DNA of 64,000 nucleotides from Gordonia sputi NBRC 100414 (GTDB lineage: Bacteria > Actinomycetota > Actinomycetes > Mycobacteriales > Mycobacteriaceae), in NCBI RefSeq assembly GCF_000248055.1, contig NZ_BAFC01000052.1, forward strand, positions 1 through 64,000, in the 5' to 3' direction. The translations under genes and the position numbers were made by a program. A model generated the notes under the pieces. It searched no databases. It saw nothing but the letters and a program-made list of their open reading frames with translations, and was not told the DNA's origin. Every line of letters starts with the position of its first letter. Positions within the stretch are counted from its first letter, which is position 1. Positions 1 to 64,000 of this stretch are shown here, one piece after another.

Positions 1-851
1 CACTCGCTCGCCGGTGTCCGCGACCAGTTGGAGACCTCGTACCAGTCGAAACCGGCGTCGTGCAGGCGCTGATCGAGCAGCACGTACCGGTCGGCGAGCA
101 CGTCGTCGTCAGGCGCGGGCAGTTCGCCGCGTCGGATTCGACGTGCGAGCGCGGTGCCGTCCTCGACGATCAGTGCGTAGGCCGAGACGTGGTCGACCGG
201 GGTGTCGAGGACTGCGTCGACGCTGCGATGCAGATCCGCGTCCGTCTCACCGGGTGTGCCGTAGATGAGGTCGAGGTTGAGGTGTTCGAACCCCGCAGCC
301 GACGCCTCACGCGCGGCAGCGACCGCCCGCCCCGGCGTGTGGGTGCGATCGAGTGTCGCCAGCACGTGTGGAGCGGCCGACTGCATGCCGAGCGAGATGC
401 GGGTGAATCCCGCCTCGAGGAGGCCGTCGAAGAACGCAGGCGACGTCGACTCCGGGTTGGATTCCGTCGTGATCTCGGCGTCGGCGGCGAGGTCGAATCG
501 CTCGCGCACCGCGTCGAGCAGTCGACGCAGGCCGTCGGCGCCCAGAAGCGACGGCGTCCCGCCGCCGACGAAGATCGTCGAGACGGGGCGTCGGGGACTC
601 AGCAGGGCTGCCGCTGTGTCGAGTTCGCGGCCGACAGCTGCGAGCCACGACTCCGGCGACGACGACGACCCGAGCTCCCCCGCCGTGTAGGTGTTGAAAT
701 CGCAATACCCGCAGCGCGTGGCGCAGAACGGCACATGCAGGTACAGACCGAATCCGGTATCCGGATCGACCCGGGAACACGCATCGACGATCGGCTCGAT
801 CACGCGAGCGGGCGCATCGCCCCGCTGCTCGACAATCGTCTCGACATCCAC
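1..851 (-). CDS. hemW: HemW, radical SAM heme chaperone (coproporphyrinogen III oxidase-like), 3' part cut by window edge
   Basis: About 283 N-terminal residues are present; the C-terminal part, including the HemN C-terminal domain, lies outside the window. The radical SAM motif CATRCGYC (CxxxCxxC, the 4Fe-4S ligands) follows the family hallmark GLYLHVPF about 40 residues from the proposed GTG start at 851. An in-frame TGA lies just upstream of that GTG; a second GTG at 803 is possible. The context, divergent from sir, matches Rv2388c/Rv2391 in M. tuberculosis. HemW proteins bind heme and are thought to deliver it to respiratory enzymes. The shorter Cys spacing around the motif is the usual way to separate them from true HemN, which was not tested here. 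Confidence 0.88.
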   Translation of the reverse strand, partial: MDVETIVEQRGDAPARVIEPIVDACSRVDPDTGFGLYLHVPFCATRCGYCDFNTYTAGELGSSSSPESWLAAVGRELDTAAALLSPRRPVSTIFVGGGTPSLLGADGLRRLLDAVRERFDLAADAEITTESNPESTSPAFFDGLLEAGFTRISLGMQSAAPHVLATLDRTHTPGRAVAAAREASAAGFEHLNLDLIYGTPGETDADLHRSVDAVLDTPVDHVSAYALIVEDGTALARRIRRGELPAPDDDVLADRYVLLDQRLHDAGFDWYEVSNWSRTPASE

Positions 852-970
852 CCGTCCATGATGCGCGTCGCCTCACGTCGACTTCTGTGCGGGGCAGGTC
901 GTCGACCGACTTTGCCTCAGCATGACGCAAAATAAGTGCAAGTAGACGATGGGTACCCTCCCGTGGCACC

Positions 971-1060
971 ATGGATGGCGTGAATTTCCCCGGGGTGTGG
1001 CTCGCAGCACGACGCCACGTCGATTTCAAGCGCGTCTGTAGCGCTAGCTGTCGTCCTTAG
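971..1060 (+). CDS. Cys-containing leader peptide (29 codons) upstream of the sulfite reductase operon
   Basis: The frame ATG...TAG at 971-1060 encodes 29 residues whose second half reads RRHVDFKRVCSASCRP, with Cys codons (TGT) at residues 24 and 27 and the stop two codons after the second. This resembles the short actinobacterial leader peptides (R-x-HVD-...-SA-x-C) found in front of sulfur assimilation genes and proposed to sense cysteine by ribosome stalling. A TACCCT hexamer at 954-959 could be a -10, putting the 5' end within a few bases of the ATG; GTG codons at 980 and 995 are alternative starts. There is no Shine-Dalgarno sequence. The role as an attenuator is inferred from position, Cys content and the hairpins that follow. 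Confidence 0.7.
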   Translation: MDGVNFPGVWLAARRHVDFKRVCSASCRP

Positions 1061-1234
1061 ACGACGACCGGCCCCGAGAGTTCCCCGCACGCTGCGGGAA
1101 TGCCGGCAGATACCCGGTGGAACACCGACGGTGTCGCCCGACGGAACACCACCGTTGCGCCCACACGGAACCGCCCAGTCACAGCCCAGACCGCGCGAAA
1201 GCCGGTGCCCGTGCGCCCGGCATCAGGAGACTTC
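1061..1234 (+). promoter_or_regulatory. Putative attenuator leader of the sir-cysHDN-sirB operon
   Basis: This 174-base stretch lies between the leader-peptide stop and the sir ATG. It holds several inverted repeats: a strong hairpin at 1081-1100 (arms TTCCC.GCA and TGCGGGAA, one bulged C, loop CGC) and further complementary segments at about 1124-1155 (GGTGT with ACACC, and GTCG with CGAC). Alternative pairing that depends on ribosome position over the Cys codons would suit transcription or translation attenuation. No U-tract follows the first hairpin, so control of translation initiation or Rho access is as likely as intrinsic termination. Confidence 0.45.
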
Positions 1235-3049
1235 ATGACGTCCACGACAGACATCACGCCGAACAGTGGTGCAGGCTCGAACGAGCAGCCCGGTGACGGC
1301 GCGTCGGGTCAGAACGGCGATCGCCGCACGACCCGCGAACGTCCTGCCCGCACCCCCCGTGCGCAGAACGGCGACCGTCCCGCCCGTAAGCCCCGCCCGA
1401 CCAAGCGTCGCGCGGAGGGCCAGTGGAAGCTCGGGTATCGCGAGCCGCTGAACCCCAACGAGCAGGTCAAGAAGGACGACAACCCGCTCAACGTGCGCGC
1501 CCGCATCGAGAACATCTACTCCAAGCAGGGTTTCGACTCGATCGACAAGCAGGATCTGCGCGGCCGGATGCGCTGGTGGGGCCTCTACACGCAGCGCGCG
1601 CAGGGCTACGACGGCACCTGGACCGGCGACGAGAACATCGACATCCTCGAAGACAGCCACTTCATGATGCGCATCCGGTGCGACGCAGGCGCGCTCAACG
1701 TCGAACAGCTCCGCACGCTGGGCCAGATCTCCACCGAGTTCGCCCGCGACACCGCCGATCTGTCCGACCGTGAGAATGTCCAGTACCACTGGATTCGCAT
1801 CGAAGACGTCCCGACGATCTGGGAGCGCATCGAGGGCGTCGGCCTCAAGACCACCGAGGCGTGCGGCGACTGCCCACGCATCATCCTCGGCTCCCCGCTG
1901 GCAGGCGAGGCCATCGATGAGGTCCTCGACCCCACCCCCGCGATCGACGAGATCGTGCGCCGCTACATCGGCGACCCGCAGTACTCGAACCTCCCCCGCA
2001 AGTTCAAGACCGCCATCTCGGGTCTGCAGGACGTCAGTCACGAGACCAACGACATCGCCTTCATCGGTGTCGAGCATCCCGAGCACGGCCCCGGCCTCGA
2101 CCTCTGGGTCGGCGGCGGACTGTCGACGAACCCGATGCTGGCCCAGCGCGTCGGCGCCTGGATTCCGCTCGACGAGGTTCCCGACGTCTGGGAAGGCGTC
2201 GTGTCGATCTTCCGCGACTACGGCTACCGCCGTCTGCGCGCCAAGGCCAGGCTGAAGTTCCTCATCAAGGACTGGGGCATCGAGAAGTTCCGCCAGGTGC
2301 TCGAGGACGAGTACCTGCACCGCAAGCTGATCGACGGCCCCGCCCCCACCCCGCTCACGCAGCCGCGTGACCACGTCGGCGTGCAGAAGCTCAAGAACGG
2401 CCTCAACGCAGTCGGATTCGCCGCCATCGCCGGGCGCGTGACCGGCACCAAGCTCACCGCTGTCGCCGACGCCGCCGAGCGCGTCGGCTCCGACCGCATC
2501 CGATTCACGCCGTACCAGAAGCTCGTCGTGCTCGACGTCGCCGACGACAAGGTCGAGGAGCTCATCGCCGATCTGGCCAAGCTCGGACTCGTCGCCCGTG
2601 CGTCGAACTGGCGTCGAAACCTGATGGCGTGCAGTGGAATCGAGTTCTGCAAGCTCTCGTTCACCGAGACGCGCAAGCGCTCGCAGGTCCTCGTTCCCGA
2701 ACTCGAGGAACGCCTGGCAGACATCAACTCCGAGCTCGACGTCCCCATCACCGTGAACATCAACGGTTGCCCCAACTCGTGCGCGCGTTCACAGATCGCC
2801 GACATCGGATTCAAGGGCCAGCTCGTCGAGGACGCCGACGGCGGACAGACCGAGGGCTTCCAGGTACACCTGGGCGGCAGCCTCGGCCAGGATGCGGGCT
2901 TCGGCCGAAAACTGCGCCAGCACAAGGTGACATCCACCGAGCTCGGCGACTACATCGAACGCGTGGTCCGTAACTTCGTCGACCAACGCGAAGAAGGAGA
3001 GCGGTTCGCACAGTGGGCAGTGCGGGCCGACGAGGAGGCATTGCGATGA
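1235..3049 (+). CDS. sir: Ferredoxin-dependent assimilatory sulfite (nitrite/sulfite) reductase
   Basis: 604 residues. It reduces sulfite to sulfide with six electrons from ferredoxin, using siroheme and a 4Fe-4S cluster. The cluster ligands are visible as Cys466 and Cys472 (ACSGIEFC) and Cys512 and Cys516 (CPNSC). Tyr118 and Cys210 are 92 residues apart, the same spacing as the Tyr69-Cys161 crosslink pair of M. tuberculosis NirA/SirA, which favours sulfite as substrate. Residues 1-65 are an Arg/Lys-rich low-complexity extension. The ATG at 1235 has AGGAG upstream; an upstream in-frame ATG at 1100 lies inside the leader hairpin region and was not chosen. The stop overlaps the cysH start (ATGA). 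Confidence 0.95.
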   Translation: MTSTTDITPNSGAGSNEQPGDGASGQNGDRRTTRERPARTPRAQNGDRPARKPRPTKRRAEGQWKLGYREPLNPNEQVKKDDNPLNVRARIENIYSKQGFDSIDKQDLRGRMRWWGLYTQRAQGYDGTWTGDENIDILEDSHFMMRIRCDAGALNVEQLRTLGQISTEFARDTADLSDRENVQYHWIRIEDVPTIWERIEGVGLKTTEACGDCPRIILGSPLAGEAIDEVLDPTPAIDEIVRRYIGDPQYSNLPRKFKTAISGLQDVSHETNDIAFIGVEHPEHGPGLDLWVGGGLSTNPMLAQRVGAWIPLDEVPDVWEGVVSIFRDYGYRRLRAKARLKFLIKDWGIEKFRQVLEDEYLHRKLIDGPAPTPLTQPRDHVGVQKLKNGLNAVGFAAIAGRVTGTKLTAVADAAERVGSDRIRFTPYQKLVVLDVADDKVEELIADLAKLGLVARASNWRRNLMACSGIEFCKLSFTETRKRSQVLVPELEERLADINSELDVPITVNINGCPNSCARSQIADIGFKGQLVEDADGGQTEGFQVHLGGSLGQDAGFGRKLRQHKVTSTELGDYIERVVRNFVDQREEGERFAQWAVRADEEALR

Positions 3050-3795
3050 CGACGAGCACCCAGAGCAGGACCGGACGGCGGTTCAGCGAGGACGAGTTGC
3101 GTGAGATCGCTGCGCGCGGCGCAGCCGAACTCGGCGACAGCGCGACTCCCGAGGAGTTGCTGCGCTGGACGGCAGAGACGTTCGGCGACAACTTCGTCGT
3201 CGCGTCGAACATGCAGGATGCCGCGCTGGTCGATCTCGCCGTCAAGCACGTCGACCGCGCCCTGCTCGACGGCGACCCGGTGAAGGTGCTGTTCCTCGAC
3301 ACCGGCTACCACTTCGCCGAGACGATCGGTACCCGCGACGCCGTCGAGCAGGTCTACGGCGTCGACATGATCAACCTGACACCGCAGCACAGCGTCGCCG
3401 AGCAGGATGAACTGCTGGGCCGCAACCTGTTCGCCCGCAATCCCGGCGAGTGCTGCCGGCTGCGCAAGGTGGTTCCGCTGAAGGCAGGCTTGGGCAACTA
3501 CGACGCGTGGGTGACGGGCATCCGACGCGTCGAGGCGCCGACACGCGCCAACGCTCCGCTCATCTCGTTCGACGAGGGATTCGGTCTCGTCAAGATCAAC
3601 CCGATCGCCGCGTGGTCGGACGAGCAGATGCAGGACTACATCGACGCCAACGGCGTCCTCGTCAATCCCCTTGTCGACGAAGGCTATCCGTCGATCGGCT
3701 GTGCACCGTGCACCGCGAAACCCGAACCCGGATCCGATCCGCGCAGTGGCCGCTGGGCCGGTCGCGCCAAGACAGAATGTGGGCTCCACGCATGA
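3046..3795 (+). CDS. cysH: Adenosine 5'-phosphosulfate (APS) reductase
   Basis: 249 residues. It reduces APS to sulfite plus AMP with thioredoxin. The assimilatory APS-reductase 4Fe-4S ligands are present, CysCys136-137 and Cys219/Cys222 (GCAPC), as is the C-terminal nucleophile motif ECGLH with Cys245. The cluster cysteines identify an APS rather than PAPS reductase, so APS kinase is not needed for assimilation here. The ATG overlaps the sir stop by four bases and the stop overlaps the cysD start by four bases, indicating translational coupling. Confidence 0.96.
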   Translation: MTTSTQSRTGRRFSEDELREIAARGAAELGDSATPEELLRWTAETFGDNFVVASNMQDAALVDLAVKHVDRALLDGDPVKVLFLDTGYHFAETIGTRDAVEQVYGVDMINLTPQHSVAEQDELLGRNLFARNPGECCRLRKVVPLKAGLGNYDAWVTGIRRVEAPTRANAPLISFDEGFGLVKINPIAAWSDEQMQDYIDANGVLVNPLVDEGYPSIGCAPCTAKPEPGSDPRSGRWAGRAKTECGLHA

Positions 3796-4736
3796 CCATC
3801 ACCGAACCCTCAGCGAGCGCAGGACGTGCCGTGACCGAACCGGACGATTTCACCACCCTCGATGCCCTCGAATCCGAGGCCATCCACATCTTCCGCGAGG
3901 TGGCAGGCGAGTTCGAGCGCCCGGTGATCCTGTTCTCCGGCGGCAAGGACTCGACGGTGCTGCTGCACGTGGCACTCAAGGCCTTCTGGCCTGCGCCACT
4001 TCCGTTTTCGTTGCTCCACGTCGACACCGGCCACAACCTCCCCGAGGTTCTCGAGTTCCGCGACCAGGTCGTCGAGCGGCACAATCTGCGACTGCACGTC
4101 GCCAAGGTCGAGGACTACCTCGCCGACGGCAGGCTCACCGAGCGACCCGACGGTGTGCGTAACCCATTGCAGACCATCCCGCTTCTCGACGCCATCACAG
4201 AGAACCGTTTCGACGCAGTGTTCGGCGGTGGCCGACGCGATGAGGAGCGTTCGCGCGCCAAGGAGCGAATCTTCTCCCTGCGCAACGCATTCGGCCAGTG
4301 GGACCCCAAGCGTCAGCGCCCCGAGCTGTGGAATCTCTACAACGGTCGGCACGCTCCGGGCGAGCACGTGCGCGTCTTCCCGCTCTCCAACTGGACCGAG
4401 CTCGACGTGTGGCGCTACATCACGCGTGAGCAGGTCCTGCTCCCACCGATCTACTACGCGCACGAGCGCGACGTGTTCAACCGCGACGGAATGTGGATGA
4501 CATCCGGTTCGTGGGGCGGTCCACGCGAAGGCGAAGAGGTGCAACGACTCTCGGTGCGTTACCGCACCGTCGGCGACGGCTCGACGACCGGCGCGGTGCT
4601 CTCCGATGCCGCAACCAACGACGCGGTCCTCGCAGAGGTCGCCGCGTCCCGACTGACCGAACGCGGCGCAACCCGTGGCGACGATCGCGTCTCCGAAGCC
4701 GCCATGGAAGACCGCAAGCGCGAAGGATATTTCTGA
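3792..4736 (+). CDS. cysD: Sulfate adenylyltransferase subunit 2 (PP-loop ATP pyrophosphatase)
   Basis: 314 residues. With CysN it makes APS from sulfate and ATP. The PP-loop SGGKDST is at residues 49-55 and the family C-terminal end REGYF is present. An N-terminal stretch of about 20 residues precedes the conserved LDALESEAIHIFREV; a GTG at codon 14 is an alternative start, but the ATGA overlap with cysH favours 3792. The next gene starts on the last base of the stop codon (TGATG). Confidence 0.96.
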   Translation: MTITEPSASAGRAVTEPDDFTTLDALESEAIHIFREVAGEFERPVILFSGGKDSTVLLHVALKAFWPAPLPFSLLHVDTGHNLPEVLEFRDQVVERHNLRLHVAKVEDYLADGRLTERPDGVRNPLQTIPLLDAITENRFDAVFGGGRRDEERSRAKERIFSLRNAFGQWDPKRQRPELWNLYNGRHAPGEHVRVFPLSNWTELDVWRYITREQVLLPPIYYAHERDVFNRDGMWMTSGSWGGPREGEEVQRLSVRYRTVGDGSTTGAVLSDAATNDAVLAEVAASRLTERGATRGDDRVSEAAMEDRKREGYF

Positions 4737-6046
4737 TGGCATCGACCACCCAGCACGTCCCCGACCTGCTCCGCATCGCGACCGCGGGCAGCGTCGACGA
4801 CGGCAAGTCCACGCTCGTCGGCCGACTCCTCTACGACACCAAATCGGTGTTGGCAGACCAGATCGACGCCGTGACCAAGGCATCGGTCGACCGCGGTCTC
4901 GAAGGACCCGACCTCTCGCTGCTCGTCGACGGTCTGCGCGCCGAGCGCGAGCAGGGCATCACCATCGACGTCGCATACCGCTACTTCGCCACTCCCGCAC
5001 GGTCTTTCGTGTTGGCCGATACCCCCGGCCACGTCCAGTACACCCGCAACACGGTGTCCGGCGCGTCCACAGCACAGCTGGTCATGCTGCTCGTCGACGC
5101 CCGCAACGGGGTCGTCTCCCAGACGCGCCGCCACGCCGCGGTCATGGCGTTGCTCGGTGTGCCGCAGCTCGTGTTGGCGGTCAACAAGATCGACCTTGTC
5201 GACGACGCCGCGTCGGTGTTCGCCGAGATCTCCGCCGAGTTCGGTGAGCTGACTCGCACGCTCGGCTGGTCGCCCGAGCAGGTGACCTCGATTCCCGTGT
5301 CCGCATTACACGGCGACAACGTCGCCATCCGTTCGGAGAACACGCCGTTCTACGACGGCCCCACGCTGATCGAGCATCTCGAGACCGTGCCGAACGCCGT
5401 CGAACGCCACGACGAGGTCGGACTCCGCTTCCCCGTGCAGTACGTCATCCGACCGCGCACCCCCGAGTACCCCGACTACCGCGGATACGCCGGACAGATC
5501 GCTGCCGGTCGTGTCTCCGTCGGCGACGAGGTCACCGTTCTGCCGTCCGGCGTGCGTACCACCGTCACCCAGATCGACACGGCCGACGGTCAATTGGCGA
5601 CGGCACACACCGGCCGCAGCGTCACCCTGCTGCTCGCAGACGACGTCGACATCTCGCGCGGCGACCTCATCGCCGCCGCTGCCGACGCCCCCGAGCCCAT
5701 CAACCAGTTCACCGCGACGGTGTGCTGGCTCGCCGAGAAGCCGCTGCGCCCAGGCGCGCGGCTGCTCCTCAAGCACGGCACCAAGACCACCCAGGCCATC
5801 GTCGGTGGACTCGACGCCCTGTTCGACGAGCAGAACCTCACACTCGTCGACGCCCCGGACACCGTCGAGCTCAACCAGATCGGCCGCATCACGGTGCAGA
5901 CCGCGGAGCCGATCCCGGCAGACGACTACCAGGTGAGCCGCGAGTCGGGCAGCTTCCTGCTGATCGATCCGCAGGGCGGCAACACTCTGGCGGCAGGCCT
6001 GGTGGGCGACGCACTGTCGACGCTGCACCTCAAAGAGTTGGTGTGA
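4736..6046 (+). CDS. cysN: Sulfate adenylyltransferase subunit 1 (GTPase), without APS kinase domain
   Basis: 436 residues. It is an EF-Tu-like GTPase that drives APS synthesis by CysD. G1 is GSVDDGKST (18-26), G3 DTPGH (95-99) and G4 NKID (150-153), followed by the beta-barrel domains. The protein ends after the third domain, whereas the M. tuberculosis CysNC protein continues into an APS kinase (CysC) domain; none is fused here and no cysC is seen in the window. Its final codons overlap the GTG start of sirB. Confidence 0.95.
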   Translation: MASTTQHVPDLLRIATAGSVDDGKSTLVGRLLYDTKSVLADQIDAVTKASVDRGLEGPDLSLLVDGLRAEREQGITIDVAYRYFATPARSFVLADTPGHVQYTRNTVSGASTAQLVMLLVDARNGVVSQTRRHAAVMALLGVPQLVLAVNKIDLVDDAASVFAEISAEFGELTRTLGWSPEQVTSIPVSALHGDNVAIRSENTPFYDGPTLIEHLETVPNAVERHDEVGLRFPVQYVIRPRTPEYPDYRGYAGQIAAGRVSVGDEVTVLPSGVRTTVTQIDTADGQLATAHTGRSVTLLLADDVDISRGDLIAAAADAPEPINQFTATVCWLAEKPLRPGARLLLKHGTKTTQAIVGGLDALFDEQNLTLVDAPDTVELNQIGRITVQTAEPIPADDYQVSRESGSFLLIDPQGGNTLAAGLVGDALSTLHLKELV

Positions 6047-6773
6047 CACCGACACTGCTCCTCGTCGCGCACGGTAGCCGCGATCCGCGCTTCGGCGACA
6101 CCGCACGGCGCGTGCGGTCAGTCGTGGCACGCAGACTACCGTGCGTCGACGTCCGGCTCGGCTTCCTCGACCTCGACGCCCCTTCTGTCGCAGCACAACT
6201 CGCGGCACTGCGGGGCGAGTGCGTCGTCGTGCCGCTACTTCTCGCGCCCGGCTACCACAGTGAAGTCGACCTCCCTGCCCTGGTGGCCGAGCATCGTCGG
6301 GCACGCGTGACGACCACACAGGTCGTCGGGTCGTACCGACTGACCGATGCACTCGCGGATCGACTCGACGAGGCGGGCGCGCAACCCGGCGACGGCATCG
6401 TCGTGACTGCGGTCGGTTCGACGAATCCCACCGCCGCGCATGTGGTTCGACGCCGCGCCATCGAGTTGTCGACACGCCTGCACCGTCCGGTCGACGTGGT
6501 GTTCGCGACGAAGCTGGGCGCCGGCGACATCATGCTGCGCAACGCGATTCGACGACTCCGCACTGCCGGAGCGGAGCGCATCGCGCTCAGTCCGTACTTC
6601 TTGTCGGCGGGGCTGCTCACCGAACGCGTGGAGACCGCGCTCGATCGGCTGGTCTCCGACGCCGTCGTCGCCGGTCCGATCGGAACGCACCCGGTGCTTG
6701 TCGACGCGGTCGTCGACAGCTATCGCCGGGCATGCGCCGACGCGGCGGTCGACATGGACTCTGCCGCAGCTGA
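6043..6773 (+). CDS. sirB: Sirohydrochlorin ferrochelatase (CbiX/SirB family); true 3' end uncertain, no in-frame stop
   Basis: The GTG at 6043 overlaps the cysN stop (GTGA). Two CbiX-like halves are visible: LLVAHGSRD with metal-binding His10, APGYH with His72, then AVGSTNP, FATKLG and LSPYFLSAGLL in the second half. It probably inserts iron into sirohydrochlorin to make siroheme for Sir. Homologous-looking sequence ends near residue 235 (about 6750), but the frame has no stop and runs on antisense through cysA to 8046. A TGA in another frame at 6771 would give the expected length if one indel is assumed; the end given here reflects that. A perfect terminator at 6814-6846 also argues that the gene stops before it. 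Confidence 0.75.
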
Positions 6774-6813
6774 GTCGCCGCCTGCTGGGCCGCGAATCCC
6801 ATCATGTGCGAGT

Positions 6814-6846
6814 GCGGCGGCCGGGATGTCGCATCCCGGCCGCCGC
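6814..6846. terminator. Perfect 15-bp hairpin, bidirectional terminator between sirB and cysA
   Basis: Arms 6814-6828 and 6832-6846 are perfectly complementary over 15 bp around a TCG loop (left arm GCGGCGGCCGGGATG). It lies between the convergent sulfur operons and can serve both. There is no clear U-tract, which is common for actinobacterial terminators. Confidence 0.75.
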
Positions 6847-6858
6847 GTCCTCACACTC

Positions 6859-7854
6859 TTACACCTCGCTGAGCGCAGGCACCTTCGTCGCGCGGGCGTA
6901 GATGGTCTCTCCCTGCTGCAGGTGCAGCGCGTTGGCGTCGCCGCGGGTGATCTGCGCCTGGAACTCGTCGCCGGTCGCCGCGGCGACCAACTCCACCCTG
7001 GTCTCGAATCCGAGGTTCACCACGCGCTGGACCGTCGCCTTGATGACGCCGGTGTCCAGCGAGGCGTCGGCCGCGGGCAGCGCGAGTTCAGGGTTACGCC
7101 CGATGCGAATGTCGTGCGGGCGCACCAGTTCTCCGTTGAGTCGCACAGTGGAGCCGAGGAACGACGCAACGAACGGGTTGATCGGACGGTCGTAGAGATC
7201 ATCGGGTGCGCCGATCTGCTCGATCTTGCCCTTGTTGAGCACCGCGATCCGGTCGCTCACGTCGAGCGCCTCCTGCTGGTCGTGCGTGACGAGAACCGTC
7301 GTCACCTGCATGTCCTCGTGCAAGCGGCGCAACCACTTTCGCAGATCCTCACGCACCTTGGCGTCGAGCGCGCCGAACGGCTCGTCGAGCAGCAGCACCT
7401 TGGGATCGACTGCCAGCGCACGCGCGAGCGCCATGCGCTGACGCTGTCCGCCGGACAACTGAGCGGGAAAACGCTTCTGGAAGACCGTGAGTCCGACGAT
7501 GTCGAGCAGTTCGTCGACCTTGGCGTCGATGTCCTTCTTGGCACGCTTACGGATCTTGAGTCCGAACGCGATGTTGTCGCGCACCGTCAGGTGCTTGAAC
7601 GCCGCGTAGTGCTGGAACACGAAGCCGATGTCGCGCTTCTGCGGCGACGCACCGGAGACATCGTCACCGTTGATGACGATGGTCCCCGAATCGAGGTCGT
7701 CGAGACCTGCGATCGCACGCAGCAGCGTCGACTTACCGCTGCCGGACGGACCGAGCAGCGAGGTGAGCGAACCCGCTGGGATCTCGATCGAGACATCGTC
7801 GAGTGCGGCGAAGTCGCCGTATCGCTTGTTGGCACCAACCACCGAGATGGACAT
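6859..7854 (-). CDS. cysA: Sulfate/thiosulfate ABC transporter ATP-binding protein
   Basis: 331 residues. It is the ATPase of the sulfate importer. Walker A is GPSGSGKST (35-43), followed by a Q-loop (VFQHYAAF), signature LSGGQRQ, Walker B LLLDEPFGALD and the H-loop VTHDQQEA. The C-terminal 90 residues form a TOBE-like regulatory domain. The ATG at 7854 is one base after the cysW stop. It is the last gene of subI-cysT-cysW-cysA and faces sirB across a shared terminator. Confidence 0.95.
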   Translation of the reverse strand: MSISVVGANKRYGDFAALDDVSIEIPAGSLTSLLGPSGSGKSTLLRAIAGLDDLDSGTIVINGDDVSGASPQKRDIGFVFQHYAAFKHLTVRDNIAFGLKIRKRAKKDIDAKVDELLDIVGLTVFQKRFPAQLSGGQRQRMALARALAVDPKVLLLDEPFGALDAKVREDLRKWLRRLHEDMQVTTVLVTHDQQEALDVSDRIAVLNKGKIEQIGAPDDLYDRPINPFVASFLGSTVRLNGELVRPHDIRIGRNPELALPAADASLDTGVIKATVQRVVNLGFETRVELVAAATGDEFQAQITRGDANALHLQQGETIYARATKVPALSEV

Positions 7855-7855
7855 G

Positions 7856-8785
7856 TCAGACTCTTTCTTTCTCGTGAAGTACCTGCTGCGAATCGATGTT
7901 CTCGGGCGCATACGGCGGGGTCAGATGGATGTCGTCGGGCTCGGCGGCGTCGTCGCCGGTGGCCGTACTCGCCTCCGCGTACCGGTTGCGTGCACGTCGA
8001 TCGACGAACGACATGGCGACCAGGACGAGGACCGCGACGAGCATGAGGAGCGTCGCGGCGGCGTAGGCGCCGTACTCGTTGTAGTCGTCGGTGTAGCGGG
8101 AGTGCACCAGCAGTGTCAGCGTCTGCGAGATGCCGGGGTAATTCGATGACACCATCGTCACGGCGCCGTACTCGCCGAGCGCGCGTGCGACGGTCAGCAC
8201 GATGCCGTAGGTCAGGCCCCAGCGGATCGCGGGAAGCGTGATCCGCCAGAAGGTCTGCCACCCACTGGCGCCGAGGGTCGCAGCTGCCTGTTCCTGCTCG
8301 GTACCTATCTCGCGGAGGACCGGCTCCACCTCACGCGCCACGAAGGGCAGTGTGACGAAGAGCGTCGCCAGCACAAGGCCCGGGAAGCCGAAGATGACGC
8401 GGAAGCCGAGGCTCTCGACGCCGCCGAACCATCCCCCGTATCCCCACAGCAGGATCAGCGCGACACCGGCGACCACGGGCGACACCGCGAACGGGAGGTC
8501 GACGACGGCCTGCAGAACACCCTTTCCGGGGAATCTGCCTCGGGCGAGCGCCAGCGCGATGATGATGCCGAAGATGACGTTCAGCGGCACCACGATGACC
8601 ACGATCAGCAGGCTCAGCTGCAGCGCCGAGATCGCGGCCGGTGTAGTGATCCACTCCCAGAACTGGCCGAGGCCGTGTTCGAAGGACCGCCAGAAGATCA
8701 GTGCCACGGGCACGATCAGTAGGACGAACAAATACACGAGCGCGATGGTGCGGAGCCCGTATCGGGTCGACGCCGACAGTTTCAT
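7856..8785 (-). CDS. cysW: Sulfate ABC transporter permease CysW
   Basis: 309 residues with about six membrane segments, the first at roughly residues 13-33. The permease loop that docks with CysA is seen as EQAAATLGASGWQTFWRITLP (EAA motif). The C-terminal 45 residues are a hydrophilic, acidic tail. It pairs with CysT to form the membrane channel. Its start overlaps the cysT stop by four bases. Confidence 0.94.
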   Translation of the reverse strand: MKLSASTRYGLRTIALVYLFVLLIVPVALIFWRSFEHGLGQFWEWITTPAAISALQLSLLIVVIVVPLNVIFGIIIALALARGRFPGKGVLQAVVDLPFAVSPVVAGVALILLWGYGGWFGGVESLGFRVIFGFPGLVLATLFVTLPFVAREVEPVLREIGTEQEQAAATLGASGWQTFWRITLPAIRWGLTYGIVLTVARALGEYGAVTMVSSNYPGISQTLTLLVHSRYTDDYNEYGAYAAATLLMLVAVLVLVAMSFVDRRARNRYAEASTATGDDAAEPDDIHLTPPYAPENIDSQQVLHEKERV

Positions 8786-9681
8786 CGGTCCAGTTCCTCA
8801 CGCTTGGTCTGGCGCCGACCGACGATACGCAGCACGAGAAGTGCGACGAAGGCGATCAGCAGGAGTACGACCGAGATGGCTGCGGCATTGACCGGCTCGT
8901 CGATCTCGATCTGTTGCTGGATGTACTGCGAGGCGACCTGGGTCTTGCCCGGGATATTGCCGCCGATGAGGACCACGGAACCGAACTCACCGATCGCGCG
9001 GGTGAACGCGAGACCCGCGCCGGTGAGGATTGCGGGCAGGAGCGACGGCAGCACGATCTTGCGGAAGATGGTGCCGTTCCTGGCCCCGAGAACCGCCGCG
9101 GCCTCCTCGACGTCGGTGTCGAGTTCGATCAACACCGGCTGCACCTGACGGACAACGAACGGCAGCGTGACGAACGTCAGGGCAATGATCAACGCGGGCT
9201 TCGTGGCCGCGAGATGGATGTCGATGGGACTGTTCGGCCCGTACAGCGAGAGCAGCACGAGGCTGGCGACGATGGTCGGCAGCGCGAACGGAAGATCGAT
9301 GATCGCGTTCACAAAGCCCTTGCCGCGGAAGTCATCTCGCACCAACACCCACGCGATGATCGTGCCGAAGACGACGTTGATGAGTGCGGCGACGATCGAC
9401 ACGAGCACGGTGATCCCGATGGCGTCGAGAGCATTCTCGTCGGTGACAGCATCCCAGAAGCCACTCCAGCCGTTGTCGAACGACTGAACGGTGATCGCGG
9501 CCAGCGGCAGCAGGACGATGATGCTCAGCCAGAGCCACGCCGTACCGATTGCCGCGGGGCTCACACCCGCGAAGGTCCGCGAGCGACCGAGGAATCCCTT
9601 CGGCGGCTGCGAACTCGACGACGGTGCGTGCTGGGCCGACGCATTGTCGGTAGCGCTCGCCACCTCTCCTGCGGCGGTCAT
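8782..9681 (-). CDS. cysT: Sulfate ABC transporter permease CysT (CysU)
   Basis: 299 residues, with a hydrophilic N-terminal tail of about 40 residues and then six predicted membrane helices. The EAA loop reads EEAAAVLGARNGTIFRKIVLP, and ALPTIVASLVLLSLYG and RAIGEFGSV are typical of the family. It is the inner-membrane partner of CysW. The start overlaps the subI stop by four bases. Confidence 0.94.
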   Translation of the reverse strand: MTAAGEVASATDNASAQHAPSSSSQPPKGFLGRSRTFAGVSPAAIGTAWLWLSIIVLLPLAAITVQSFDNGWSGFWDAVTDENALDAIGITVLVSIVAALINVVFGTIIAWVLVRDDFRGKGFVNAIIDLPFALPTIVASLVLLSLYGPNSPIDIHLAATKPALIIALTFVTLPFVVRQVQPVLIELDTDVEEAAAVLGARNGTIFRKIVLPSLLPAILTGAGLAFTRAIGEFGSVVLIGGNIPGKTQVASQYIQQQIEIDEPVNAAAISVVLLLIAFVALLVLRIVGRRQTKREELDR

Positions 9682-10793
9682 TGCTTACTGCCTTCGTTGT
9701 AGATCTTGGTGATCGAGCCCTTGGTACCGAAGAGTGCGTTGTCCACGGCTTTCCACCCCTTCAGGTCTTTGCCCTTGTTCTTGGCCGCGGTGCCTTTACC
9801 CAGGGTCTTACCGAGTTCGTCGATTGTCCATAGTTTCGTGATGTCGCCGGGGAAAAGGGATTTCGTCTCGGCGATCACCGAAGGCACCACCGGCCGGAAC
9901 CCCTGCTTGGCCCAGATGTGTTGTGCCTCATCGGTGAACAGGAAGTCGACGAAAGCCTTGGCCGCCGGCAGGTCCTTCGACGTATTGACCACTGCGACAG
10001 GATTCTCGATCTTGAACGTCTGCGGCGGAATCAGGTACTCGACCTGCGAACTCTCCACCGCTCCGGCGTTCTTGCGCTGCAACATGATCGCTTCGTTCTC
10101 GTAGCTGATCAGGACATCGCCCTGACCCTGCTGGAACGTGGTGGTCGCCTCACGCCCCGACTTCGGACGCACCTTCACGTGGTTGTGCACGAGGTCGCTC
10201 ACGTAGTCGAGTCCGGCCTGCGGGTTCTTGCCACCCTCGCTCTTGGCCGCATACGGCGCGAGGAGGTTCCATTTGGCGGAACCCGAGCTGCCCGGGTCGG
10301 GGGTGATCACCTGCACGCCCGGCTTGAGTAGGTCGTCCCAGTCGTGAATGTTCTTGGGATTGCCCTTGCGCACCACGAGGGCGACGACCGAGCCGAACGG
10401 GACGCTGTTGTTCGGTTCGGCCTTCTTCCAGTCCTCGTCGACGAGGCCAGCCTTGACCAGACGCGTCACGTCGGGCTCGACGGAGAAGTTGACGACGTCG
10501 GCCGGCACGTGGCGAGCGACCTTGCGCGACTGGTCGCCCGACGCCCCGTACGACGCCGAGAAGCCGATGCCGTTGCCCTCGGGGGTTGCGCGGAAGGCGG
10601 GGATGATCTTGTCGAATCCGGGCTTCGGAGTCGCGTAGGCGACGAGATCGAGGTGGCGACTGCCGCTCGAGATGTCGACACCGTTGGGCGTGTCCGTCGA
10701 GCCGCCCCCACACCCGGCGACCAGTGCAACAGTTAGCGTCAATAAGCACGTCACTACTGGTAGGCGCCATCTGCGGGCCTGACTTGGACTCAC
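9678..10793 (-). CDS. subI: Sulfate-binding lipoprotein of the ABC importer
   Basis: 371 residues. A signal peptide ends in the lipobox LVAGC with Cys28 as the predicted lipidated residue, so the protein is anchored outside the membrane to capture sulfate for CysTWA. The mature part is a periplasmic-binding-protein fold (GSSGSAKWNLLAPY, QGQGDVLISYENEA, the family's sulfate-site and hinge segments). The GTG start at 10793 has AGGAT just upstream. It is first gene of the importer operon, with a sigma70-type promoter at 10848-10876. Confidence 0.94.
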   Translation of the reverse strand: MSPSQARRWRLPVVTCLLTLTVALVAGCGGGSTDTPNGVDISSGSRHLDLVAYATPKPGFDKIIPAFRATPEGNGIGFSASYGASGDQSRKVARHVPADVVNFSVEPDVTRLVKAGLVDEDWKKAEPNNSVPFGSVVALVVRKGNPKNIHDWDDLLKPGVQVITPDPGSSGSAKWNLLAPYAAKSEGGKNPQAGLDYVSDLVHNHVKVRPKSGREATTTFQQGQGDVLISYENEAIMLQRKNAGAVESSQVEYLIPPQTFKIENPVAVVNTSKDLPAAKAFVDFLFTDEAQHIWAKQGFRPVVPSVIAETKSLFPGDITKLWTIDELGKTLGKGTAAKNKGKDLKGWKAVDNALFGTKGSITKIYNEGSKQ

Positions 10794-10847
10794 GGATCCT
10801 CCACGATGATTCCCGGCTTCGCGGGACGTCGCGGCCGGAGCAGGATC

Positions 10848-10876
10848 ACGCTAGCAACGCCGAGCGCCTACCCCAA
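10848..10876 (-). promoter_or_regulatory. Predicted promoter of subI-cysTWA
   Basis: On the minus strand TTGGGG (10871-10876) and TAGCGT (10848-10853) are separated by 17 bases, giving a transcript start near 10841 and a leader of about 48 bases. No Cys-rich leader peptide is present here, unlike the sir operon. Confidence 0.5.
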
Positions 10877-10912
10877 CATGAGAACGGACGCCCCGGTGTC
10901 GGTCCGAGCCGA

Positions 10913-10990
10913 TCAGCGCGTGAGGAGCCAGGCGAGGACGACGAGAACGACGAGCGCAAGCAGCGCCCAGGTCACTCGTGACTTCATCAT
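10913..10990 (-). CDS. 25-residue single-span membrane peptide
   Basis: The sequence MMKSRVTW then a run of Ala/Leu/Val and WLLTR encodes one membrane helix with a basic N-terminus. It starts 5 bases after the stop of the 66-residue membrane protein gene and lies 37 bases upstream of the subI promoter. A second ATG at 10987 is an equally good start. It has no recognised domain. Its reality rests on the helix-like composition and the tight spacing to the upstream gene. Confidence 0.45.
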   Translation of the reverse strand: MMKSRVTWALLALVVLVVLAWLLTR

Positions 10991-10995
10991 CGCGG

Positions 10996-11196
10996 TCAGA
11001 GCCCCTTTCCGTCGTCGTCGGCGAACCGTCGACGATCGAACACGTTCATCACGGCTTCGACCAGCACGTTCAGGATGAGTGCGATGCCGATTGCGACTGG
11101 GATCACCACCACGAGAGTGACCAGGAGCTGCGGGACGAACGACAATCCGGTGAGCCATTCCTCCACCGAATCCCACCACGCGAGGAAGCTGTCCAT
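10996..11196 (-). CDS. Small conserved membrane protein, 66 residues, unknown function
   Basis: The protein has an amphipathic Trp-rich N-terminus (MDSFLAWWDSVEEWLTG), one long hydrophobic segment at about residues 22-48 and a charged tail DRRRFADDDGKGL. GAGGAGA lies upstream of the ATG. M. tuberculosis carries a small membrane protein gene (Rv2401A) in the corresponding position near subI, so homology is plausible. Its location between the importer and the permease gene suggests, but does not show, a role in transport. Confidence 0.6.
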   Translation of the reverse strand: MDSFLAWWDSVEEWLTGLSFVPQLLVTLVVVIPVAIGIALILNVLVEAVMNVFDRRRFADDDGKGL

Positions 11197-11373
11197 GCCT
11201 GTCTCCTCGCCCCTGCCCGGCCCCTGCCGAGTTTGGATCAGTGTGATTCGAATTCCGCGCTCGATGCCTCGCGGGCATTGCCAAACCGGCTCGAGTCGTG
11301 AACCGCGCTCACGCGGTCACTCGATCGTATCGAAATGCGCCGGACCGGCTTGCCACCCCTCTGCCCGAGCGGT

Positions 11374-12763
11374 TCAGCTCGCGGTCGCTGCGCCGGCGTC
11401 ACCGGACGCCGGCGCCGCCTCCAGCCGCAGGCTCCTGTGCGTCACCCTTCGATAGACGATCTCCGCGACGAAGCTCGCAATCAGTACGACGATCAGAGTG
11501 ATCCACGTACTCGCGGGTCCGGTGTGGATCGCGTATCCGAGGAGGAGGCAGAACAGCGCGAGGTTGAGCGTGACCGCCGCGATCAACAGCCAGGCCTTTG
11601 CGCCCGTTTGGTGACGGACCCGCAGGTGGCCGACGCTGACCGCCCCGTAGACGATCAAGAAGGCGAGACTCGCCATCTGTCCCACCGACGACAGCGGAAA
11701 GAAGACGACGAACGCACAGGTGAGTGCACCGGCCAGCAGGAGTCCCCACGTCCCGCTCCGCCACACCCCACGCGCGAAGTCGGCAGGCATCTCACCGGAC
11801 TTGGCGACGGTGAAGGCCAGGTTGGCGTCCGAACAACGTGGCATTGACGCCGGATGCGGTGGCGAGCAGCGCTGCGGCACCGATCACGATGAATCCGACC
11901 TGTCCGAGCACCACGCGCCCGGCGTCGGAAAGCACGTGACCCTGGTTTGCCTCGATATCGGGGAGCGTCATCACCATGACGATCAGCGAGCTGATCACCA
12001 CGTAGACGACGATCACGATGAACAGCGCCTGGTACATGGCGCGCGGGAGTTCTTTGGCGGGGTTCTTCATGTCGCCTGCGGAGTTCGTCACGACGCCGAA
12101 CCCCTCGTAGGTGACGTAGAGCAGGCCTGCTGCGAAGAAGATGCCGATCACACCTTCTCCACCGCTCTGTTGGAAGTTCGATGGGTCCGACTTGAACGAC
12201 GCCGCGATCACAAACGCGACGAGGATGGCCACCTCGATCGCCACGACGAACATCTCGGATCTGCCGACGAGTTTCGACCCGACCGCATTCACCCCGATCA
12301 AGACGATGACCAGCGCGACGCCGATGACCTTCCCCGACCAGTCCGGGGTATCGAAGGGCAGCAGATGTCGTGCGTAGCCTGCGAATCCGGAGGCATACAG
12401 CGCCATCGCGATGATCCAGCCGAGGAACTGAAAGATGTTGAGCCCGCCCGCGATGACACCGTCGCCGAAACAGCGGATCAGGAACTGCGCCGCGCCTCCG
12501 CGACTCGGAAACCGAGTGCCGAGCTTGGCGTACGAGTACACGCTGAACAGCGAGACCAGACCACCGACGAGGAATGCCACCGGAATCCACACGCCCGCTG
12601 TGGTCGCAGCTAGTCCGACCAGCGTGTAGAGACCCGCACCCATCATCCCGCCCACGCCGATCGCCGTCGCCGACGCGACGGTGATGGACGCCTTCTGGAT
12701 GGAATCGTTCTGGCCGGAATCCTTGTGGGTGGAATCGCTTTGGGCGCGATCCTTGTGGGTCAT
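11374..12763 (-). pseudogene. APC-superfamily amino-acid permease, disrupted by a frameshift near 11835
   Basis: Two overlapping frames together make one permease of about 460 residues. The first frame (from the ATG at 12763) covers GGMMGAGLYTLVG through the middle helices to SGVNATLFG; the second frame resumes with DANLAFTVAKSGEMPADFARGVW and continues to the stop at 11374. The junction lacks two bases relative to an uninterrupted GD-AN reading, so the first frame terminates at 11792 after only a few wrong residues. The N-terminal DNA also shows short imperfect repeats (THKDS/NDSIQK). It is either a recent pseudogene or a sequence error. Substrate is unknown; the family transports amino acids by proton symport. 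Confidence 0.8.
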
Positions 12764-12873
12764 CGACGAAGGTCCCGCCGCAGAGCAGCAGTGACGCGGT
12801 GAACACTGCGAGTCATGTGGTGCAGCATCGCACAGCAAATTCACACAGGCAGCGTCTTGCGGAAAAGGTTGCG

Positions 12874-13800
12874 CTAGTGCGGGTTTGAGTCCAACCGCCA
12901 CGATTCGTATGCGCGCGGATCCTCGATCGGCTCGATATGAATGCTCACTCGAAGATGATCGAGAGCCGCGTGCAGTTCGTCTTCGACACGTTCAGCCACG
13001 TCGTGGGCACGGTCGACACTCCACACCCCCGGTACCAGCATGTGCATCTGCACGTACCGCTCGTGCCCCGATTCTCTTGTGCGCACATCGTGAAATGCCA
13101 CCTCGTCGGTACGGAACCGGTCGAGCACGTCGTTGACCGTCGTGAGGTCGACGGCGAGCAGCGCGGCGTCGAGAAGTCCATCGCCCGAGCGCCAGATGAG
13201 TCGCGCACCGACGACGATGATGTTCACCGCGACGAGAATGGCAACGATCGAGTCGAGCGGCAGCCACCCGGTGACGGCAACAAGGAACACGCCGACGATG
13301 ACGCCGACGGTGGTCCAGACATCGGTGAGTAGATGCTTGCCGTCGGCTTCGAGAGTCATCGAGCGATAGCGCCTGCCCGCCCGGAGCAGGATCACCGCGA
13401 CGGCACCGTTCAGCACGGTTGCGGCGACCGAGATGGCGAGTCCGAGTCCCACCGCCGCGAGTTCGGCGGGATGCAGGAGCCGATCCACCGCGGCCACGAT
13501 GATCGCGATGGCCGCCACGACGATCAGGATGCCTTCGAACACCGCCGAGAAGTACTCGGCCTTCGCGTGCCCGAAATTGTGTTCTGCGTCAGCGGGTTTC
13601 GCGACCACCCGCAGCGCAAAGAATGCGGCGATCGCGGCAGCGAGGTTGACCACCGATTCGAGTGCGTCGGAGAGCAGACCAACCGACCCGCTGACGCGCC
13701 ATGCGATCAGCTTCATCACGATCACGACCAAGGCCGTGACAATGCTCAGGAGCGCGTAGCGCGTCAGATCTGGACGCGAAGGTGCGGATGCGTTCGCCAC
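12874..13800 (-). CDS. Cation diffusion facilitator (CDF) family metal exporter
   Basis: 308 residues with six predicted helices and a C-terminal cytoplasmic dimerisation domain (after residue 205, with the DVRTRESGHERYVQMHMLVPG segment). The metal-site helices show LLSDALES in TM2 and HLLTDVW in TM5, each with the conserved Asp. FGHAKAEYFSAVFEG is the family hallmark loop. The substrate is probably Zn, Co, Fe or Mn; the sequence alone does not decide. A TetR gene lies 57 bases upstream on the same strand and may control it. Confidence 0.9.
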   Translation of the reverse strand: MANASAPSRPDLTRYALLSIVTALVVIVMKLIAWRVSGSVGLLSDALESVVNLAAAIAAFFALRVVAKPADAEHNFGHAKAEYFSAVFEGILIVVAAIAIIVAAVDRLLHPAELAAVGLGLAISVAATVLNGAVAVILLRAGRRYRSMTLEADGKHLLTDVWTTVGVIVGVFLVAVTGWLPLDSIVAILVAVNIIVVGARLIWRSGDGLLDAALLAVDLTTVNDVLDRFRTDEVAFHDVRTRESGHERYVQMHMLVPGVWSVDRAHDVAERVEDELHAALDHLRVSIHIEPIEDPRAYESWRLDSNPH

Positions 13801-13857
13801 TGACCAATTGCACCACAGGACGGGTGACTCGCGCCGCCATTGAACCGGGCAGCGACG

Positions 13858-14460
13858 TCAGATCTCCGCGGCAACCATCCCGTCGAGGGCACCGTAGTAC
13901 GTCGACATCAGCAGACTCATCGTCTGGTCTATGGACAGACCGCTGGCCAGGAGATCGAGCACCTCGCGAGGATCGAACATCTGGTTGTACAGAAACAGCG
14001 CGTGATCGAAGTGGGAGTCGTCGATTCCCTTGCTGCGCAGCACCGCCCGAATCGGACGTTCCCAGGCGTCCCGAACCGTCTGGATCGTCGGATCGCCCTC
14101 CCGTAGTCGGGTGAGGAAGCCCACCGGTCGACGCAGCCGGACCATCGCGGGACCGTTGATCACGAGAAGCCGGCCGAGATGAGCGACGACGTCCTCGAAC
14201 AGGGCAGTGCCGGTTTTCGTCGAATCCTTGCTGTAGTCACGCAGTTCGACGATCACACCGTGCAGATACTCACGGACGAGCGTCTCCAACGAGGGAAAGT
14301 AGCGGTAGACAGTCGCAGTGCCGACCCCGGCACGCTCCGCGATCACGGGAATGCTGACGTTCTCATAGTCGTCGCGCAGCACTTCGCCCGTTGCAACAAG
14401 AATCTTCTTGCGATTCCGTACGGCGTCTTTGCGCGTCGGCATGGGGGCAGCGGCCGCCAT
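13858..14460 (-). CDS. TetR family transcriptional regulator
   Basis: 200 residues. The N-terminal helix-turn-helix is clear at about residues 14-60 (RKKILVATGEVLRDD...IAERAGVGTATVYRYFPSLETLV). The C-terminal ligand domain has no recognised specificity. The ATG at 14460 has GGGAGGTG eight bases upstream; an upstream in-frame start would lack a ribosome site. It is followed by the CDF exporter gene and may regulate it. Confidence 0.88.
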   Translation of the reverse strand: MAAAAPMPTRKDAVRNRKKILVATGEVLRDDYENVSIPVIAERAGVGTATVYRYFPSLETLVREYLHGVIVELRDYSKDSTKTGTALFEDVVAHLGRLLVINGPAMVRLRRPVGFLTRLREGDPTIQTVRDAWERPIRAVLRSKGIDDSHFDHALFLYNQMFDPREVLDLLASGLSIDQTMSLLMSTYYGALDGMVAAEI

Positions 14461-14574
14461 CGCGATACACCTCCCGCCACATCGGCAACACCGTCGGAAT
14501 CCCAACCGTACCCCAGCCGACGTACCGCTTCTCCAGGTCAGATCAGGTCGAACAACCAGCCGCGGCGAGCGCCG

Positions 14575-16614
14575 TCACAGCCCACGCCGCGCCAACAACG
14601 GCTCGATATAGGGCTTGCGTCCGATCAATTTCTCATGCGCGACAAGCGGGTCGACGCTGTCGCCACGCGACAGCGTCGACGTCGCGAAGCGTCGACCGTT
14701 CTCGCGTTGCAGGCCGCCCTCGGACAGGAACCACTGCTCGGTGTCGGCGTCGAGCACCTCCGACCAGATGTACGAGTAGTAGCCGGCCGAGTAGCCGCCG
14801 CCGAAGATGTGGTTGAAGTAGGTGCTCCGGTAGCGCGGCGGGATCAGGTCGGTGCCGATGCCCGCCGTCCGAAGCGCCTGCGCCTCGAAGCCCGCCACGT
14901 CGGTGATTGCCTCGGCCTGCGCGGTGTCGAGTTGGTGCCACGCGAGGTCGAGGACTGATGCCGCGAGGTATTCGATTGTGCTGTGGGCAGATTCGGTTCC
15001 TGCCGACTCGCGTGCTGCCGTGGCGAGCTCCGCGGGAATGGGTTCGCCGGTCTCGTGATGGCGCGCGTAGTTGGCCAGAACGGATGGGTGCAGCGCCCAC
15101 ATCTCGTTGACCTGCGACGGGAACTCGACGAAGTCGCGCGGCACCGACGTCCCGGACTGCGACGGATAGTCGACGGCCGAGAGCAATCCGTGCAGCGCAT
15201 GCCCGAACTCATGGAACAGCGTGGTGAGCTGATCGACGGTGAGCAGGCACTTCTCGCCGTCATCGGGCTTCGTCAGGTTCAACACGTTGACCACGACGGG
15301 CTGTGTCTGCAGCATCGTCGACTGGTCGACGATGCTGTTCATCCATGCACCACCACGTTTGGACGGGCGCGCGAAGTAGTCACCGAGGAACAGTCCGATG
15401 CTTCGCCCGTTCTCGTCGAGTACATCCCACACACGAACGTCGGGGTGGTAGGCGGGCAGCTCAGGACGCTCGACGAAACGCAGCCCGTAGAGCACGTTGG
15501 CCGCGTAGAACACCCCGCGGGTCAGGACCGTCTCGAGTTCGCAGTAGTCGGCGAAATCATCAAGCGGGACATCGGATTTCGACCGCGCCGCGCGCGCGAG
15601 CCAGTAGGTATAGTCCGCGGCACCGATCTCGGCGTCGCCCGCGAGAACCCGGAGGTCGTCGAGCTCACGCTCCCCCGCTCGCATCGCCGACGCGCTGAGT
15701 TCGCGCAGCAAGTCGTCGACGGCCTCCGCCGACGGTGCGGTCTGCTCCGCGATCACGTAGTCGGCGTGATCGCTGTATCCGAGCAACTCCGCACGCCTGG
15801 CGCGTAGCCGCACGATCTCCAACACCAATTCGGTTGTGTCGTTGTCGTTTCCGCGCGCACAGCGGTTGATCGATGCCTCGAAGACGCGGCGTCGAACAGC
15901 ACCGTCGGTCAGCTCGGTGAGGACGCTCTGGCTGGTCGGCAGTTCCAGGGCGATCAGATATCCGGTGTCGTGCCCTGCGTCAGTCGCGGCACGTCGCGCG
16001 GCGGCGATCTCACCGGCCGACATGCCGTCGAGCGCGGATGCGTCGTCGACGAACACGGCCGAATCGTTGGAGTCGTCGAGGATCTTCTGCGAGAACGTCG
16101 TGGTGAGCAGCGCCAGTCGCGACGAGATCTCGCGGATTTCCTGTTGCTGATCGGGCGACAGGCCCGCACCGGCGCGCACCGCGCCGCGATAGTGCTTGTC
16201 GAGCAGCCGACGCTGCGGCTCGTCGAGGTCGAGATCGTCGGCGTCGTCGTGGACCTTCGAAATACGCTCGAAGAGAACGGGGTTCATCGCGATCGTGTTC
16301 TGGTGATCGGTCAGCAGCGTCGACAGCTCCCGGCTGATCTCGTTGCGCTTCGGGTTGGTGTCCGGACCGACGAGGTTGAAGAAGATGCCGGCCGCGCGTG
16401 CCAGATCGCGTCCGGAGAACTCGACCGCTTCGACGGTGTTGCCGAACGTCGGCGGCTCCGCATTGTTCGCGATCTCGTCGATCTCGGCCAGCTGCGATGC
16501 CATCGCGTCGGTGAACGCAGGCAGGAAGTCGTCGTCGGAGATCGACGCGAAGTCGGGCAGGCCGTGCGGTAGATCGCTCTGTGCGAGAACGGGATTCACG
16601 TTGTCTGTACCCAT
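14575..16614 (-). CDS. M3 family zinc metallopeptidase (Dcp / oligopeptidase A-like)
   Basis: 679 residues, a usual length for M3 peptidases. The zinc site is HEFGH with His468 and His472 and the third ligand Glu497 (VEFPSQ); the GGYSAGYYSYIWSE segment near 620 is also typical of M3. It is a cytosolic enzyme that trims oligopeptides or releases C-terminal dipeptides. The start is four bases after the lepA stop, so the two are likely co-transcribed. Confidence 0.93.
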   Translation of the reverse strand: MGTDNVNPVLAQSDLPHGLPDFASISDDDFLPAFTDAMASQLAEIDEIANNAEPPTFGNTVEAVEFSGRDLARAAGIFFNLVGPDTNPKRNEISRELSTLLTDHQNTIAMNPVLFERISKVHDDADDLDLDEPQRRLLDKHYRGAVRAGAGLSPDQQQEIREISSRLALLTTTFSQKILDDSNDSAVFVDDASALDGMSAGEIAAARRAATDAGHDTGYLIALELPTSQSVLTELTDGAVRRRVFEASINRCARGNDNDTTELVLEIVRLRARRAELLGYSDHADYVIAEQTAPSAEAVDDLLRELSASAMRAGERELDDLRVLAGDAEIGAADYTYWLARAARSKSDVPLDDFADYCELETVLTRGVFYAANVLYGLRFVERPELPAYHPDVRVWDVLDENGRSIGLFLGDYFARPSKRGGAWMNSIVDQSTMLQTQPVVVNVLNLTKPDDGEKCLLTVDQLTTLFHEFGHALHGLLSAVDYPSQSGTSVPRDFVEFPSQVNEMWALHPSVLANYARHHETGEPIPAELATAARESAGTESAHSTIEYLAASVLDLAWHQLDTAQAEAITDVAGFEAQALRTAGIGTDLIPPRYRSTYFNHIFGGGYSAGYYSYIWSEVLDADTEQWFLSEGGLQRENGRRFATSTLSRGDSVDPLVAHEKLIGRKPYIEPLLARRGL

Positions 16615-16618
16615 GACC

Positions 16619-18502
16619 TCACTTGCCCTTCGGTTTGTCGCCCATCGAGTCGGTGGAAAGCGCGGCCACGAATGCCTCCTGCGGGACGTCGACCCGACCG
16701 ATGGTCTTCATCCGCTTCTTGCCCTCCTTTTGCTTTTCGAGCAGCTTGCGCTTTCGGCTGATATCGCCGCCATAGCACTTGGCGAGCACGTCCTTGCGGA
16801 TCGCCCGGATGTTCTCGCGCGCAATGATCTTCGATCCGATGGCCGCCTGGACGGGCACCTCGAACTGCTGACGCGGAATGAGCTCCTTGAGCTTGGTGGC
16901 CATCTTGTTGCCGTAGCCGAACGCGGCGTCGCGGTGCACGATCGCGCTGAACGCGTCGACCGCCTCACCCTGGAGGAGGATGTCGACCTTCACGAGGTCG
17001 GCTTCCTGCTCGCCCGCCTCCTCGTAATCGAGGCTGGCGTAACCGCGGGTGCGCGACTTCAGGGAGTCGAAGAAGTCGAAGATGATCTCGGCCATCGGCA
17101 TGGTGTAGCGCATCTCGACGCGTGTCTCCGACAGGTAGTCCATGCCGCCGAGCTCACCGCGCCGTGACTGACACAGCTCCATGATCGCGCCGATGAATTC
17201 GCTCGGCGCGATGATCGTCGTCTTGACGATCGGCTCGTAGATGTGGCGTGCCTTGCCCTCCGGCCAGTCGGATGGGTTGGTGACGATCGACTCGGAGCCG
17301 TCTTCCATGACCACCCGGTAGACGACGTTGGGTGCGGTGGAGATCAGGTTCAGATCAAACTCGCGCTCGAGCCGCTCTCGGGTGATCTCCATGTGCAGCA
17401 GTCCGAGGAAGCCGCAGCGGAAACCGAAGCCGAGCGCGACAGAGGTCTCCGGCTCGTAGGTGAGCGCGGCGTCGTTGAGTTGCAGTTTGTCGAGAGCGTC
17501 GCGCAACACCGGATAGTCGGAGCCGTCGAGCGGGTAGAGGCCGGAGTAGACCATCGGGCGCGGTTCGCGATAGCCGGTCAGCGGCTCGGTCGCGCCGTGG
17601 CGGGCGGTCGTGACGGTGTCACCGACCTTCGACTGCCGCACGTCTTTCACTCCGGTGATGAGGTAACCGACCTCGCCGACGCCGAGCCCCTTTGTCGGCT
17701 TCGGCTCCGGCGAGACGATGCCGACCTCGAGCAATTCGTGCGTCGCTCCGGTCGACATCATCGCGATCTTCTCGCGTGGGACGATCTTGCCGTCCACCAC
17801 GCGGACGTAGGTGACCACGCCGCGGTAGGTGTCGTAGACGGAGTCGAAGATCATGGCTCGCGCAGGCGCATCGGGGTCGCCCTGCGGAGCCGGCACCAGC
17901 TTGATCACCTCGTCGAGGAGTTCCGTGACGCCCGCACCCGTCTTGCCCGACACGCGCAGCACGTCGTCGGGCTCGCAGCCGATGATGTGCGCGATCTCCT
18001 CGGCATAGCGGTCGGGGTCGGCGGCGGGAAGGTCGATCTTGTTCAGCACCGGGATGATGGTCAGGTCCTTGTCCATCGCCAGGTACAGGTTTGCCAGCGT
18101 CTGCGCCTCGATCCCCTGCGCGGCGTCGACAAGCAGAACGGCACCCTCACACGCTTCGAGCGCACGCGACACCTCGTAGGTGAAGTCGACGTGACCAGGG
18201 GTGTCGATGAGGTGCAGCACGTAGTCGGTCTGCGGCCCGTCCGGTCCGTCGGACTTCCAGGGCAGGCGCACGTTCTGCGCCTTGATCGTGATGCCACGCT
18301 CACGCTCGATGTCCATGCGGTCGAGGTACTGGGCGCGCATGTCCCGCTCCGCGACCACGCCCGTGAGCTGCAGCATCCGATCGGCCAGCGTCGATTTGCC
18401 GTGGTCGATGTGCGCGATGATGCAGAAGTTCCGGATCCGGCTGGGATCGGTGAACGTGGTGTCGGCGAAAGTGGGAATCGAACTGCTCCTACAGGTGCGC
18501 AC
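16619..18502 (-). CDS. lepA: Elongation factor 4 (LepA), ribosome-associated GTPase
   Basis: About 627 residues from the GTG chosen here. GTPase motifs are G1 [10 protein letters not shown]3 DTPGHVDF and G4 NKIDLP; the C-terminal LepA-specific domain ([25 protein letters not shown]) is complete. EF4 binds stalled or pretranslocation ribosomes. The start is uncertain: GTG codons at 18550 and 18502 are both in frame, and an AGGAG lies seven bases before an ATT at 18478, exactly where conserved sequence (IPTFADTTF) begins. The M3 peptidase gene follows directly. Confidence 0.95.
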
Positions 18503-18602
18503 CAGTACTCGAGTGCGATGCGGGTGTGGTCGTCGTATCCAGTTTCTCACGGCCTGCCGTCGGCGGGACGCGGCCGGGTTGCGAGAGAAGCGTCGGAGCA
18601 GC

Positions 18603-19094
18603 CTAGTTGGCTCGATCCGAACGGTTGAGGCCGGTCAGATTCTGAAGCGAACCCGCTTCAACGCCCCGAGCGCGCTGCGAGTCCCTGCGTGCGCGCACGG
18701 CGAGATGAGCCGTCGCAACGACGATCGATGCGACGAGCAGCACAAGCGCGCCGAACGAGAGCAGGAGCCAGAAGTCAGCCCAGTTCGCGACGCCGACGAA
18801 CACCAGCACGGCCATCGCGGGCACAACGAGCCATGACACCCAGACGCGCAGCGCGACCGCCGCGATCAGGGGTGCCACCACCAACAACGGACCCATCTCG
18901 ATCAGCCTGCGTGGCCCGAGCGCAGCGAAAATCGAGTCCTCACATGTCGCGCCGGCGTGCGCACCGGCGACCGACAGTTCGCCGCTCTTGCCACAACTCA
19001 CCGTCACCTCTCCTACGGGCATGAATCCGCACGCCACCGCATAGCCAAGGGCCGCCACTGCCATCGCAAGCCACGCCACTCGTATGGCTCTCAT
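18603..19094 (-). CDS. Predicted small integral membrane protein, unknown function
   Basis: 163 residues with an N-terminal hydrophobic segment, a short Cys-containing outer loop ([10 protein letters not shown]...ATCEDS), then about three more membrane helices between residues 65 and 135 and a basic tail. No family is recognised. It is just upstream of lepA on the same strand (gap about 100 bases) and divergent from the alpha/beta hydrolase gene; the two 5' regions nearly touch. Confidence 0.65.
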
Positions 19095-19104
19095 CCCTGC
19101 AACT

Positions 19105-19110
19105 TATAAC
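19105..19110 (+). promoter_or_regulatory. -10 hexamer TATAAC of the hydrolase-PemK transcript
   Basis: TATAAC lies ten bases before the GTG at 19120, placing the expected transcript start at about 19117 and giving a leader of a few bases at most. No convincing -35 is seen. This argues for the GTG at 19120 rather than the upstream ATG at 19084, which lies before the -10. Confidence 0.5.
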
Positions 19111-19119
19111 GTGGACGCC

Positions 19120-19776
19120 GTGAGTCCCGAGACCTTCACCGGCGACGGCGTCGTCGCAGACATCTACCGTCCGGACGGCCCACCTCGCGCGGTGCTCGTG
19201 CTGGCGCACGGCGCGGGAGGCAACCGGCACACCGCGATCATGCGGGCGTATGGCGCGGAGTTCAGCGCCCGCGGGCTGTTCGTCGCCTGTATCGATCTGC
19301 CGTACCGGCAGCGCAAGCCCAAGGGTCCGCCAAGCCCGTCGGGTGCGGCAGGCGATCGGGACGGCATCCGCGAGGCGGCCGCACTGTTCGCATCCGAATC
19401 CGACGGTCCGCTCGTCCTCGGCGGACACTCGTACGGCGGCAGGCAGGCATCGATGGTCGTCGCGGAGGACGGAGCTGCCGGCCACGCGGCGGGACTGCTG
19501 CTGTCGTCGTATCCGTTGCATCCGCCCGGCAAACCCGAACGCGCGCGCACCGAGCACCTCGGCGACATCACGGTTCCGACAGTGATCGTGCACGGAGCGT
19601 CGGATCCCTTCGCGACGACCGAGGAGATCACCGACACCATCGCGCTCATTGCCGCGCCGACGCGGCTCGTCGAGATCGAGAAAACCGGCCACGACCTGAA
19701 ACCCGACAAGAAGCCGACTGCTCAGCTCGCGGCCGACGCCGTCGACGACCTGATCCTGAACGGGTCGACCCGATGA
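19120..19776 (+). CDS. Alpha/beta hydrolase (dienelactone hydrolase / KANL3-TEX30-like)
   Basis: 218 residues from the near-leaderless GTG. The oxyanion region LAHGAGGNRH, nucleophile elbow GHSYGG, acid in HGASDPF and the His in KTGHDLKP complete a Ser-Asp-His triad. No signal peptide is seen, so it is cytosolic. Substrate is unknown. Its stop overlaps the start of the PemK-like gene (ATGA). Confidence 0.85.
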   Translation: MSPETFTGDGVVADIYRPDGPPRAVLVLAHGAGGNRHTAIMRAYGAEFSARGLFVACIDLPYRQRKPKGPPSPSGAAGDRDGIREAAALFASESDGPLVLGGHSYGGRQASMVVAEDGAAGHAAGLLLSSYPLHPPGKPERARTEHLGDITVPTVIVHGASDPFATTEEITDTIALIAAPTRLVEIEKTGHDLKPDKKPTAQLAADAVDDLILNGSTR

Positions 19777-20189
19777 CGGGCCGGACGCAGGCGCGCCCCA
19801 CCCATGACGCGGCGCGCGAGATCGTCTACTCCCCCGACCTCGACGGCGCGGCCGATCCCGGCGAGATCGTCTGGACCTGGGTGCGTTACGAGGACGATCC
19901 GAGCAAGGGCAAGGATCGTCCGGTGCTGGTCGTCGGACGCGACCGCGGCGAAGAGCACACGCATCTCCTCGGCCTGATGCTCTCGAGCCAGGACTACCAC
20001 CGCGACGACCCGAACTGGATGGAACTCGGGACCGGCGTCTGGGACGACGAACACCGCGAGAGCTACATCCGTCTCGACCGCGTGTTGTACGTCCTCGAAC
20101 ACGGAATTCGACGCGAGGGCGCCATCCTCGACGAGGAGCGCTTCGACGCCGTCGCCGACCGACTGCGGCGCGACTACGGCTGGCGGTAG
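19773..20189 (+). CDS. PemK/MazF-like (type II toxin fold) protein without an adjacent antitoxin
   Basis: 138 residues. The core DPGEIVWTWVRYEDDPSKGKDRPVLVVGR resembles the N-terminus of PemK/MazF-fold proteins (G-x-I-W...RPVLVV). A conserved LGLMLSSQDYHRDDPNWMELGTG follows. Typical toxins sit next to a small antitoxin gene, but here it is translationally coupled to a hydrolase and followed by a hairpin. It may therefore be a housekeeping member of the fold rather than a toxin. M. tuberculosis Rv2405 lies in the equivalent position. Confidence 0.7.
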   Translation: MTGRTQARPTHDAAREIVYSPDLDGAADPGEIVWTWVRYEDDPSKGKDRPVLVVGRDRGEEHTHLLGLMLSSQDYHRDDPNWMELGTGVWDDEHRESYIRLDRVLYVLEHGIRREGAILDEERFDAVADRLRRDYGWR

Positions 20190-20211
20190 CCGGCAGCACG
20201 TCGAGCTATAG

Positions 20212-20273
20212 ATGTGTGTCGAATCGAAGGATGTGGTTGCTGCAGCACCCAATTCCTTCGATTCGACACACAT
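20212..20273. repeat. Perfect 20-bp inverted repeat with 22-base loop between convergent genes
   Basis: Arms 20212-20231 and 20254-20273 are exact reverse complements, AT-richer than the surroundings (core TGTCGAATCGAAGGA). The loop contains a second palindrome, TGCTGCAGCA. It lies 22 bases after the PemK-like stop and 27 bases before the transglutaminase-like stop, so it could be a bidirectional terminator; its length and base composition also suit a dispersed repeat element. Confidence 0.8.
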
Positions 20274-20299
20274 TTGCCGGCGGCAGAACCGAGGCCGGG

Positions 20300-21148
20300 T
20301 CAGGCCAGCCGCGTGATCTCCACGACGACGTCGAGGTCTGTCGCCTTGCCGCCGGTGTAGATGCCCTTGAGCGGCGAGACGTCGGAGTAGTCGCGGCCGA
20401 CGCCCACCGAGACATGCTGCTCGGTGATGGGAGTGTCGTTGGTCGGGTCGTAGCCCCACCAGCCGCCTGTCCACACCTCGATCCACGCGTGGCTCTGTCC
20501 CTCGACGGTCTTGTCGATCTTGGCGTCGGGCTTGGGATGCAGGTATCCGGAGACGTACCGGGCCGGCACCCCGAGGCCGCGCAGCATAGAGAGGCTGACG
20601 TGCGCGTAGTCCTGACACACACCCTTACGCTCGTTCCACGCGTCGACGGCCGTGCTGTGCACACCTGTCGTGCCCGGTACGTACTCCATCTCCTCGTGCA
20701 CGAACTTGCAGATCGCTTCGACGGCGTCCTCGGGCTCGAGCCCCTTGGCGATGCGCCGCGCTGTCGCACCCAGACGCCCGTTCTTCGGCACATACGTTGT
20801 GAAGGACAGCATTTCGTCGTAGCGGTCGGCGACGTAGTCGCTCTCCAATTCCTCCCACGTCACAGCTTTGTCGGGGCCGGGACGCTCGCCGGCCTCGGTC
20901 TCCACGACCGACATCCCCGACACCTCGAGCTCCTCGTGCGGAGCGTGGAGGTCGAAGGCGGTGACAGCGGTGCCCCAATAATCGGTGTAGCGGTACGCAC
21001 GGGTCGCGGGCACCGTCTCGACACGGTTCACGATCACGTTCTGCCGAGTATCACTTCGCGGGGTCAGCCGTGCCTCGTTGAATGACGAGGTGACCGGACT
21101 CTGGTAGGCGAAGCCCGTCGAATGCACGACCCTCAGACGCCAGCTCAC
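20300..21148 (-). CDS. Transglutaminase-like cysteine protease/peptidase family protein
   Basis: 282 residues. A bacterial transglutaminase-like N-terminal domain (1-95) precedes the papain-like core with catalytic Cys178 (KGVCQDYAH), His220 (SHAWIEVW) and Asp235 (GYDPTND). No signal peptide is present. It is the third gene of a coupled trio with an alpha-E protein and a circularly permuted ATP-grasp protein (Rv2411c-Rv2410c-Rv2409c order), a set thought to make or process a small peptide. The substrate is not known. Confidence 0.88.
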   Translation of the reverse strand: MSWRLRVVHSTGFAYQSPVTSSFNEARLTPRSDTRQNVIVNRVETVPATRAYRYTDYWGTAVTAFDLHAPHEELEVSGMSVVETEAGERPGPDKAVTWEELESDYVADRYDEMLSFTTYVPKNGRLGATARRIAKGLEPEDAVEAICKFVHEEMEYVPGTTGVHSTAVDAWNERKGVCQDYAHVSLSMLRGLGVPARYVSGYLHPKPDAKIDKTVEGQSHAWIEVWTGGWWGYDPTNDTPITEQHVSVGVGRDYSDVSPLKGIYTGGKATDLDVVVEITRLA

Positions 21149-22128
21149 AGTTCACTCTCCTCGATGAAGTGTTCTTCACCATCGCTGACCCGGGCATCTG
21201 CCCACGACACATACGGTGACACATGGAAGTACTGACCCGTGACCGCCTCGTTGACGGCACGGCAGGTGTCCTGCAGGTCGAGAAGTCGCTCCTGCAGTCC
21301 GTCGAGCAGTCTGCCCGGTTCCAGGAACTCGAGCGAACTGCGCGCTCGCCCCAGCAGCAGCAGCGCTTCGGCCTGCTCGCCGACGCGGCTCGGGCGCTTT
21401 TCGATCTCCGCGAGATTCTGCTCCGCGACACGAAGCGCGTGGAACACCGATCGCGGAAAGAGCCTGTCCAGCAACATGAACTGCACGATGTTCTCGGCGT
21501 CGAGCAGACCGCGATAGGTCCGCAGGTAGGTGTCGTGGGCACCGGCGGACACCAGAACATTCACCCACGCGGGCGAGTTGATCGGATCATTGGCGCGGGA
21601 GAGAAGCATCCGGATGGTCATGTCGACCCGCTCCACGGAGCGGCCGAGCAGCAGGTACCGGTAGCCGTCGTCGTGACTCATCGTCGCGTCGGCGAGTCCG
21701 GCGAACATGGCTGCGCGGTTCTTCACGTACGAGAGGAACTCGTGAGGTCCGAGTCGACGCCCCCGACGCTCCGCTTCGGCCAGCCCGTTGTAGGTGGTGT
21801 TCAGACACTCCCACATCTCACTGGACGTGACTTCCCGTGCGCCACGGGCATTTTCGCGTGCCGCGCGAATGAGGTCGACGACTGATCCCGCCGATCCCTT
21901 CGCGTATGCCACGTGCTCGATGAGCGACCACACGTCGAGCGGCTCGTCGGTGTCGGGCACCTCGAGTCCGAGAACCTGGATGACCATCCGCACCGCACCG
22001 TCGACGTCGGCGGAGGTGTCCTCGAGGAGCTGATGGATGGCGACGTCGAGCAGACGCGCCATGTCGTCGGCACGTTCGACGTAGCGGCCGATCCAGTACA
22101 GGGATTCGGCGTTGCGGGCCAACATCAT
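21145..22128 (-). CDS. Alpha-E domain (DUF403) protein
   Basis: 327 residues, mostly predicted helical, with the family opening MLARNAESLYWIGRYVERADDMARLLDV and the repeat RYLLLGRSVERVDMTIRMLL. The family has no assigned catalytic activity and nearly always occurs beside circularly permuted ATP-grasp and transglutaminase-like genes, as here. Both ends overlap neighbours by four bases. Confidence 0.9.
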   Translation of the reverse strand: MMLARNAESLYWIGRYVERADDMARLLDVAIHQLLEDTSADVDGAVRMVIQVLGLEVPDTDEPLDVWSLIEHVAYAKGSAGSVVDLIRAARENARGAREVTSSEMWECLNTTYNGLAEAERRGRRLGPHEFLSYVKNRAAMFAGLADATMSHDDGYRYLLLGRSVERVDMTIRMLLSRANDPINSPAWVNVLVSAGAHDTYLRTYRGLLDAENIVQFMLLDRLFPRSVFHALRVAEQNLAEIEKRPSRVGEQAEALLLLGRARSSLEFLEPGRLLDGLQERLLDLQDTCRAVNEAVTGQYFHVSPYVSWADARVSDGEEHFIEESEL

Positions 22129-23876
22129 CGGAGATCACCGCTTTGCTGTTGCTGCTGCGTTTGTTCGAAGACCGGGTCGGGTGCGCTCTCGGCAGGCCTG
22201 GCCGCCTTGGCGGCCTTGGAGGTGACCACCTTGCCACCGCCGAGTTCACGCTCACTCTGTGTCGCCCTGCTGGCGAGCACCCACGTGTCCTTCGAGCCGC
22301 CACCCTGGCTGGAGTTGACGACGAGTGAGCCCTCGGGCAGCGCGACACGGGTCAATCCGCCCGGCAACACCCAGACCTTCTCACCGTCGTTGACGGCGAA
22401 GGGACGCAGGTCGACGTGGCGCGGACGTAGTGAGTCGCCGACCTTTGTCGGCACCGTCGACAACTGCACCACGGGTTGGGCGATCCATCCGCGGGGGTCG
22501 TTGCGCACCTTGCGGGCAAGGGTGTCGAGCTCGGCCTTGGTGGCGTCGGGCCCGAAGACGATCCCGTAACCGCCCGATCCCTCAACAGGTTTCACGACGA
22601 GTTCGTCGATCCGATCGAGCACTTCCTCGCACTCCTCGGGGAGCCAGCAGCGCAGCGTGTCGACGTTGCCGATGATCGGCTTCTCGCCGAGGTAGTAGTT
22701 GATGATGTCCGGCACGTAGGTGTAGATCAGCTTGTCGTCGCCGACACCGTTGCCCACCGCGCTCGAGATCACGACGTTGCCCGCGCGCGCCGCGTTGAGC
22801 AGGCCTGCCACGCCGAGCATCGAATCCGGACGGAACTGCATGGGATCGAGGAAGTCGTCGTCGATGCGTCGATAGATCACGTCGACGCGTTGCTCACCCT
22901 CGGTGGTGCGCATGTAGACGACGTTGTCGCGGCAGAACAGGTCTCGACCCTCGACGAGCTCGACGCCCATCAGCCGCGCGAGTAGCGAGTGCTCGAAGTA
23001 CGCCGAGTTCGCGACACCGGGGGTGAGCACCACGATGTTGGGGTCGGCCTCGTTGAACGCTGCCGAGGCCCGCAGTGCGCGCAGCAGGTGACTCGGGTAG
23101 TCGGCGACAGGTCGCACCTTGTGCGTGGAGAACAGGTCGGGAAAGACCCGAGCCATGGTGCGACGGTTCTCCATCACGTAGGACACACCAGACGGCGATC
23201 GCAGGTTGTCCTCGAGCACCCGGAAGTCGCCGTTGGCGTCACGGATCAGGTCGATGCCCGCGACGTGAATGCGAACTCCGTTGGGAGGACGGATGTTTGC
23301 GGCCTGACGGTGAAAGTGCTCACACGAATGAACCAGACGTTTGGGCAACACACCGTCGCGCAGGATCTCCTGCTCGCCGTACACGTCATCGAGGAACAAC
23401 TCCAACGCCTGCACGCGCTGAGTGATGCCCGCCTCGAGCTTGTTCCACTCCCCGGCCGAAATGACCCGTGGCACAACGTCCAACGGGAACGGTCGCTCCT
23501 TACCCGAGAGCGAGAACGTGATGCCCTGGTCGATGAACGCGCGCCCGAGTGCGTCGACGCGGGCTTCGAGGTCGGCACGATCGGACTCGGCCATGACCTT
23601 GAAGATGCCGCGATACGCGGGGCGCACCTCGCCGTCGGCGTCGAACATCTCGTCAAAGGCCTTGCCGTACGGCCCTTTCGAGTATCCCTTGAAGATTCCG
23701 GTCTCGGTGGGGACTGTCTCCCTGACGACCTTGGCCTTGGCGCTCCTGGCAACCTGTCCCGGTTCGGCGCCCTTGCCGTTGGCCGACTTGGCGGCTGTGA
23801 CGGACTTCGACGACGACGGGGGCGCGGTTTTGCGCGATGCCTTCTTGGCTTGCGCACCGGTTGACGCGGGACTCAT
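22125..23876 (-). CDS. Circularly permuted ATP-grasp protein, probable peptide/amide ligase
   Basis: 583 residues. Residues 1-55 are a Lys/Ala/Ser-rich low-complexity tail; the catalytic part contains GVRIHVAGIDLIRDANGDFRVLEDN, RSPSGVSYVMENR and VVKPVEGSGGYG, typical of the circularly permuted ATP-grasp type 2 family. The C-terminal tail is Gln-rich. It is first gene of the trio with the alpha-E and transglutaminase-like genes. It probably forms an amide bond using ATP; substrates are unknown. The ATG at 23876 is chosen because upstream sequence is not family-like; GTG at 23882 is an alternative. Confidence 0.88.
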   Translation of the reverse strand: MSPASTGAQAKKASRKTAPPSSSKSVTAAKSANGKGAEPGQVARSAKAKVVRETVPTETGIFKGYSKGPYGKAFDEMFDADGEVRPAYRGIFKVMAESDRADLEARVDALGRAFIDQGITFSLSGKERPFPLDVVPRVISAGEWNKLEAGITQRVQALELFLDDVYGEQEILRDGVLPKRLVHSCEHFHRQAANIRPPNGVRIHVAGIDLIRDANGDFRVLEDNLRSPSGVSYVMENRRTMARVFPDLFSTHKVRPVADYPSHLLRALRASAAFNEADPNIVVLTPGVANSAYFEHSLLARLMGVELVEGRDLFCRDNVVYMRTTEGEQRVDVIYRRIDDDFLDPMQFRPDSMLGVAGLLNAARAGNVVISSAVGNGVGDDKLIYTYVPDIINYYLGEKPIIGNVDTLRCWLPEECEEVLDRIDELVVKPVEGSGGYGIVFGPDATKAELDTLARKVRNDPRGWIAQPVVQLSTVPTKVGDSLRPRHVDLRPFAVNDGEKVWVLPGGLTRVALPEGSLVVNSSQGGGSKDTWVLASRATQSERELGGGKVVTSKAAKAARPAESAPDPVFEQTQQQQQSGDLR

Positions 23877-23994
23877 AGACACACATGGTGCCTCAGATCG
23901 CTCCAGTCGGCACGACGTCTGCGCGGGCGCGTCGCAGCGGCGTTCTCCTGACCCCATTCCTGGCCGCAGGCCGAGGCAGGCCCTAGCAGTACAC

Positions 23995-25128
23995 CTAGCC
24001 CAGGGTTCGACGCAGCGACACCACGCGTCGCCCGATCCGGCGAGCCACGTTCGCCGCGCGCGTCTGCAATCGAGCCCCGGTCTCGGGGTAGGGCATCGTT
24101 TGCGCGATTCCCGCGATCGCGTCGAGCGAGGCGTCGAGAATCTCGTCGACTGTCGGCGGCCGGGCGTCGTCGCCTGCCATCGTGCTGACAGAGAGATCCC
24201 CGAGATCACCGGTCACGGGATACCCGGCCACGCGCACAGCGTCGATCATCGTCTCGGCTTCGTCGGCCGCCCACGCACGCTGTTCGGTGGACAGCCCACG
24301 TGGTGTGCCGCCGGTCTGTGCGAACAAGACCTTGGCGATGATGTGACCTTTGACGACGCGCTCGTACCGATCCCACTCGATGTCGTCGGGCTGTAGGCGC
24401 GAGTTCAGCCGGCGCAGGAGCTCTGCCTGCGCTGCCGAGAGTGACGTGTTGTTGTTCGGAACGTCGATGGTCATCGGCGCCGGATCTACGTCGAGCACGG
24501 AGAGAAATCTGTCCCACAACGACGATGTGCCCGTTCCCGGCTTCGCCACGGTGACCAGGTGAGCTCGTTCCGGCCCGACGAACTTGGCCCACCGTCCGAG
24601 GATGCCCACGTAGTCCTGGAATTCCCAGAAGGGCTCCTCCTCCATGTCGCCGCCCCAGGACCCCGTTCGACGTGGCGCGTGCCGACGCACCGACGTCACG
24701 AAGTCGTCGAACGACGCCAGACGCTGGTTCTTGACGTTCTCCTGCCACACCGAGGGCAGTTGGCGGGCCAGATCACGAACGGTCACGACCACGTGGACTT
24801 CGTCGGCGAAGGACAGGTCGTTCACCATCGACTCGATCTGTTCCTCGCGCGCCGTCGCGAACAACTCGTGCGACACCAGCGACGTCCCCGGCCAAGCACG
24901 CATCTGCGAGACCATCGTCGACCACCTTCCGGCGAAGGCCGGGTCGACCCAGTCGAGATACCGACTGGGCTGTAGGTGGGTTGCGGCGTGAAAGTGATCC
25001 GCCATCTCGTTTCCCGGGTAGAGCAGCCCGGAGTGACGAAAAGCGAGGTCGCGGTTCCACCACAGGCGATCCTGGAGATGGGTGGTGCCCGTCTTGGGTA
25101 ATCCGACGTGAATGAAGACAACTGACAT
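23995..25128 (-). CDS. Sulfotransferase family protein (PAPS-dependent)
   Basis: 377 residues. The N-terminal 5'-phosphosulfate-binding loop GLPKTGTTHLQ (9-19) and the segment VVVTVRDLARQLPSVWQ, matching the 3'-phosphate-binding Arg/Ser region, mark a PAPS sulfotransferase. No signal peptide or membrane segment is seen. The acceptor, probably a lipid or glycolipid, is unknown. It depends on PAPS, which needs an APS kinase that is not fused to CysN in this genome window. Confidence 0.82.
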   Translation of the reverse strand: MSVVFIHVGLPKTGTTHLQDRLWWNRDLAFRHSGLLYPGNEMADHFHAATHLQPSRYLDWVDPAFAGRWSTMVSQMRAWPGTSLVSHELFATAREEQIESMVNDLSFADEVHVVVTVRDLARQLPSVWQENVKNQRLASFDDFVTSVRRHAPRRTGSWGGDMEEEPFWEFQDYVGILGRWAKFVGPERAHLVTVAKPGTGTSSLWDRFLSVLDVDPAPMTIDVPNNNTSLSAAQAELLRRLNSRLQPDDIEWDRYERVVKGHIIAKVLFAQTGGTPRGLSTEQRAWAADEAETMIDAVRVAGYPVTGDLGDLSVSTMAGDDARPPTVDEILDASLDAIAGIAQTMPYPETGARLQTRAANVARRIGRRVVSLRRTLG

Positions 25129-25244
25129 GATGGGTCTAGTTTAGTTGTGCTCACGCACACATCCGCGAGCTCGACACATGCTGTGAGGATTCACAGCCGA
25201 TCGGTGGGAGACGCACGATCGCGCGCGAGCAAACGCCTGCGGAT

Positions 25245-25273
25245 TTGGGACCCCTGTTTCCGGCTGGTAAAGT
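25245..25273 (+). promoter_or_regulatory. Predicted rpsT promoter
   Basis: TTGGGA (25245-25250) and TAAAGT (25268-25273) are 17 bases apart. The transcript would start near 25280, giving an rpsT leader of about 100 bases, long enough for feedback control by S20, which is not shown. Confidence 0.6.
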
Positions 25274-25378
25274 AGACCGCTGTCGCAGAGTCGACGGCGG
25301 ACACGTGCTGTCCACCCGTTTGACCTGCTCAGGAACACCCAGCAACAGCAATCACCAACAACTGATAGGTACACACGC

Positions 25379-25639
25379 GTGGCAAACATCAAGTCCCAGG
25401 TCAAGCGCAACCGCACCAACGAGATCCGTCGGCAGCGCAACCAGTCCGTGCGCTCTTCGCTGCGCACCGCGATCCGCAGCTTCCGCGAAGCTGTTGACGC
25501 CGGCGACAAGGACAAGGCCGCCGAGCTCGGACAGTCGGCAAGCCGCAAGCTCGACAAGGCCGCCAGCAAGGGCGTCATCCACGCCAATCAGGCAGCCAAC
25601 AAGAAGTCGGCCATCGCTGTGGCCGTCAACAAGCTCTGA
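25379..25639 (+). CDS. rpsT: 30S ribosomal protein S20
   Basis: 86 residues, basic, starting [21 protein letters not shown] from a GTG codon. It binds 16S rRNA early in 30S assembly. It is monocistronic, convergent with holA, and followed by two hairpins. Confidence 0.97.
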
Positions 25640-25648
25640 GGTAGCACT

Positions 25649-25666
25649 CTCCGGCATCAGCCGGAG
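25649..25666 (+). terminator. Small hairpin after rpsT
   Basis: CTCCGGC (25649-25655) pairs with GCCGGAG (25660-25666) across an ATCA loop, 10 bases after the rpsT stop. It may assist termination together with the stronger hairpin at 25755. Confidence 0.4.
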
Positions 25667-25754
25667 CTGAACGAGTCAGAGCGCGCACCCGCGACGCGCC
25701 CCGTGCACACGGGAGCACGCCGGATCGCAGCGCCGACCGTTCCCCTGTCGAGAC

Positions 25755-25795
25755 AACTCACCCCGGCGACTTCCACGCGGTCGCCGGGGTGAGTT
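25755..25795. terminator. Perfect 16-bp hairpin between rpsT and holA
   Basis: Arms 25755-25770 (AACTCACCCCGGCGAC) and 25780-25795 are exact complements around a nine-base loop. With A-rich and T-rich ends it can terminate both the rpsT transcript and the convergent operon ending in holA. Confidence 0.8.
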
Positions 25796-25857
25796 GCGTG
25801 GTCGCGCACGCTCCGGCTTCTGAGTGGTTCAGTCCTGCGAGCTCAGCCCTGCACGCT

Positions 25858-26832
25858 TCAGCGCCGACGCGACGTCGGGCGCAACGATGCAACAGCGTCG
25901 ACCGCATGCAGAAGCGCATAGTCTGCGTCGGCGGCCTGTCCCTTTACATCTCCGTTGAGTCCGGCAACCACCACGACGGCCTGCGCGATCGACGGCGAAT
26001 CCCATGCCCGTGCCTGCGACTGCACCTTCTTGACACGCGACGGCGGCATGCCCAACTCCGACGCGGCCGCGTACTGATCCATCGAGCCGATTCCGCGTAC
26101 GCGAGCTATCGCGTGCACAGCCTCGGCGAGCGCATCGGCCAGCAGTACTCGAGGCACCCCGTGGTGCACCGCCCACGCCAAGGACTCGAGCGCTCCGGCT
26201 CGATCACCGGTGACGGCTTTGTCGGCGACCTCGAATCCCGTGACCTCCGGGCGCCCCTGGTAGTAGACGCGCACCGCGTCGCGGTCGATCTTCCCGCCGG
26301 TGTCGGCAACGAGCTGACTGCACGCCGCGGCAAGCTCACGAAGCTCCGCACCGACCCCCTCGACAACCTGCTCGACGACGTCGGCGCTGACCTTCACGCC
26401 GAGCTCACGAAACTCCTTGCGGACGAAGTCCATTCGTTCCGACGGCCAGCGCGGCGCAGTGCAGTCGTGTTCGACGGCACCGGCCTTGCGGAGTTCGCCC
26501 ACCATCGACTTCGTCCGGCCGCCGCCGGTGTGGATCACCATCAGCGTGATGCCGTCGGGAAGCTCACGAGCCGCCCGCGTGATCAGCGCTGCGGGCTCCT
26601 TACCCGCCTCTGCCGCCGACTCGACGACGACTACGCGGTCTTCGGCAAACAACGACGGACTCAACAGCTCGGCCAGTTCGTATTCGCTGACGTCGCCCGC
26701 GCGCACACGCGTCACCGGGATGTCGGAGCCTGCGTGGTGGGACAGCTCGCTCGTCACACCCGAGATCACACGTCCGGTGAGGAAGTCGTCGTCTCCGAGG
26801 AGCAGATGCAGGCGATCGGTCACGCCACTCAT
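25858..26832 (-). CDS. holA: DNA polymerase III subunit delta
   Basis: 324 residues. It opens the sliding clamp as part of the clamp loader. The start MSGVTDRLHLLLGDDDFLTGR matches the family opening (LLLGDDEFL); the AAA+-like domain is followed by a C-terminal helical collar (GALESLAWAVHHGVPRVLLADALAEAVHAI). It is last gene of the long minus-strand run after comEC (50-base gap). Confidence 0.93.
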   Translation of the reverse strand: MSGVTDRLHLLLGDDDFLTGRVISGVTSELSHHAGSDIPVTRVRAGDVSEYELAELLSPSLFAEDRVVVVESAAEAGKEPAALITRAARELPDGITLMVIHTGGGRTKSMVGELRKAGAVEHDCTAPRWPSERMDFVRKEFRELGVKVSADVVEQVVEGVGAELRELAAACSQLVADTGGKIDRDAVRVYYQGRPEVTGFEVADKAVTGDRAGALESLAWAVHHGVPRVLLADALAEAVHAIARVRGIGSMDQYAAASELGMPPSRVKKVQSQARAWDSPSIAQAVVVVAGLNGDVKGQAADADYALLHAVDAVASLRPTSRRR

Positions 26833-26882
26833 GGTGCCAGAACGCCCCGACAACCCCGACGACGCACCGGACACCTTCCCTA

Positions 26883-28409
26883 CTACCGGTCGCACCCGTC
26901 CCTCCGCCGACCGTGCGTCTCGTTCCCCCGACTGTGCGTACGACGCCGCACCCACCCGATCGAGCGTCGATTCACCAACGCCGCACCCAGGACTGTGAAC
27001 GCCATAACGAGCACCATCCCGGCAAGCCCGTCAGGTATTTCGATTGCCGCCCAACTCAATCCACCGAGCACCCGCGCCACGGTGATCATCCACCACAGCT
27101 CCGGCGACATCGCGCGCAGTAACACTTGGGCAACCACAGCTCCCACCTCTCCGGCGAGCCCGATCAATGCGGCGAGTGTTCCCACCACACTGATCACTCC
27201 GACGACCGGCGCCACGACGACGTTGGCCAGAATAGAGACCACGTTGAACGTCCCGCTGATCATCGCGATCAGCGGCGCCGTCACGACCTGCGCAGCGATG
27301 GCGATAGCCAGCACCTCGGCGGCGACAGGCGGGATTCTCCACTCGCGCAGCATGTCTCGGATCGACGGCGCGATCAGCACGAGTCCGGCTGTCGCCACGA
27401 CCGACAATGCGAACCCCGGCGCGCTCGCAAGCTCCGGCCACCACAGGAGTCCCCCGATCACGGCGACACCGAGGGCGGGCACCGCGCGAGCACGTCGCGT
27501 CGACAACAACGCGAGCAGACCGACTCCGCCCATCATCGCCGCGCGCAGCACACTCGGCGACGGCCGTACCAGGACGACGAATCCGACGATGACGATCACC
27601 CCGCTGACAGCCGCCACCTTCGGTGACCCGCCGATCAACCTGATCAACGCAATCGCTGCACCGCAGGTCAGCGCGAAATTGGCACCCGAAACAGCGGTCA
27701 GGTGGCTGAGCCCGGCCGCGAGGAACTGATCACGGACATCTTGCGACAATGCGCTCTCGTCGCCGATGACCAACCCAGGCAACAATCCCGCCGATTCACC
27801 GGTCAGCGCCTGCGCCGAGTTCTGCTGCAGCGTTGTCCGCACGATGCCGGCTCCGCGCTGCAGCGGAGGAGGCCGCCCCAACATCGTCGGCGGTCCCGAC
27901 GCCGCCAACCTCGCAACACTGAGATCACCCCCTCGAGGTGCGCGCATACTCACCAGGACACGCACGCGCTGACCCGGCAACAATCCGACCCATCCGGGCG
28001 CGCGAGCGACGACATCGGCGACGGCGGAGGGAACTCGACGCTCCCCGACGGCCAGCACCGTCACCCGAGTGGTCACCTGACCCCGTTGTGCGGGCCCGAA
28101 GTTCCGCGGGTCGTCGCGAATCGACATCGTGACCGTCGCCTTGCCCGACATGCCCGACATCGGATGCGCGTCGCGTGTCTCGAGCCGAAGCCATAGCGCG
28201 AGTGCACATGTCACCGCCATCCCCGCACCGATCACCACGATGCCGACCATTCGCCAGGCCACATTCCACCGCCGATACGCGAACAGAGCTGCAGCACAGA
28301 TCATTCCGCCGATCACCAGCACAGCAGGCATCGACCACGACGGCCCGTGCAGCCCGAGCAGCGTGACCAACCACACCACGAGCGCGGGTGTGACAAGCCG
28401 TAGATCCAC
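26883..28409 (-). CDS. comEC: ComEC/Rec2 family competence membrane protein, without metallo-beta-lactamase domain
   Basis: 508 residues with about ten membrane helices and the competence domain (LLPGLVIGDESALSQDVRDQFLAAGLSHLTAVSGANF). A full ComEC carries a C-terminal metallo-beta-lactamase nuclease domain; this one ends soon after the last helices in a basic tail (RRSIGWVRRRTHSR), as in mycobacterial homologs of about 500 residues. It would form the DNA-uptake channel with ComEA, but natural competence is unproven in this group. Confidence 0.92.
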   Translation of the reverse strand: MDLRLVTPALVVWLVTLLGLHGPSWSMPAVLVIGGMICAAALFAYRRWNVAWRMVGIVVIGAGMAVTCALALWLRLETRDAHPMSGMSGKATVTMSIRDDPRNFGPAQRGQVTTRVTVLAVGERRVPSAVADVVARAPGWVGLLPGQRVRVLVSMRAPRGGDLSVARLAASGPPTMLGRPPPLQRGAGIVRTTLQQNSAQALTGESAGLLPGLVIGDESALSQDVRDQFLAAGLSHLTAVSGANFALTCGAAIALIRLIGGSPKVAAVSGVIVIVGFVVLVRPSPSVLRAAMMGGVGLLALLSTRRARAVPALGVAVIGGLLWWPELASAPGFALSVVATAGLVLIAPSIRDMLREWRIPPVAAEVLAIAIAAQVVTAPLIAMISGTFNVVSILANVVVAPVVGVISVVGTLAALIGLAGEVGAVVAQVLLRAMSPELWWMITVARVLGGLSWAAIEIPDGLAGMVLVMAFTVLGAALVNRRSIGWVRRRTHSRGNETHGRRRDGCDR

Positions 28410-28416
28410 CGGGGTG

Positions 28417-29514
28417 TCAACCTGCGGTCACGAGGTCGCGAAGCTTGGCGAGCCGTGCGGGTCCGATTCCGTCAACTTCGCCGAGTTGGTCGACGGACGT
28501 GAACTTTCCGTGCTGCGATCGCCAGTCGATGATGGCCTTCGCCGTGACAGGGCCGACCCCCGGGAGAGCGTCGAGCTGCTCGGCGCTCGCAGTGTTCAGA
28601 TCGACCTTTCCGCCCGTGCCGCTCGCCGACCCCGAACCCGTTGTGCCAGTGCCCGACTCGGGCGCATCACCGGCCGTCGGTGGCGACGATGGGCCCGGCC
28701 TCCCTACACCCGCGGCGACCACCGCGCTGCGCAGTGAGGCGTTGCCGTCCTTGCTCGCGTAGCCGACAAGCACCTGGTCGCCGTCTCCCAACACCTGAGC
28801 GAGATTCAATGACGTCGTGTCGGCTCCCTCGCGGGCACCGCCAGCGCTCGACAGCGCGTCGGCCACCCGCGACCGCGGCGCCAATCTCACCAACCCGGGC
28901 TTCCGCACCAGTCCGACGACGCTCACCACGATCTGGGCTGGTGCAGCTGAGGGCGCGGCGTCAGACGGCACTGCGGCAGAAGACGCTGCAGCGTGGGACG
29001 GAATCGACGTCGACGGACCCGCCGATGAGGGGAAGGCAACGGTCGGCACGACGTCGTCGTTGCGGAGCAGTCCGAATCCCGCTATCACACAGGCGATTAC
29101 ACCCACACTGATCAGCGCGATGGCACCGGCGGGCGCCACCGCGAATCGGCGCCGGGGACGATACCCATCGTCATCTGCATCCGGGTCGAGGTCGAAATCA
29201 TCTAGACGATCGTCGTCGAATCCGTTGGCATGTAGTCTTTCTCGACTATCGAGAGAACGCCTACGTCCCACCTCGGGAGCCAGCCAACCCGGCGTCGTGT
29301 CGATCTCCCAGGAATCAGGCGACACATCGTCGTTTGCAGCCGACGAGTTCGCGTCGGGTTCGGGCACCCGGGTGGCTCCGACAGGCGTGGGGGCGGTCGC
29401 CGACAACCGGTCCAGCGGGGAGCGCCCGACCGCGGTGGACCCGGTGCGCTGTCCGCGCTCGACAACACCTCGCGCGGCGAATCCACGTGCCGTCCGGATT
29501 GGTTTGTCGCTCAT
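28417..29514 (-). CDS. comEA: ComEA family DNA-binding protein with SLBB and helix-hairpin-helix domains
   Basis: 365 residues. A long acidic cytoplasmic N-terminus with low complexity precedes one membrane span at about residues 128-150, then a Pro/Ala/Ser linker, an SLBB domain (VVSVVGLVRKPGLVRLAPRSRVADALSSAGG), a Gly/Ser/Thr linker and a C-terminal helix-hairpin-helix pair (VDLNTASAEQLDALPGVGP). It is predicted to bind DNA outside the membrane and pass it to ComEC, whose gene starts 7 bases after. Confidence 0.92.
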   Translation of the reverse strand: MSDKPIRTARGFAARGVVERGQRTGSTAVGRSPLDRLSATAPTPVGATRVPEPDANSSAANDDVSPDSWEIDTTPGWLAPEVGRRRSLDSRERLHANGFDDDRLDDFDLDPDADDDGYRPRRRFAVAPAGAIALISVGVIACVIAGFGLLRNDDVVPTVAFPSSAGPSTSIPSHAAASSAAVPSDAAPSAAPAQIVVSVVGLVRKPGLVRLAPRSRVADALSSAGGAREGADTTSLNLAQVLGDGDQVLVGYASKDGNASLRSAVVAAGVGRPGPSSPPTAGDAPESGTGTTGSGSASGTGGKVDLNTASAEQLDALPGVGPVTAKAIIDWRSQHGKFTSVDQLGEVDGIGPARLAKLRDLVTAG

Positions 29515-29590
29515 AGCCTCTGACGCTACGGCGGGCACACCACGCCTTGGGGTCGGCGGCCACGCACCGACGCAGCGCTGTGGACGACGG

Positions 29591-30472
29591 TCAGGTTGTG
29601 GACAACCCCTCGGCCACCGACGGGCCCCTGGTGATGGGGTCGAGTTGGGTACCGATCACGACGCCGACCGCTCCGGGGCCGACGTGACAGCCGAGCACGG
29701 GACCGAGATCGACCGTGATGCTCGACGTCACGCTCCGCAGGCTCTCCCGCAGTCGGACGACGAGATCGGCTGCGGCAGCAGGAGCTTGGCAATGTTGCAC
29801 GCCAAGGGTCACCGCGCGGCCGTCGGCGTAATCGACTGCTGCGTCTGCCATCTTGTCCAGCGCCTTGGAGAAGGTGCGCGTGCGTTCCCGAAGCGTCAGC
29901 GTGCCGTCGACGACGTGCAGGATCGGTTTGATCGACAACGCGGAACCGAGCATCTTGCTCGCGGCGCTGATTCGGCCACTGTTGCGAAGGTTGTCGAGGT
30001 TCTGCACACAGAGCAGTGATTCGACGGTCGCCGCCTGGCGGATGGCGGCTTCGTACGCACGGTCCCGGTCGGCACCGTCCCGGGCGGCCTGCGCCGCGGC
30101 GATGGCCACGAACCCGACTGCCAGTCCAACTGACCGCGAGTCGACGACCCGCACCTGCCCCGAGTAGTCCTCTGCGGCGAGGCGCCCTGCGCTCCACGTG
30201 CCGGACAGTTTTCGCGACATGTGGACCGCGACGACGCCGTCGCCCTTACTGCGCTCGATGGCTTCGCCATACGCCCGCACCAGATCGTGCGGAGTCGCCC
30301 CGGCGGTGGTGACTCCCGGCGTCGACACGATATCGGCGGGGACGTTGTCGTCGTCTTCGAGATAGTCGACGCCGTCGAGCGTCAGATGCAACGGAACCTG
30401 GATGATGTCGTAGCTGTCAGCAACGGCAGCGGGCAACCGCGCGGAGGAATCTGTGACGACGACAACAGGCAC
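29591..30472 (-). CDS. DegV family fatty-acid binding protein
   Basis: 293 residues with the DegV start VVVVTDSSARLP and motif SRKLSGTWSAG. DegV (FakB-type) proteins bind a fatty acid in a buried tunnel. A FakA/DAK-like gene is present at 40.2-41.8 kb, so a fatty-acid kinase pair is possible. It sits between octT (9-base gap) and comEA. Confidence 0.9.
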   Translation of the reverse strand: MPVVVVTDSSARLPAAVADSYDIIQVPLHLTLDGVDYLEDDDNVPADIVSTPGVTTAGATPHDLVRAYGEAIERSKGDGVVAVHMSRKLSGTWSAGRLAAEDYSGQVRVVDSRSVGLAVGFVAIAAAQAARDGADRDRAYEAAIRQAATVESLLCVQNLDNLRNSGRISAASKMLGSALSIKPILHVVDGTLTLRERTRTFSKALDKMADAAVDYADGRAVTLGVQHCQAPAAAADLVVRLRESLRSVTSSITVDLGPVLGCHVGPGAVGVVIGTQLDPITRGPSVAEGLSTT

Positions 30473-30481
30473 CCGTCTACG

Positions 30482-31306
30482 TTAGCCGGTTCGCCGTGCG
30501 GCTCGGACATCCGGATCGTCGAGCACGCGCAGAATCGGCTCCGCCACCACATCGGCGACCGCCCGGTGGCACGCGAAGCCCCAGTGGATGCCGTCGGGGT
30601 TCATCACAGCATCTGAGTTCATCGCAGCGTCTGGGTTAGTCGCGGCGTCTGGGTTCACGGCATCTGGATCGTCGTATGCGTCGCGTGTCGGTGGATAGAA
30701 GTCGGCATAAGAGACGCCGTGCCGGTCGCACCACGCGCGCATCGCCGCGGTCGTCGGTATCCGCCCGGTGTGGACGTAGCCGTAGTAGGGGCTCCGATGC
30801 GTCGACGGCAGACACACGACCATCGGCAGGTCGGGGCGCAACTGGGTCAGCGCCTCGTGGATCTTGTCGAGGTAGTCGACGGTCACCGTCGGCGGCAGGG
30901 CCACCGGCCACCCGATCTTCGACGCACGCGGCTGGACCCACTGATACGCCGACCGGACGATCTGGCGCAGTCGGCCCGGCCGCACGTATCTGATCTGCTC
31001 GCGCAACGCGGTCGGAAGCGGCGACGGCAACGAATCCATTCCGCCGAACGCGAGGATCACCGCGCGTGCGTGCGGTACCGCGGCCCAGATGTTCGGGTCC
31101 TGGGTCATCGCCCACCAGACGTCCCGGCTGGTCCAGCCGATCCGTCCGAAGAGCCGCACCGGCAGACCACACCGCGCGCCGACGATGTTCGGCCAGATTC
31201 GAGCGTCGTCTGCGGGCAGCCCACCCTGCGGCCCGAAGTAGGCGAGCGAGTCGGAGAGGATGAGTAGGCAGTCGTCGGGCGTACCCGCCGCAACCGAGTC
31301 GGTCAC
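30482..31306 (-). CDS. octT: Diglucosylglycerate octanoyltransferase (OctT), GDSL/SGNH family
   Basis: 274 residues. The nucleophile block is [11 protein letters not shown] (Ser18-Leu21) and the catalytic block V is DGIHWG near the C-terminus. By synteny (Rv2418c, next to gpgP) it is OctT, which adds octanoate to diglucosylglycerate, an early step of methylglucose lipopolysaccharide synthesis. The GTG start overlaps the gpgP stop (GTGA). A tandem hexapeptide expansion ([18 protein letters not shown]) lies just before the catalytic Asp-His block. Confidence 0.85.
30600..30668. repeat. 18-base tandem repeat inside octT
   Basis: Three full imperfect 18-base units (30600-30617, 30618-30635, 30636-30653) and a partial fourth follow the pattern TTCATCGCAGCGTCTGGG. 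They encode six-residue units of the type NPDAAx directly before NPDGIHW, suggesting slippage duplication of the NPDG region. Confidence 0.8.
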
Positions 31307-32016
31307 TGCACCCCTGCGTCGGCAACCTCGGCCGAGGCGTTCCACACGTCCAGCCGCCACCGCGGCTTCTCACCGGGGAGTCCGTGGCCCGACAGTTGGA
31401 CCCAGCTCGTGTTGGCCAGTCCGCCGAACACCGGCCAGTTGGCGACCGGAAGGTCGAGCAGTGCGGCGGTCATCGCGGCGATCACACCTCCGTGCGCGAC
31501 GAGCACGACGGGCGACTCCGGGCTCGCGCCGCTCCCCCAGTCGTCCACACTCGCGAGCAGTTCATCGACGACCGGTAGGGCGCGGGCAGCGACGTCGACG
31601 CGGCTCTCCCCGCCCGGCGGGCGCCACGTGGCGTCGTCGCGCCACAGCGCGCGCGCACCGGGCATGATGTCGTCGACCTCGTAGTGCGTCATGCCCTGCC
31701 ACTCACCGAGATGTGTTTCGCGGAGCCGTTGATCGGTCTCGACAGGCAGGCCGGTCAGCACGGCGAGCGCTTCCGCGGTGTCGCGAGCACGCCGCAGATC
31801 CGACGACCTGATGAGCATCGGATTGCGTTCGGCGAGTGCGGCGGCGGCCGACTTCGCTTGTCGCACACCGAGATCGGAGAGATCGGTGTCAAGTTGTCCC
31901 TGCATCCGACTCGTCGCGTTGTACTCGGTCTGCCCGTGCCGCAACAGAATCAGCCTGCGGACCACCGGGGTGAGTCGTTCGACGGAGGTGTCGTGGTCGT
32001 CGGGCGCTCCACTCAC
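31303..32016 (-). CDS. gpgP: Glucosyl-3-phosphoglycerate phosphatase (histidine phosphatase superfamily)
   Basis: 237 residues. The catalytic RHG is at 26-28 ([10 protein letters not shown]) with the second His in VLVAHGGVI and acid Glu in [11 protein letters not shown]. By synteny with Rv2419c it removes phosphate from glucosyl-3-phosphoglycerate, feeding OctT's pathway. The GTG start at 32016 overlaps the rsfS stop (GTGA) and its stop overlaps the octT start. Confidence 0.87.
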
Positions 32017-32375
32017 GCCTGCGGCTCCAGGTCGATGACCGGGCAGTCCTGCCACAGACGGTCGAGCGCGTAGTAGGCGCGCTCGTCGGCATGCTGGACG
32101 TGCACCACGATGTCGACGTAGTCCAGCAGCGCCCAGCGACCCTCACGTGTGCCTTCGCGTCGGACGGGCTTGTAACCCGCCTCGCGCATCTTGTCTTCGA
32201 TCTCGTCGGTGACCGCGTTGACCTGACGCTCGTTGTCGGCCGACGCGATCACGAACAGGTCGGTGATCACGAGTTGTTCGGACACGTCGATCACCGTGAC
32301 ATCGGTGGCGACCTTGTCCTGCGCGGCAGCGACTGCCACCTTCGCCATGTCCAGTGACTCGGCTGCTGCTGTCAC
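32013..32375 (-). CDS. rsfS: Ribosomal silencing factor RsfS
   Basis: 120 residues of the Iojap/RsfS family ([31 protein letters not shown]). It binds L14 on the 50S subunit and blocks subunit joining under starvation. The GTG start at 32375 overlaps the nadD stop. Confidence 0.94.
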
Positions 32376-33142
32376 GTTCGTCCTTTCGAGCGTTGCGTTT
32401 CCGCACGGTGTGTTGAGGTGTCGGAGGTTGTCGGTTCATCGTCGGCGTCGCTCGCCAGTGGCGCCGAGACACCCGGCGAGTTCACCCGCGGCCTGCGGTA
32501 GAGCCTGCGTTTGGCGATGTACTGGACGACGCCGTCTGGCACCAGGTACCAGACCGGTCGTCCCGTCGCAGCGCGTGCCCGACAGTCCGTCGAGGAGATC
32601 GCCAGTGCGGGAATCTCCATCAGATGAAGCGTATCGGCTGGCAGATTTCGCAGATGCGTGGCCAGATGGCTGGCGTTCAACTCGTATCCCGGTCGGCTCA
32701 CCCCGACGAAGTTCGCCAGTTCGAACAGTTCCTCCCAGTCCTGCCACGACAGGATCGACTCCAACGCATCGGCGCCGGTGATGAAGTAGAGCGCAGCGTC
32801 GGGAAGGGTTTTGCGCAGATCCCGCAGCGTGTCGACCGTGTAGGTGAATCCCTCTCGGTCGATGTCGACGCGACTCACGCTGAACTGAGGATTCGACGCC
32901 GTCGCGATGACCGTCATCAGGTAGCGGTCCTCGGGGGGACTGACCTGCTTCGTCCGGTCGGGAACCTCCCCGCCGTCTTCGGTCAGCTTCTGCCATGGCC
33001 GTCCGGTCGGGACGAAGATCACCTCGTCGAGCGAGAACCGGTTGGCGACCTCACTGGCTGCCACGAGGTGCCCGTTGTGGATGGGATCGAACGTTCCGCC
33101 CATCACACCGATCCGGCGTACACGCGGACGGTCATGTGCCAT
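32372..33142 (-). CDS. nadD: Nicotinate-nucleotide adenylyltransferase
   Basis: 256 residues. The nucleotidyltransferase motif [11 protein letters not shown] is at 15-25 and the ISSTDCR motif near 192. It makes deamido-NAD in NAD synthesis. About 40 C-terminal residues after LYRRPRVNS are a low-complexity Ser/Thr/Asp extension beyond the usual family end. It precedes rsfS, as in most bacteria. Confidence 0.95.
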
Positions 33143-33165
33143 GAGGGGTCAGTTTACGCGAGCGA

Positions 33166-34605
33166 TCACACCGGCAGGAGGTCGGCGATGACCGCGGACA
33201 GCTGCGTGGCGTTGCGACACTCGAACATATCGATGATCTCCGCGTAGTCGTCGGCCGCGGAATCGCCGGTACCCCAGTCGCCATGCGCCTCCGGGTTGAG
33301 CCAATACACGTGACGCGCACGCTCCACCAACTCGCGCAGCGAGTCCTCGGAGGCGTCATGGTAGTTGTTGCGGGCGTCGCCCAGGATCAGGAGCGCTCCG
33401 CGATGTGTCAGCGTGTCGCCGTAGGCGTCGACGAACCCGCGCAGCATGTGCCCGTAGTCGGAATGACCGTCACGCGTGATGAGCCGGGCCTGCGTCAACA
33501 TGCGATGCGTCGCCTCACCGATGTCGGTGCCGCCGAACCCCTCGTCGTCGGTGAAATACTCGGTGACGTCGTCGACAGTGTCGACGAATGCGAAGATCCG
33601 AACCTTCGCGAACTGCTGTCGCAGCGCGTAGACGAGTTGCAGCGTGAACTGCGAGAACCCGGACACCGAACCCGATACGTCGCAGATGATCACCAGTTCG
33701 GGGCGGCCGGGGCGGGGCTTGCGGTTCTTGAGTTCGATCGGCACCCCGCCCGTCGACAGCGACGCACGCAGCGTCGCACGGACGTCGACAGCACCCCGGT
33801 GGGCGCGGCGTCGTCGAATCTCCAAGCGGGAGGCCAACAGACGCGCGAGCGGTGCGACGGTCCGTCGGATCTCGGTGAGGTCCTTCTTGCCTGCCGCGAG
33901 AAAGTTGATGTTCTCGGGCAGTGTCGGCACCGCGTAGTCGCTGACCTTCTCGCGTCCGTTGCGGTCGGCCATCCGACGCTGCGTCTCCACCTCGATCGCG
34001 GTGCGTAGTCGGTTGGCCCGTTCGCGGGCGGCCCTGCGGAACGTCGGATCGTCGCCGACGCTCAGGTCGTCACCCGATCCGCCCGCCATCGCGGCGGCTA
34101 TCCGTGCGATCAGCGTCTGGGGATCGATACTCGAGAGTGCCTGATACGCCGAGTACGCCTCCCCGCGGCTCGACTGGTAGCGGCCCATCTCGTCGACCAC
34201 CTGCGCGACCGCGGCAGACAGACGTCCGTCTGCGTCGGCCGACTCGTCGGCGAGCAACTCTGCGAGCATTTCGCGCACGGCAGCGACGTCGACCTCGCCG
34301 GAGGTGTCGCGCGGCAGTTCTTCCTCTGCGCTGCGTGCACCGATCGCGACCGGAAACCAGAGGTCGAAGATGCGGTCGAAGGCCGGCCGGTGCATGTGAT
34401 CGTCGACGAGCGTCGCCGCGAGTCCCTCGCGCAGGCTGCTGCGATCGAGCAGGTCGAGCACCTCCATCGCCCGCGCGGCGTCGATCAGCGCCGACGGACC
34501 GACCGCGATCCCCCGTCGCCGCAACGCGTCGACGAAGTCGGTGAGATGAGCGACGAGCGGCACTGCTGTCGCGATGTCGCCCGTGGCGGGTTCGGCCCCG
34601 GACAT
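33166..34605 (-). CDS. vWA (CoxE-like) domain protein paired with MoxR ATPase
   Basis: 479 residues. The C-terminal von Willebrand factor A domain has the metal site DVSGSVSG and a later Thr/Asp (GGTDIGEA). The N-terminal half is helical and charged. CoxE-like proteins act with MoxR ATPases as metal-insertion or folding chaperone pairs. The ATG overlaps the moxR stop by one base (TGATG). The client is unknown. Confidence 0.88.
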   Translation of the reverse strand: MSGAEPATGDIATAVPLVAHLTDFVDALRRRGIAVGPSALIDAARAMEVLDLLDRSSLREGLAATLVDDHMHRPAFDRIFDLWFPVAIGARSAEEELPRDTSGEVDVAAVREMLAELLADESADADGRLSAAVAQVVDEMGRYQSSRGEAYSAYQALSSIDPQTLIARIAAAMAGGSGDDLSVGDDPTFRRAARERANRLRTAIEVETQRRMADRNGREKVSDYAVPTLPENINFLAAGKKDLTEIRRTVAPLARLLASRLEIRRRRAHRGAVDVRATLRASLSTGGVPIELKNRKPRPGRPELVIICDVSGSVSGFSQFTLQLVYALRQQFAKVRIFAFVDTVDDVTEYFTDDEGFGGTDIGEATHRMLTQARLITRDGHSDYGHMLRGFVDAYGDTLTHRGALLILGDARNNYHDASEDSLRELVERARHVYWLNPEAHGDWGTGDSAADDYAEIIDMFECRNATQLSAVIADLLPV

Positions 34606-35537
34606 CAGCCCAACTTGAGTTCTTTGACAGCGGTCTTCAGGTCGGGGCGATGCTTGAGCACGACGCCGAGCGTGCGTGCGATCAGGCCTTCGTCGAGTCG
34701 ACCACCCTTCGAGCGTTCCTCGCCCGCGCCCAATGCGAGCAGGGTGTTGGCCCAGTCGATGGTCTCGGCGACCGACGGCTTCTTGCGAATGTCGAGGGTG
34801 CGCAGCACGCCGACGATGCGGACCAGTTCGGATGCCAGCGCGTCGGGCAGGTTCGGGACCCGCGACTCGAGAATCTCTTTTTCGCGCGCAGCGTCGGGGA
34901 AGTCGATGAAGAGGTAGAGGCAGCGACGTTTCAGCGCCTCCGACAATTCTCGTGTCGCGTTCGACGTCAGGATCACGATCGGCCGACGCGACGCGACGAC
35001 AGTCCCCATCTCCGGGATGGTCACCGCGAAGTCGCTGAGCACCTCGAGCAGCAGCCCCTCGACGTCGACGTCGGCCTTGTCGACCTCGTCGATCAGGAGC
35101 ACGGTGGGATCGGTGCGCGAGATCGCTGTCAGCAGAGGTCGCGGCAGCAGGAACTCCTCGGAGAAGATGTCGGTCTTCGCCTCGGCCCAGTCGCGCGTAC
35201 CGGTCGCCTGGATGTGCAGGATCTGCTTGGCGTGGTTCCACTCGTAGAGTGCGCGCGCCTCGTCGATTCCCTCGTAGCACTGCAGACGCACGAGCTCTGC
35301 GTCGGTGGCCGCGGCGATGGCACGCGCCAACTCCGTCTTACCCACTCCCGCAGGGCCTTCGACGAGCAGCGGCTTACCGAGCCGGTCGGCGAGGAAGGTC
35401 GACGTCGCCGTCGCGTCGTCGGCCAGATAGCCGGTGGAGCGCAGCCGGTCGACGACGTCGGGCACGGCTGTGAACGAGGGGACGATGGGTGCCGCGTCTT
35501 GCGTCGCAGGGCCGTTCGTCGTTGCGCTGTCGGTCAT
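34605..35537 (-). CDS. MoxR family AAA+ ATPase
   Basis: 310 residues. Walker A is GPAGVGKTE, Walker B LLIDEVDKADVDVE, and sensor 1 ILTSNATRELSEAL; the C-terminal lid follows. It overlaps the proA stop by one base (TGATG) and is coupled to the vWA gene, forming a chaperone pair between biosynthetic genes proA and nadD. Confidence 0.92.
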   Translation of the reverse strand: MTDSATTNGPATQDAAPIVPSFTAVPDVVDRLRSTGYLADDATATSTFLADRLGKPLLVEGPAGVGKTELARAIAAATDAELVRLQCYEGIDEARALYEWNHAKQILHIQATGTRDWAEAKTDIFSEEFLLPRPLLTAISRTDPTVLLIDEVDKADVDVEGLLLEVLSDFAVTIPEMGTVVASRRPIVILTSNATRELSEALKRRCLYLFIDFPDAAREKEILESRVPNLPDALASELVRIVGVLRTLDIRKKPSVAETIDWANTLLALGAGEERSKGGRLDEGLIARTLGVVLKHRPDLKTAVKELKLG

Positions 35538-36820
35538 CACGCGGGCCGGATCTGGCCGTCGCCCCACACGATCCACTTGGTGGAGGTGAGTTCCGGCAGT
35601 CCCATCGGTCCGCGGGCATGTAGCTTCTGCGTGGAGATTCCGATCTCCGCACCGAAGCCGAACTGCTCGCCATCGGTGAAGGCGGTCGACGCATTGACCA
35701 TCACGGCTGCGGCGTCGACCCGGTTCGTGAACTCCTCGGCCGCGGCGAGGTCGGTGGTCACGATGGCCTCGGTGTGCCCGGTTCCATAGGTGTCGATGTG
35801 TGCGACAGCGGCGTCGAGTCCGTCGACCACCTTCATCGCGATGTCCATCGACAGGTACTCATCGGCCCAGTCGGACTCGCCGGCCGGCTCCATCCCCGGC
35901 TCATCACCGTGGATCACGACACCCTGCGACTGCAGCGCCTGGCTGATCTTGGGCAGCGCGTCGGCGGCGATCGCTTTGTCGACAAGCACCGTCTCTGCCG
36001 CGTTGCACACGCTCGGTCGCCGCGTCTTGGCATTGAGGATGATGCGGGTCGCGACACCGACGTCGGCGAGCGCATGCACGTAGACGTGGCAGTTTCCGGT
36101 TCCGGTCTCGATCGTGGGGACCGTGGCGTTCGCGACGACCGCGTTGATCAGGCCAGCACCCCCGCGCGGAATGACGACGTCGACGAGTCCGCGCGCACGG
36201 ATCAGCGCGGTCACACTCGAGCGGTCGTCACTCGGCAGCAGCGACACGACATCGGACGGGATGCCCGCGCCTGCGACAACGTCGCGAAGAATGCGAACGA
36301 GCTCCGCGTTCGACGACGCCGCCGACGACGAACCACGAAGCAGCACAGCGTTTCCGGACTTGAACGCGATTCCGAAAGCGTCGGCCGTCACGTTCGGCCG
36401 CGCCTCGTAGACGATGCCGACCACACCGAGTGGCACGCGAACCTGCCTCAGGCGCAGACCGTTGGGGAGCGTCTTGCCCGCGACGATCTCGCCGATCGGA
36501 TCGGGGAGGATCGCGACCTGACGCAGACCGTCGGCGATCCCCGCGACGCGCTCGGTGGTCAGGCGCAGACGGTCGATCAGGTTAGCCTCGGTTCCGGCCT
36601 CCTCGGCGCGCGCAACGTCGTCGGCGTTGGCGGCCAGGATGGTCTCGGTATTCGCGTCGACGGCGTCGGCAGCGGCGAGCAGCGCAGCATTCTTGGCTGT
36701 CGTGGTGAGCGCTGCCAGCGCTCGTGAGGCGGTACGGGCCGCGCGGGCCTGCGCGTGCACGACCTCTTCGACGTCGGGCCCTGTCGCGGCCTGCCTTCCG
36801 GTCACGGTGGGTGCGCTCAT
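35537..36820 (-). CDS. proA: Gamma-glutamyl phosphate reductase
   Basis: 427 residues. It reduces glutamyl-5-phosphate to the semialdehyde for proline. The catalytic Cys is Cys272 ([10 protein letters not shown]) and the [21 protein letters not shown] end is typical. ATG at 36820 has GAGGA six bases upstream. First gene of the long run that ends in holA. Confidence 0.96.
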
Positions 36821-36970
36821 CAATTCCTCGATTTCGAGTTCACGGCAGATGATTGCGTCCTGCGCGGCACTGCCGGCGGACAACATGTCCAGGGTACGTC
36901 CCGCACCAAGCCACCCCAAGATCGCCCACCCGAGAACGTCACCGCGGGCCGGACGTCGAGATGCCGCACG

Positions 36971-37729
36971 TCAGCAACGGTTGAGTATTCCGGCGAGCAC
37001 GCTGCGGGACGCGGCATCGACCGCCAATCCGTAGGCGCGGCTCACCACGACGAACTCGATCGCGTACTGACAGTGGAAACCGCGATTGGGCGGCAGCCAA
37101 CGGGCGGGTTCGCTGTCGCTCTTCTCCTGGTTCGACGCCGCGTCCACGGCGACGAGGTTGGCAGGGTCGTTCGCCAGGTCGACTCGACGCCGCGTCGACC
37201 ACCCGAACGCACCCATGTCCCAGGCGAAGGCCAGGGGCACGATGTGGTCGATCTGAACCGCGGTCGCACTACGATCACGCCGAAACACCACGGTCTTGCC
37301 GGTATACGGGCTGCGCAGCTCGCCTGCGAGGACAGCGCGCGGACACGAGGTCACCGGGCCGATACGCACATCACCGAGGTCGCGGGTCAGCACGTCGTTT
37401 CGGGTATCGCAGCCGTTTCCGCCTCCCGTCACGCTCGCGTCGTCGGTCCACGACGCCCCGAACGCCGACCGTTCGTAGTCGTCGCGACCGCTGCGCGCCG
37501 CGACGACGGGCACCCCTGCGAGTTCGCGCAACGCCAGCTGCGCACCGGCGTGCCACTGCCCCGCTCGGGTGCGCGGCACATCGCGGTACACACCCACGGC
37601 CACGACGACCGCAGTGAGCACGAACGCGATCGTGACCACCCACCTGCGGGCGGGCCACTGCGCGTCGCGGCGGGCGTGTCGATAGCGCATCCGCAGCCGG
37701 TACAGCGGCACCGCGATGACGGGATTCAC
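36971..37729 (-). CDS. Membrane-anchored HNH-type nuclease (DUF1524/GmrSD-C-like)
   Basis: 252 residues. A basic N-terminus and one membrane segment at about 28-47 place the rest outside the cell. The nuclease core is QIDHIVPLAFAWDMGA (the DH-V-P metal site) followed by LANDPANLVAVDAASNQEKSD. It also has paired Cys (GNGCDT, TSCPRA) likely to form a disulfide. It lies at the join of two blocks that are far apart in M. tuberculosis. A secreted DNase role is inferred. Confidence 0.78.
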   Translation of the reverse strand: MNPVIAVPLYRLRMRYRHARRDAQWPARRWVVTIAFVLTAVVVAVGVYRDVPRTRAGQWHAGAQLALRELAGVPVVAARSGRDDYERSAFGASWTDDASVTGGGNGCDTRNDVLTRDLGDVRIGPVTSCPRAVLAGELRSPYTGKTVVFRRDRSATAVQIDHIVPLAFAWDMGAFGWSTRRRVDLANDPANLVAVDAASNQEKSDSEPARWLPPNRGFHCQYAIEFVVVSRAYGLAVDAASRSVLAGILNRC

Positions 37730-37884
37730 GCCATCTTCGACGCTGCGCGGCGGCCCGCGGTTCCACTACCCGCGAGCGGCGTCGCAGACGCGGTTCGATC
37801 TGGTAAACGCGGTTGGTACACCAGCCGCGTCTGCGGGTTCGGGCCGCGTTCGGCGCGCGGGTTCCGGGACGCAGGCGAGCCGGG

Positions 37885-40167
37885 TCAGGATTTGTCGAGG
37901 TAGCGCACCTTGTTGGGTACGAGAATGGCGTCGACGAGGTCGGCGAGTGGCCGGTGGTCGGCCAGCGGAAGGTCGGTTGCCACCACGGATTCGGCCAGCT
38001 CGCGAGCGTCGGCGATCACGTCGACGTCGTCGAGTAGCGAGAGGTGACGCAGCGACGACACCCCACCCGACTGCAGTGAGCCGAGCAGATCACCTTCGCG
38101 GCGCTGCAGCAGGTCGACGCGAGCGAGTTCGAATCCGTCGGTCGACGCCTCGACGGCACGCAGCCGCTCCATCGCCTGCGACACAGGCTTCGTCGACGTC
38201 ATCAGGAGGCACAGACCGGGATGGCCGCCGCGGCCGACACGTCCGCGGAGTTGGTGGAGCTGGCTGACCCCGAATCTCTCTGCGTCGATGATGATCATCA
38301 TCGACGCATTGGGAACGTCCACACCGACCTCGATCACGGTGGTGGCCACGATCGCGTCGATCTCGCCGCGCCCGAACGCGTCCATGACCTCGTTCTTCTC
38401 GTCGGCGGGTAGCCGCCCGTGCAGGACTGCCAGCCGATGGTGGCCGAGCGGTCCGACAAGCAGTTCGTCGTAGAGGTCGAGCACGGAGGTGGTCTGCTGC
38501 TGCGCGTCGGCTTCCTCGCCCGCCGTGCGCTTGCCAGCGCCGCGCTTCGGGGCGACCGGCTCGATGTCGCCGATACGCGAGCAGACGATGTAGACCTGCC
38601 GCCCGGCCTCGATCTCCTCCGCGGCGCGCCCCCACATGCGTTCGATCCATTGGGGTTTCGCCGTCGGCACCACGGTCGTGGTGATCGGCTGACGCCCCTG
38701 CGGAAGTTCGGTGAGCACCGACGTGTCGAGGTCGCCGAACGCCGTCATCGCCACCGTCCGCGGGATCGGCGTCGCCGTCATCACCAGGAAGTGCGGCATG
38801 AGGTGGTCACGACCGCGGCCCCGCAACACATCTCGTTGTTCGACGCCGAAGCGGTGCTGTTCATCGACGACGACCATGCCGAGATCGAAGAACTCGACCT
38901 TCTCCTCGAGCAGCGCGTGGGTTCCGACGACGATGCCCGCCTTGCCGGTCACCACGTCGAGCAGCGTCTGACGTTTGCCCTTGGTCTTCATCGAGCCGGT
39001 CAGCAACACCACACTCGTCGCGCCGTCGGCGGCGCCGAGTTCACCGGCAGTACCCAGATCGCCCAGCATCGTCGTGATGGTCCGAAGATGCTGCGCGGCA
39101 AGAACTTCCGTCGGCGCGAGAATCGCGCACTGATGGCCGTTGTCGACAACGCGCAGCATGGCGAGCAACGACACGAGGGTCTTGCCGGAACCGACCTCAC
39201 CCTGCAGCAGCCTGCTCATCGGTGTCGGGTGGCCGAGGTCGTCGGCGATCTCGGCGATCACCAATTGCTGCCCATCGGTGAGAGTGAACGGAAGTCGTTG
39301 CAGGAGTCGGTCTTCCAGGCCGCCGGGAACGTGCGGGCACGCGGGTGCGGATTCGGCACGACCCGCGAGGCGACGCTGCGCGAGGACTGTCTGGATCGCG
39401 AGTGCCTCGTCGAATTTCAGTCGATCGTTCGCGGCGGTGACGTGTGCATCGGAGTCGGGGACATGAATGGTGCGGATCGCCTCGTCAAGCGACATCAAAC
39501 CTCGGCGTTCGCGTTCGTCGTCGGACAGCGGGTCGACGAACGACTCGACGTCGTCGAGAACCTGACGAATCGACGCCCAGATGTCCCATGTCTGGATCTC
39601 GCGGTTCGCGGGATACAGCGGCACGATCGCTCGATCGAACGCGGCGGCGATGTCGGCCGAGTGCGCTCCCGGGCGCCGCTGTTCGCCGGTGATCTCGGCC
39701 TCGGCCGCGTACATCTCGGCGAGCATCGCCGACCCGACGACACGATCGACCTCGACGTCGCCGTCCGGCAGGACCATCCATTCGGGGTGTGAGAGTTGCG
39801 GCTGCTCGCGGAAGAACTTCACGGTGCCCGCCACCATGAGCCGCGTGCCGGGTTTGAGTGCGTTCTTGATGAAGCGCGGGTTGAAGAAGCTGACCTCGTA
39901 GGAGCGGTTGCCGTCGTCGACGGTCACCTTCAGGAACTGCCCGTGACGCTTCTTCATGCGGATCAGGTCGGCACGGGTGATGCGTCCGACAACCGTGACC
40001 CACTCCCCCTCGGTGAGGTCCTGCTCCTCCGAGGGTTGGCCATGCGTGAGATAACGACGCGGTGCGTAACGCAGCAGCTCTCCGACGGTCGCGATCCCCA
40101 ACGACGCGAGACTCGCCGCCCGTTCAGCGTTGAAGACATCGGACAGAGAGTCGGATGCACGGACCAC
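37885..40167 (-). CDS. recG: ATP-dependent DNA helicase RecG
   Basis: 760 residues. It remodels stalled replication forks and branched DNA. The wedge domain is N-terminal (GEWVTVVGRITRADLIRMK), then helicase motifs I (GEVGSGKT), II (VVDEQHRFGVEQR, DEQH box), III (MTATPIPRT) and VI (QLRGRVGRGG). Full length. The GTG start shares a base with the stop of the DAK-like gene. Confidence 0.96.
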   Translation of the reverse strand: MVRASDSLSDVFNAERAASLASLGIATVGELLRYAPRRYLTHGQPSEEQDLTEGEWVTVVGRITRADLIRMKKRHGQFLKVTVDDGNRSYEVSFFNPRFIKNALKPGTRLMVAGTVKFFREQPQLSHPEWMVLPDGDVEVDRVVGSAMLAEMYAAEAEITGEQRRPGAHSADIAAAFDRAIVPLYPANREIQTWDIWASIRQVLDDVESFVDPLSDDERERRGLMSLDEAIRTIHVPDSDAHVTAANDRLKFDEALAIQTVLAQRRLAGRAESAPACPHVPGGLEDRLLQRLPFTLTDGQQLVIAEIADDLGHPTPMSRLLQGEVGSGKTLVSLLAMLRVVDNGHQCAILAPTEVLAAQHLRTITTMLGDLGTAGELGAADGATSVVLLTGSMKTKGKRQTLLDVVTGKAGIVVGTHALLEEKVEFFDLGMVVVDEQHRFGVEQRDVLRGRGRDHLMPHFLVMTATPIPRTVAMTAFGDLDTSVLTELPQGRQPITTTVVPTAKPQWIERMWGRAAEEIEAGRQVYIVCSRIGDIEPVAPKRGAGKRTAGEEADAQQQTTSVLDLYDELLVGPLGHHRLAVLHGRLPADEKNEVMDAFGRGEIDAIVATTVIEVGVDVPNASMMIIIDAERFGVSQLHQLRGRVGRGGHPGLCLLMTSTKPVSQAMERLRAVEASTDGFELARVDLLQRREGDLLGSLQSGGVSSLRHLSLLDDVDVIADARELAESVVATDLPLADHRPLADLVDAILVPNKVRYLDKS

Positions 40168-41828
40168 TACTCGATACCCACTTGCATCAGATCGTCGGTC
40201 TGCCCGGTCTCGTACACGACCATTTCGACGCCTGGATAGGCCCGTCGGATCTGCGCTTCGAGCGCCGCCAACGCGGCGCGGTCGACGCTCGAACCCGCAA
40301 GGACGGTGACCATCTCGCCGCCGGTCGCCAACATGAGGTCGACCAACGACACGACAGCGGCCGTCTGCTCCGGCGCGATGACAAGGACATCAGAGCCGAT
40401 GAGGCCCAACACATCTCCGACGTCGCACGTACCGGCGAGGGTGATCATGCGCTCGTCGGCGAGCAGCAGCGAACCCCAGCGTGCACCCGCTGCGGCTTCG
40501 GCCATCGCGTAGGCGTCGGCATCCGGCGACTCGGAGGGGTCGTGGACCGCGAGGGCCGCAAGGCACTGGGCCATCGATGAGGTCGGCAACGAGATCACCG
40601 ACCGCTGTGCAGACCGGACCTCCGCTGCAACGCTCACCAGATCCTGCGAGGTCAGCGATCCGTTCGCCATGACCACCACGTGCGCCGAATCGGTGGCGCG
40701 AATGGCCGCGGCGAGCGCCTCCGGGGTCACCCCGTCGTCGGCGCGGACCACGGCCGCTCCGGCCTCGGCGAAGAGTTCCGCGGCCCCGTCCCCGCGCACG
40801 ACAGCGACGACGGCGCGCCGGTGACGAGGCGGCGGCTCCATCGAATTGGCTTGCGCGCGAATCGAATCGAGCGCAAAGCAGGAGATCCGGATGTCGGAGA
40901 CGTTCCCGTGCGCTATCGCTGCCTCGACCGCGGCCCCCGGCTCGTCGGTGTGGACGTGCACCGAGAACCGTTCACCCGACGGCGAACTGTCTCCGACGAT
41001 CACCACGGCGTCGCCGAGTTCGCCGAGTTCGGATCGCAGCGTCGCGATGCTCTCGCCCGCAGCCCCGGTGAGCAGATACATCACCTCGAAGTCCATGTCG
41101 CCCGGGCCATCACACGTCTGGTCGACGGGATGACCGGGCTGTCCTCCCCCGGTGAGGGTTCCGCGGTACCGACGACGCCGCTGCGTGACACCGGTGAGCA
41201 CCCCGACCATCGCGTCGAGCATGGCGAGAAAACCCCGACCGCCCGCGTCGACGACGCCCGCCGACGCCAGTTCGGGGAGCTGTTCGGGCGTTCGTTCCAG
41301 ACCATCGGCCACGTCGTCGGCGATCGTGCGGGCCTGGTCGGCGGCGGTCTCACCGGCGTGACGCGCTGCAGACTCCGCGGCGATGGTCAGCAGCGTCAGG
41401 ACGGTGCCCTCCCTGGGGTCGCTGACCGCGCGCTGTGCTGCCAACGATCCAAGCCTCAGCCCTGATACCGCCAGCTGCGAAAAGGTCAACTGTCCGTCCG
41501 GTGCGCCGATCTCCACGGCGTCGGCGAGGCCGACCAGGATCTGCGACATGATGACGCCGGAATTGCCGCGCGCGTTGGCCACGGCACCTTCTGCCATGGC
41601 CCGCGTCACGGCGACCACGTCGGCGTCGGCGGGAAGCCCGGTGGCGGCGTCGGCAGCAGACCTCATGGTGAACAGCATGTTGCTGCCGGTGTCCGAATCA
41701 GGGATCGGGAAGACATTGAGGTCGTTGATCTCACCGCGCAGGTCTTCGAGCCGGGCAACACACTCCTGGGCCCAGTCACGCAGGACCTGTGGATTCATCA
41801 CGCGAACGAGTCCACCGTCGGTCGACAT
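40167..41828 (-). CDS. DAK2-domain / FakA-like kinase family protein
   Basis: 553 residues. The N-terminal DAK2 domain has the ATP/Mg motif NDLNVFPIPDSDTGSNM and GNSGVIMSQ; the middle and C-terminal (DhaK-like DegV-partner) parts follow, with FEVMYLLTG and TDEPG. FakA phosphorylates fatty acids held by DegV/FakB proteins; the degV gene at 29.6 kb is a candidate partner. AAGGAGG precedes the ATG. It is coupled to recG, as in M. tuberculosis (Rv2974c/Rv2975c-recG). Confidence 0.88.
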   Translation of the reverse strand: MSTDGGLVRVMNPQVLRDWAQECVARLEDLRGEINDLNVFPIPDSDTGSNMLFTMRSAADAATGLPADADVVAVTRAMAEGAVANARGNSGVIMSQILVGLADAVEIGAPDGQLTFSQLAVSGLRLGSLAAQRAVSDPREGTVLTLLTIAAESAARHAGETAADQARTIADDVADGLERTPEQLPELASAGVVDAGGRGFLAMLDAMVGVLTGVTQRRRRYRGTLTGGGQPGHPVDQTCDGPGDMDFEVMYLLTGAAGESIATLRSELGELGDAVVIVGDSSPSGERFSVHVHTDEPGAAVEAAIAHGNVSDIRISCFALDSIRAQANSMEPPPRHRRAVVAVVRGDGAAELFAEAGAAVVRADDGVTPEALAAAIRATDSAHVVVMANGSLTSQDLVSVAAEVRSAQRSVISLPTSSMAQCLAALAVHDPSESPDADAYAMAEAAAGARWGSLLLADERMITLAGTCDVGDVLGLIGSDVLVIAPEQTAAVVSLVDLMLATGGEMVTVLAGSSVDRAALAALEAQIRRAYPGVEMVVYETGQTDDLMQVGIE

Positions 41829-42173
41829 GGGGGTCCTCCTTCACCGCGGGGGCTCACGCCGTGTCTCCACGTCATCGAATCCACGTCATCGAAAAAGTGC
41901 GCACCAACAAAGTGCCACGACACGTGCTGCCCAGGATGTGTGAGAGATTACTCGGAGTCGCCGACACGGTCGCCGTCGACGGGTCCGGCGCATTCGCCGC
42001 CTACCCGACGCCGACGCCGCGGCAGATCACGCTCGGCCCGGATTTGGTGGTGACGCACCCGGACGGTTACCCTTGCAGGGTTGCCTTGCCGCCGCCGTGG
42101 ATGACGTTGCGTTTCCGCGAGCAGCGAGCTGGCGTAACCGCAAGATCATTCCATCTATCAAGGGAGTTCGACA
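41829..42173. other. 345-base intergenic region between the DAK-like gene and rpmB
   Basis: It holds the divergent 5' regions of both genes, a 13-base direct repeat CCACGTCATCGAA (41867-41879 and 41881-41893), and the predicted rpmB promoter at 42044-42073. A plus-strand frame crosses the whole region but has no family resemblance and overlaps the promoter, so it is not called. Confidence 0.5.
42044..42073 (+). promoter_or_regulatory. Predicted rpmB promoter
   Basis: TTGGTG (42044-42049) and TACCCT (42068-42073), spacer 18 bases, predict a leader of about 95 bases before rpmB. Confidence 0.45.
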
Positions 42174-42365
42174 ATGGCTGCCGTCTGTGACGTCTGCGGC
42201 AAGGGTCCGGGCTTCGGCAAGTCCGTTTCGCACTCGCACCGCCGTACCAACCGCCGCTGGAATCCCAATATCCAGTCTGTGCGTGTCGAGGTGGCCCCGG
42301 GCAACCGCAAGCGTAAGAACGTCTGCACCTCCTGCCTGAAGGCCGGCAAGACCACCCTCGCCTGA
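42174..42365 (+). CDS. rpmB: 50S ribosomal protein L28 (zinc-binding type)
   Basis: 63 residues, start [29 protein letters not shown] and CTSC form a predicted zinc ribbon (C+ paralog type). Preceded by GGGAG and followed by a strong terminator. Confidence 0.97.
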
Positions 42366-42377
42366 TCGCGAGAACTG

Positions 42378-42425
42378 ACAACCCGATCCCGACCGAGCGA
42401 ACGCTCGGCCCCGGGGTCGGGTTGT
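42378..42425 (+). terminator. Terminator hairpin after rpmB
   Basis: ACAACCCGA (42378-42386) pairs with TCGGGTTGT (42417-42425), with an inner stem CCGAGCG/CGCTCGG, making a long composite hairpin starting 12 bases after the rpmB stop. Confidence 0.75.
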
Positions 42426-42452
42426 CTGCATCTGCGGGTTAGGGTGTCGTCC

Positions 42453-43265
42453 ATGACCTTGACCACAACGTCCCCGGCAGACTCGGCTGTGACACAGGAC
42501 GGCGACGTCCTCGTCCTACGCATCTCCGATGCGAGCAAGGGCGGCGCACTCGACGACGCCTCACTGAAATCGGCAACCACCGCCCTGCGCGAGATCGCAC
42601 GCGGCGAACGCGAAGTCGGCGCGGTCCTGCTGCTCGGCGCCGGCCGAAATTTCTGCGCGGGCGGCAATGTGCGCGATTTCGCCTCTGCCGAGCACCGCCC
42701 CACCTTCATCCGTGCCCTCGCCGACACCTTCCATGACTTCGTCACCGCCCTGCTCGACGCCGATCGTCCGGTCGTCGCGGGTGTGCGCGGATGGGCCGCA
42801 GGGGCCGGGCTGAGCATCGTGCTGCACGCAGACATCGCGATCGGAGGGCCGTCGACCAACCTGCGTCCCGCCTACACCGGAATCGGCTTGTCGCCGGACG
42901 GCGGTATGACGTGGACCCTCCCGCGCACCGTCGGAGCGGCCCGCGCCCGCGACATCATCCTCACCGACAGAGTCATCACCGCTGACGAGGGACTCGCGTG
43001 GGGCATCCTCTCGCGCCTCGTCGACGACGCCGAGATCGACGACACCGCCGCCGAGATCGCCCGCACACTCGCCGCAGGCCCACGCGCCGGACTGGCCGCG
43101 ACACGCGCCCTCCTGAGCGCGTCGGCCACCGCGACACTCCGCGATCAGCTAGCCGCCGAGGCTCACGCGATCTCGACCAACAGCGGCTCCGCGGAGGGTG
43201 TCGAGGGCGTCGACGCGTTCGTGGGCAAGCGGACCCCCGACTTCGCAGCGGCACGCGAGCGGTGA
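42453..43265 (+). CDS. Enoyl-CoA hydratase/isomerase family protein (PaaG-like)
   Basis: 270 residues of the crotonase fold. The oxyanion segment is GAGRNFCAGGNVRDF and the second GWAAGAGLSIVLHADIAI. The two catalytic Glu of hydratases are not evident; instead GLSPDGG carries the Asp typical of isomerase-like members such as PaaG, so an isomerase is more likely. TAGGGT at 42440-42445 is seven bases before the ATG, predicting a leaderless transcript; the GTG at 42444 is an alternative. Stop overlaps bluB start. Confidence 0.83.
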   Translation: MTLTTTSPADSAVTQDGDVLVLRISDASKGGALDDASLKSATTALREIARGEREVGAVLLLGAGRNFCAGGNVRDFASAEHRPTFIRALADTFHDFVTALLDADRPVVAGVRGWAAGAGLSIVLHADIAIGGPSTNLRPAYTGIGLSPDGGMTWTLPRTVGAARARDIILTDRVITADEGLAWGILSRLVDDAEIDDTAAEIARTLAAGPRAGLAATRALLSASATATLRDQLAAEAHAISTNSGSAEGVEGVDAFVGKRTPDFAAARER

Positions 43266-43894
43266 CGACGTTCGACGCTTCGTTCATCGACAACCTCGAC
43301 ACGTTGTTCGCGTGGCGTCGTGACGTCCGACATTTCCGGGCCGATCCACTCGAGCCAGACTTGCTCGACGAGTTGCTGGCACGAGCCGAGCTCGCGCCGT
43401 CGGTCGGCAACAGCCAACCGTGGCGATGGGTGCGCGTCGACTCGGCGCAGGCCCGCGTTCGCATCCGCCGCAACTTCGTCGCATGCAACGCCGAGGCCCT
43501 CGACGGGTACGCGGGCGAACGCAAACGTGCGTACGCGGCGCTGAAGCTCTCCGGACTCGACGACGCTCCGATCCAGCTCGCCGTCTTCACCGACCATGCG
43601 GGCACGCAGGGGCACGGCCTGGGCAAGCGGACGATGCCGGAGACACTCGACTACTCGACGGTCACGGCCGTCGCGACGCTGTGGCTGGCAGCACGGGCGC
43701 GCGGCGTCGGAGTCGGCTGGATATCCATCCTCGACGCCCCCACCGCGGCAACCGATCTCGGTGTGCCCGACACGTGGCGACTCACCGCATACCTGTGCCT
43801 GGGTTATCCCACCGAGGCCGACGACGTCCCCGAACTCGAGAGGGTCGGCTGGCAGGAACGCACCGACGCCGAAGCCCGACGCTTCGTCCGCTGA
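43262..43894 (+). CDS. bluB: 5,6-dimethylbenzimidazole synthase BluB
   Basis: 210 residues of the nitroreductase fold. FAWRRDVRHFR, SVGNSQPWRWVRV and the family stretch TMPETLDYSTVTAVATLWLAAR...GVGWISILD mark BluB, which converts FMNH2 to the lower ligand of cobalamin. The GTG start overlaps the stop of the enoyl-CoA hydratase family gene (GTGA); the coupling of the two has no obvious metabolic logic. Confidence 0.87.
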   Translation: MTTFDASFIDNLDTLFAWRRDVRHFRADPLEPDLLDELLARAELAPSVGNSQPWRWVRVDSAQARVRIRRNFVACNAEALDGYAGERKRAYAALKLSGLDDAPIQLAVFTDHAGTQGHGLGKRTMPETLDYSTVTAVATLWLAARARGVGVGWISILDAPTAATDLGVPDTWRLTAYLCLGYPTEADDVPELERVGWQERTDAEARRFVR

Positions 43895-43966
43895 CAGGAA
43901 GGCAGTGGATTCAGGAGAGCAGGGGGGCTTCAGGAGAGCAGTGGGCGTCAGGAGGGCAGGCGCCAG
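43891..43966. repeat. Degenerate 19-base tandem repeat at the bluB/ung convergence
   Basis: Four units of about 19 bases start at 43891, 43910, 43929 and 43948; the middle two share TTCAGGAGAGCAG. The last unit contains the ung stop codon. No hairpin terminator is seen here, so the two convergent genes are separated only by this repeat. Confidence 0.6.
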
Positions 43967-44628
43967 TCGACCGGTTCGCCGCCGAGGTCTTCGAGTTCGG
44001 TATTGGCCCGACTGAACGGACGCGAGCCGAAGAACCCCTTGCTCGCCGACAACGGCGAGGGGTGCGGCGACACGATCACCGGGACGTCGGGCATCCATTG
44101 CTGAAGGCCTGCGGCATCGCGTCCCCACAGGATTGCCACGAGCGGCTCGTCGCGCGACACGAGCGCTTTGATCGCGCACTCGGTCACCGCCTCCCAGCCT
44201 TTGTTGCGGTGCGACGCGGGCTCGCCGGGAGCGACGGTCAACACTCTGTTGAGCAGCAGCACACCCGATTTCGCCCACGGTGTCAGGTCGCCATTGGCCG
44301 GCTTGGGATACCCGAGATCGGCGCAGTACTCGGTGTAGATGTTGGCCAACGAGCGCGGAACGGGCGAAACATCCTCTGCGACAGAAAAACTCAGTCCGAC
44401 CGCATGCCCGGGCGTCGGATACGGATCCTGTCCGACGATGAGCACGCGGACGTCGTCGAAAGGTTGTGTGAACGCGCGCAACACATTTCGCCCGGCCGGG
44501 AGGTAGCGGCGACCAGCGGCGTTCTCGTCGCGCAGGAACTGCCCCATCTGCGCGATGTTCTCTTCGACCGGCGCGAGTGCCTGCGCCCACCCGGGATCGA
44601 TGAGTTCGCTCAACGGTTGTGGGGTCAT
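43948..44628 (-). CDS. ung: Uracil-DNA glycosylase
   Basis: 226 residues, family 1. Catalytic Asp68 is in [11 protein letters not shown]; the [17 protein letters not shown] loop carries the catalytic His. It removes uracil from DNA. The start is two bases after the gamma carbonic anhydrase-like stop. Its 3' end lies in a 19-base tandem repeat. Confidence 0.96.
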
Positions 44629-44630
44629 GA

Positions 44631-45152
44631 TCAGTCGAGTCTCCTGAGCTTCGATCGGTAGTACAGCGAATTCTGGTGGTACATCTCGACGTTCAGGTCG
44701 ACATGGTCGGCGGGCACCTGGAATCCCTCGCGGATGCGCGCGGGCACACCGAGTGCCATCGCCCGTGCGGGAACCGAGAACTTGAATGGCACAACGGCTC
44801 CCGCGCCGACAATCGCGCCGTCACCGACCGTCGACCCGTTGAGGACAACGGAACCCGACGCGATCAAACAGTTGTCGCCGATCGTCGCACCCTCGATGTG
44901 GGCGTTGTGCCCGACGACGCATCCGGCACCGATGACCGTCGGATCGATCGGCGTGCAGTGGATGACCGTGCCGTCCTGGATGTTGGTTCGCCGACCGATG
45001 GAGATGGTCCCGTAGTCACCCCGCAGCACAGCCCCGGGCCACACCGACACCCCGTCTGCGAGGGTCACGGCGCCGATCACCGTCGCGTCGGGGTGGATGT
45101 ACACGTCCTCACCGAGGATCGGTTCACGATCGTCGAGTGCGTAAATCGCCAT
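44631..45152 (-). CDS. Gamma carbonic anhydrase-like hexapeptide-repeat protein
   Basis: 173 residues. Left-handed beta-helix repeats ([49 protein letters not shown]) and metal His in VIHC and VGHNAHIEG match the gamma-CA/YrdA family. Enzyme activity is not assured. Lies between thiL and ung in one operon. Confidence 0.9.
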
Positions 45153-45186
45153 GAGTCGATCTAATCACCGCGGTGACGGCCGCCAC

Positions 45187-46248
45187 CTACTGGTGTCCGA
45201 AGGACTGCCATCCGCGCAGGTCACTCGTCGCGATGCCGTCGAGAGACACCGGTGCGCGATCGCCCGTGCGTTCGCGGACATCACCGATGACGACCCACCC
45301 TAGCGGAACGTCGGCGGCCGCGAACGCAGCCAGTAACTGGTGGTCTTCGCCGCCGGTCAGTGCCCAGATGTCGTCGGACTCACCGAGTTCGGCCGCGGCT
45401 CGTCTGGTCGCCTCTGTTCGCGGAACTCGCGAGACATCAACTGCAAGAGCGACATTCGACGCTGCCGCCAGGGTCTTCAGCTCCTCGACCAGTCCGTCGG
45501 AGACATCGGTCATGGCGTGAGCGCCTGCGCGCGCCGCCACCACACCCGCCGAGAGGTCGGGGTTGGGCAGACGGTGCGAATCCACCACCTCGGCGTGCTG
45601 TGCACGTAGTCGGTGGGAGCGCTCGGCACTCCGCTCGCCGTCTTCGTCGCATCCATCAGCGGCGAGCAGGACGGCGAGCCCGGCGGCGGCGCTGCCGAGC
45701 GGTCCGCTCACAGCCAGCACATCGCCGACCTGCGCGCCGGTCAACGCCACCGGAGTGAGTCCGTCGAGTGCGCCAACCGATGTCACGGTCAGCACCACCT
45801 CGTCCGCGGCGACGAGGTCGCCGCCGAGCACCCGACCGCCGAGACGATGGGTTGCGGCGAGGATGCCGTCATTGATCTCGGTCAGAGTGGCAGCGGGAGT
45901 GCTCACCGGACATGCGATCGATACGACGACGCCGACCGTACGTGCCCCCATCGCCGCGATGTCTGTTGCACTCTGGATCACCGCCCGCTCTCCGATCTGG
46001 CGCGGCGTCGACCACTCGAAGCGAAAGTGACGGTTCTGCACGGCGGTGTCCGTACTGATGACGGTCGGGCCACCCGCGTCGAAGACCGCGGCGTCGTCAC
46101 CGGATCCGACGACGATGTCGCCCGACGTTGCGGTCGTCGCCGCCGAGGTGAACAGCGAGATGAGCGCCCGCTCACCCAGGTCACCGACTGTGACACCACT
46201 GGGCTCCGGGTGGTCGGGGGTCGTGGCGTTCTCGTCGCCACCTGCCAC
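45187..46248 (-). CDS. thiL: Thiamine-monophosphate kinase
   Basis: 353 residues. The family motifs GDDAAVF and STDTAVQNRHF (metal and ATP binding) are present, with the GGEDHQLL C-terminal motif. It makes thiamine diphosphate. GAGGAG lies six bases before the GTG at 46248; the in-frame TTG two codons upstream is too close to that site. First gene of thiL-gammaCA-ung. Confidence 0.94.
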   Translation of the reverse strand: MAGGDENATTPDHPEPSGVTVGDLGERALISLFTSAATTATSGDIVVGSGDDAAVFDAGGPTVISTDTAVQNRHFRFEWSTPRQIGERAVIQSATDIAAMGARTVGVVVSIACPVSTPAATLTEINDGILAATHRLGGRVLGGDLVAADEVVLTVTSVGALDGLTPVALTGAQVGDVLAVSGPLGSAAAGLAVLLAADGCDEDGERSAERSHRLRAQHAEVVDSHRLPNPDLSAGVVAARAGAHAMTDVSDGLVEELKTLAAASNVALAVDVSRVPRTEATRRAAAELGESDDIWALTGGEDHQLLAAFAAADVPLGWVVIGDVRERTGDRAPVSLDGIATSDLRGWQSFGHQ

Positions 46249-46462
46249 TGTCAACTCCTCGTCGGCTCCACGGTTATTCGTTTCGGTTCGCGCTCTCGCG
46301 GCGTTGTGGTGACAATATCCCCACAGTGTAGTGACTTCGTGTGGCGCTTCGACGCGCGAAGTGGTTTCCGGGAGACCGGAGCCAGATGCCTTCGGCGGCT
46401 TGCCGCGGGCGTCGACTCGCCGCTCCCCAGCCCGGGGCCGACGGCACAGTGGATACGAGAGG

Positions 46463-46708
46463 ATGGCCGTGGTTCAGGCATACATACTGATCCAGACGGA
46501 GGTCGGACGAGCCGCATTGGCGGCTGCGACGATCGCAGAGATCTCCGGAGTTGCCTCCTCCGAGGAGGTCAGTGGACCCTACGACGTGATCGTGCGGGTC
46601 GAGGCCACCGATGCGGGCCACCTGAACAACGACGTCGTACCTCAGATCCAGAAGGTCGACGGCATCACACGCACCCTGACATGCCCGGTGGTGAACGCAG
46701 CGCACTGA
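46463..46708 (+). CDS. Small Lrp/AsnC ligand-binding (RAM) domain protein
   Basis: 81 residues with only the effector domain (AYILIQTEVGRAALAAATIAE...GPYDVIVRVEA) and no helix-turn-helix, so it probably does not bind DNA alone; it may bind amino acids or modulate full-length Lrp proteins. GAGAGG precedes the ATG. It lies just upstream of the DUF3515 gene on the same strand. Confidence 0.85.
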   Translation: MAVVQAYILIQTEVGRAALAAATIAEISGVASSEEVSGPYDVIVRVEATDAGHLNNDVVPQIQKVDGITRTLTCPVVNAAH

Positions 46709-46754
46709 CCGGCACGCCACAGGAGCTGCGCGGCGATGTCCTAGGGTTGTCGTC

Positions 46755-47462
46755 GTGACCCCACCCGGACCGGACGAACCCGACAACAACGCCGACCGCG
46801 CGGAAGAGACCGACGCCGAACGTGTCAGCGCGGCCGAAGGCGTCGAAAAGTCCGGCTCCGCCGACAGCGTCGAAAAGTCCGGCTCCGCCGAAAGCGTCGA
46901 AAAGTCCGGCTCCGCCGAAAGCGTCGAGGACACGACGCACGCGCGCTACGGCGACTCAGGACCGCGGCTGAGTCCGGCGCTGATCGCCACACTGGTGACG
47001 ATTCCGGTGATGGTGATCGTGGGCTTCATCGTGTTCGCGGCGCTTCGTCCGGGCAACTCGGACTCGACGCCCGTCGACTCGTACGCCGCGGAGTCGTCGA
47101 CTCCCGCCGAATGCCCGAAGTTCCTCGCCGCGCTGCCGCAGACCTTCGAGGGATACGGCAACAAGACGATCTCGGGAACACAGGCCAGTTGGCCTGCGAG
47201 CAAAGACGGCGATCCGGTGATCGTGCGGTGCGGCGTCTCGCGCCCGGCGGAGCTCTCCCCCACCAGCAACCTGCAGGTGGTCAACCCCGTGCAGTGGTTC
47301 ATCACCGATTCCATCGAGGGTTCCGGGCAGGCGTTCATCTGCGTCGATCACCGCCCGTACGTTGCGCTGTGGGTTCCGGTGAACGCGGGCAACGGACCGA
47401 TCACCGACGTCTCGGCCGCCATCGAACGGACACTCCCCCGAGGACCACTCGACTTCGGCTGA
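46755..47462 (+). CDS. DUF3515 domain membrane protein with tandem-repeat N-terminus
   Basis: 235 residues. Residues 1-75 are acidic and contain three 9-residue repeats VEKSGSA(D/E)S; a membrane span follows at about 80-100, then the extracytoplasmic DUF3515 domain (CPKFLAALPQTFEGYG...VIVRCGV...VQWFITD). TAGGGT at 46742-46747 is seven bases before the GTG, predicting leaderless translation. Function unknown; in M. tuberculosis the homolog lies next to ddlA and gpsA. Confidence 0.85.
   Translation: MTPPGPDEPDNNADRAEETDAERVSAAEGVEKSGSADSVEKSGSAESVEKSGSAESVEDTTHARYGDSGPRLSPALIATLVTIPVMVIVGFIVFAALRPGNSDSTPVDSYAAESSTPAECPKFLAALPQTFEGYGNKTISGTQASWPASKDGDPVIVRCGVSRPAELSPTSNLQVVNPVQWFITDSIEGSGQAFICVDHRPYVALWVPVNAGNGPITDVSAAIERTLPRGPLDFG
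46842..46922. repeat. 27-base tandem repeat, three copies, in the DUF3515 gene
   Basis: Units at 46842-46868, 46869-46895 and 46896-46922 differ at one base (GAC/GAA codon). They encode VEKSGSAxS in the cytoplasmic tail. Near identity indicates recent expansion. Confidence 0.9.
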
Positions 47463-47468
47463 GCGACA

Positions 47469-47498
47469 ACCCCTTTCGCGCCGCCCGGGCGCGGGGGT
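47469..47498. terminator. Hairpin between the DUF3515 gene and gpsA
   Basis: ACCCC-TTT-CGCGCC pairs with GGCGCG-GGGGT around a GCCCG loop. It fills the 39-base gap between the convergent genes. Confidence 0.6.
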
Positions 47499-47501
47499 AG
47501 A

Positions 47502-48515
47502 TCACGCGTCGCCGGCTCGGAACTCCGGTTTGGTCTTGCGACCCAGCAATGAGCTGACCGCGTCGGCGACGGGCAGGCCGTCGTGGCAGACACTGTTCAC
47601 CGCTTCGGTGAGCGGCATGGAGACCTGGTACTTCTCGGCGAGTGCCGTGACGGACGTGCACGACTTCACGCCCTCGGCGACCTGACCCGACGCTGCGGCC
47701 TGCGCCTCTTCCATCGTCGCCCCCTGCCCGAGATGGGCACCGAAGGTGCGGTTGCGCGACAGCGGCGACGAGCAGGTGGCGACGAGGTCGCCGATACCCG
47801 CGAGACCGGCGAGGGTCTCTATCTGCCCACCGACTGCGCTCGAGAGTCTGATGGTCTCCGCGAGGCCACGCGTGATGATCGTCGCGAGGGTGTTCTGCCC
47901 GAACCCGACGCCGCTGGCCATACCGCACGCCAGCGCGATCACGTTCTTGACCGCACCGCCGATCTCACAGCCGATGACGTCGGTGTTGGTGTACGGCCGG
48001 AAGTACCCGGTGTTGAACATCTGCTGCAGCTGTTCGGCACGCGCGAGGTCGGAGCACGCGATCACCGTTGCGGCGGGCTGGCCCTCGGCGACCTCTCGCG
48101 CGAGGTTCGGCCCGGTGAGCACCGCGATCTGCTCGGCGGGAACCTCGGCGACCTCTGCGATCACCTCGCTCATCCGCATCAGCGTCGACGTCTCGATGCC
48201 CTTGGCCAGCGAGACCAGCGTCGCGTCGTCGCTCAGGTGCGGGCGCCAATTGGCGAGGTTGTCGCGCAGCGACTGCGCCGGGACCGCACACACCACCAGA
48301 TCGGCGTCGGTCAGCGCCTCGGCGATGTCGCTCGACGCCGTGAGATTCGCGGGAAGGGTGATTCCCGCCAGGTAGTCGGCATTGGTATGCGACTCGTTGA
48401 TCCGATCGGCGAGTTCTTCTCGCCGACACCACAGGGTGGTGTCGGTCCCCGCGTCGCTGAGTACCTTCGCCGTCGCCGTGCCCCATGACCCGGCACCCAT
48501 CACAACCGCCCGCAC
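47502..48515 (-). CDS. gpsA: Glycerol-3-phosphate dehydrogenase [NAD(P)+]
   Basis: 337 residues. NAD-binding [13 protein letters not shown] at the N-terminus, SLAKGIET, and the substrate-domain Lys region [13 protein letters not shown] are present. It supplies glycerol-3-phosphate for phospholipids. GTG at 48515 has AGGAGA five bases upstream. In M. tuberculosis ddlA lies between gpsA and the DUF3515 gene; here it does not. Confidence 0.95.
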
Positions 48516-48652
48516 AACTCTCCTCATTCGCCCGACATCGCTTCGGTCAAGGGTAGACCGCCGACGATGCCCGTCCGATCGATTCGAGAACCTGCGACGC
48601 CGATCACCCCTCGCGTCCACACGTCCTCTCGTGCATGGGTCATCATGTCTAC

Positions 48653-49525
48653 ATGACCCTCTCCTGTGTACGCGGTCATCCGAACGAGCGACGACGCATG
48701 CCCGCCGACGCTCCGGTACCCGCCGATCGCGGGCAGCACTGCGGCGACTCCGGCGACGAGTGCGCGCTCGGCACCGTGGTCGCGGTCCTCGCGGTCAAAC
48801 GACTCGGCGACGCCAAATCGCGTCTGGTCTCCACCATGAGCGACGCCGCAGGGGTTGAGACTCCCGAGACGTCCCTGATCGAGCTCTCCCCCGCACAGCG
48901 CGAGCGCCTGCGGGCCGATCCGGGCGCCTTCGTGCTCGCCATGCTCGCGGACACCATCGGCACCCTGCACGAAGCAGGAATTCGCGACGTCGTCGTCGTG
49001 ACCCCGGACGACCGGGTCCGCGAGCGGGCCCAGCAGCTCTCGGCACACGTCGTCGACGAGCCCGGCGACGTCGCAGGCGACCTGAACGCGGCCTACGCGC
49101 TCGGCGCCGCGGAGGCTCGAACCATGTGGCCTTTGCATCGATGGGTCGTGATCGTCCAGGCCGACCTTCCCGCGGCGCAGCCGTCGAGTCTGCGCGAGAT
49201 CGTCGACGCCGCAGTCGAGCGCGGCGAGTCGATGGTGACCGACCGCGCAGGCACGGGCACATCTCTTCTGCTGCGGTCGATGACGGCGCACGAATTGCCG
49301 CGTTTCGGGCCGGATTCGGCTGCGGCGCATCGTTCCGCGGGCGTTGTCGAACTCGACCCAGAGCATCTCCTCTGGCCCGACGTGCGCACCGACGTCGACA
49401 CCGTCGATGATCTCGCCGCCGCACTGCGACTCGGCGTCGGCGAGCACACACTCTCTGTGCTCGGAAATGCCGAGATCTCCGACGCGACGGCCAGCGGTGT
49501 CGGCGATCAGTCCGATGCGTCATGA
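48653..49525 (+). CDS. fbiD: Phosphoenolpyruvate (2-phospho-L-lactate) guanylyltransferase, F420 biosynthesis
   Basis: About 290 residues; the start is uncertain (ATG at 48635, 48653 or 48698). The nucleotidyltransferase start [17 protein letters not shown] and [30 protein letters not shown] match CofC/FbiD. In mycobacteria the enzyme activates PEP with GTP for dehydro-F420 synthesis. It precedes ppk by seven bases, as in Rv2983-Rv2984. Confidence 0.88.
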
Positions 49526-49532
49526 TTGAACG

Positions 49533-51731
49533 GTGAGCACAGCTGACGACACCACGACGACTCCGGTCACCACACAACCGATCAGTGCGATTCCTGGTGC
49601 GCCGCCCGCGGCAACTCTCGAACCGGGCGAGTCAGCCGATCTTCCCGAGGACAGATACCTCAATCGCGAGCTGAGTTGGCTCGACTTCAATTCGCGTGTT
49701 CTCGCCCTCGCCGAGGACACGTCGATCCCGCTGCTCGAACGCGCGAAGTTCCTCGCGATCTTCGCGTCGAATCTCGACGAGTTCTTCATGGTCCGCGTCG
49801 CGGGTCTCAAGCGCCGTGACGAAACCGGCCTGTCGGTGCGCTCAGCCGACGGACTCTCCCCGCGCGAACAGTTGCTGCGGATCGCCGGACGCACCCAGAC
49901 CCTCGCCGACCGGCACGCCAGAGTGTTCCTCGACTCGGTGCGTCCTGCACTGGCGGACAACGACATCTACGTCGTCGGCTGGTCGGATCTGACCGAGGCC
50001 CAGCAGGCCCGGATGGTCGAGTACTTCCACGATGACGTGTTCCCGGTGCTGACGCCCCTCGCCGTCGATCCCGCCCACCCCTTCCCCTACATCAGCGGAC
50101 TGAGCCTCAACCTCGCTGTCACGGTGCGCGACGCCGGCGAGGGTGGCGAGCACTTCGCGCGAGTCAAGGTGCCCGACAACGTCAATCGGTTCGTCCGTGT
50201 CGATCGACTGATGCCGCCCAGTGCGGAAGCCGACGGCAAAGGACATCGCACCGCGATCTTCCTTCCGATGGAAAATCTGATCGCCGCCAATCTCGGACAT
50301 CTGTTCCCTGGCATGGAGATCGTGGAGCACCACGCGTTCCGTATCACGCGCAACGCAGACTTCGAGGTCGAAGAGGATCGCGACGAAGACCTGCTTCAGG
50401 CGCTCGAACGTGAACTCGCACGACGCCGGTTCGGTTCGCCGGTCCGACTCGAGGTCGCCGACGACATGACCGAGCACATGCTCGAACTGCTCCTGCGTGA
50501 ACTCGACGTCAACCCCGCCGACGTGATCCAGGTTCCCGGGCTGCTCGATTTGGCGTCGCTGTTCGAGATCGGTTCGCTCGACCGGCCACAGCTCAAGGAC
50601 CCCCCGTTCGTACCGTCGACACATCCCGCGTTCGGCGAGCGGGAGACGCCCAAGAGTGTGTTCTCCACGTTGCGCGAAGGCGATGTCCTCGTGCACCACC
50701 CCTACGATTCGTTCTCGACGAGCGTGCAGCGATTCATCGAGCAGGCTGCAGCCGACCCGCAGGTCCTCGCGATCAAGCAGACGTTGTATCGCACCTCCGG
50801 TGACTCGCCGATTGTCAACGCGCTCATCGACGCTGCCGAGGCAGGCAAGCAGGTCGTGGCTCTCGTCGAGATCAAGGCTCGCTTCGACGAACAGGCCAAC
50901 ATCAAGTGGGCGCGCCAGCTCGAGCAGGCAGGCGTGCACGTCGTCTACGGCCTTGTCGGACTCAAAACCCACTGCAAGACATGCCTTGTGGTGCGTCGTG
51001 AGGGATCGTCGATCCGACGCTACTGCCACATCGGCACCGGCAATTACAACCCGAAGACCGCTCGGCTCTACGAGGACGTCGGATTGTTCACTGCCGCACC
51101 GGACATCGGCGCCGACCTGACCGACCTGTTCAACACACTGACCGGTTACTCCCGTAAACGCGAGTACCGCAACATCCTGGTCGCTCCCACCGGGATTCGT
51201 TCCGGCATCGTCGAGCGCATCAACCGTGAGATCGAACTCAAGCACGAAGGCGATCCCCGCGCCCGAGTTCGGTTGAAGGCCAACGCTCTCGTCGACGAGC
51301 AGGTGATCGATGCCCTGTACCGCGCATCGCAGAACGGCGTTCCGGTCGAAATCGTCGTGCGTGGAATCTGCGCATTGCGTCCCGGGATGCCGGGCGTCAG
51401 CGACAACATTCACGTGCGCTCGATCCTCGGCCAATTCCTCGAACACTCACGCATCTTCCATTTCGGGGCGCAGGATGAGTACTGGATCGGCAGCGCCGAC
51501 ATGATGCACCGCAACCTCGATCGACGTATCGAGGTGATGGTGCAGGTGCGCGATGACCGGCTGACCGCCGAACTCGGCGACATCTTCGACTCGGCGCTCG
51601 ACCCCCGAACACGATGCTGGGTCCTGCAATCGGACGGAAGCTGGATGGCCTCACCCGCCGCGGGCGAAGAGGTACGCGACCATCAACGACAGATGATGCG
51701 GCGCACCCGCCGTCGCGACGCAGGCATGTGA
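49533..51731 (+). CDS. ppk: Polyphosphate kinase 1
   Basis: 732 residues. It makes inorganic polyphosphate from ATP. His480 (LKTHCK) and His499 (CHIGTGNYN) are 19 residues apart, the spacing of the paired phospho-His of E. coli PPK1. The N-terminal domain ([14 protein letters not shown]) and RTSGDSPI loop are complete. GTG start, seven bases after fbiD. Confidence 0.96.
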
Positions 51732-51776
51732 CAAGCCCACCCTTTTCGTAACCTTCGGCCACTAGCATCACAGGCA

Positions 51777-52691
51777 ATGTCTAAGACACACAAGACGATC
51801 TGGGCTGCGGGCGGCGTGCTGTGGCGTCCGCGGGAGAACAACGGTGTCGAGATCGGTGTGATCCATCGACCTCGCTACGACGACTGGACCCTACCCAAAG
51901 GGAAGATCGAAGCCGACGAGACACTCGTGATGACCGCGGTGCGCGAGATCGGCGAGGAGACCGGTTACCGCGTACGCATCGGCAGGTATCTCCGCGACGT
52001 CGGCTACGACATCTCGAGCGGCCGAAAGCGCGTGCGGTATTGGTCGGCTCGAGCTGTCGGCGGAGAATTCGTCGAGAACCACGAAGTCGACGAGATGGAG
52101 TGGCTCGGCATCGACGCGGCAGAGCGGCTTCTGAGCTACTCGCAGGATCGCCGCGTACTACGCGAATTCCTAAGGCTCCCAGTCGATCTCGATACTCTGC
52201 TGCTGGTTCGCCATGCCAAGGCAGGCAGTCGTTCCCGCTACCACGGCGACGACCGGCTGCGTCCGCTCGACCCCGAGGGACGCACACAGGCCGACGCGCT
52301 GTCGGTACTGCTCCCCGCGTTCGGTACCAACGAGATACACAGCGCCGACCGGACCAGGTGCGAGCAAACCGTTGCGCCGACCGCTCGTGCGCTGGGGGTG
52401 CCGATCATCACGGAATCGACGCTGTCGGAAGAGGCCTACCGCGACGACCCCGTTGCCGCGCAACGACGCATCGTCGACCTCGCGACCGATTCTGGTTCCG
52501 TCGTGCGCGCAGTATGCAGTCAGGGCAAGGTGATTCCGCCGCTCATGGAGTGGTGGGGCAAGCAGGACGGCGTCTCGTTGCCTGCCTCGCGTAACCGCAA
52601 GGCGAGCGTGTGGGTGGTGTCGACGCATCAGGGCAAGCTCGTCGCCGCCGACCACATCGACAGCCCGTTCCCCGGCCACGACGTCGAGTGA
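51777..52691 (+). CDS. mutT1: MutT1: Nudix hydrolase fused to a histidine phosphatase domain
   Basis: 304 residues. The Nudix box GKIEADETLVMTAVREIGEET is at 42-62; a C-terminal histidine phosphatase begins with RHAKAGSR (Arg145-His146). This is the two-domain mycobacterial MutT1 arrangement, which clears 8-oxo-dGTP and Ap-nucleotides. TAGCAT at 51763-51768 predicts a transcript start near the ATG. Confidence 0.94.
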   Translation: MSKTHKTIWAAGGVLWRPRENNGVEIGVIHRPRYDDWTLPKGKIEADETLVMTAVREIGEETGYRVRIGRYLRDVGYDISSGRKRVRYWSARAVGGEFVENHEVDEMEWLGIDAAERLLSYSQDRRVLREFLRLPVDLDTLLLVRHAKAGSRSRYHGDDRLRPLDPEGRTQADALSVLLPAFGTNEIHSADRTRCEQTVAPTARALGVPIITESTLSEEAYRDDPVAAQRRIVDLATDSGSVVRAVCSQGKVIPPLMEWWGKQDGVSLPASRNRKASVWVVSTHQGKLVAADHIDSPFPGHDVE

Positions 52692-52725
52692 CCCGCCAGC
52701 GCAGTTGAATCGGCTCCCAACGCAC

Positions 52726-52760
52726 CTCACCCCCGACGGGGGAAGACCATCGGGGGTGAG
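52726..52760. terminator. Hairpin between mutT1 and hupB
   Basis: CTCACCCCCGA (52726-52736) pairs perfectly with 52750-52760 around a 13-base loop, between convergent genes. Confidence 0.7.
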
Positions 52761-52791
52761 TTGAGGATGTGAACTTGTCGCTGCGAGACTT

Positions 52792-53439
52792 TCAGCGACG
52801 GGTCGTCTTCTTGGCGGCTGTCTTCTTGGCCGTCGTCTTCTTTGCCGGCGTGGTCTTCTTGGCCGCAGTCGTGGTCTTCTTTGCCGGCGTGGTCTTCTTC
52901 GCCGCGGTGGTGGTCTTCTTTGCCGGCGTGGTCTTCTTCGCCGCGGTGGTGGTCTTCTTTGCCGGCGTCGTCTTCTTCGCCGCAGTCGTCGTCTTCTTCG
53001 CGGCGGTGGTCTTCTTCGCCGCAGTCGTCGTCTTCTTCGCGGCGGTGGTCTTCTTCGCCGCGGTACCTGTCGACTTCTTTGCCGCAGTGGTCTTCTTGGC
53101 CGCGGTACCCGTGGTGGCGCCGCTGCCACGCTTCACGGCCGGACCCGACGAGGCGAGCTTCTGCTTGCCGGACACGACAGCCTTGAACTGAGCACCCGGA
53201 CGGAACGCGGGCACCGACGTCGCGCGAACCTTGACAGTCTCGCCTGTGCGCGGGTTGCGCGCGACGCGTGGTGCGCGACGACGCTTCTCGAAGACACCGA
53301 AGCCGGTGATGGTGACGCTCTCACCCTTATTGACTGCGCGCACGATCGAGTCGACCAACTGCTCGACTGCCTCGGTCGCGGTCTTTCGATCCGTGTCGAG
53401 TTTTACTGTCAGCTCATCGATGAGCTCTGCCTTGTTCAT
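52792..53439 (-). CDS. hupB: HU family nucleoid protein with histone H1-like Lys/Ala/Thr tail
   Basis: 215 residues. Residues 1-90 are a complete HU domain ([21 protein letters not shown]...[11 protein letters not shown], the DNA-arm). Residues 105-215 are repeats of the AAKKTT type, alternating TAAKKTT and PAKKTT, typical of HupB in this order. It compacts DNA and may be acetylated on the tail. GGAGGT precedes the ATG at 53439. A short inverted repeat (CTGGCC/GGCCAG, 53461-53481) lies in the 5' leader. Confidence 0.96.
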
Positions 53440-53615
53440 TGGATACCTCCGCAAGCCGATCTGGCCCTCTTATCAGGCCAGCTACCACCACACGGTAAAC
53501 GTCGACGCCGAAAACTTCCATCTTCCACGCCAATTAGCGCGACGTGTCACCAATTCGTCACGCTTTCGGGCACTTCCGTCGTCGTATCGCGGAAAGGCTT
53601 GCCTAGAGCCGTAAA

Positions 53616-54209
53616 TCAGAGCGGCAATGTTGTCGGCTTCCATGACGGGCGACGCTGCTCGTACTCAGAAATCGCGTCTACCTGCCGTAATGTCAGCCCG
53701 ATGTCGTCGAGTCCCTCCATCAGACGCCACCGCGTGTAGTCATCAATTGTCAACGGCACCACGAGGTCTCCCGCGGTTACGGTCCTATCTTCGAGGCTCA
53801 CAGTCAGTTCGAGGCCCGGCTGCTCTTCGAGACGCTTCCAGAGCAGTTCGACGTTGGATTGCTCGACCTGTGCGGCGACGAGACCGGCCTTTCCGGCGTT
53901 GCCGCGGAAGATGTCTGCGAACCTCGACGAGATGACAACGCGAAAACCGAAGTCCGACAGTGCCCAGACCGCATGCTCGCGCGACGACCCGGTGCCGAAG
54001 TCGGGACCCGCGACCAGAACCGAACCGCGATTCCAGGGTTCGACGTTGAGGATGAAGTCGGGGTCGGTGCGCCACCCGGCGAACAGTCCGTCCTCAAAAC
54101 CGGTGCGGGTCACACGCTTCAGGTAGACGGCGGGGATGATCTGGTCGGTGTCGACGTTGCTTCGACGCAGCGGAACGCCGATGCCTGTGTGAGTGATGAA
54201 TGGTTCCAT
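53616..54209 (-). CDS. leuD: 3-isopropylmalate dehydratase small subunit
   Basis: 197 residues. It carries [19 protein letters not shown] and [11 protein letters not shown], the swivel-domain motifs of the LeuCD aconitase-type enzyme in leucine synthesis. It is 70 bases after leuC. Confidence 0.95.
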
Positions 54210-54279
54210 GATGTGTGCCTCTTGCGATCTGGGAGTTGGCTTCGGAGATGGCGGACTCAGACGGCGCGTTGCGCGCCTG

Positions 54280-55719
54280 TCACAGATCCGCGGGCGACGA
54301 CAGTGTGCCTCGCACAGCCGTTGCCGCGGCGACGGCGGGTGACACGAGATGCGTACGGCCGCCCTTGCCTTGTCGCCCTTCGAAGTTGCGGTTCGACGTC
54401 GACGCGCAGCGCTCGCCGGGCGCGAGCTGGTCTGGGTTCATTCCAAGACACATCGAGCAACCGGCCTGACGCCACTCCGCGCCTGCGGCGGTGAAGATCT
54501 CACCGAGACCCTCCTCGTCGGCCTGCGCACGCACCCGCATCGAACCCGGGACCACAAGCATCCGAACACCTTCGGCGACCGTCCGGCCGTCGAGGATCTC
54601 GGCGACGGCACGCAGATCCTCGATCCGACCATTCGTGCACGAGCCGACGAAGACGGTGTCGACACTGATCTCACGCAACGGGGTTCCGGGGGTGAGGTCC
54701 ATGTACTCAAGGGCTTTCGACGCCGCGCCCGCCGCATTCTCGTCGCCGAAGTCGGCCGGATCCGGCACCGACGCCGAGAGTGGCGCTCCCTGGCCGGGAT
54801 TGGTGCCCCACGTGACGAAGGGACTCAACGACGCGCCGTCGATATGCACTTCTTCGTCGAATTCGGCGTCGTCATCGGTGCGCAACGACTTCCAATACTC
54901 GACGGCCGCATCCCAATCCGCTCCCTTCGGAGCATTGGGGCGGCCCTTGAGGAATTCGAAGGTGATCTCGTCGGGAGCGATCATGCCCGCACGCGCGCCC
55001 GCCTCGATCGACATGTTGCAGATGGTCATCCGCGCTTCCATCGAGAGTTTTTCGATGGCGCTACCGCGATACTCGAGCACGTAGCCCTGTCCGCCGCCCG
55101 TACCGATTTTGGCGATGACGGCCAGGATCAGATCCTTACTCGTGACACCGGGCGCCAATTCGCCGTCGACCGTGATGGCCATCGTCCTAAACGGTCGCAA
55201 CGACAGCGTCTGCGTCGCGAGCACGTGCTCGACCTCCGATGTCCCGATTCCCATGGCGAGCGCACCGAAGGCGCCGTGGGTCGACGTGTGACTGTCGCCG
55301 CAGACAACCGTCATTCCCGGCTGGGTCAGTCCCAGCTGAGGTCCGACGACGTGAACGATGCCCTGTTCCTTGTCGCCCATGGGGTGCAGGCGAATACCGA
55401 ACTCTTCACAGTTGCTTCGCAGCGTGTCGACCTGGGTCCGTGACACCGGGTCGGCGATGGGCAGGTTGGTGTCGACCGTCGGCACATTGTGATCCTCGGT
55501 CGCGATCGTCAGATCCGGTCGGTGCACGGGCCTGCCTGCGAGCCGCAGACCCTCGAATGCCTGCGGGCTGGTGACCTCGTGAACGAGGTGGAGATCAATG
55601 AAGATCAGATCGGGGTCGTTCCCGCCGTTCGCGTCTCCGCGTACGACGACGTGGTCGTCCCACACCTTCTCGGCGAGAGTACGAGGCTTACTTGCGCTGT
55701 TCGTCATCACTGCACTCAT
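54280..55719 (-). CDS. leuC: 3-isopropylmalate dehydratase large subunit
   Basis: 479 residues. The three 4Fe-4S Cys are in GSCTNGR and [15 protein letters not shown] and [13 protein letters not shown] are conserved active-site stretches. It isomerises 2- to 3-isopropylmalate. ATG at 55719 or 55707 are both possible. It is divergent from the IclR regulator over about 100 bases. Confidence 0.95.
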
Positions 55720-55821
55720 TCTGGCTGTAGCACTTGTGGTTTGGGGTGGGATGCGGCGGGAGTCGGCGGGCTGTGCCGCCTCTCGCGTGCATCTCACGAT
55801 GTGGACCGCTAGTATCGTCCT
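55720..55821. promoter_or_regulatory. Divergent leuC / ltbR promoter region
   Basis: TAGTAT at 55810-55815 is six bases before the ltbR ATG, predicting a leaderless transcript. On the other strand TACAGC at 55726-55731 is near the leuC ATG. LtbR-type IclR proteins bind such leuCD intergenic regions and repress both sides; no operator is assigned here. Confidence 0.5.
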
Positions 55822-56559
55822 ATGGGAAAGGATAGCGCACCGGAACCGCAGAGCGGAATCGGTGTACTCGACAAGTCCGTGATCGTATTACGGGCCGTCG
55901 CGCATGCCCCGGCCAACCTCACGGAGCTCTGCGAGCGCACCAGCCTGCCGCGGGCAACGGCCCATCGGTTGGCCGTCGGATTGGAGACACATCGCCTGCT
56001 TGCACGCAACGCCGCCGGACGGTGGTACCCGGGGCCCGCCCTGAGCGAGTTGGCGTCGAGCGCGCACGATCCCATCCAGGAGGCCGCACTCATGGTGCTC
56101 CCCCGACTGCGTGAGATCACCGGCGAATCCGTTCAGGTCTATCGCCGAGAAGGCTCCGAACGCGTCTGCATCGCGGCCATGGAACCGCCAACCGGACTGC
56201 GCGACACCGTACCCGTGGGCACCCGCTTCCCGATGAGCGCGGGCTCGGCGGCCAAGGTCCTGCTCGCCTGGGCCGAACCGTCGACCCAGCGGGCGCTTCT
56301 ACACGACAGCGTCTTCAGCGAACGCGCACTCTACGAGATCCGCCGCCGCGGCTGGGCGCAGAGCGCCGGTGAGCGAGCCGCGGGTGTCGCCAGTGTCTCG
56401 GCACCGCTGCGCGACGCCAACGGCGATGTGGTTGCGGCAATCTCGGTCTCCGGGCCGATCGATCGTATGGGCCGACGCCCCGGCGCTCGGTGGGCTGCCG
56501 ATCTACTCGCCGCCGCCGAGGCCATCCAGAAACGGTTAGTGCCAACCGCGCGAGGCTGA
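55822..56559 (+). CDS. ltbR: IclR family regulator of leuCD (LtbR-like)
   Basis: 245 residues. The winged helix-turn-helix is at about 13-70 ([41 protein letters not shown]) and the IclR effector domain follows ([27 protein letters not shown]). Divergent from leuC as in Rv2989. Predicted role is repression of leucine (and possibly tryptophan) synthesis genes. Confidence 0.9.
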
Positions 56560-56577
56560 TTCGGTTAGCGTCTGGGC

Positions 56578-57093
56578 ATGGGAACAAACCAACGTCAACA
56601 GATCGTCATGTCCGACGCCGAGATCACCGACTTCGTCGAACGCAGTCGCACAGCAACTCTCGCGACCCACGGCGCCGACGGCGGTATCCATCTCGTCGCC
56701 ATGTGGTACGGCGTCATCGACGGCGAGATCTGGTTCGAGACAAAGGCCAAGTCGCAGAAGGCGGTCAATCTCGGCCGCGACGCGCGATGCTCGGTCCTCA
56801 TCGAGGACGGCGACACCTACGACACTCTGCGCGGCGTCGCCTTTGAAGGACATGCGGAAATCCACGACGATCCCGACCATTGCCATCGCATCGGTGTGAG
56901 TGTCTGGGAACGCTACACGGGCCCCTACACCGACGAGATGAAGCCCTTCGTCGACCAGATGATGCACAAGCGCGTGGCCGTGCGGCTCGTCCCGGCGCGC
57001 GTTCGGTCCTGGGATCACCGCAAGCTCGGCCTCGACCCGATGCCGGTCGCCGGGTCGACGGCCGTCGTCGACTCATCGGGGTTACAGGCCTGA
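56578..57093 (+). CDS. Split beta-barrel flavin/F420-binding (PPOX class) protein
   Basis: 171 residues. The barrel fold is seen in ATLATHGADGGIHLVAMWYGVIDGEIWFETKAKSQKAVNLGRDARCSVLIEDGD. The M. tuberculosis homolog in this position is Rv2991, of the F420/FMN-binding family; a cofactor choice cannot be made by eye. TAGCGT at 56566-56571, six bases before the ATG, predicts a leaderless start. Confidence 0.85.
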   Translation: MGTNQRQQIVMSDAEITDFVERSRTATLATHGADGGIHLVAMWYGVIDGEIWFETKAKSQKAVNLGRDARCSVLIEDGDTYDTLRGVAFEGHAEIHDDPDHCHRIGVSVWERYTGPYTDEMKPFVDQMMHKRVAVRLVPARVRSWDHRKLGLDPMPVAGSTAVVDSSGLQA

Positions 57094-57118
57094 CCCGCTT
57101 TCGAAGGCGCGGCAACAA

Positions 57119-57154
57119 AAAAACGCACCTCTCCGAAAGGAGAAGTGCGTTTTT
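57119..57154. terminator. Bidirectional terminator with A- and T-runs
   Basis: AAAAACGCAC (57119-57128) pairs with GTGCGTTTTT (57145-57154), continuing in an inner stem TCTCC/GGAGA with a GAAA loop. Good intrinsic terminator for both the PPOX gene and the convergent tRNA transcript. Confidence 0.88.
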
Positions 57155-57159
57155 CTTGT

Positions 57160-57231
57160 AGCCCCGACGGGATTCGAACCCGCGCTACCGCCTTGAGAGG
57201 GCGGCGTCCTAGGCCGCTAGACGACGGGGCC
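57160..57231 (-). tRNA. tRNA-Glu (CUC)
   Basis: 72 bases. The acceptor stem GGCCCCG pairs with CGGGGCT (G-U end), the anticodon loop is CUCUCAA giving anticodon CUC, and GGTTCGAATCC is the T arm. CCA is not encoded. Confidence 0.93.
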
Positions 57232-57296
57232 AAGAAACGACATCAGATGTCTCGATATTCAGTTATAAAAGCCAGGGTTTGGTGTCCCGGCTTTCG

Positions 57297-57368
57297 CTGG
57301 GGTACCAGGACTCGAACCTAGAATGGCGGTACCAGAAACCGCTGTGTTGCCAATTACACCATACCCCA
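57297..57368 (-). tRNA. tRNA-Gln (CUG)
   Basis: 72 bases. Acceptor TGGGGTA/TACCCCA, anticodon loop UUCUGGU giving CUG, T arm GGTTCGAGTCC. It is 65 bases upstream of tRNA-Glu on the same strand and probably co-transcribed with it, downstream of gltX. Confidence 0.93.
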
Positions 57369-57453
57369 AAGGTCTCGTTCTCCGTGAGGAAAACAACCTG
57401 CGATAGCCTAGCAGAGGCCGACCGGGTTACTACAAATCGCCTGGTCAGACCCG

Positions 57454-58932
57454 CTAATTGGCCACCTGGCCCGCTGCCGACCGGAGCCGTGCGAGGCTCT
57501 TGTCGCGTCCGAGCAACTCCATCGACTCGAACAGCGGCGGACTGATGTGCGATCCGGTGATCGCCACACGCACGGGCCCGAACGCCTTTCGTGGTTTCAG
57601 TTCGAGTCCGTCGACCAGCGCGCTCGTCAAGGCTTCCTGGATGGCGTCGGTGTTCCACTCGGCGAGTGAGGACAGCGTCGAGATCGCGGCGTCGAGGACC
57701 GGCCCGGCGTCGACGCCGAGGTTTTTCGCTGCCGACTTCTCGTCGATCGCGAACTCGTCATCGCTGACGTAGAGGAAGGAGATGAGCGGCCACGCCTCAC
57801 CGAGAACCTGGATGCGGGTCTGCACCAGTTCGGCGATCGTGGTGAACTGCTCGTCGTCGATCGGGTCGGTGAGGAATCCCTGGGTGACCAGGTACGCCTT
57901 GAGCCTCGCCGCGAAGTCGTCGAGGTCGAGCATGCGGATGTGCTCCGCGTTGATCGCGTCGGCCTTCTTCTGATCGAAGCGTGCCGAGTTGGAGTTCACG
58001 TCGCGGACGTCGAACTTGTCGATCATCTGCTCGAGCGTGAACACGTCGGTCTCGTGGGAGTAGCCCCAACCGAGCAGCGCGAGGTAATTGAGCAGACCCT
58101 CCGGGAGGAATCCACGATCGCGATGGTGGAACAGATTCGACTGCGGGTCGCGCTTGGAGAGTTTCTTGTTGCCCTCCCCCATCACGAACGGCAGGTGCCC
58201 GAATTCCGGGACACGCTCGGCGACGCCGATCCGGATGAGCGCCTCGTACAGCGCGATCTGACGGGGCGTCGACGAGAAGAGGTCTTCACCGCGCAGCACG
58301 TGGGTGATTTTCATCATCGCGTCGTCGACGGGATTGACGAGTGTGTAGAGAGGGTCACCGTTGGCACGGGTGAGCGCGAAGTCGGGAACGGTGCCGGCCT
58401 TGATGGTCGTCGGCCCGCGTACGAGATCGTTCCAGGTGATGTCGTGGTCGGGCATCGGAAGGCGGACAACGGCTTTGCGGCCCTCGGCGCGATAGGCCTC
58501 GCGCTGTTCGTCGGTCAGGTCGCGGTCGAAGTTGTCGTAACCGAGTTTGGGGTCACGCCCTGCCGCGCGGTGGCGGGCCTCGACCTCCTCGGGCGTCGAG
58601 AACGCCTCGTAGGCCTCACCCGCGTCGAGGAGTTGCTTCACGACGTCCTGGTGGATGCCGCGACGTTCCGACTGCCGATAGGGCGCATACGGGCCGCCGA
58701 CCTCGGGGCCCTCGTCCCAGTCGAGCCCGAGCCAGCGCAGCGACTCGAGGATCGCGTCGTAGGATTCCTGGCTGTCGCGCGCGGCGTCGGTGTCTTCGAT
58801 CCGGAAGACGAAGGTGCCCTTGTCATGACGGGCCTGGGCGAAGTTGAACAATGCGGTCCGCACCATTCCCACATGCGGTGTGCCCGTGGGCGACGGACAG
58901 AAACGGACACGGACTCCCTGCGCGCTGCTCAT
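57454..58932 (-). CDS. gltX: Glutamyl-tRNA synthetase
   Basis: 492 residues. Class I signature [10 protein letters not shown] (HIGH equivalent) near residue 14 and KKLSKRD (KMSKS). It charges tRNA-Glu, and in organisms with GatCAB also tRNA-Gln; both tRNA genes follow directly, which fits. Start ATG at 58932. Confidence 0.96.
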
Positions 58933-58975
58933 GGAGGTCAGCGTATCGAATGGGCACCGACCTCCGAGCGCGTGC

Positions 58976-59800
58976 TCAGTCGCGGTGGCGACCGAGGAAG
59001 TCGATCAGCAGTCGATTCACCTCGGCAGGCTGCTCGAGATATCCGAAGTGCCCGGCCTTGTCGACCTGCGCATACTCCGCGGTGGGGATCGCATCGGCCA
59101 CTTCACGGGCGAGCTCGACAGGAAGTCGTCGATCGTCGCTGAATCCGACGACGAGCGACGGAACGGCGATGCGGCGGTACGCATCGAGTCGGTTGGGCTC
59201 GTTCGTGTGGATTCCGAGTTGCGCACGCATACCCGGCGTCATCTTCTGCTGCGAGAACATCATGACGTCGAGCCAGTCGCGGGTCGCGCGGTCGTCGGCG
59301 AGTGTGTGCGCGGAGAGGTTCTGCTCGGCAGTGATCGCCGCCTCATACTCCGGCGGCAACTCGACTCCGTTGTCGTACAGCGCGCGCTCGCCCACCGAGA
59401 AGGTCTCCTGCAGAACGGTGGTACGCCCATAGGTCGCCATCATCACCGCGCCGCGGACGAGATCCGGTCGCGCGAGCGCCAACTCCTGCGTGATCCGTGC
59501 GCCGAGGGAGGTTCCGACGACGAATGCCGGTGCAATGCCGAGTGATTCGATCAGGCTCGCGGTGTCGGCGACCATGTCGTCGAGGGTGAACCCGTCGGCG
59601 CACTCCGACGACGGCGCGATCCCGCGGTTGTCGAATGTGACGACCTCGTACCCGGCTTTCACAAGCGCGGGAACCTGATTGGCCTTCCACACGCGCCCCG
59701 GGCTGCCGCTGCCCATCACCATCGCGACCGCGGGGCCCGCGCCCGTGCGCTCGTAGGCGAGCTCTATTCCGTTGACGCGTGCCACGCCCGATCCGCTCAC
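58976..59800 (-). CDS. Alpha/beta hydrolase
   Basis: 274 residues. Nucleophile elbow GTSLGA, oxyanion [10 protein letters not shown], acid in GFSDDRRLP, His in DKAGHFGY. No signal peptide. The GTG at 59800 overlaps the stop of the FAH-family gene (GTGA), suggesting a joint catabolic role; the substrate is unknown. Confidence 0.86.
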
Positions 59801-60570
59801 GGTTTGTCGACCACCGGATTGCTCAAGGTGCCGATGCCCTCGACCGTAACCGAAACACGTTGCCCGGCAACCATCGGACCGATCCCCTCGGGCGTTCCGG
59901 TCAGGATCACGTCGCCCGGGAGCAGGGTCATCACGCGTGAAATCCATTCCACCAGCGCTCCGACGTCGTGGAGCATGAGCGACGTGCGACTGCGTTGACG
60001 CACCTCGCCGTCGAGTTCCGTCGTGATCGCGGCGTCGGACGGGTCGAATGTGGTCTCGATCCAGGGTCCGAGCGGGCAGAAGGTGTCGTAGCCCTTGGCG
60101 CGCGTCCACTGACCGTCGATCTTCTGCTGATCGCGAGCGGTCACGTCATTGGCGACCGTGTAGCCGAGGATCGCACCGGCGGCGTCGGCGGCCTTCACGT
60201 CCTTGCACGGACGTCCGATCACGATGGCGAGCTCGCCCTCGAAGTCGACACGTTCCGACGACGGCGGGCGCACGATGGGCACCTCGGGTCCGACGATGGA
60301 GGTGTTGGGTTTGAGGAAGATCACAGGACTCTCCGGCGCTTCCGAACCCATTTCGGCGGCGTGTGCCGCGTAGTTCTTCCCGACGCAGATCACCTTGGAC
60401 GCGAGGATCGGCGCCAGCAATCGAACGTCGGCCAGCGGCCACGATCTACCCGTGAACGTCGGTGTACCAAAGGGATGTTCGGCGATTTCCTTGGCGATCG
60501 AAGAGCCGTCCGACTCTTCGATCGAGACGAAAGCCACACCATCAGGACTCGCAATTCGGCCAAGACGCAT
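59797..60570 (-). CDS. Fumarylacetoacetate hydrolase family protein
   Basis: 257 residues. The metal-binding Glu are in DFEGELAIVIGR, with VGKNYAAHA, GYTVANDVTARDQQ and GDVILTGTPEGIG typical of the FAH C-terminal domain (2-hydroxyhepta-2,4-diene-1,7-dioate isomerase-like). M. tuberculosis Rv2993c is the positional equivalent. On the minus strand TAGTGT is seven bases before the ATG, predicting a leaderless transcript. Confidence 0.9.
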   Translation of the reverse strand: MRLGRIASPDGVAFVSIEESDGSSIAKEIAEHPFGTPTFTGRSWPLADVRLLAPILASKVICVGKNYAAHAAEMGSEAPESPVIFLKPNTSIVGPEVPIVRPPSSERVDFEGELAIVIGRPCKDVKAADAAGAILGYTVANDVTARDQQKIDGQWTRAKGYDTFCPLGPWIETTFDPSDAAITTELDGEVRQRSRTSLMLHDVGALVEWISRVMTLLPGDVILTGTPEGIGPMVAGQRVSVTVEGIGTLSNPVVDKP

Positions 60571-60618
60571 ACCAAGAACACTAGCGCACCCACCGCGTCC
60601 ACTCTGTGGGACGCGAAA

Positions 60619-60647
60619 TTGAGCCCGCGTCGCGTCGGTCTTAGAAT
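60619..60647 (+). promoter_or_regulatory. Predicted promoter of the MFS transporter
   Basis: TTGAGC (60619-60624) and TAGAAT (60642-60647) with a 17-base spacer. The leader of about 85 bases contains small inverted repeats (TCTCA/TGAGA; CCTGG/CCAGG) of unclear meaning. Confidence 0.6.
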
Positions 60648-60740
60648 GTGAACATCCAATCTCATTATTTGAGAGTGGCCCGAGAGCGCGACGACGCCAC
60701 CTGGTCCCCGCTGCCAGGACACACCCGAAGGAGGTCCGCG

Positions 60741-61958
60741 ATGACGACAACGTCCACCATCAGCAACGCCAGGCGCTGGACCATGCTCGCGTGCTCGTTG
60801 GTCGCCGCGATGACGACTGCGGTTGTCGTCGGAGGGGTTGCGTACCTCATTCCCGCGCTACACACCCAGCAAGGCATGTCACTCGCCCAGGCCTCTGTAC
60901 TGGCCACGATCCCGACGATCGGCCTCATGATCGCGATCGTCGGCTGGGGCACGCTTCTTGATCGCTACGGCGAGCGGACGATCCTGCTGATCTCGGTCTC
61001 CATCACCCTTGTCGGCACGTCCGCAGCCGCGATCACCGCTGCCGCCCATGCGTCGTACGTCGCGATCGCGGTCTGCCTATTTATCGCGGGAGTGGGTTCC
61101 GGCGCGGCCAACGGCGCCAGCGGCCGCATCGTCGTCGGATGGTTTCCGCCCGAATTGCGCGGCACCGCAATGGGAATCCGGCAGATGGCGCAGCCGCTGG
61201 GCATCGGCGTCTGCGCACTGACCATGCCCGTCATCGCCGCGCGCCACTCCGTCGCCGCCGCGCTGGCGGTGCCCGCCGTGGTGACCGCGATCGGCTTGGC
61301 TGCCGTGGTGTTCGGCGTGATCGATCCGCCCGCACCGTCGGCAACCGGCGCCACCGCCCCAGCGCAACGTCGAAACCCGTACCGCGAGAGCTGGTTTCTC
61401 GCACGAGTCCATGCAGTCAGCGTCTTGCTGGTGATCCCACAGCAGATGCTATGGACATTTGTACCGACCTGGCTGATCGTCGCGCGGCACTGGTCTCCGG
61501 CCGCAGCGGGCATTCTGGTGACGATCACCCAGGTGATCGGCGCGTTGGGCAGGATCGCGGCCGGTCGCTGGTCGGATGCCTGGTTGTCACGCATGCGTCC
61601 GATTCGGCTGATCGCCATCGGCGCCGCGGCGGCGATGGCGATGCTGGCCGTCACCGACTGGCTGCACACGCCGTTGGCGCCGGCGTTGATGATGATCGCC
61701 TCGATCATCACCGTTGCCGACAATGGTCTCGCATTCACCGCGATCGCCGAATACGCAGGGCCACAATGGAGTGGCCGCGGCCTCGCGATTCAGAACACCG
61801 CCCAGTACCTGGCAACGGCGGCAACCACGCCATTGTTCGGACTTCTGATCGGCGCTGCGGGATTTCCACTCGCCTTTCTCGTCAGCGCCGCCGCACCGGT
61901 CATAGCGACGCCACTCATTCCGAAAGACGCAGTCCCACAGGAGGAATTGGTCTCCTGA
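60741..61958 (+). CDS. Major facilitator superfamily transporter
   Basis: 405 residues with twelve predicted helices. The loop 2-3 motif is GTLLDRYGERTIL and the repeat in the second half GRWSDAWLSRMRPIR. It resembles CynX/NimT-like or oxalate:formate-type MFS proteins; the substrate is not known. GAAGGAGG lies upstream of the ATG. Convergent with DUF1648 gene. Confidence 0.88.
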   Translation: MTTTSTISNARRWTMLACSLVAAMTTAVVVGGVAYLIPALHTQQGMSLAQASVLATIPTIGLMIAIVGWGTLLDRYGERTILLISVSITLVGTSAAAITAAAHASYVAIAVCLFIAGVGSGAANGASGRIVVGWFPPELRGTAMGIRQMAQPLGIGVCALTMPVIAARHSVAAALAVPAVVTAIGLAAVVFGVIDPPAPSATGATAPAQRRNPYRESWFLARVHAVSVLLVIPQQMLWTFVPTWLIVARHWSPAAAGILVTITQVIGALGRIAAGRWSDAWLSRMRPIRLIAIGAAAAMAMLAVTDWLHTPLAPALMMIASIITVADNGLAFTAIAEYAGPQWSGRGLAIQNTAQYLATAATTPLFGLLIGAAGFPLAFLVSAAAPVIATPLIPKDAVPQEELVS

Positions 61959-61973
61959 GGTGGCGCCCACCCG

Positions 61974-62462
61974 TCATCGCCGATTCGGCGGGTCCCGTCG
62001 AAGGCACCATGTCGACGCGGCTATCGCCGTCGCCACCGCGACGACAAGCCCGAGGATCATGCCGAAGACGAACCACAGTGCAGGCAATGCGGCCGACGGC
62101 GCTCCGTGATGGCCGAGCTGAGCGCCTGTGACCCCGAGCATGAAGGCGACGAGGAAGACGACCAACCCGTTGATGATGGCGAGTGTCGCGGCCAACATCG
62201 GGACCGCTCGCGCGGTGCAGCTTGTTACGGCACCGACAGCCAGGGCAACAGCGACAACGACTCCGACCGTGGCACAGACTCGCGAGAAACTGTTGGTGCC
62301 GTCGACACCGTGATGACCCCAATGCGTCGCAATGGCATCCGGCAGACCGGGTCGCCAAGCGGCCAGCAGGATTACCGCGACGACGCTCATCCCGACGGCG
62401 GGCCCGACGCCGAGCGCTGCCGTCCGCGACCGGATAACGGACACGGAGCCGTTGCCTGTCAT
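61974..62462 (-). CDS. DUF1648 domain membrane protein
   Basis: 162 residues. Four membrane segments and the DUF1648 motif GLPDAIATHWGHHGVDG (P..I.THW...G..D) after the first helix. GGAGGT precedes the ATG at 62462. It is a paralog of the gene at 63188 and may be an SdpI-like immunity or membrane-stress protein; that is a guess from the domain. Confidence 0.75.
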   Translation of the reverse strand: MTGNGSVSVIRSRTAALGVGPAVGMSVVAVILLAAWRPGLPDAIATHWGHHGVDGTNSFSRVCATVGVVVAVALAVGAVTSCTARAVPMLAATLAIINGLVVFLVAFMLGVTGAQLGHHGAPSAALPALWFVFGMILGLVVAVATAIAASTWCLRRDPPNRR

Positions 62463-62606
62463 CGGCACCTCCGTAGTCTTCTCAACCGCACAGTCTCGTA
62501 ACCCGCACACCCGTAACGCCGACGTGCAGAACCAGATAGCTCGATTGTCACGCTGATCGGCCCGCGCGCCAATCCGTCGAACGCAATACGCGGGCCGTCG
62601 AGCAAG

Positions 62607-63191
62607 TCACCGACGCGAGTGTGCTTGCGCGACGCACGCATTGACCAAACCCGCGGCCTGCTGCGCGTCGGGGACGACGACGAGTTCACGGCCGCCGTCC
62701 AGTCGAGTGAGCATCAGTGCGGACCCGGATCGTAGGACGATGCCGCGCACTCCGCGCAACCGCCCGTGCACACAGAGCCGCTGACCGTACCCACCGAAGT
62801 CGCGCAATGCGTTGACCTGAGTGACTTCGGCGCGGACGACGTCACTCATGGGGACGGTGACCCGAGGCCATCCGAGTACGCCTCGCACGGCGATTCGCTC
62901 CCGATCAACAGTCACGCGGGCAGACCACAGGATCGCACTGGCCAACGCGGCGACGACACCCGGCAGCACCAACCATGGCTCCCGCAGCAGAACCGCGAGC
63001 ACGACGATTACGAACAGCACAAGTCCTACGATGATCAGTGACGTCGCCGATGTCGATACTCGCCGCTGCCACAGAAAGCGTTCTCCCACAGCGAGTTCGG
63101 CGACAGGCACATCGCCGACCGGCTCCGGTGCCGGCTGCTCCCTGCGGCGCACCAGCGCCGCGGTGATCAGCCCCACGACCAGTCCGATCAC
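62607..63191 (-). CDS. Membrane protein, C-terminal part of a DUF1648 protein (probable frameshift product)
   Basis: 194 residues from a GTG that overlaps the preceding stop (GTGA). After one short segment it has two membrane helices (SLIIVGLVLFVIVVLAVLL, LVLPGVVAALASAILWSA) and then a PH-like beta domain. The preceding frame, read without regard to its stop, continues into this one as IPAIELVVAGVIGLVVG, which would restore a usual full-length DUF1648 protein. It is therefore either half of a broken gene or a coupled second gene. Confidence 0.65.
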   Translation of the reverse strand: MIGLVVGLITAALVRRREQPAPEPVGDVPVAELAVGERFLWQRRVSTSATSLIIVGLVLFVIVVLAVLLREPWLVLPGVVAALASAILWSARVTVDRERIAVRGVLGWPRVTVPMSDVVRAEVTQVNALRDFGGYGQRLCVHGRLRGVRGIVLRSGSALMLTRLDGGRELVVVPDAQQAAGLVNACVAQAHSRR

Positions 63192-63598
63192 ACCCGCGAC
63201 GACGAGTTCGATTGCCGGAATGCGATGTCGTAGACACTGGTGATACCGCGTTGGGCGCCAACGGTACTCACGATCCCGGCGACCACGAACACCGTCAGTC
63301 CGTTGACAAGGCCGAGCGTGACTCGCAGCGGCTCCGATTCACGGATGTACCACCCCGCCACACCTCCCAGGACTGCGCCGAGTACCGCGATCACCACCAC
63401 GGTGACGACGACACCGAGCAAACTCATCGTGCCGTCGACTCCGTGCGAGTTCCAATGCGTAGCAATCTCTTTCGGCAGATCCGCACGCCAGATACGCAAG
63501 AGCACCAACGCGACGACGAGCACGGCGATGGACGGCACAGTGCCCAGCAGGACAGCTGCCACTCTCCCCGAACGGTGTTGAGACGACGGATGGTTCAT
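63188..63598 (-). CDS. DUF1648 domain membrane protein, N-terminal part
   Basis: 136 residues with three membrane helices and DLPKEIATHWNSHGVDG. It ends in a hydrophilic RQSNSSSRV that is out of keeping with the expected fourth helix, consistent with a one-base deletion near 63215. Its ATG overlaps the stop of the GntR gene. Confidence 0.68.
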   Translation of the reverse strand: MNHPSSQHRSGRVAAVLLGTVPSIAVLVVALVLLRIWRADLPKEIATHWNSHGVDGTMSLLGVVVTVVVIAVLGAVLGGVAGWYIRESEPLRVTLGLVNGLTVFVVAGIVSTVGAQRGITSVYDIAFRQSNSSSRV

Positions 63599-63945
63599 GA
63601 CATCCTCCTGGTGATTTCGACGGTCAGTTCGACTGGCCCGATTCCGAAGCGGCGGGCCGTGTCGACGAGTCGGTCGAGCGCATCAGCGAGCTCGGCGGCG
63701 CGCGACGCGTCGCCGGAGACCACGGCACCCCGACCCCGGCGCAGCTCGACCAGTCCCTCGTCGCGCAATTCTTGGTACGCGCGCAACACGGTATGGATAT
63801 TCACGTCGAGCGACGCCGCCAGATCGCGAGCAGACGGAAGCCGCTCGCCCTCGGTCAACTCCCCGCGCGCGATGCCGCCACGTACCGACGCGGCGATCTG
63901 AGTGAAGATCGGCGCGCGATCTGCGGCGTCGATGCGGATGAGCAT
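63595..63945 (-). CDS. GntR family regulator, YtrA subfamily
   Basis: 116 residues: the winged helix-turn-helix (APIFTQIAASVRGGIARGELTEGERLPSARDLAASLDVNIHTVLRAYQEL) and a short C-terminal dimerisation helix pair, as in YtrA types. Such regulators usually control the membrane-transporter genes in their own operon, here the DUF1648 genes. Transcript predicted to start at the ATG. Confidence 0.9.
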   Translation of the reverse strand: MLIRIDAADRAPIFTQIAASVRGGIARGELTEGERLPSARDLAASLDVNIHTVLRAYQELRDEGLVELRRGRGAVVSGDASRAAELADALDRLVDTARRFGIGPVELTVEITRRMS

Positions 63946-63951
63946 GCCCTG

Positions 63952-63980
63952 ATCATATATTTCTAGTTCAAATAGAACAA
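63952..63980 (-). promoter_or_regulatory. GntR promoter with overlapping inverted-repeat operator
   Basis: TTGTTC (63975-63980) and TATGAT (63952-63957), spacer 17 bases, the best promoter of the window; the ATG begins six bases after the -10. The spacer and -35 hold TTCTA-N7-TAGAA (63961-63977), a plausible autoregulatory GntR site. Confidence 0.65.
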
Positions 63981-64000
63981 CTCGCGTCGCGCGGCCGGTC

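Follow-up and report, generated by a model that had tools for sequence, protein, structure and literature searches.

The question raised by this locus is whether the short open reading frame located upstream of the sulfite reductase operon of Gordonia sputi NBRC 100414 acts as a cysteine-sensing leader peptide and, if so, by which route its translation could be relayed to the downstream genes. The stretch of DNA analyzed, referred to here as the window, comprises 64,000 nucleotides. The frame proposed in an initial annotation of this DNA does occur on the forward strand at 971-1060 and encodes 29 residues (MDGVNFPGVWLAARRHVDFKRVCSASCRP), with TGT codons at 1037-1039 and 1049-1051 and the two cysteines three residues apart (CSASC). 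The genes assigned downstream of it, sir, cysH, cysD, cysN and CbiX/sirB, were all recovered on the same strand by NCBIfam and Pfam matches (Table 1), and 174 nt separate the stop codon of the upstream open reading frame (uORF) from the ATG of sir. Among the matches listed, the closest named sir is that of Gordonia jacobaea (100% identity, rounded). The reading favored here, to which a probability of about 0.7 is given, is that of an Ms4527A-type attenuator, leaderless and responsive to cysteine, in which a translational relay to sir is the likeliest mechanism and Rho the main rival.

The position of the cysteines says little by itself. Of the frames of 10-45 codons in the window, 63 carry at least two cysteines in their last ten codons; such an ending is uninformative alone, and the case for a leader rests on conservation. 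The peptide was matched by NF042936, the 'Ms4527A family Cys-rich leader peptide' model, with 46.1 bits for the 29-residue form and 46.5 bits for a 26-residue form (cut-off 45), and in genome-search mode the score was 44.7 bits, just below the same cut-off, so that membership is borderline. The location described for this family, before nirA/sir, is also that of the window leader. The accessible text of Shell 2015 (PMC4633059) describes conserved leaderless small proteins upstream of nirA/Msmeg_4527, with a cysteine-rich leader at the orthologous locus in both M. smegmatis and M. tuberculosis, and suggests cysteine attenuation for the nirA/Msmeg_4527 leader. The initial proposal that the leader of the sir operon senses Cys fits, at the level of sequence, this family match, the published nirA leader, the conservation of the peptide and the fixed codon 24 described below. 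A search of Rfam families gave 0 matches at E <= 1 in 700-1400.

A strong match to the peptide (E <= 2e-7) was found in 49 of 59 same-genus genomes, nine weaker same-genus matches likewise precede sir, and at E <= 0.01 a match was present in 323 of 401 genomes of the family. The loci compared, 94 after the removal of 14 duplicates, comprise 58 of the 59 same-genus genomes (the window included; G040 is not among them) and 36 loci from other genera, picked among the matches listed for the 401-genome family search. The sir gene lies downstream in 93 of these 94 loci, the window included, and the contig of the 94th ends before sir. An overlapping named set of 80 loci was also used, four of which gave no leader, their records beginning 7 to 90 bases before the match. 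At the class level, 85 loci were taken as part of the matches listed, ten of them without recognizable motif and left uncounted. As a side observation, the sir genes of L255 (titled Kitasatospora arboriphila) and L250 (a Maritimibacter MAG) are 86% and 92% identical, respectively, to that of the window, and the leader peptide of L255 is identical to Williamsia-type leaders; these are possibly mislabelled or mixed assemblies.

Table 1. Features of the sir leader region and of the downstream genes, with window coordinates.
Feature	Coordinates	Strand	Evidence
Imperfect inverted repeat TTTGCCTCA-GCA-TGACGCAAA, upstream of the promoter	911..931		From sequence
AAGTAGAC block, candidate -35 region	940..947	+	At -40 (57) or -39 (7), 64/87 unique upstreams
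-10 element TGGCACCAT (TGG + hexamer CACCAT), includes AT of ATG 971	964..972	+	Conserved spacing
Leader peptide gene (uORF), GTG start, predicted leaderless; MNFPGVWLAARRHVDFKRVCSASCRP, stop TAG	980..1060	+	NF042936 46.5 bits; RTG 92/94
Codons 11-18 RRHVDFKR, core of conserved peptide motif	1010..1033	+	Synonymous/replacement counts
Cys codon 20 (TGT), optional	1037..1039	+	Cys in 64/94 loci: 8 TGT, 56 TGC
Cys codon 24 (TGT), proposed sensor codon	1049..1051	+	TGT in 206/206 unique leaders with Cys24
Stop-codon hairpin P3: TGTCGTC (1049-1055), loop CTTA, GACGACG (1060-1066)	1049..1066	+	Covariation
CAGCCC element between uORF and sir	1182..1187	+	Commonest hexamer, 80/89 unique leaders
AGGAG, Shine-Dalgarno site of sir	1225..1229	+	From sequence; sir ATG at 1235
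sir/nirA-type sulfite reductase gene	1235..3049	+	Pfam NIR_SIR 2.5e-58
cysH frame (phosphoadenylyl-sulfate reductase)	3013..3795	+	NF002537 246.9 bits, cut-off 154
cysD-containing frame, match from near residue 137	3450..4736	+	TIGR02039 459.9 bits, cut-off 396.6
cysN-containing frame, match from near residue 93	4493..6046	+	TIGR02034 528.7 bits, cut-off 336.1
CbiX/sirB domain frame, best match residues 117-197	5722..8046	+	Pfam CbiX 8.6e-24

The start of the peptide was placed by comparison of the upstream sequences. An RTG codon occurs at the position of 980 in 92 of the 94 loci (79 GTG, 13 ATG), the exceptions being L097, with no RTG there, and L098, with a GTG one codon later, and in 75 of the 76 leaders of the named set. 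The 87 unique upstream sequences derive from the 92 RTG loci, and the presence of RTG in 87/87 is true by selection because L097 and L098 were left out. In 80 of these upstreams the pattern TG[GC]CANN[AG]T is placed at -16 relative to the RTG, in five it is at -15, and two lack it; the end of the TGGCANNAT-type element is 7-8 nt before the RTG in 85/87. An ATG at the position of 971 is present in 75/87, where it sits inside this element, and the two codons that follow it vary among loci. Since the -10 hexamer occupies 967-972, transcription is expected from about 979-980, and ATG 971 therefore probably lies outside the mRNA. The true start is probably GTG 980, leaderless, which would give a peptide of 26 residues. 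Of the near-leaderless start proposed initially, the leaderless character was retained as probable and the position at 971 was abandoned, given the RTG at 980 in 92/94 loci and the location of ATG 971 within the -10 element. With this locus a known control mechanism would be extended to Gordonia, and the start position of its peptide is probably to be corrected.

The candidate -35 block is absent from 23 of the 87 unique upstreams. The inverted repeat that precedes the promoter is possibly a binding site for a sulfur regulator. By eye, and with no statistics, a similar TCA-N3-TGA palindrome was seen at this place in many Gordonia loci, and several Rhodococcus and Nocardia-type loci have a TTTCCC..GGGAAA-like repeat instead.

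The transcript start, the stall, the response to cysteine and the relay to sir are the parts of the attenuator that we infer. Transcription would begin at about 979-980, and the mRNA would open with the 26-codon peptide gene (980-1060). With ample Cys-tRNA, ribosomes would pass along the whole uORF and little translation of sir would follow. A shortage of Cys-tRNA would stall a ribosome whose decoding site is occupied by UGU24 (1049-1051) and whose exit tunnel contains the conserved L8..RRHxD..R18 peptide, and this stalled ribosome would block the stop-codon hairpin (1049-1066) and other leader structure, rendering sir translatable. The selection acting on codon 24 supports it as the putative stall site.

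The description of the leader as hairpin-rich was not borne out, as its fold is no better than those of shuffled sequences (z -1.05, with 32 of 200 shuffles at least as stable), and a single hairpin covaries. This hairpin, which spans the uORF stop codon, has a mean stem score of 8.69 versus 7.32 (sd 0.17, maximum 7.79) with the 3' arms swapped (52 unique sir-type sequences). Downstream of the uORF stop, L012-L015 and L019-L021 carry extra copies resembling the arms of the hairpin (TGTCGTC/GACGACG-like), which could give alternative pairings. For 88 sequences the consensus fold of the uORF contains one 2-bp stem; restricted to the 68 sequences with a stop at codon 27, it contains one 4-bp stem. 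The latter cannot show covariation because its columns hardly vary, and with columns so nearly invariant it is not claimed as a supported structure; L114 was left out of the alignment used to check this column variation, and L013 out of another comparison.

Two outcomes of stalling had been envisaged, namely the prevention of termination and the release of the sir ribosome site. The former finds no counterpart in 800-1400, where 0 terminator-like sites were detected (0.4 expected by chance). The latter is possible, although the gain in accessibility is small and the pairing is close to that of shuffled sequences. With a ribosome at codon 24, the predicted accessibility of the sir Shine-Dalgarno site, a region in which CAGGAG is present in 72 of 89 unique leaders, rises from 0.31 to 0.35 (mean, 84 leaders), and a ribosome at codons 21, 22, 27 or 28 gives an equal gain. 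The best uORF windows for pairing with the Shine-Dalgarno site are, on average, codons 21-26 (-6.1 to -6.3 kcal/mol); this pairing is little above that of shuffled sequences (mean z -0.53), and equally good pairing is reached by 25% of the remaining 18-mers of a leader. The models thus hint, weakly, that the end of the uORF might sequester the sir Shine-Dalgarno site. These counts depend on several exclusions: L097 and L098 were left out of the uORF consensus fold and of the accessibility, Shine-Dalgarno pairing, upstream and frame counts; L017, L066, L078 and L099, with no called sir start, out of the hexamer, accessibility, pairing, selection and frame analyses; and L027, L029 and L070, with no Shine-Dalgarno match, out of the accessibility, pairing and frame analyses.

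The best placed of the alternatives, although unlikely, is a Rho-dependent attenuation of transcription, in which the position of the ribosome on the uORF would decide the access of Rho to RNA polymerase in the C-rich leader. It agrees with the lack of an intrinsic terminator in 800-1400 and might give a role to the CAGCCC element of 80/89 unique leaders, which is found 45-62 nt before the sir start in 62/89. Rho was also suggested for terminator-less mycobacterial cys leaders in the accessible part of Seliverstov 2005, although the prediction is there called rather weak by its own authors. A further difficulty is that a ribosome stalled at codon 24 would leave the remaining leader naked, so that Rho would not obviously be blocked. 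As a separate observation on CAGCCC, the hexamer often lies within stems that differ in sequence, and stems of at least five pairs can be drawn around it in many leaders (no control).

Returning to the attenuator that responds to Cys-tRNA, the substitution pattern indicates that the leader is under selection as a peptide, because all 90 changes counted on the Sir tree at seven residues (G5, L8, R11, R12, H13, D15 and R18) are synonymous, with 0 replacements (87 loci; L093, L097 and L098 were left out of this count). Codons 2-4 show 35 synonymous and 51 replacement changes on the same tree. The invariant residues vary in codon, R11 being encoded by six codons and D15 by GAC in 92 cases versus GAT in 77. 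The seven amino-acid-invariant residues also suit a regulated arrest peptide, which would sense a small molecule (e.g., cysteine or a precursor) in the ribosome tunnel and not a shortage of Cys-tRNA, and the second leader of the genome, described below, has RR-x-ID-F-x-RV too, with partly different codons. However, at least one Cys codon is retained in 94/94 loci and codon 24 has an invariant, though synonymous, third base, both of which would be needless for a pure peptide sensor; an arrest peptide of this type is considered improbable.

The number of cysteines varies among leaders: 22 of the 94 loci have one, 54 have two and the other 18 between three and seven. The cysteine at codon 20, initially regarded as an extra one, is common yet optional, as 64/94 loci have it and 22/94 leaders contain a single Cys, a count that also speaks against a polycysteine run as the defining trait. 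Codon 24 is TGT in 93/94 loci, and the remaining locus has no Cys there. Across the actinobacterial class TGT24 was found in 206/206 unique leaders with Cys24, whereas the other Cys registers hold 207 TGC and 146 TGT; a probability derived from this count is not an independent-sample value because the sequences are related by descent. The count covers leaders with the motif recognized by pattern, and its 120 sir-type sequences are those of the 94 loci and the named set, de-duplicated by uORF sequence. Cys24 is missing from four of 210 unique leaders, two of which have their last Cys at 22 (TGT) and two only a TGC at 20. Within the named set TGT24 occurs in 73/76 leaders; in the remaining three, whose peptides end in SCLG, the final Cys stands at 22 and is also TGT. 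In L093 a frame change was observed that removes Cys24 and leaves only Cys20 (TGC).

Usage of TGT outside codon 24 is uneven. In the sir frames that follow the leaders it makes up 15 of 517 Cys codons, and in the longest open frames of the class-level loci, which are frames and not necessarily genes, 80 of 330. The motif is present in 75 of the 85 class-level loci, with codon 24 as TGT in 74 and as a TGA stop in one; elsewhere in these motif loci TGC prevails over TGT, by 29 to 2 at Cys17 and by 19 to 5 at Cys22. The class-level leader of L235 (RRHIDLLRVCSAI) is otherwise typical, with TGT24 replaced by TGA. TGT is also found at Cys17 in 16/16 unique rhodanese-type leaders of the genus (L128-L157), versus 2/30 unique class-level leaders, and at Cys22 in 15/16 unique sir-type leaders. 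The TGT at Cys17 of the rhodanese-type leaders may reflect shared descent or a second constrained codon; codon 24 is set apart by its invariance in every group. Because it is fixed while the codons of R11, D15 and R18 vary, codon 24 is the likely sensor, and a single Cys would seem to suffice. The alignment of Gordonia and its relatives, which the initial annotation proposed as a check for conserved Cys codons and covarying stems, upholds codon 24 and one stem, and does not show a constant Cys at codon 20.

The third base of codon 24 might instead be fixed by RNA pairing. TGT24 forms the outer part of the covarying hairpin in Gordonia, and its change to TGC costs more than 0.5 kcal/mol of predicted Shine-Dalgarno pairing in 40% of 83 leaders. 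Clear stems are carried by Gordonia and none was seen class-wide, so the hairpin does not explain the fixed codon. As a class-wide cause of UGU24 it is not supported, since neither arm covaries at that scale (8.35 versus 8.47 swapped for the downstream arm; 8.70 versus 8.84 for the upstream arm), yet TGT is present in 73/73 unique class-level leaders with Cys24; little credence is therefore left to pairing. Hungry-codon frameshifting at UGU24, by which ribosomes in the +1 frame would reach the sir start and couple its translation, was rejected as having next to no likelihood, because, although this frame is open in the window from 1050 to 1238, with a TGA overlapping the sir ATG, and +1 stops are fewer than under first-order resampling (46 versus 76, 84 leaders), the frame statistics are against it: the +1 frame is open in just 44/84 leaders (34.5 expected), the +2 frame of the window is open too, and the three possible frames of sir with respect to the uORF occur 30, 29 and 25 times, so that no frame is held.

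In 136 unique contexts the base after TGT24 is C 114 times, T 14 times and A 8 times, and never G, although genomes of this type often have G as the first base of a codon. Decoding is weakened by a pyrimidine on the 3' side. ARAGORN found one tRNA-Cys gene in the genome's tRNA loci, with anticodon GCA (1/46 Rfam tRNA matches uncalled), and UGU must therefore be read by wobble. It is tentatively proposed, at somewhat less than even odds, that the leaders of the actinobacterial class are nascent-peptide-assisted sensors with one obligatory, wobble-read UGU Cys codon at register 24. The conserved L8..R11..[IV]14-D15..R18-V19 nascent peptide would position the ribosome at UGU24, and the number of Cys codons would be secondary, one being sufficient. 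The switch would be tuned by the weakest-decoded Cys codon context, because UGC24 occurs in 0/206 leaders and G after UGU in 0/136. The reading of UNN codons is influenced by tRNA modifications that depend on sulfur, and the switch may also respond to how far tRNA-Cys carries them. Wobble decoding would count as a tuned element in the sensing of nutrients if replacing UGU by the synonymous UGC were enough to disrupt sulfur regulation. Neither a fixed UGU codon nor the peptide-level selection appeared among the literature matches listed, a search that did not extend to Canestrari 2020, and the fixed UGU24 across the class is possibly new.

The initial annotation also held that control would act on reduction and not on uptake. 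This fits the window as far as two patterns can show (the -10 pattern modelled on the sir leader), which revealed no leader before the sulfate-binding-protein gene (9678-10793, reverse strand), and fails in the wider family, in which three of 19 downstream frames are NMT1-like substrate-binding-protein genes. Matches to NF042934 were obtained in 49 of 60 sampled class genomes at E <= 0.001, and 44/60 were over the cut-off. A Pfam match was obtained for 16 of the 19 class-level downstream frames searched: sulfite reductase (3), PAPS reductase (2), APS kinase (1), rhodanese (3), DUF4395 (2), NMT1-like binding protein (3) and luciferase-like monooxygenase (2). The last two of these kinds of protein function in sulfonate utilization. 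The second leader of the genome (L118, near 1490-1620 of C113; MQLRRELLLTRRRAIDFCRVADCCCL) precedes a frame with rhodanese domains and has RR-x-ID-F-x-RV in common with the sir leader. It scores 34.2 bits on NF042933, below the cut-off of 45, and leaders of its type were matched in 51 of 59 same-genus genomes at E <= 1e-4. A TACCCT was noted 7 nt upstream of its ATG.

Among known systems, the Ms4527A leader (NF042936) is the closest to the window leader, with which it has in common the position before sir/nirA, the RRH[IV]D..R core, Cys near the end and a predicted leaderless RTG. Compared by family profile, the window leader differs in that its Cys codons are three residues apart and 22/94 related loci have one Cys, and in Gordonia a covarying hairpin spans the uORF stop. 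NF042934 (cis_reg_atten, 'putative leader peptide') and Ms5788A (NF042933) have the same LxxRRxIDLxRV...C register; the window peptide scores 15.2 bits on NF042934, below the cut-off of 27, and other genes lie downstream there, whereas another Gordonia form, MTSPGVWLTMRRHIDLKRVASASCRP, reaches 30.5 bits on the same model.

The classical trp-type attenuator has an intrinsic terminator, which was not found for the window leader in 800-1400. The uORFC-8-2 attenuator located before cysS in Rhodobacterales is likewise a uORF with Cys codons and, according to the accessible text (PMC8632094), differs from the window leader in its tandem Cys codons, the dominance of UGC and an intrinsic terminator at its end. 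For Mycobacterium, P. acnes and B. longum, cysteine leader peptides that lack terminators were described (Seliverstov 2005, accessible part); they resemble the window leader in being short ORFs with Cys near the stop, located before cys or cbs genes, and differ in their runs of Cys codons, the main text containing neither 'TGT' nor 'UGU'. Translation attenuation of cysteine genes by stalling is described in the accessible portions of two further reports (PMC9031893; PMC13236596), and papers citing Canestrari 2020 attribute to it cysteine-dependent translation attenuation by leaderless polycysteine ORFs in M. smegmatis. As far as those citing papers describe them, the polycysteine attenuators are similar to the window leader in that a leaderless short Cys ORF precedes a cysteine-metabolism operon; the Cys codons of the window leader are non-contiguous, and the cysteine response reported there is a predicted one for the window leader. 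By its sequence the locus is a further member of the known Cys-leader kind and, because its Cys codons are non-contiguous, not a polycysteine leader in the strict sense.
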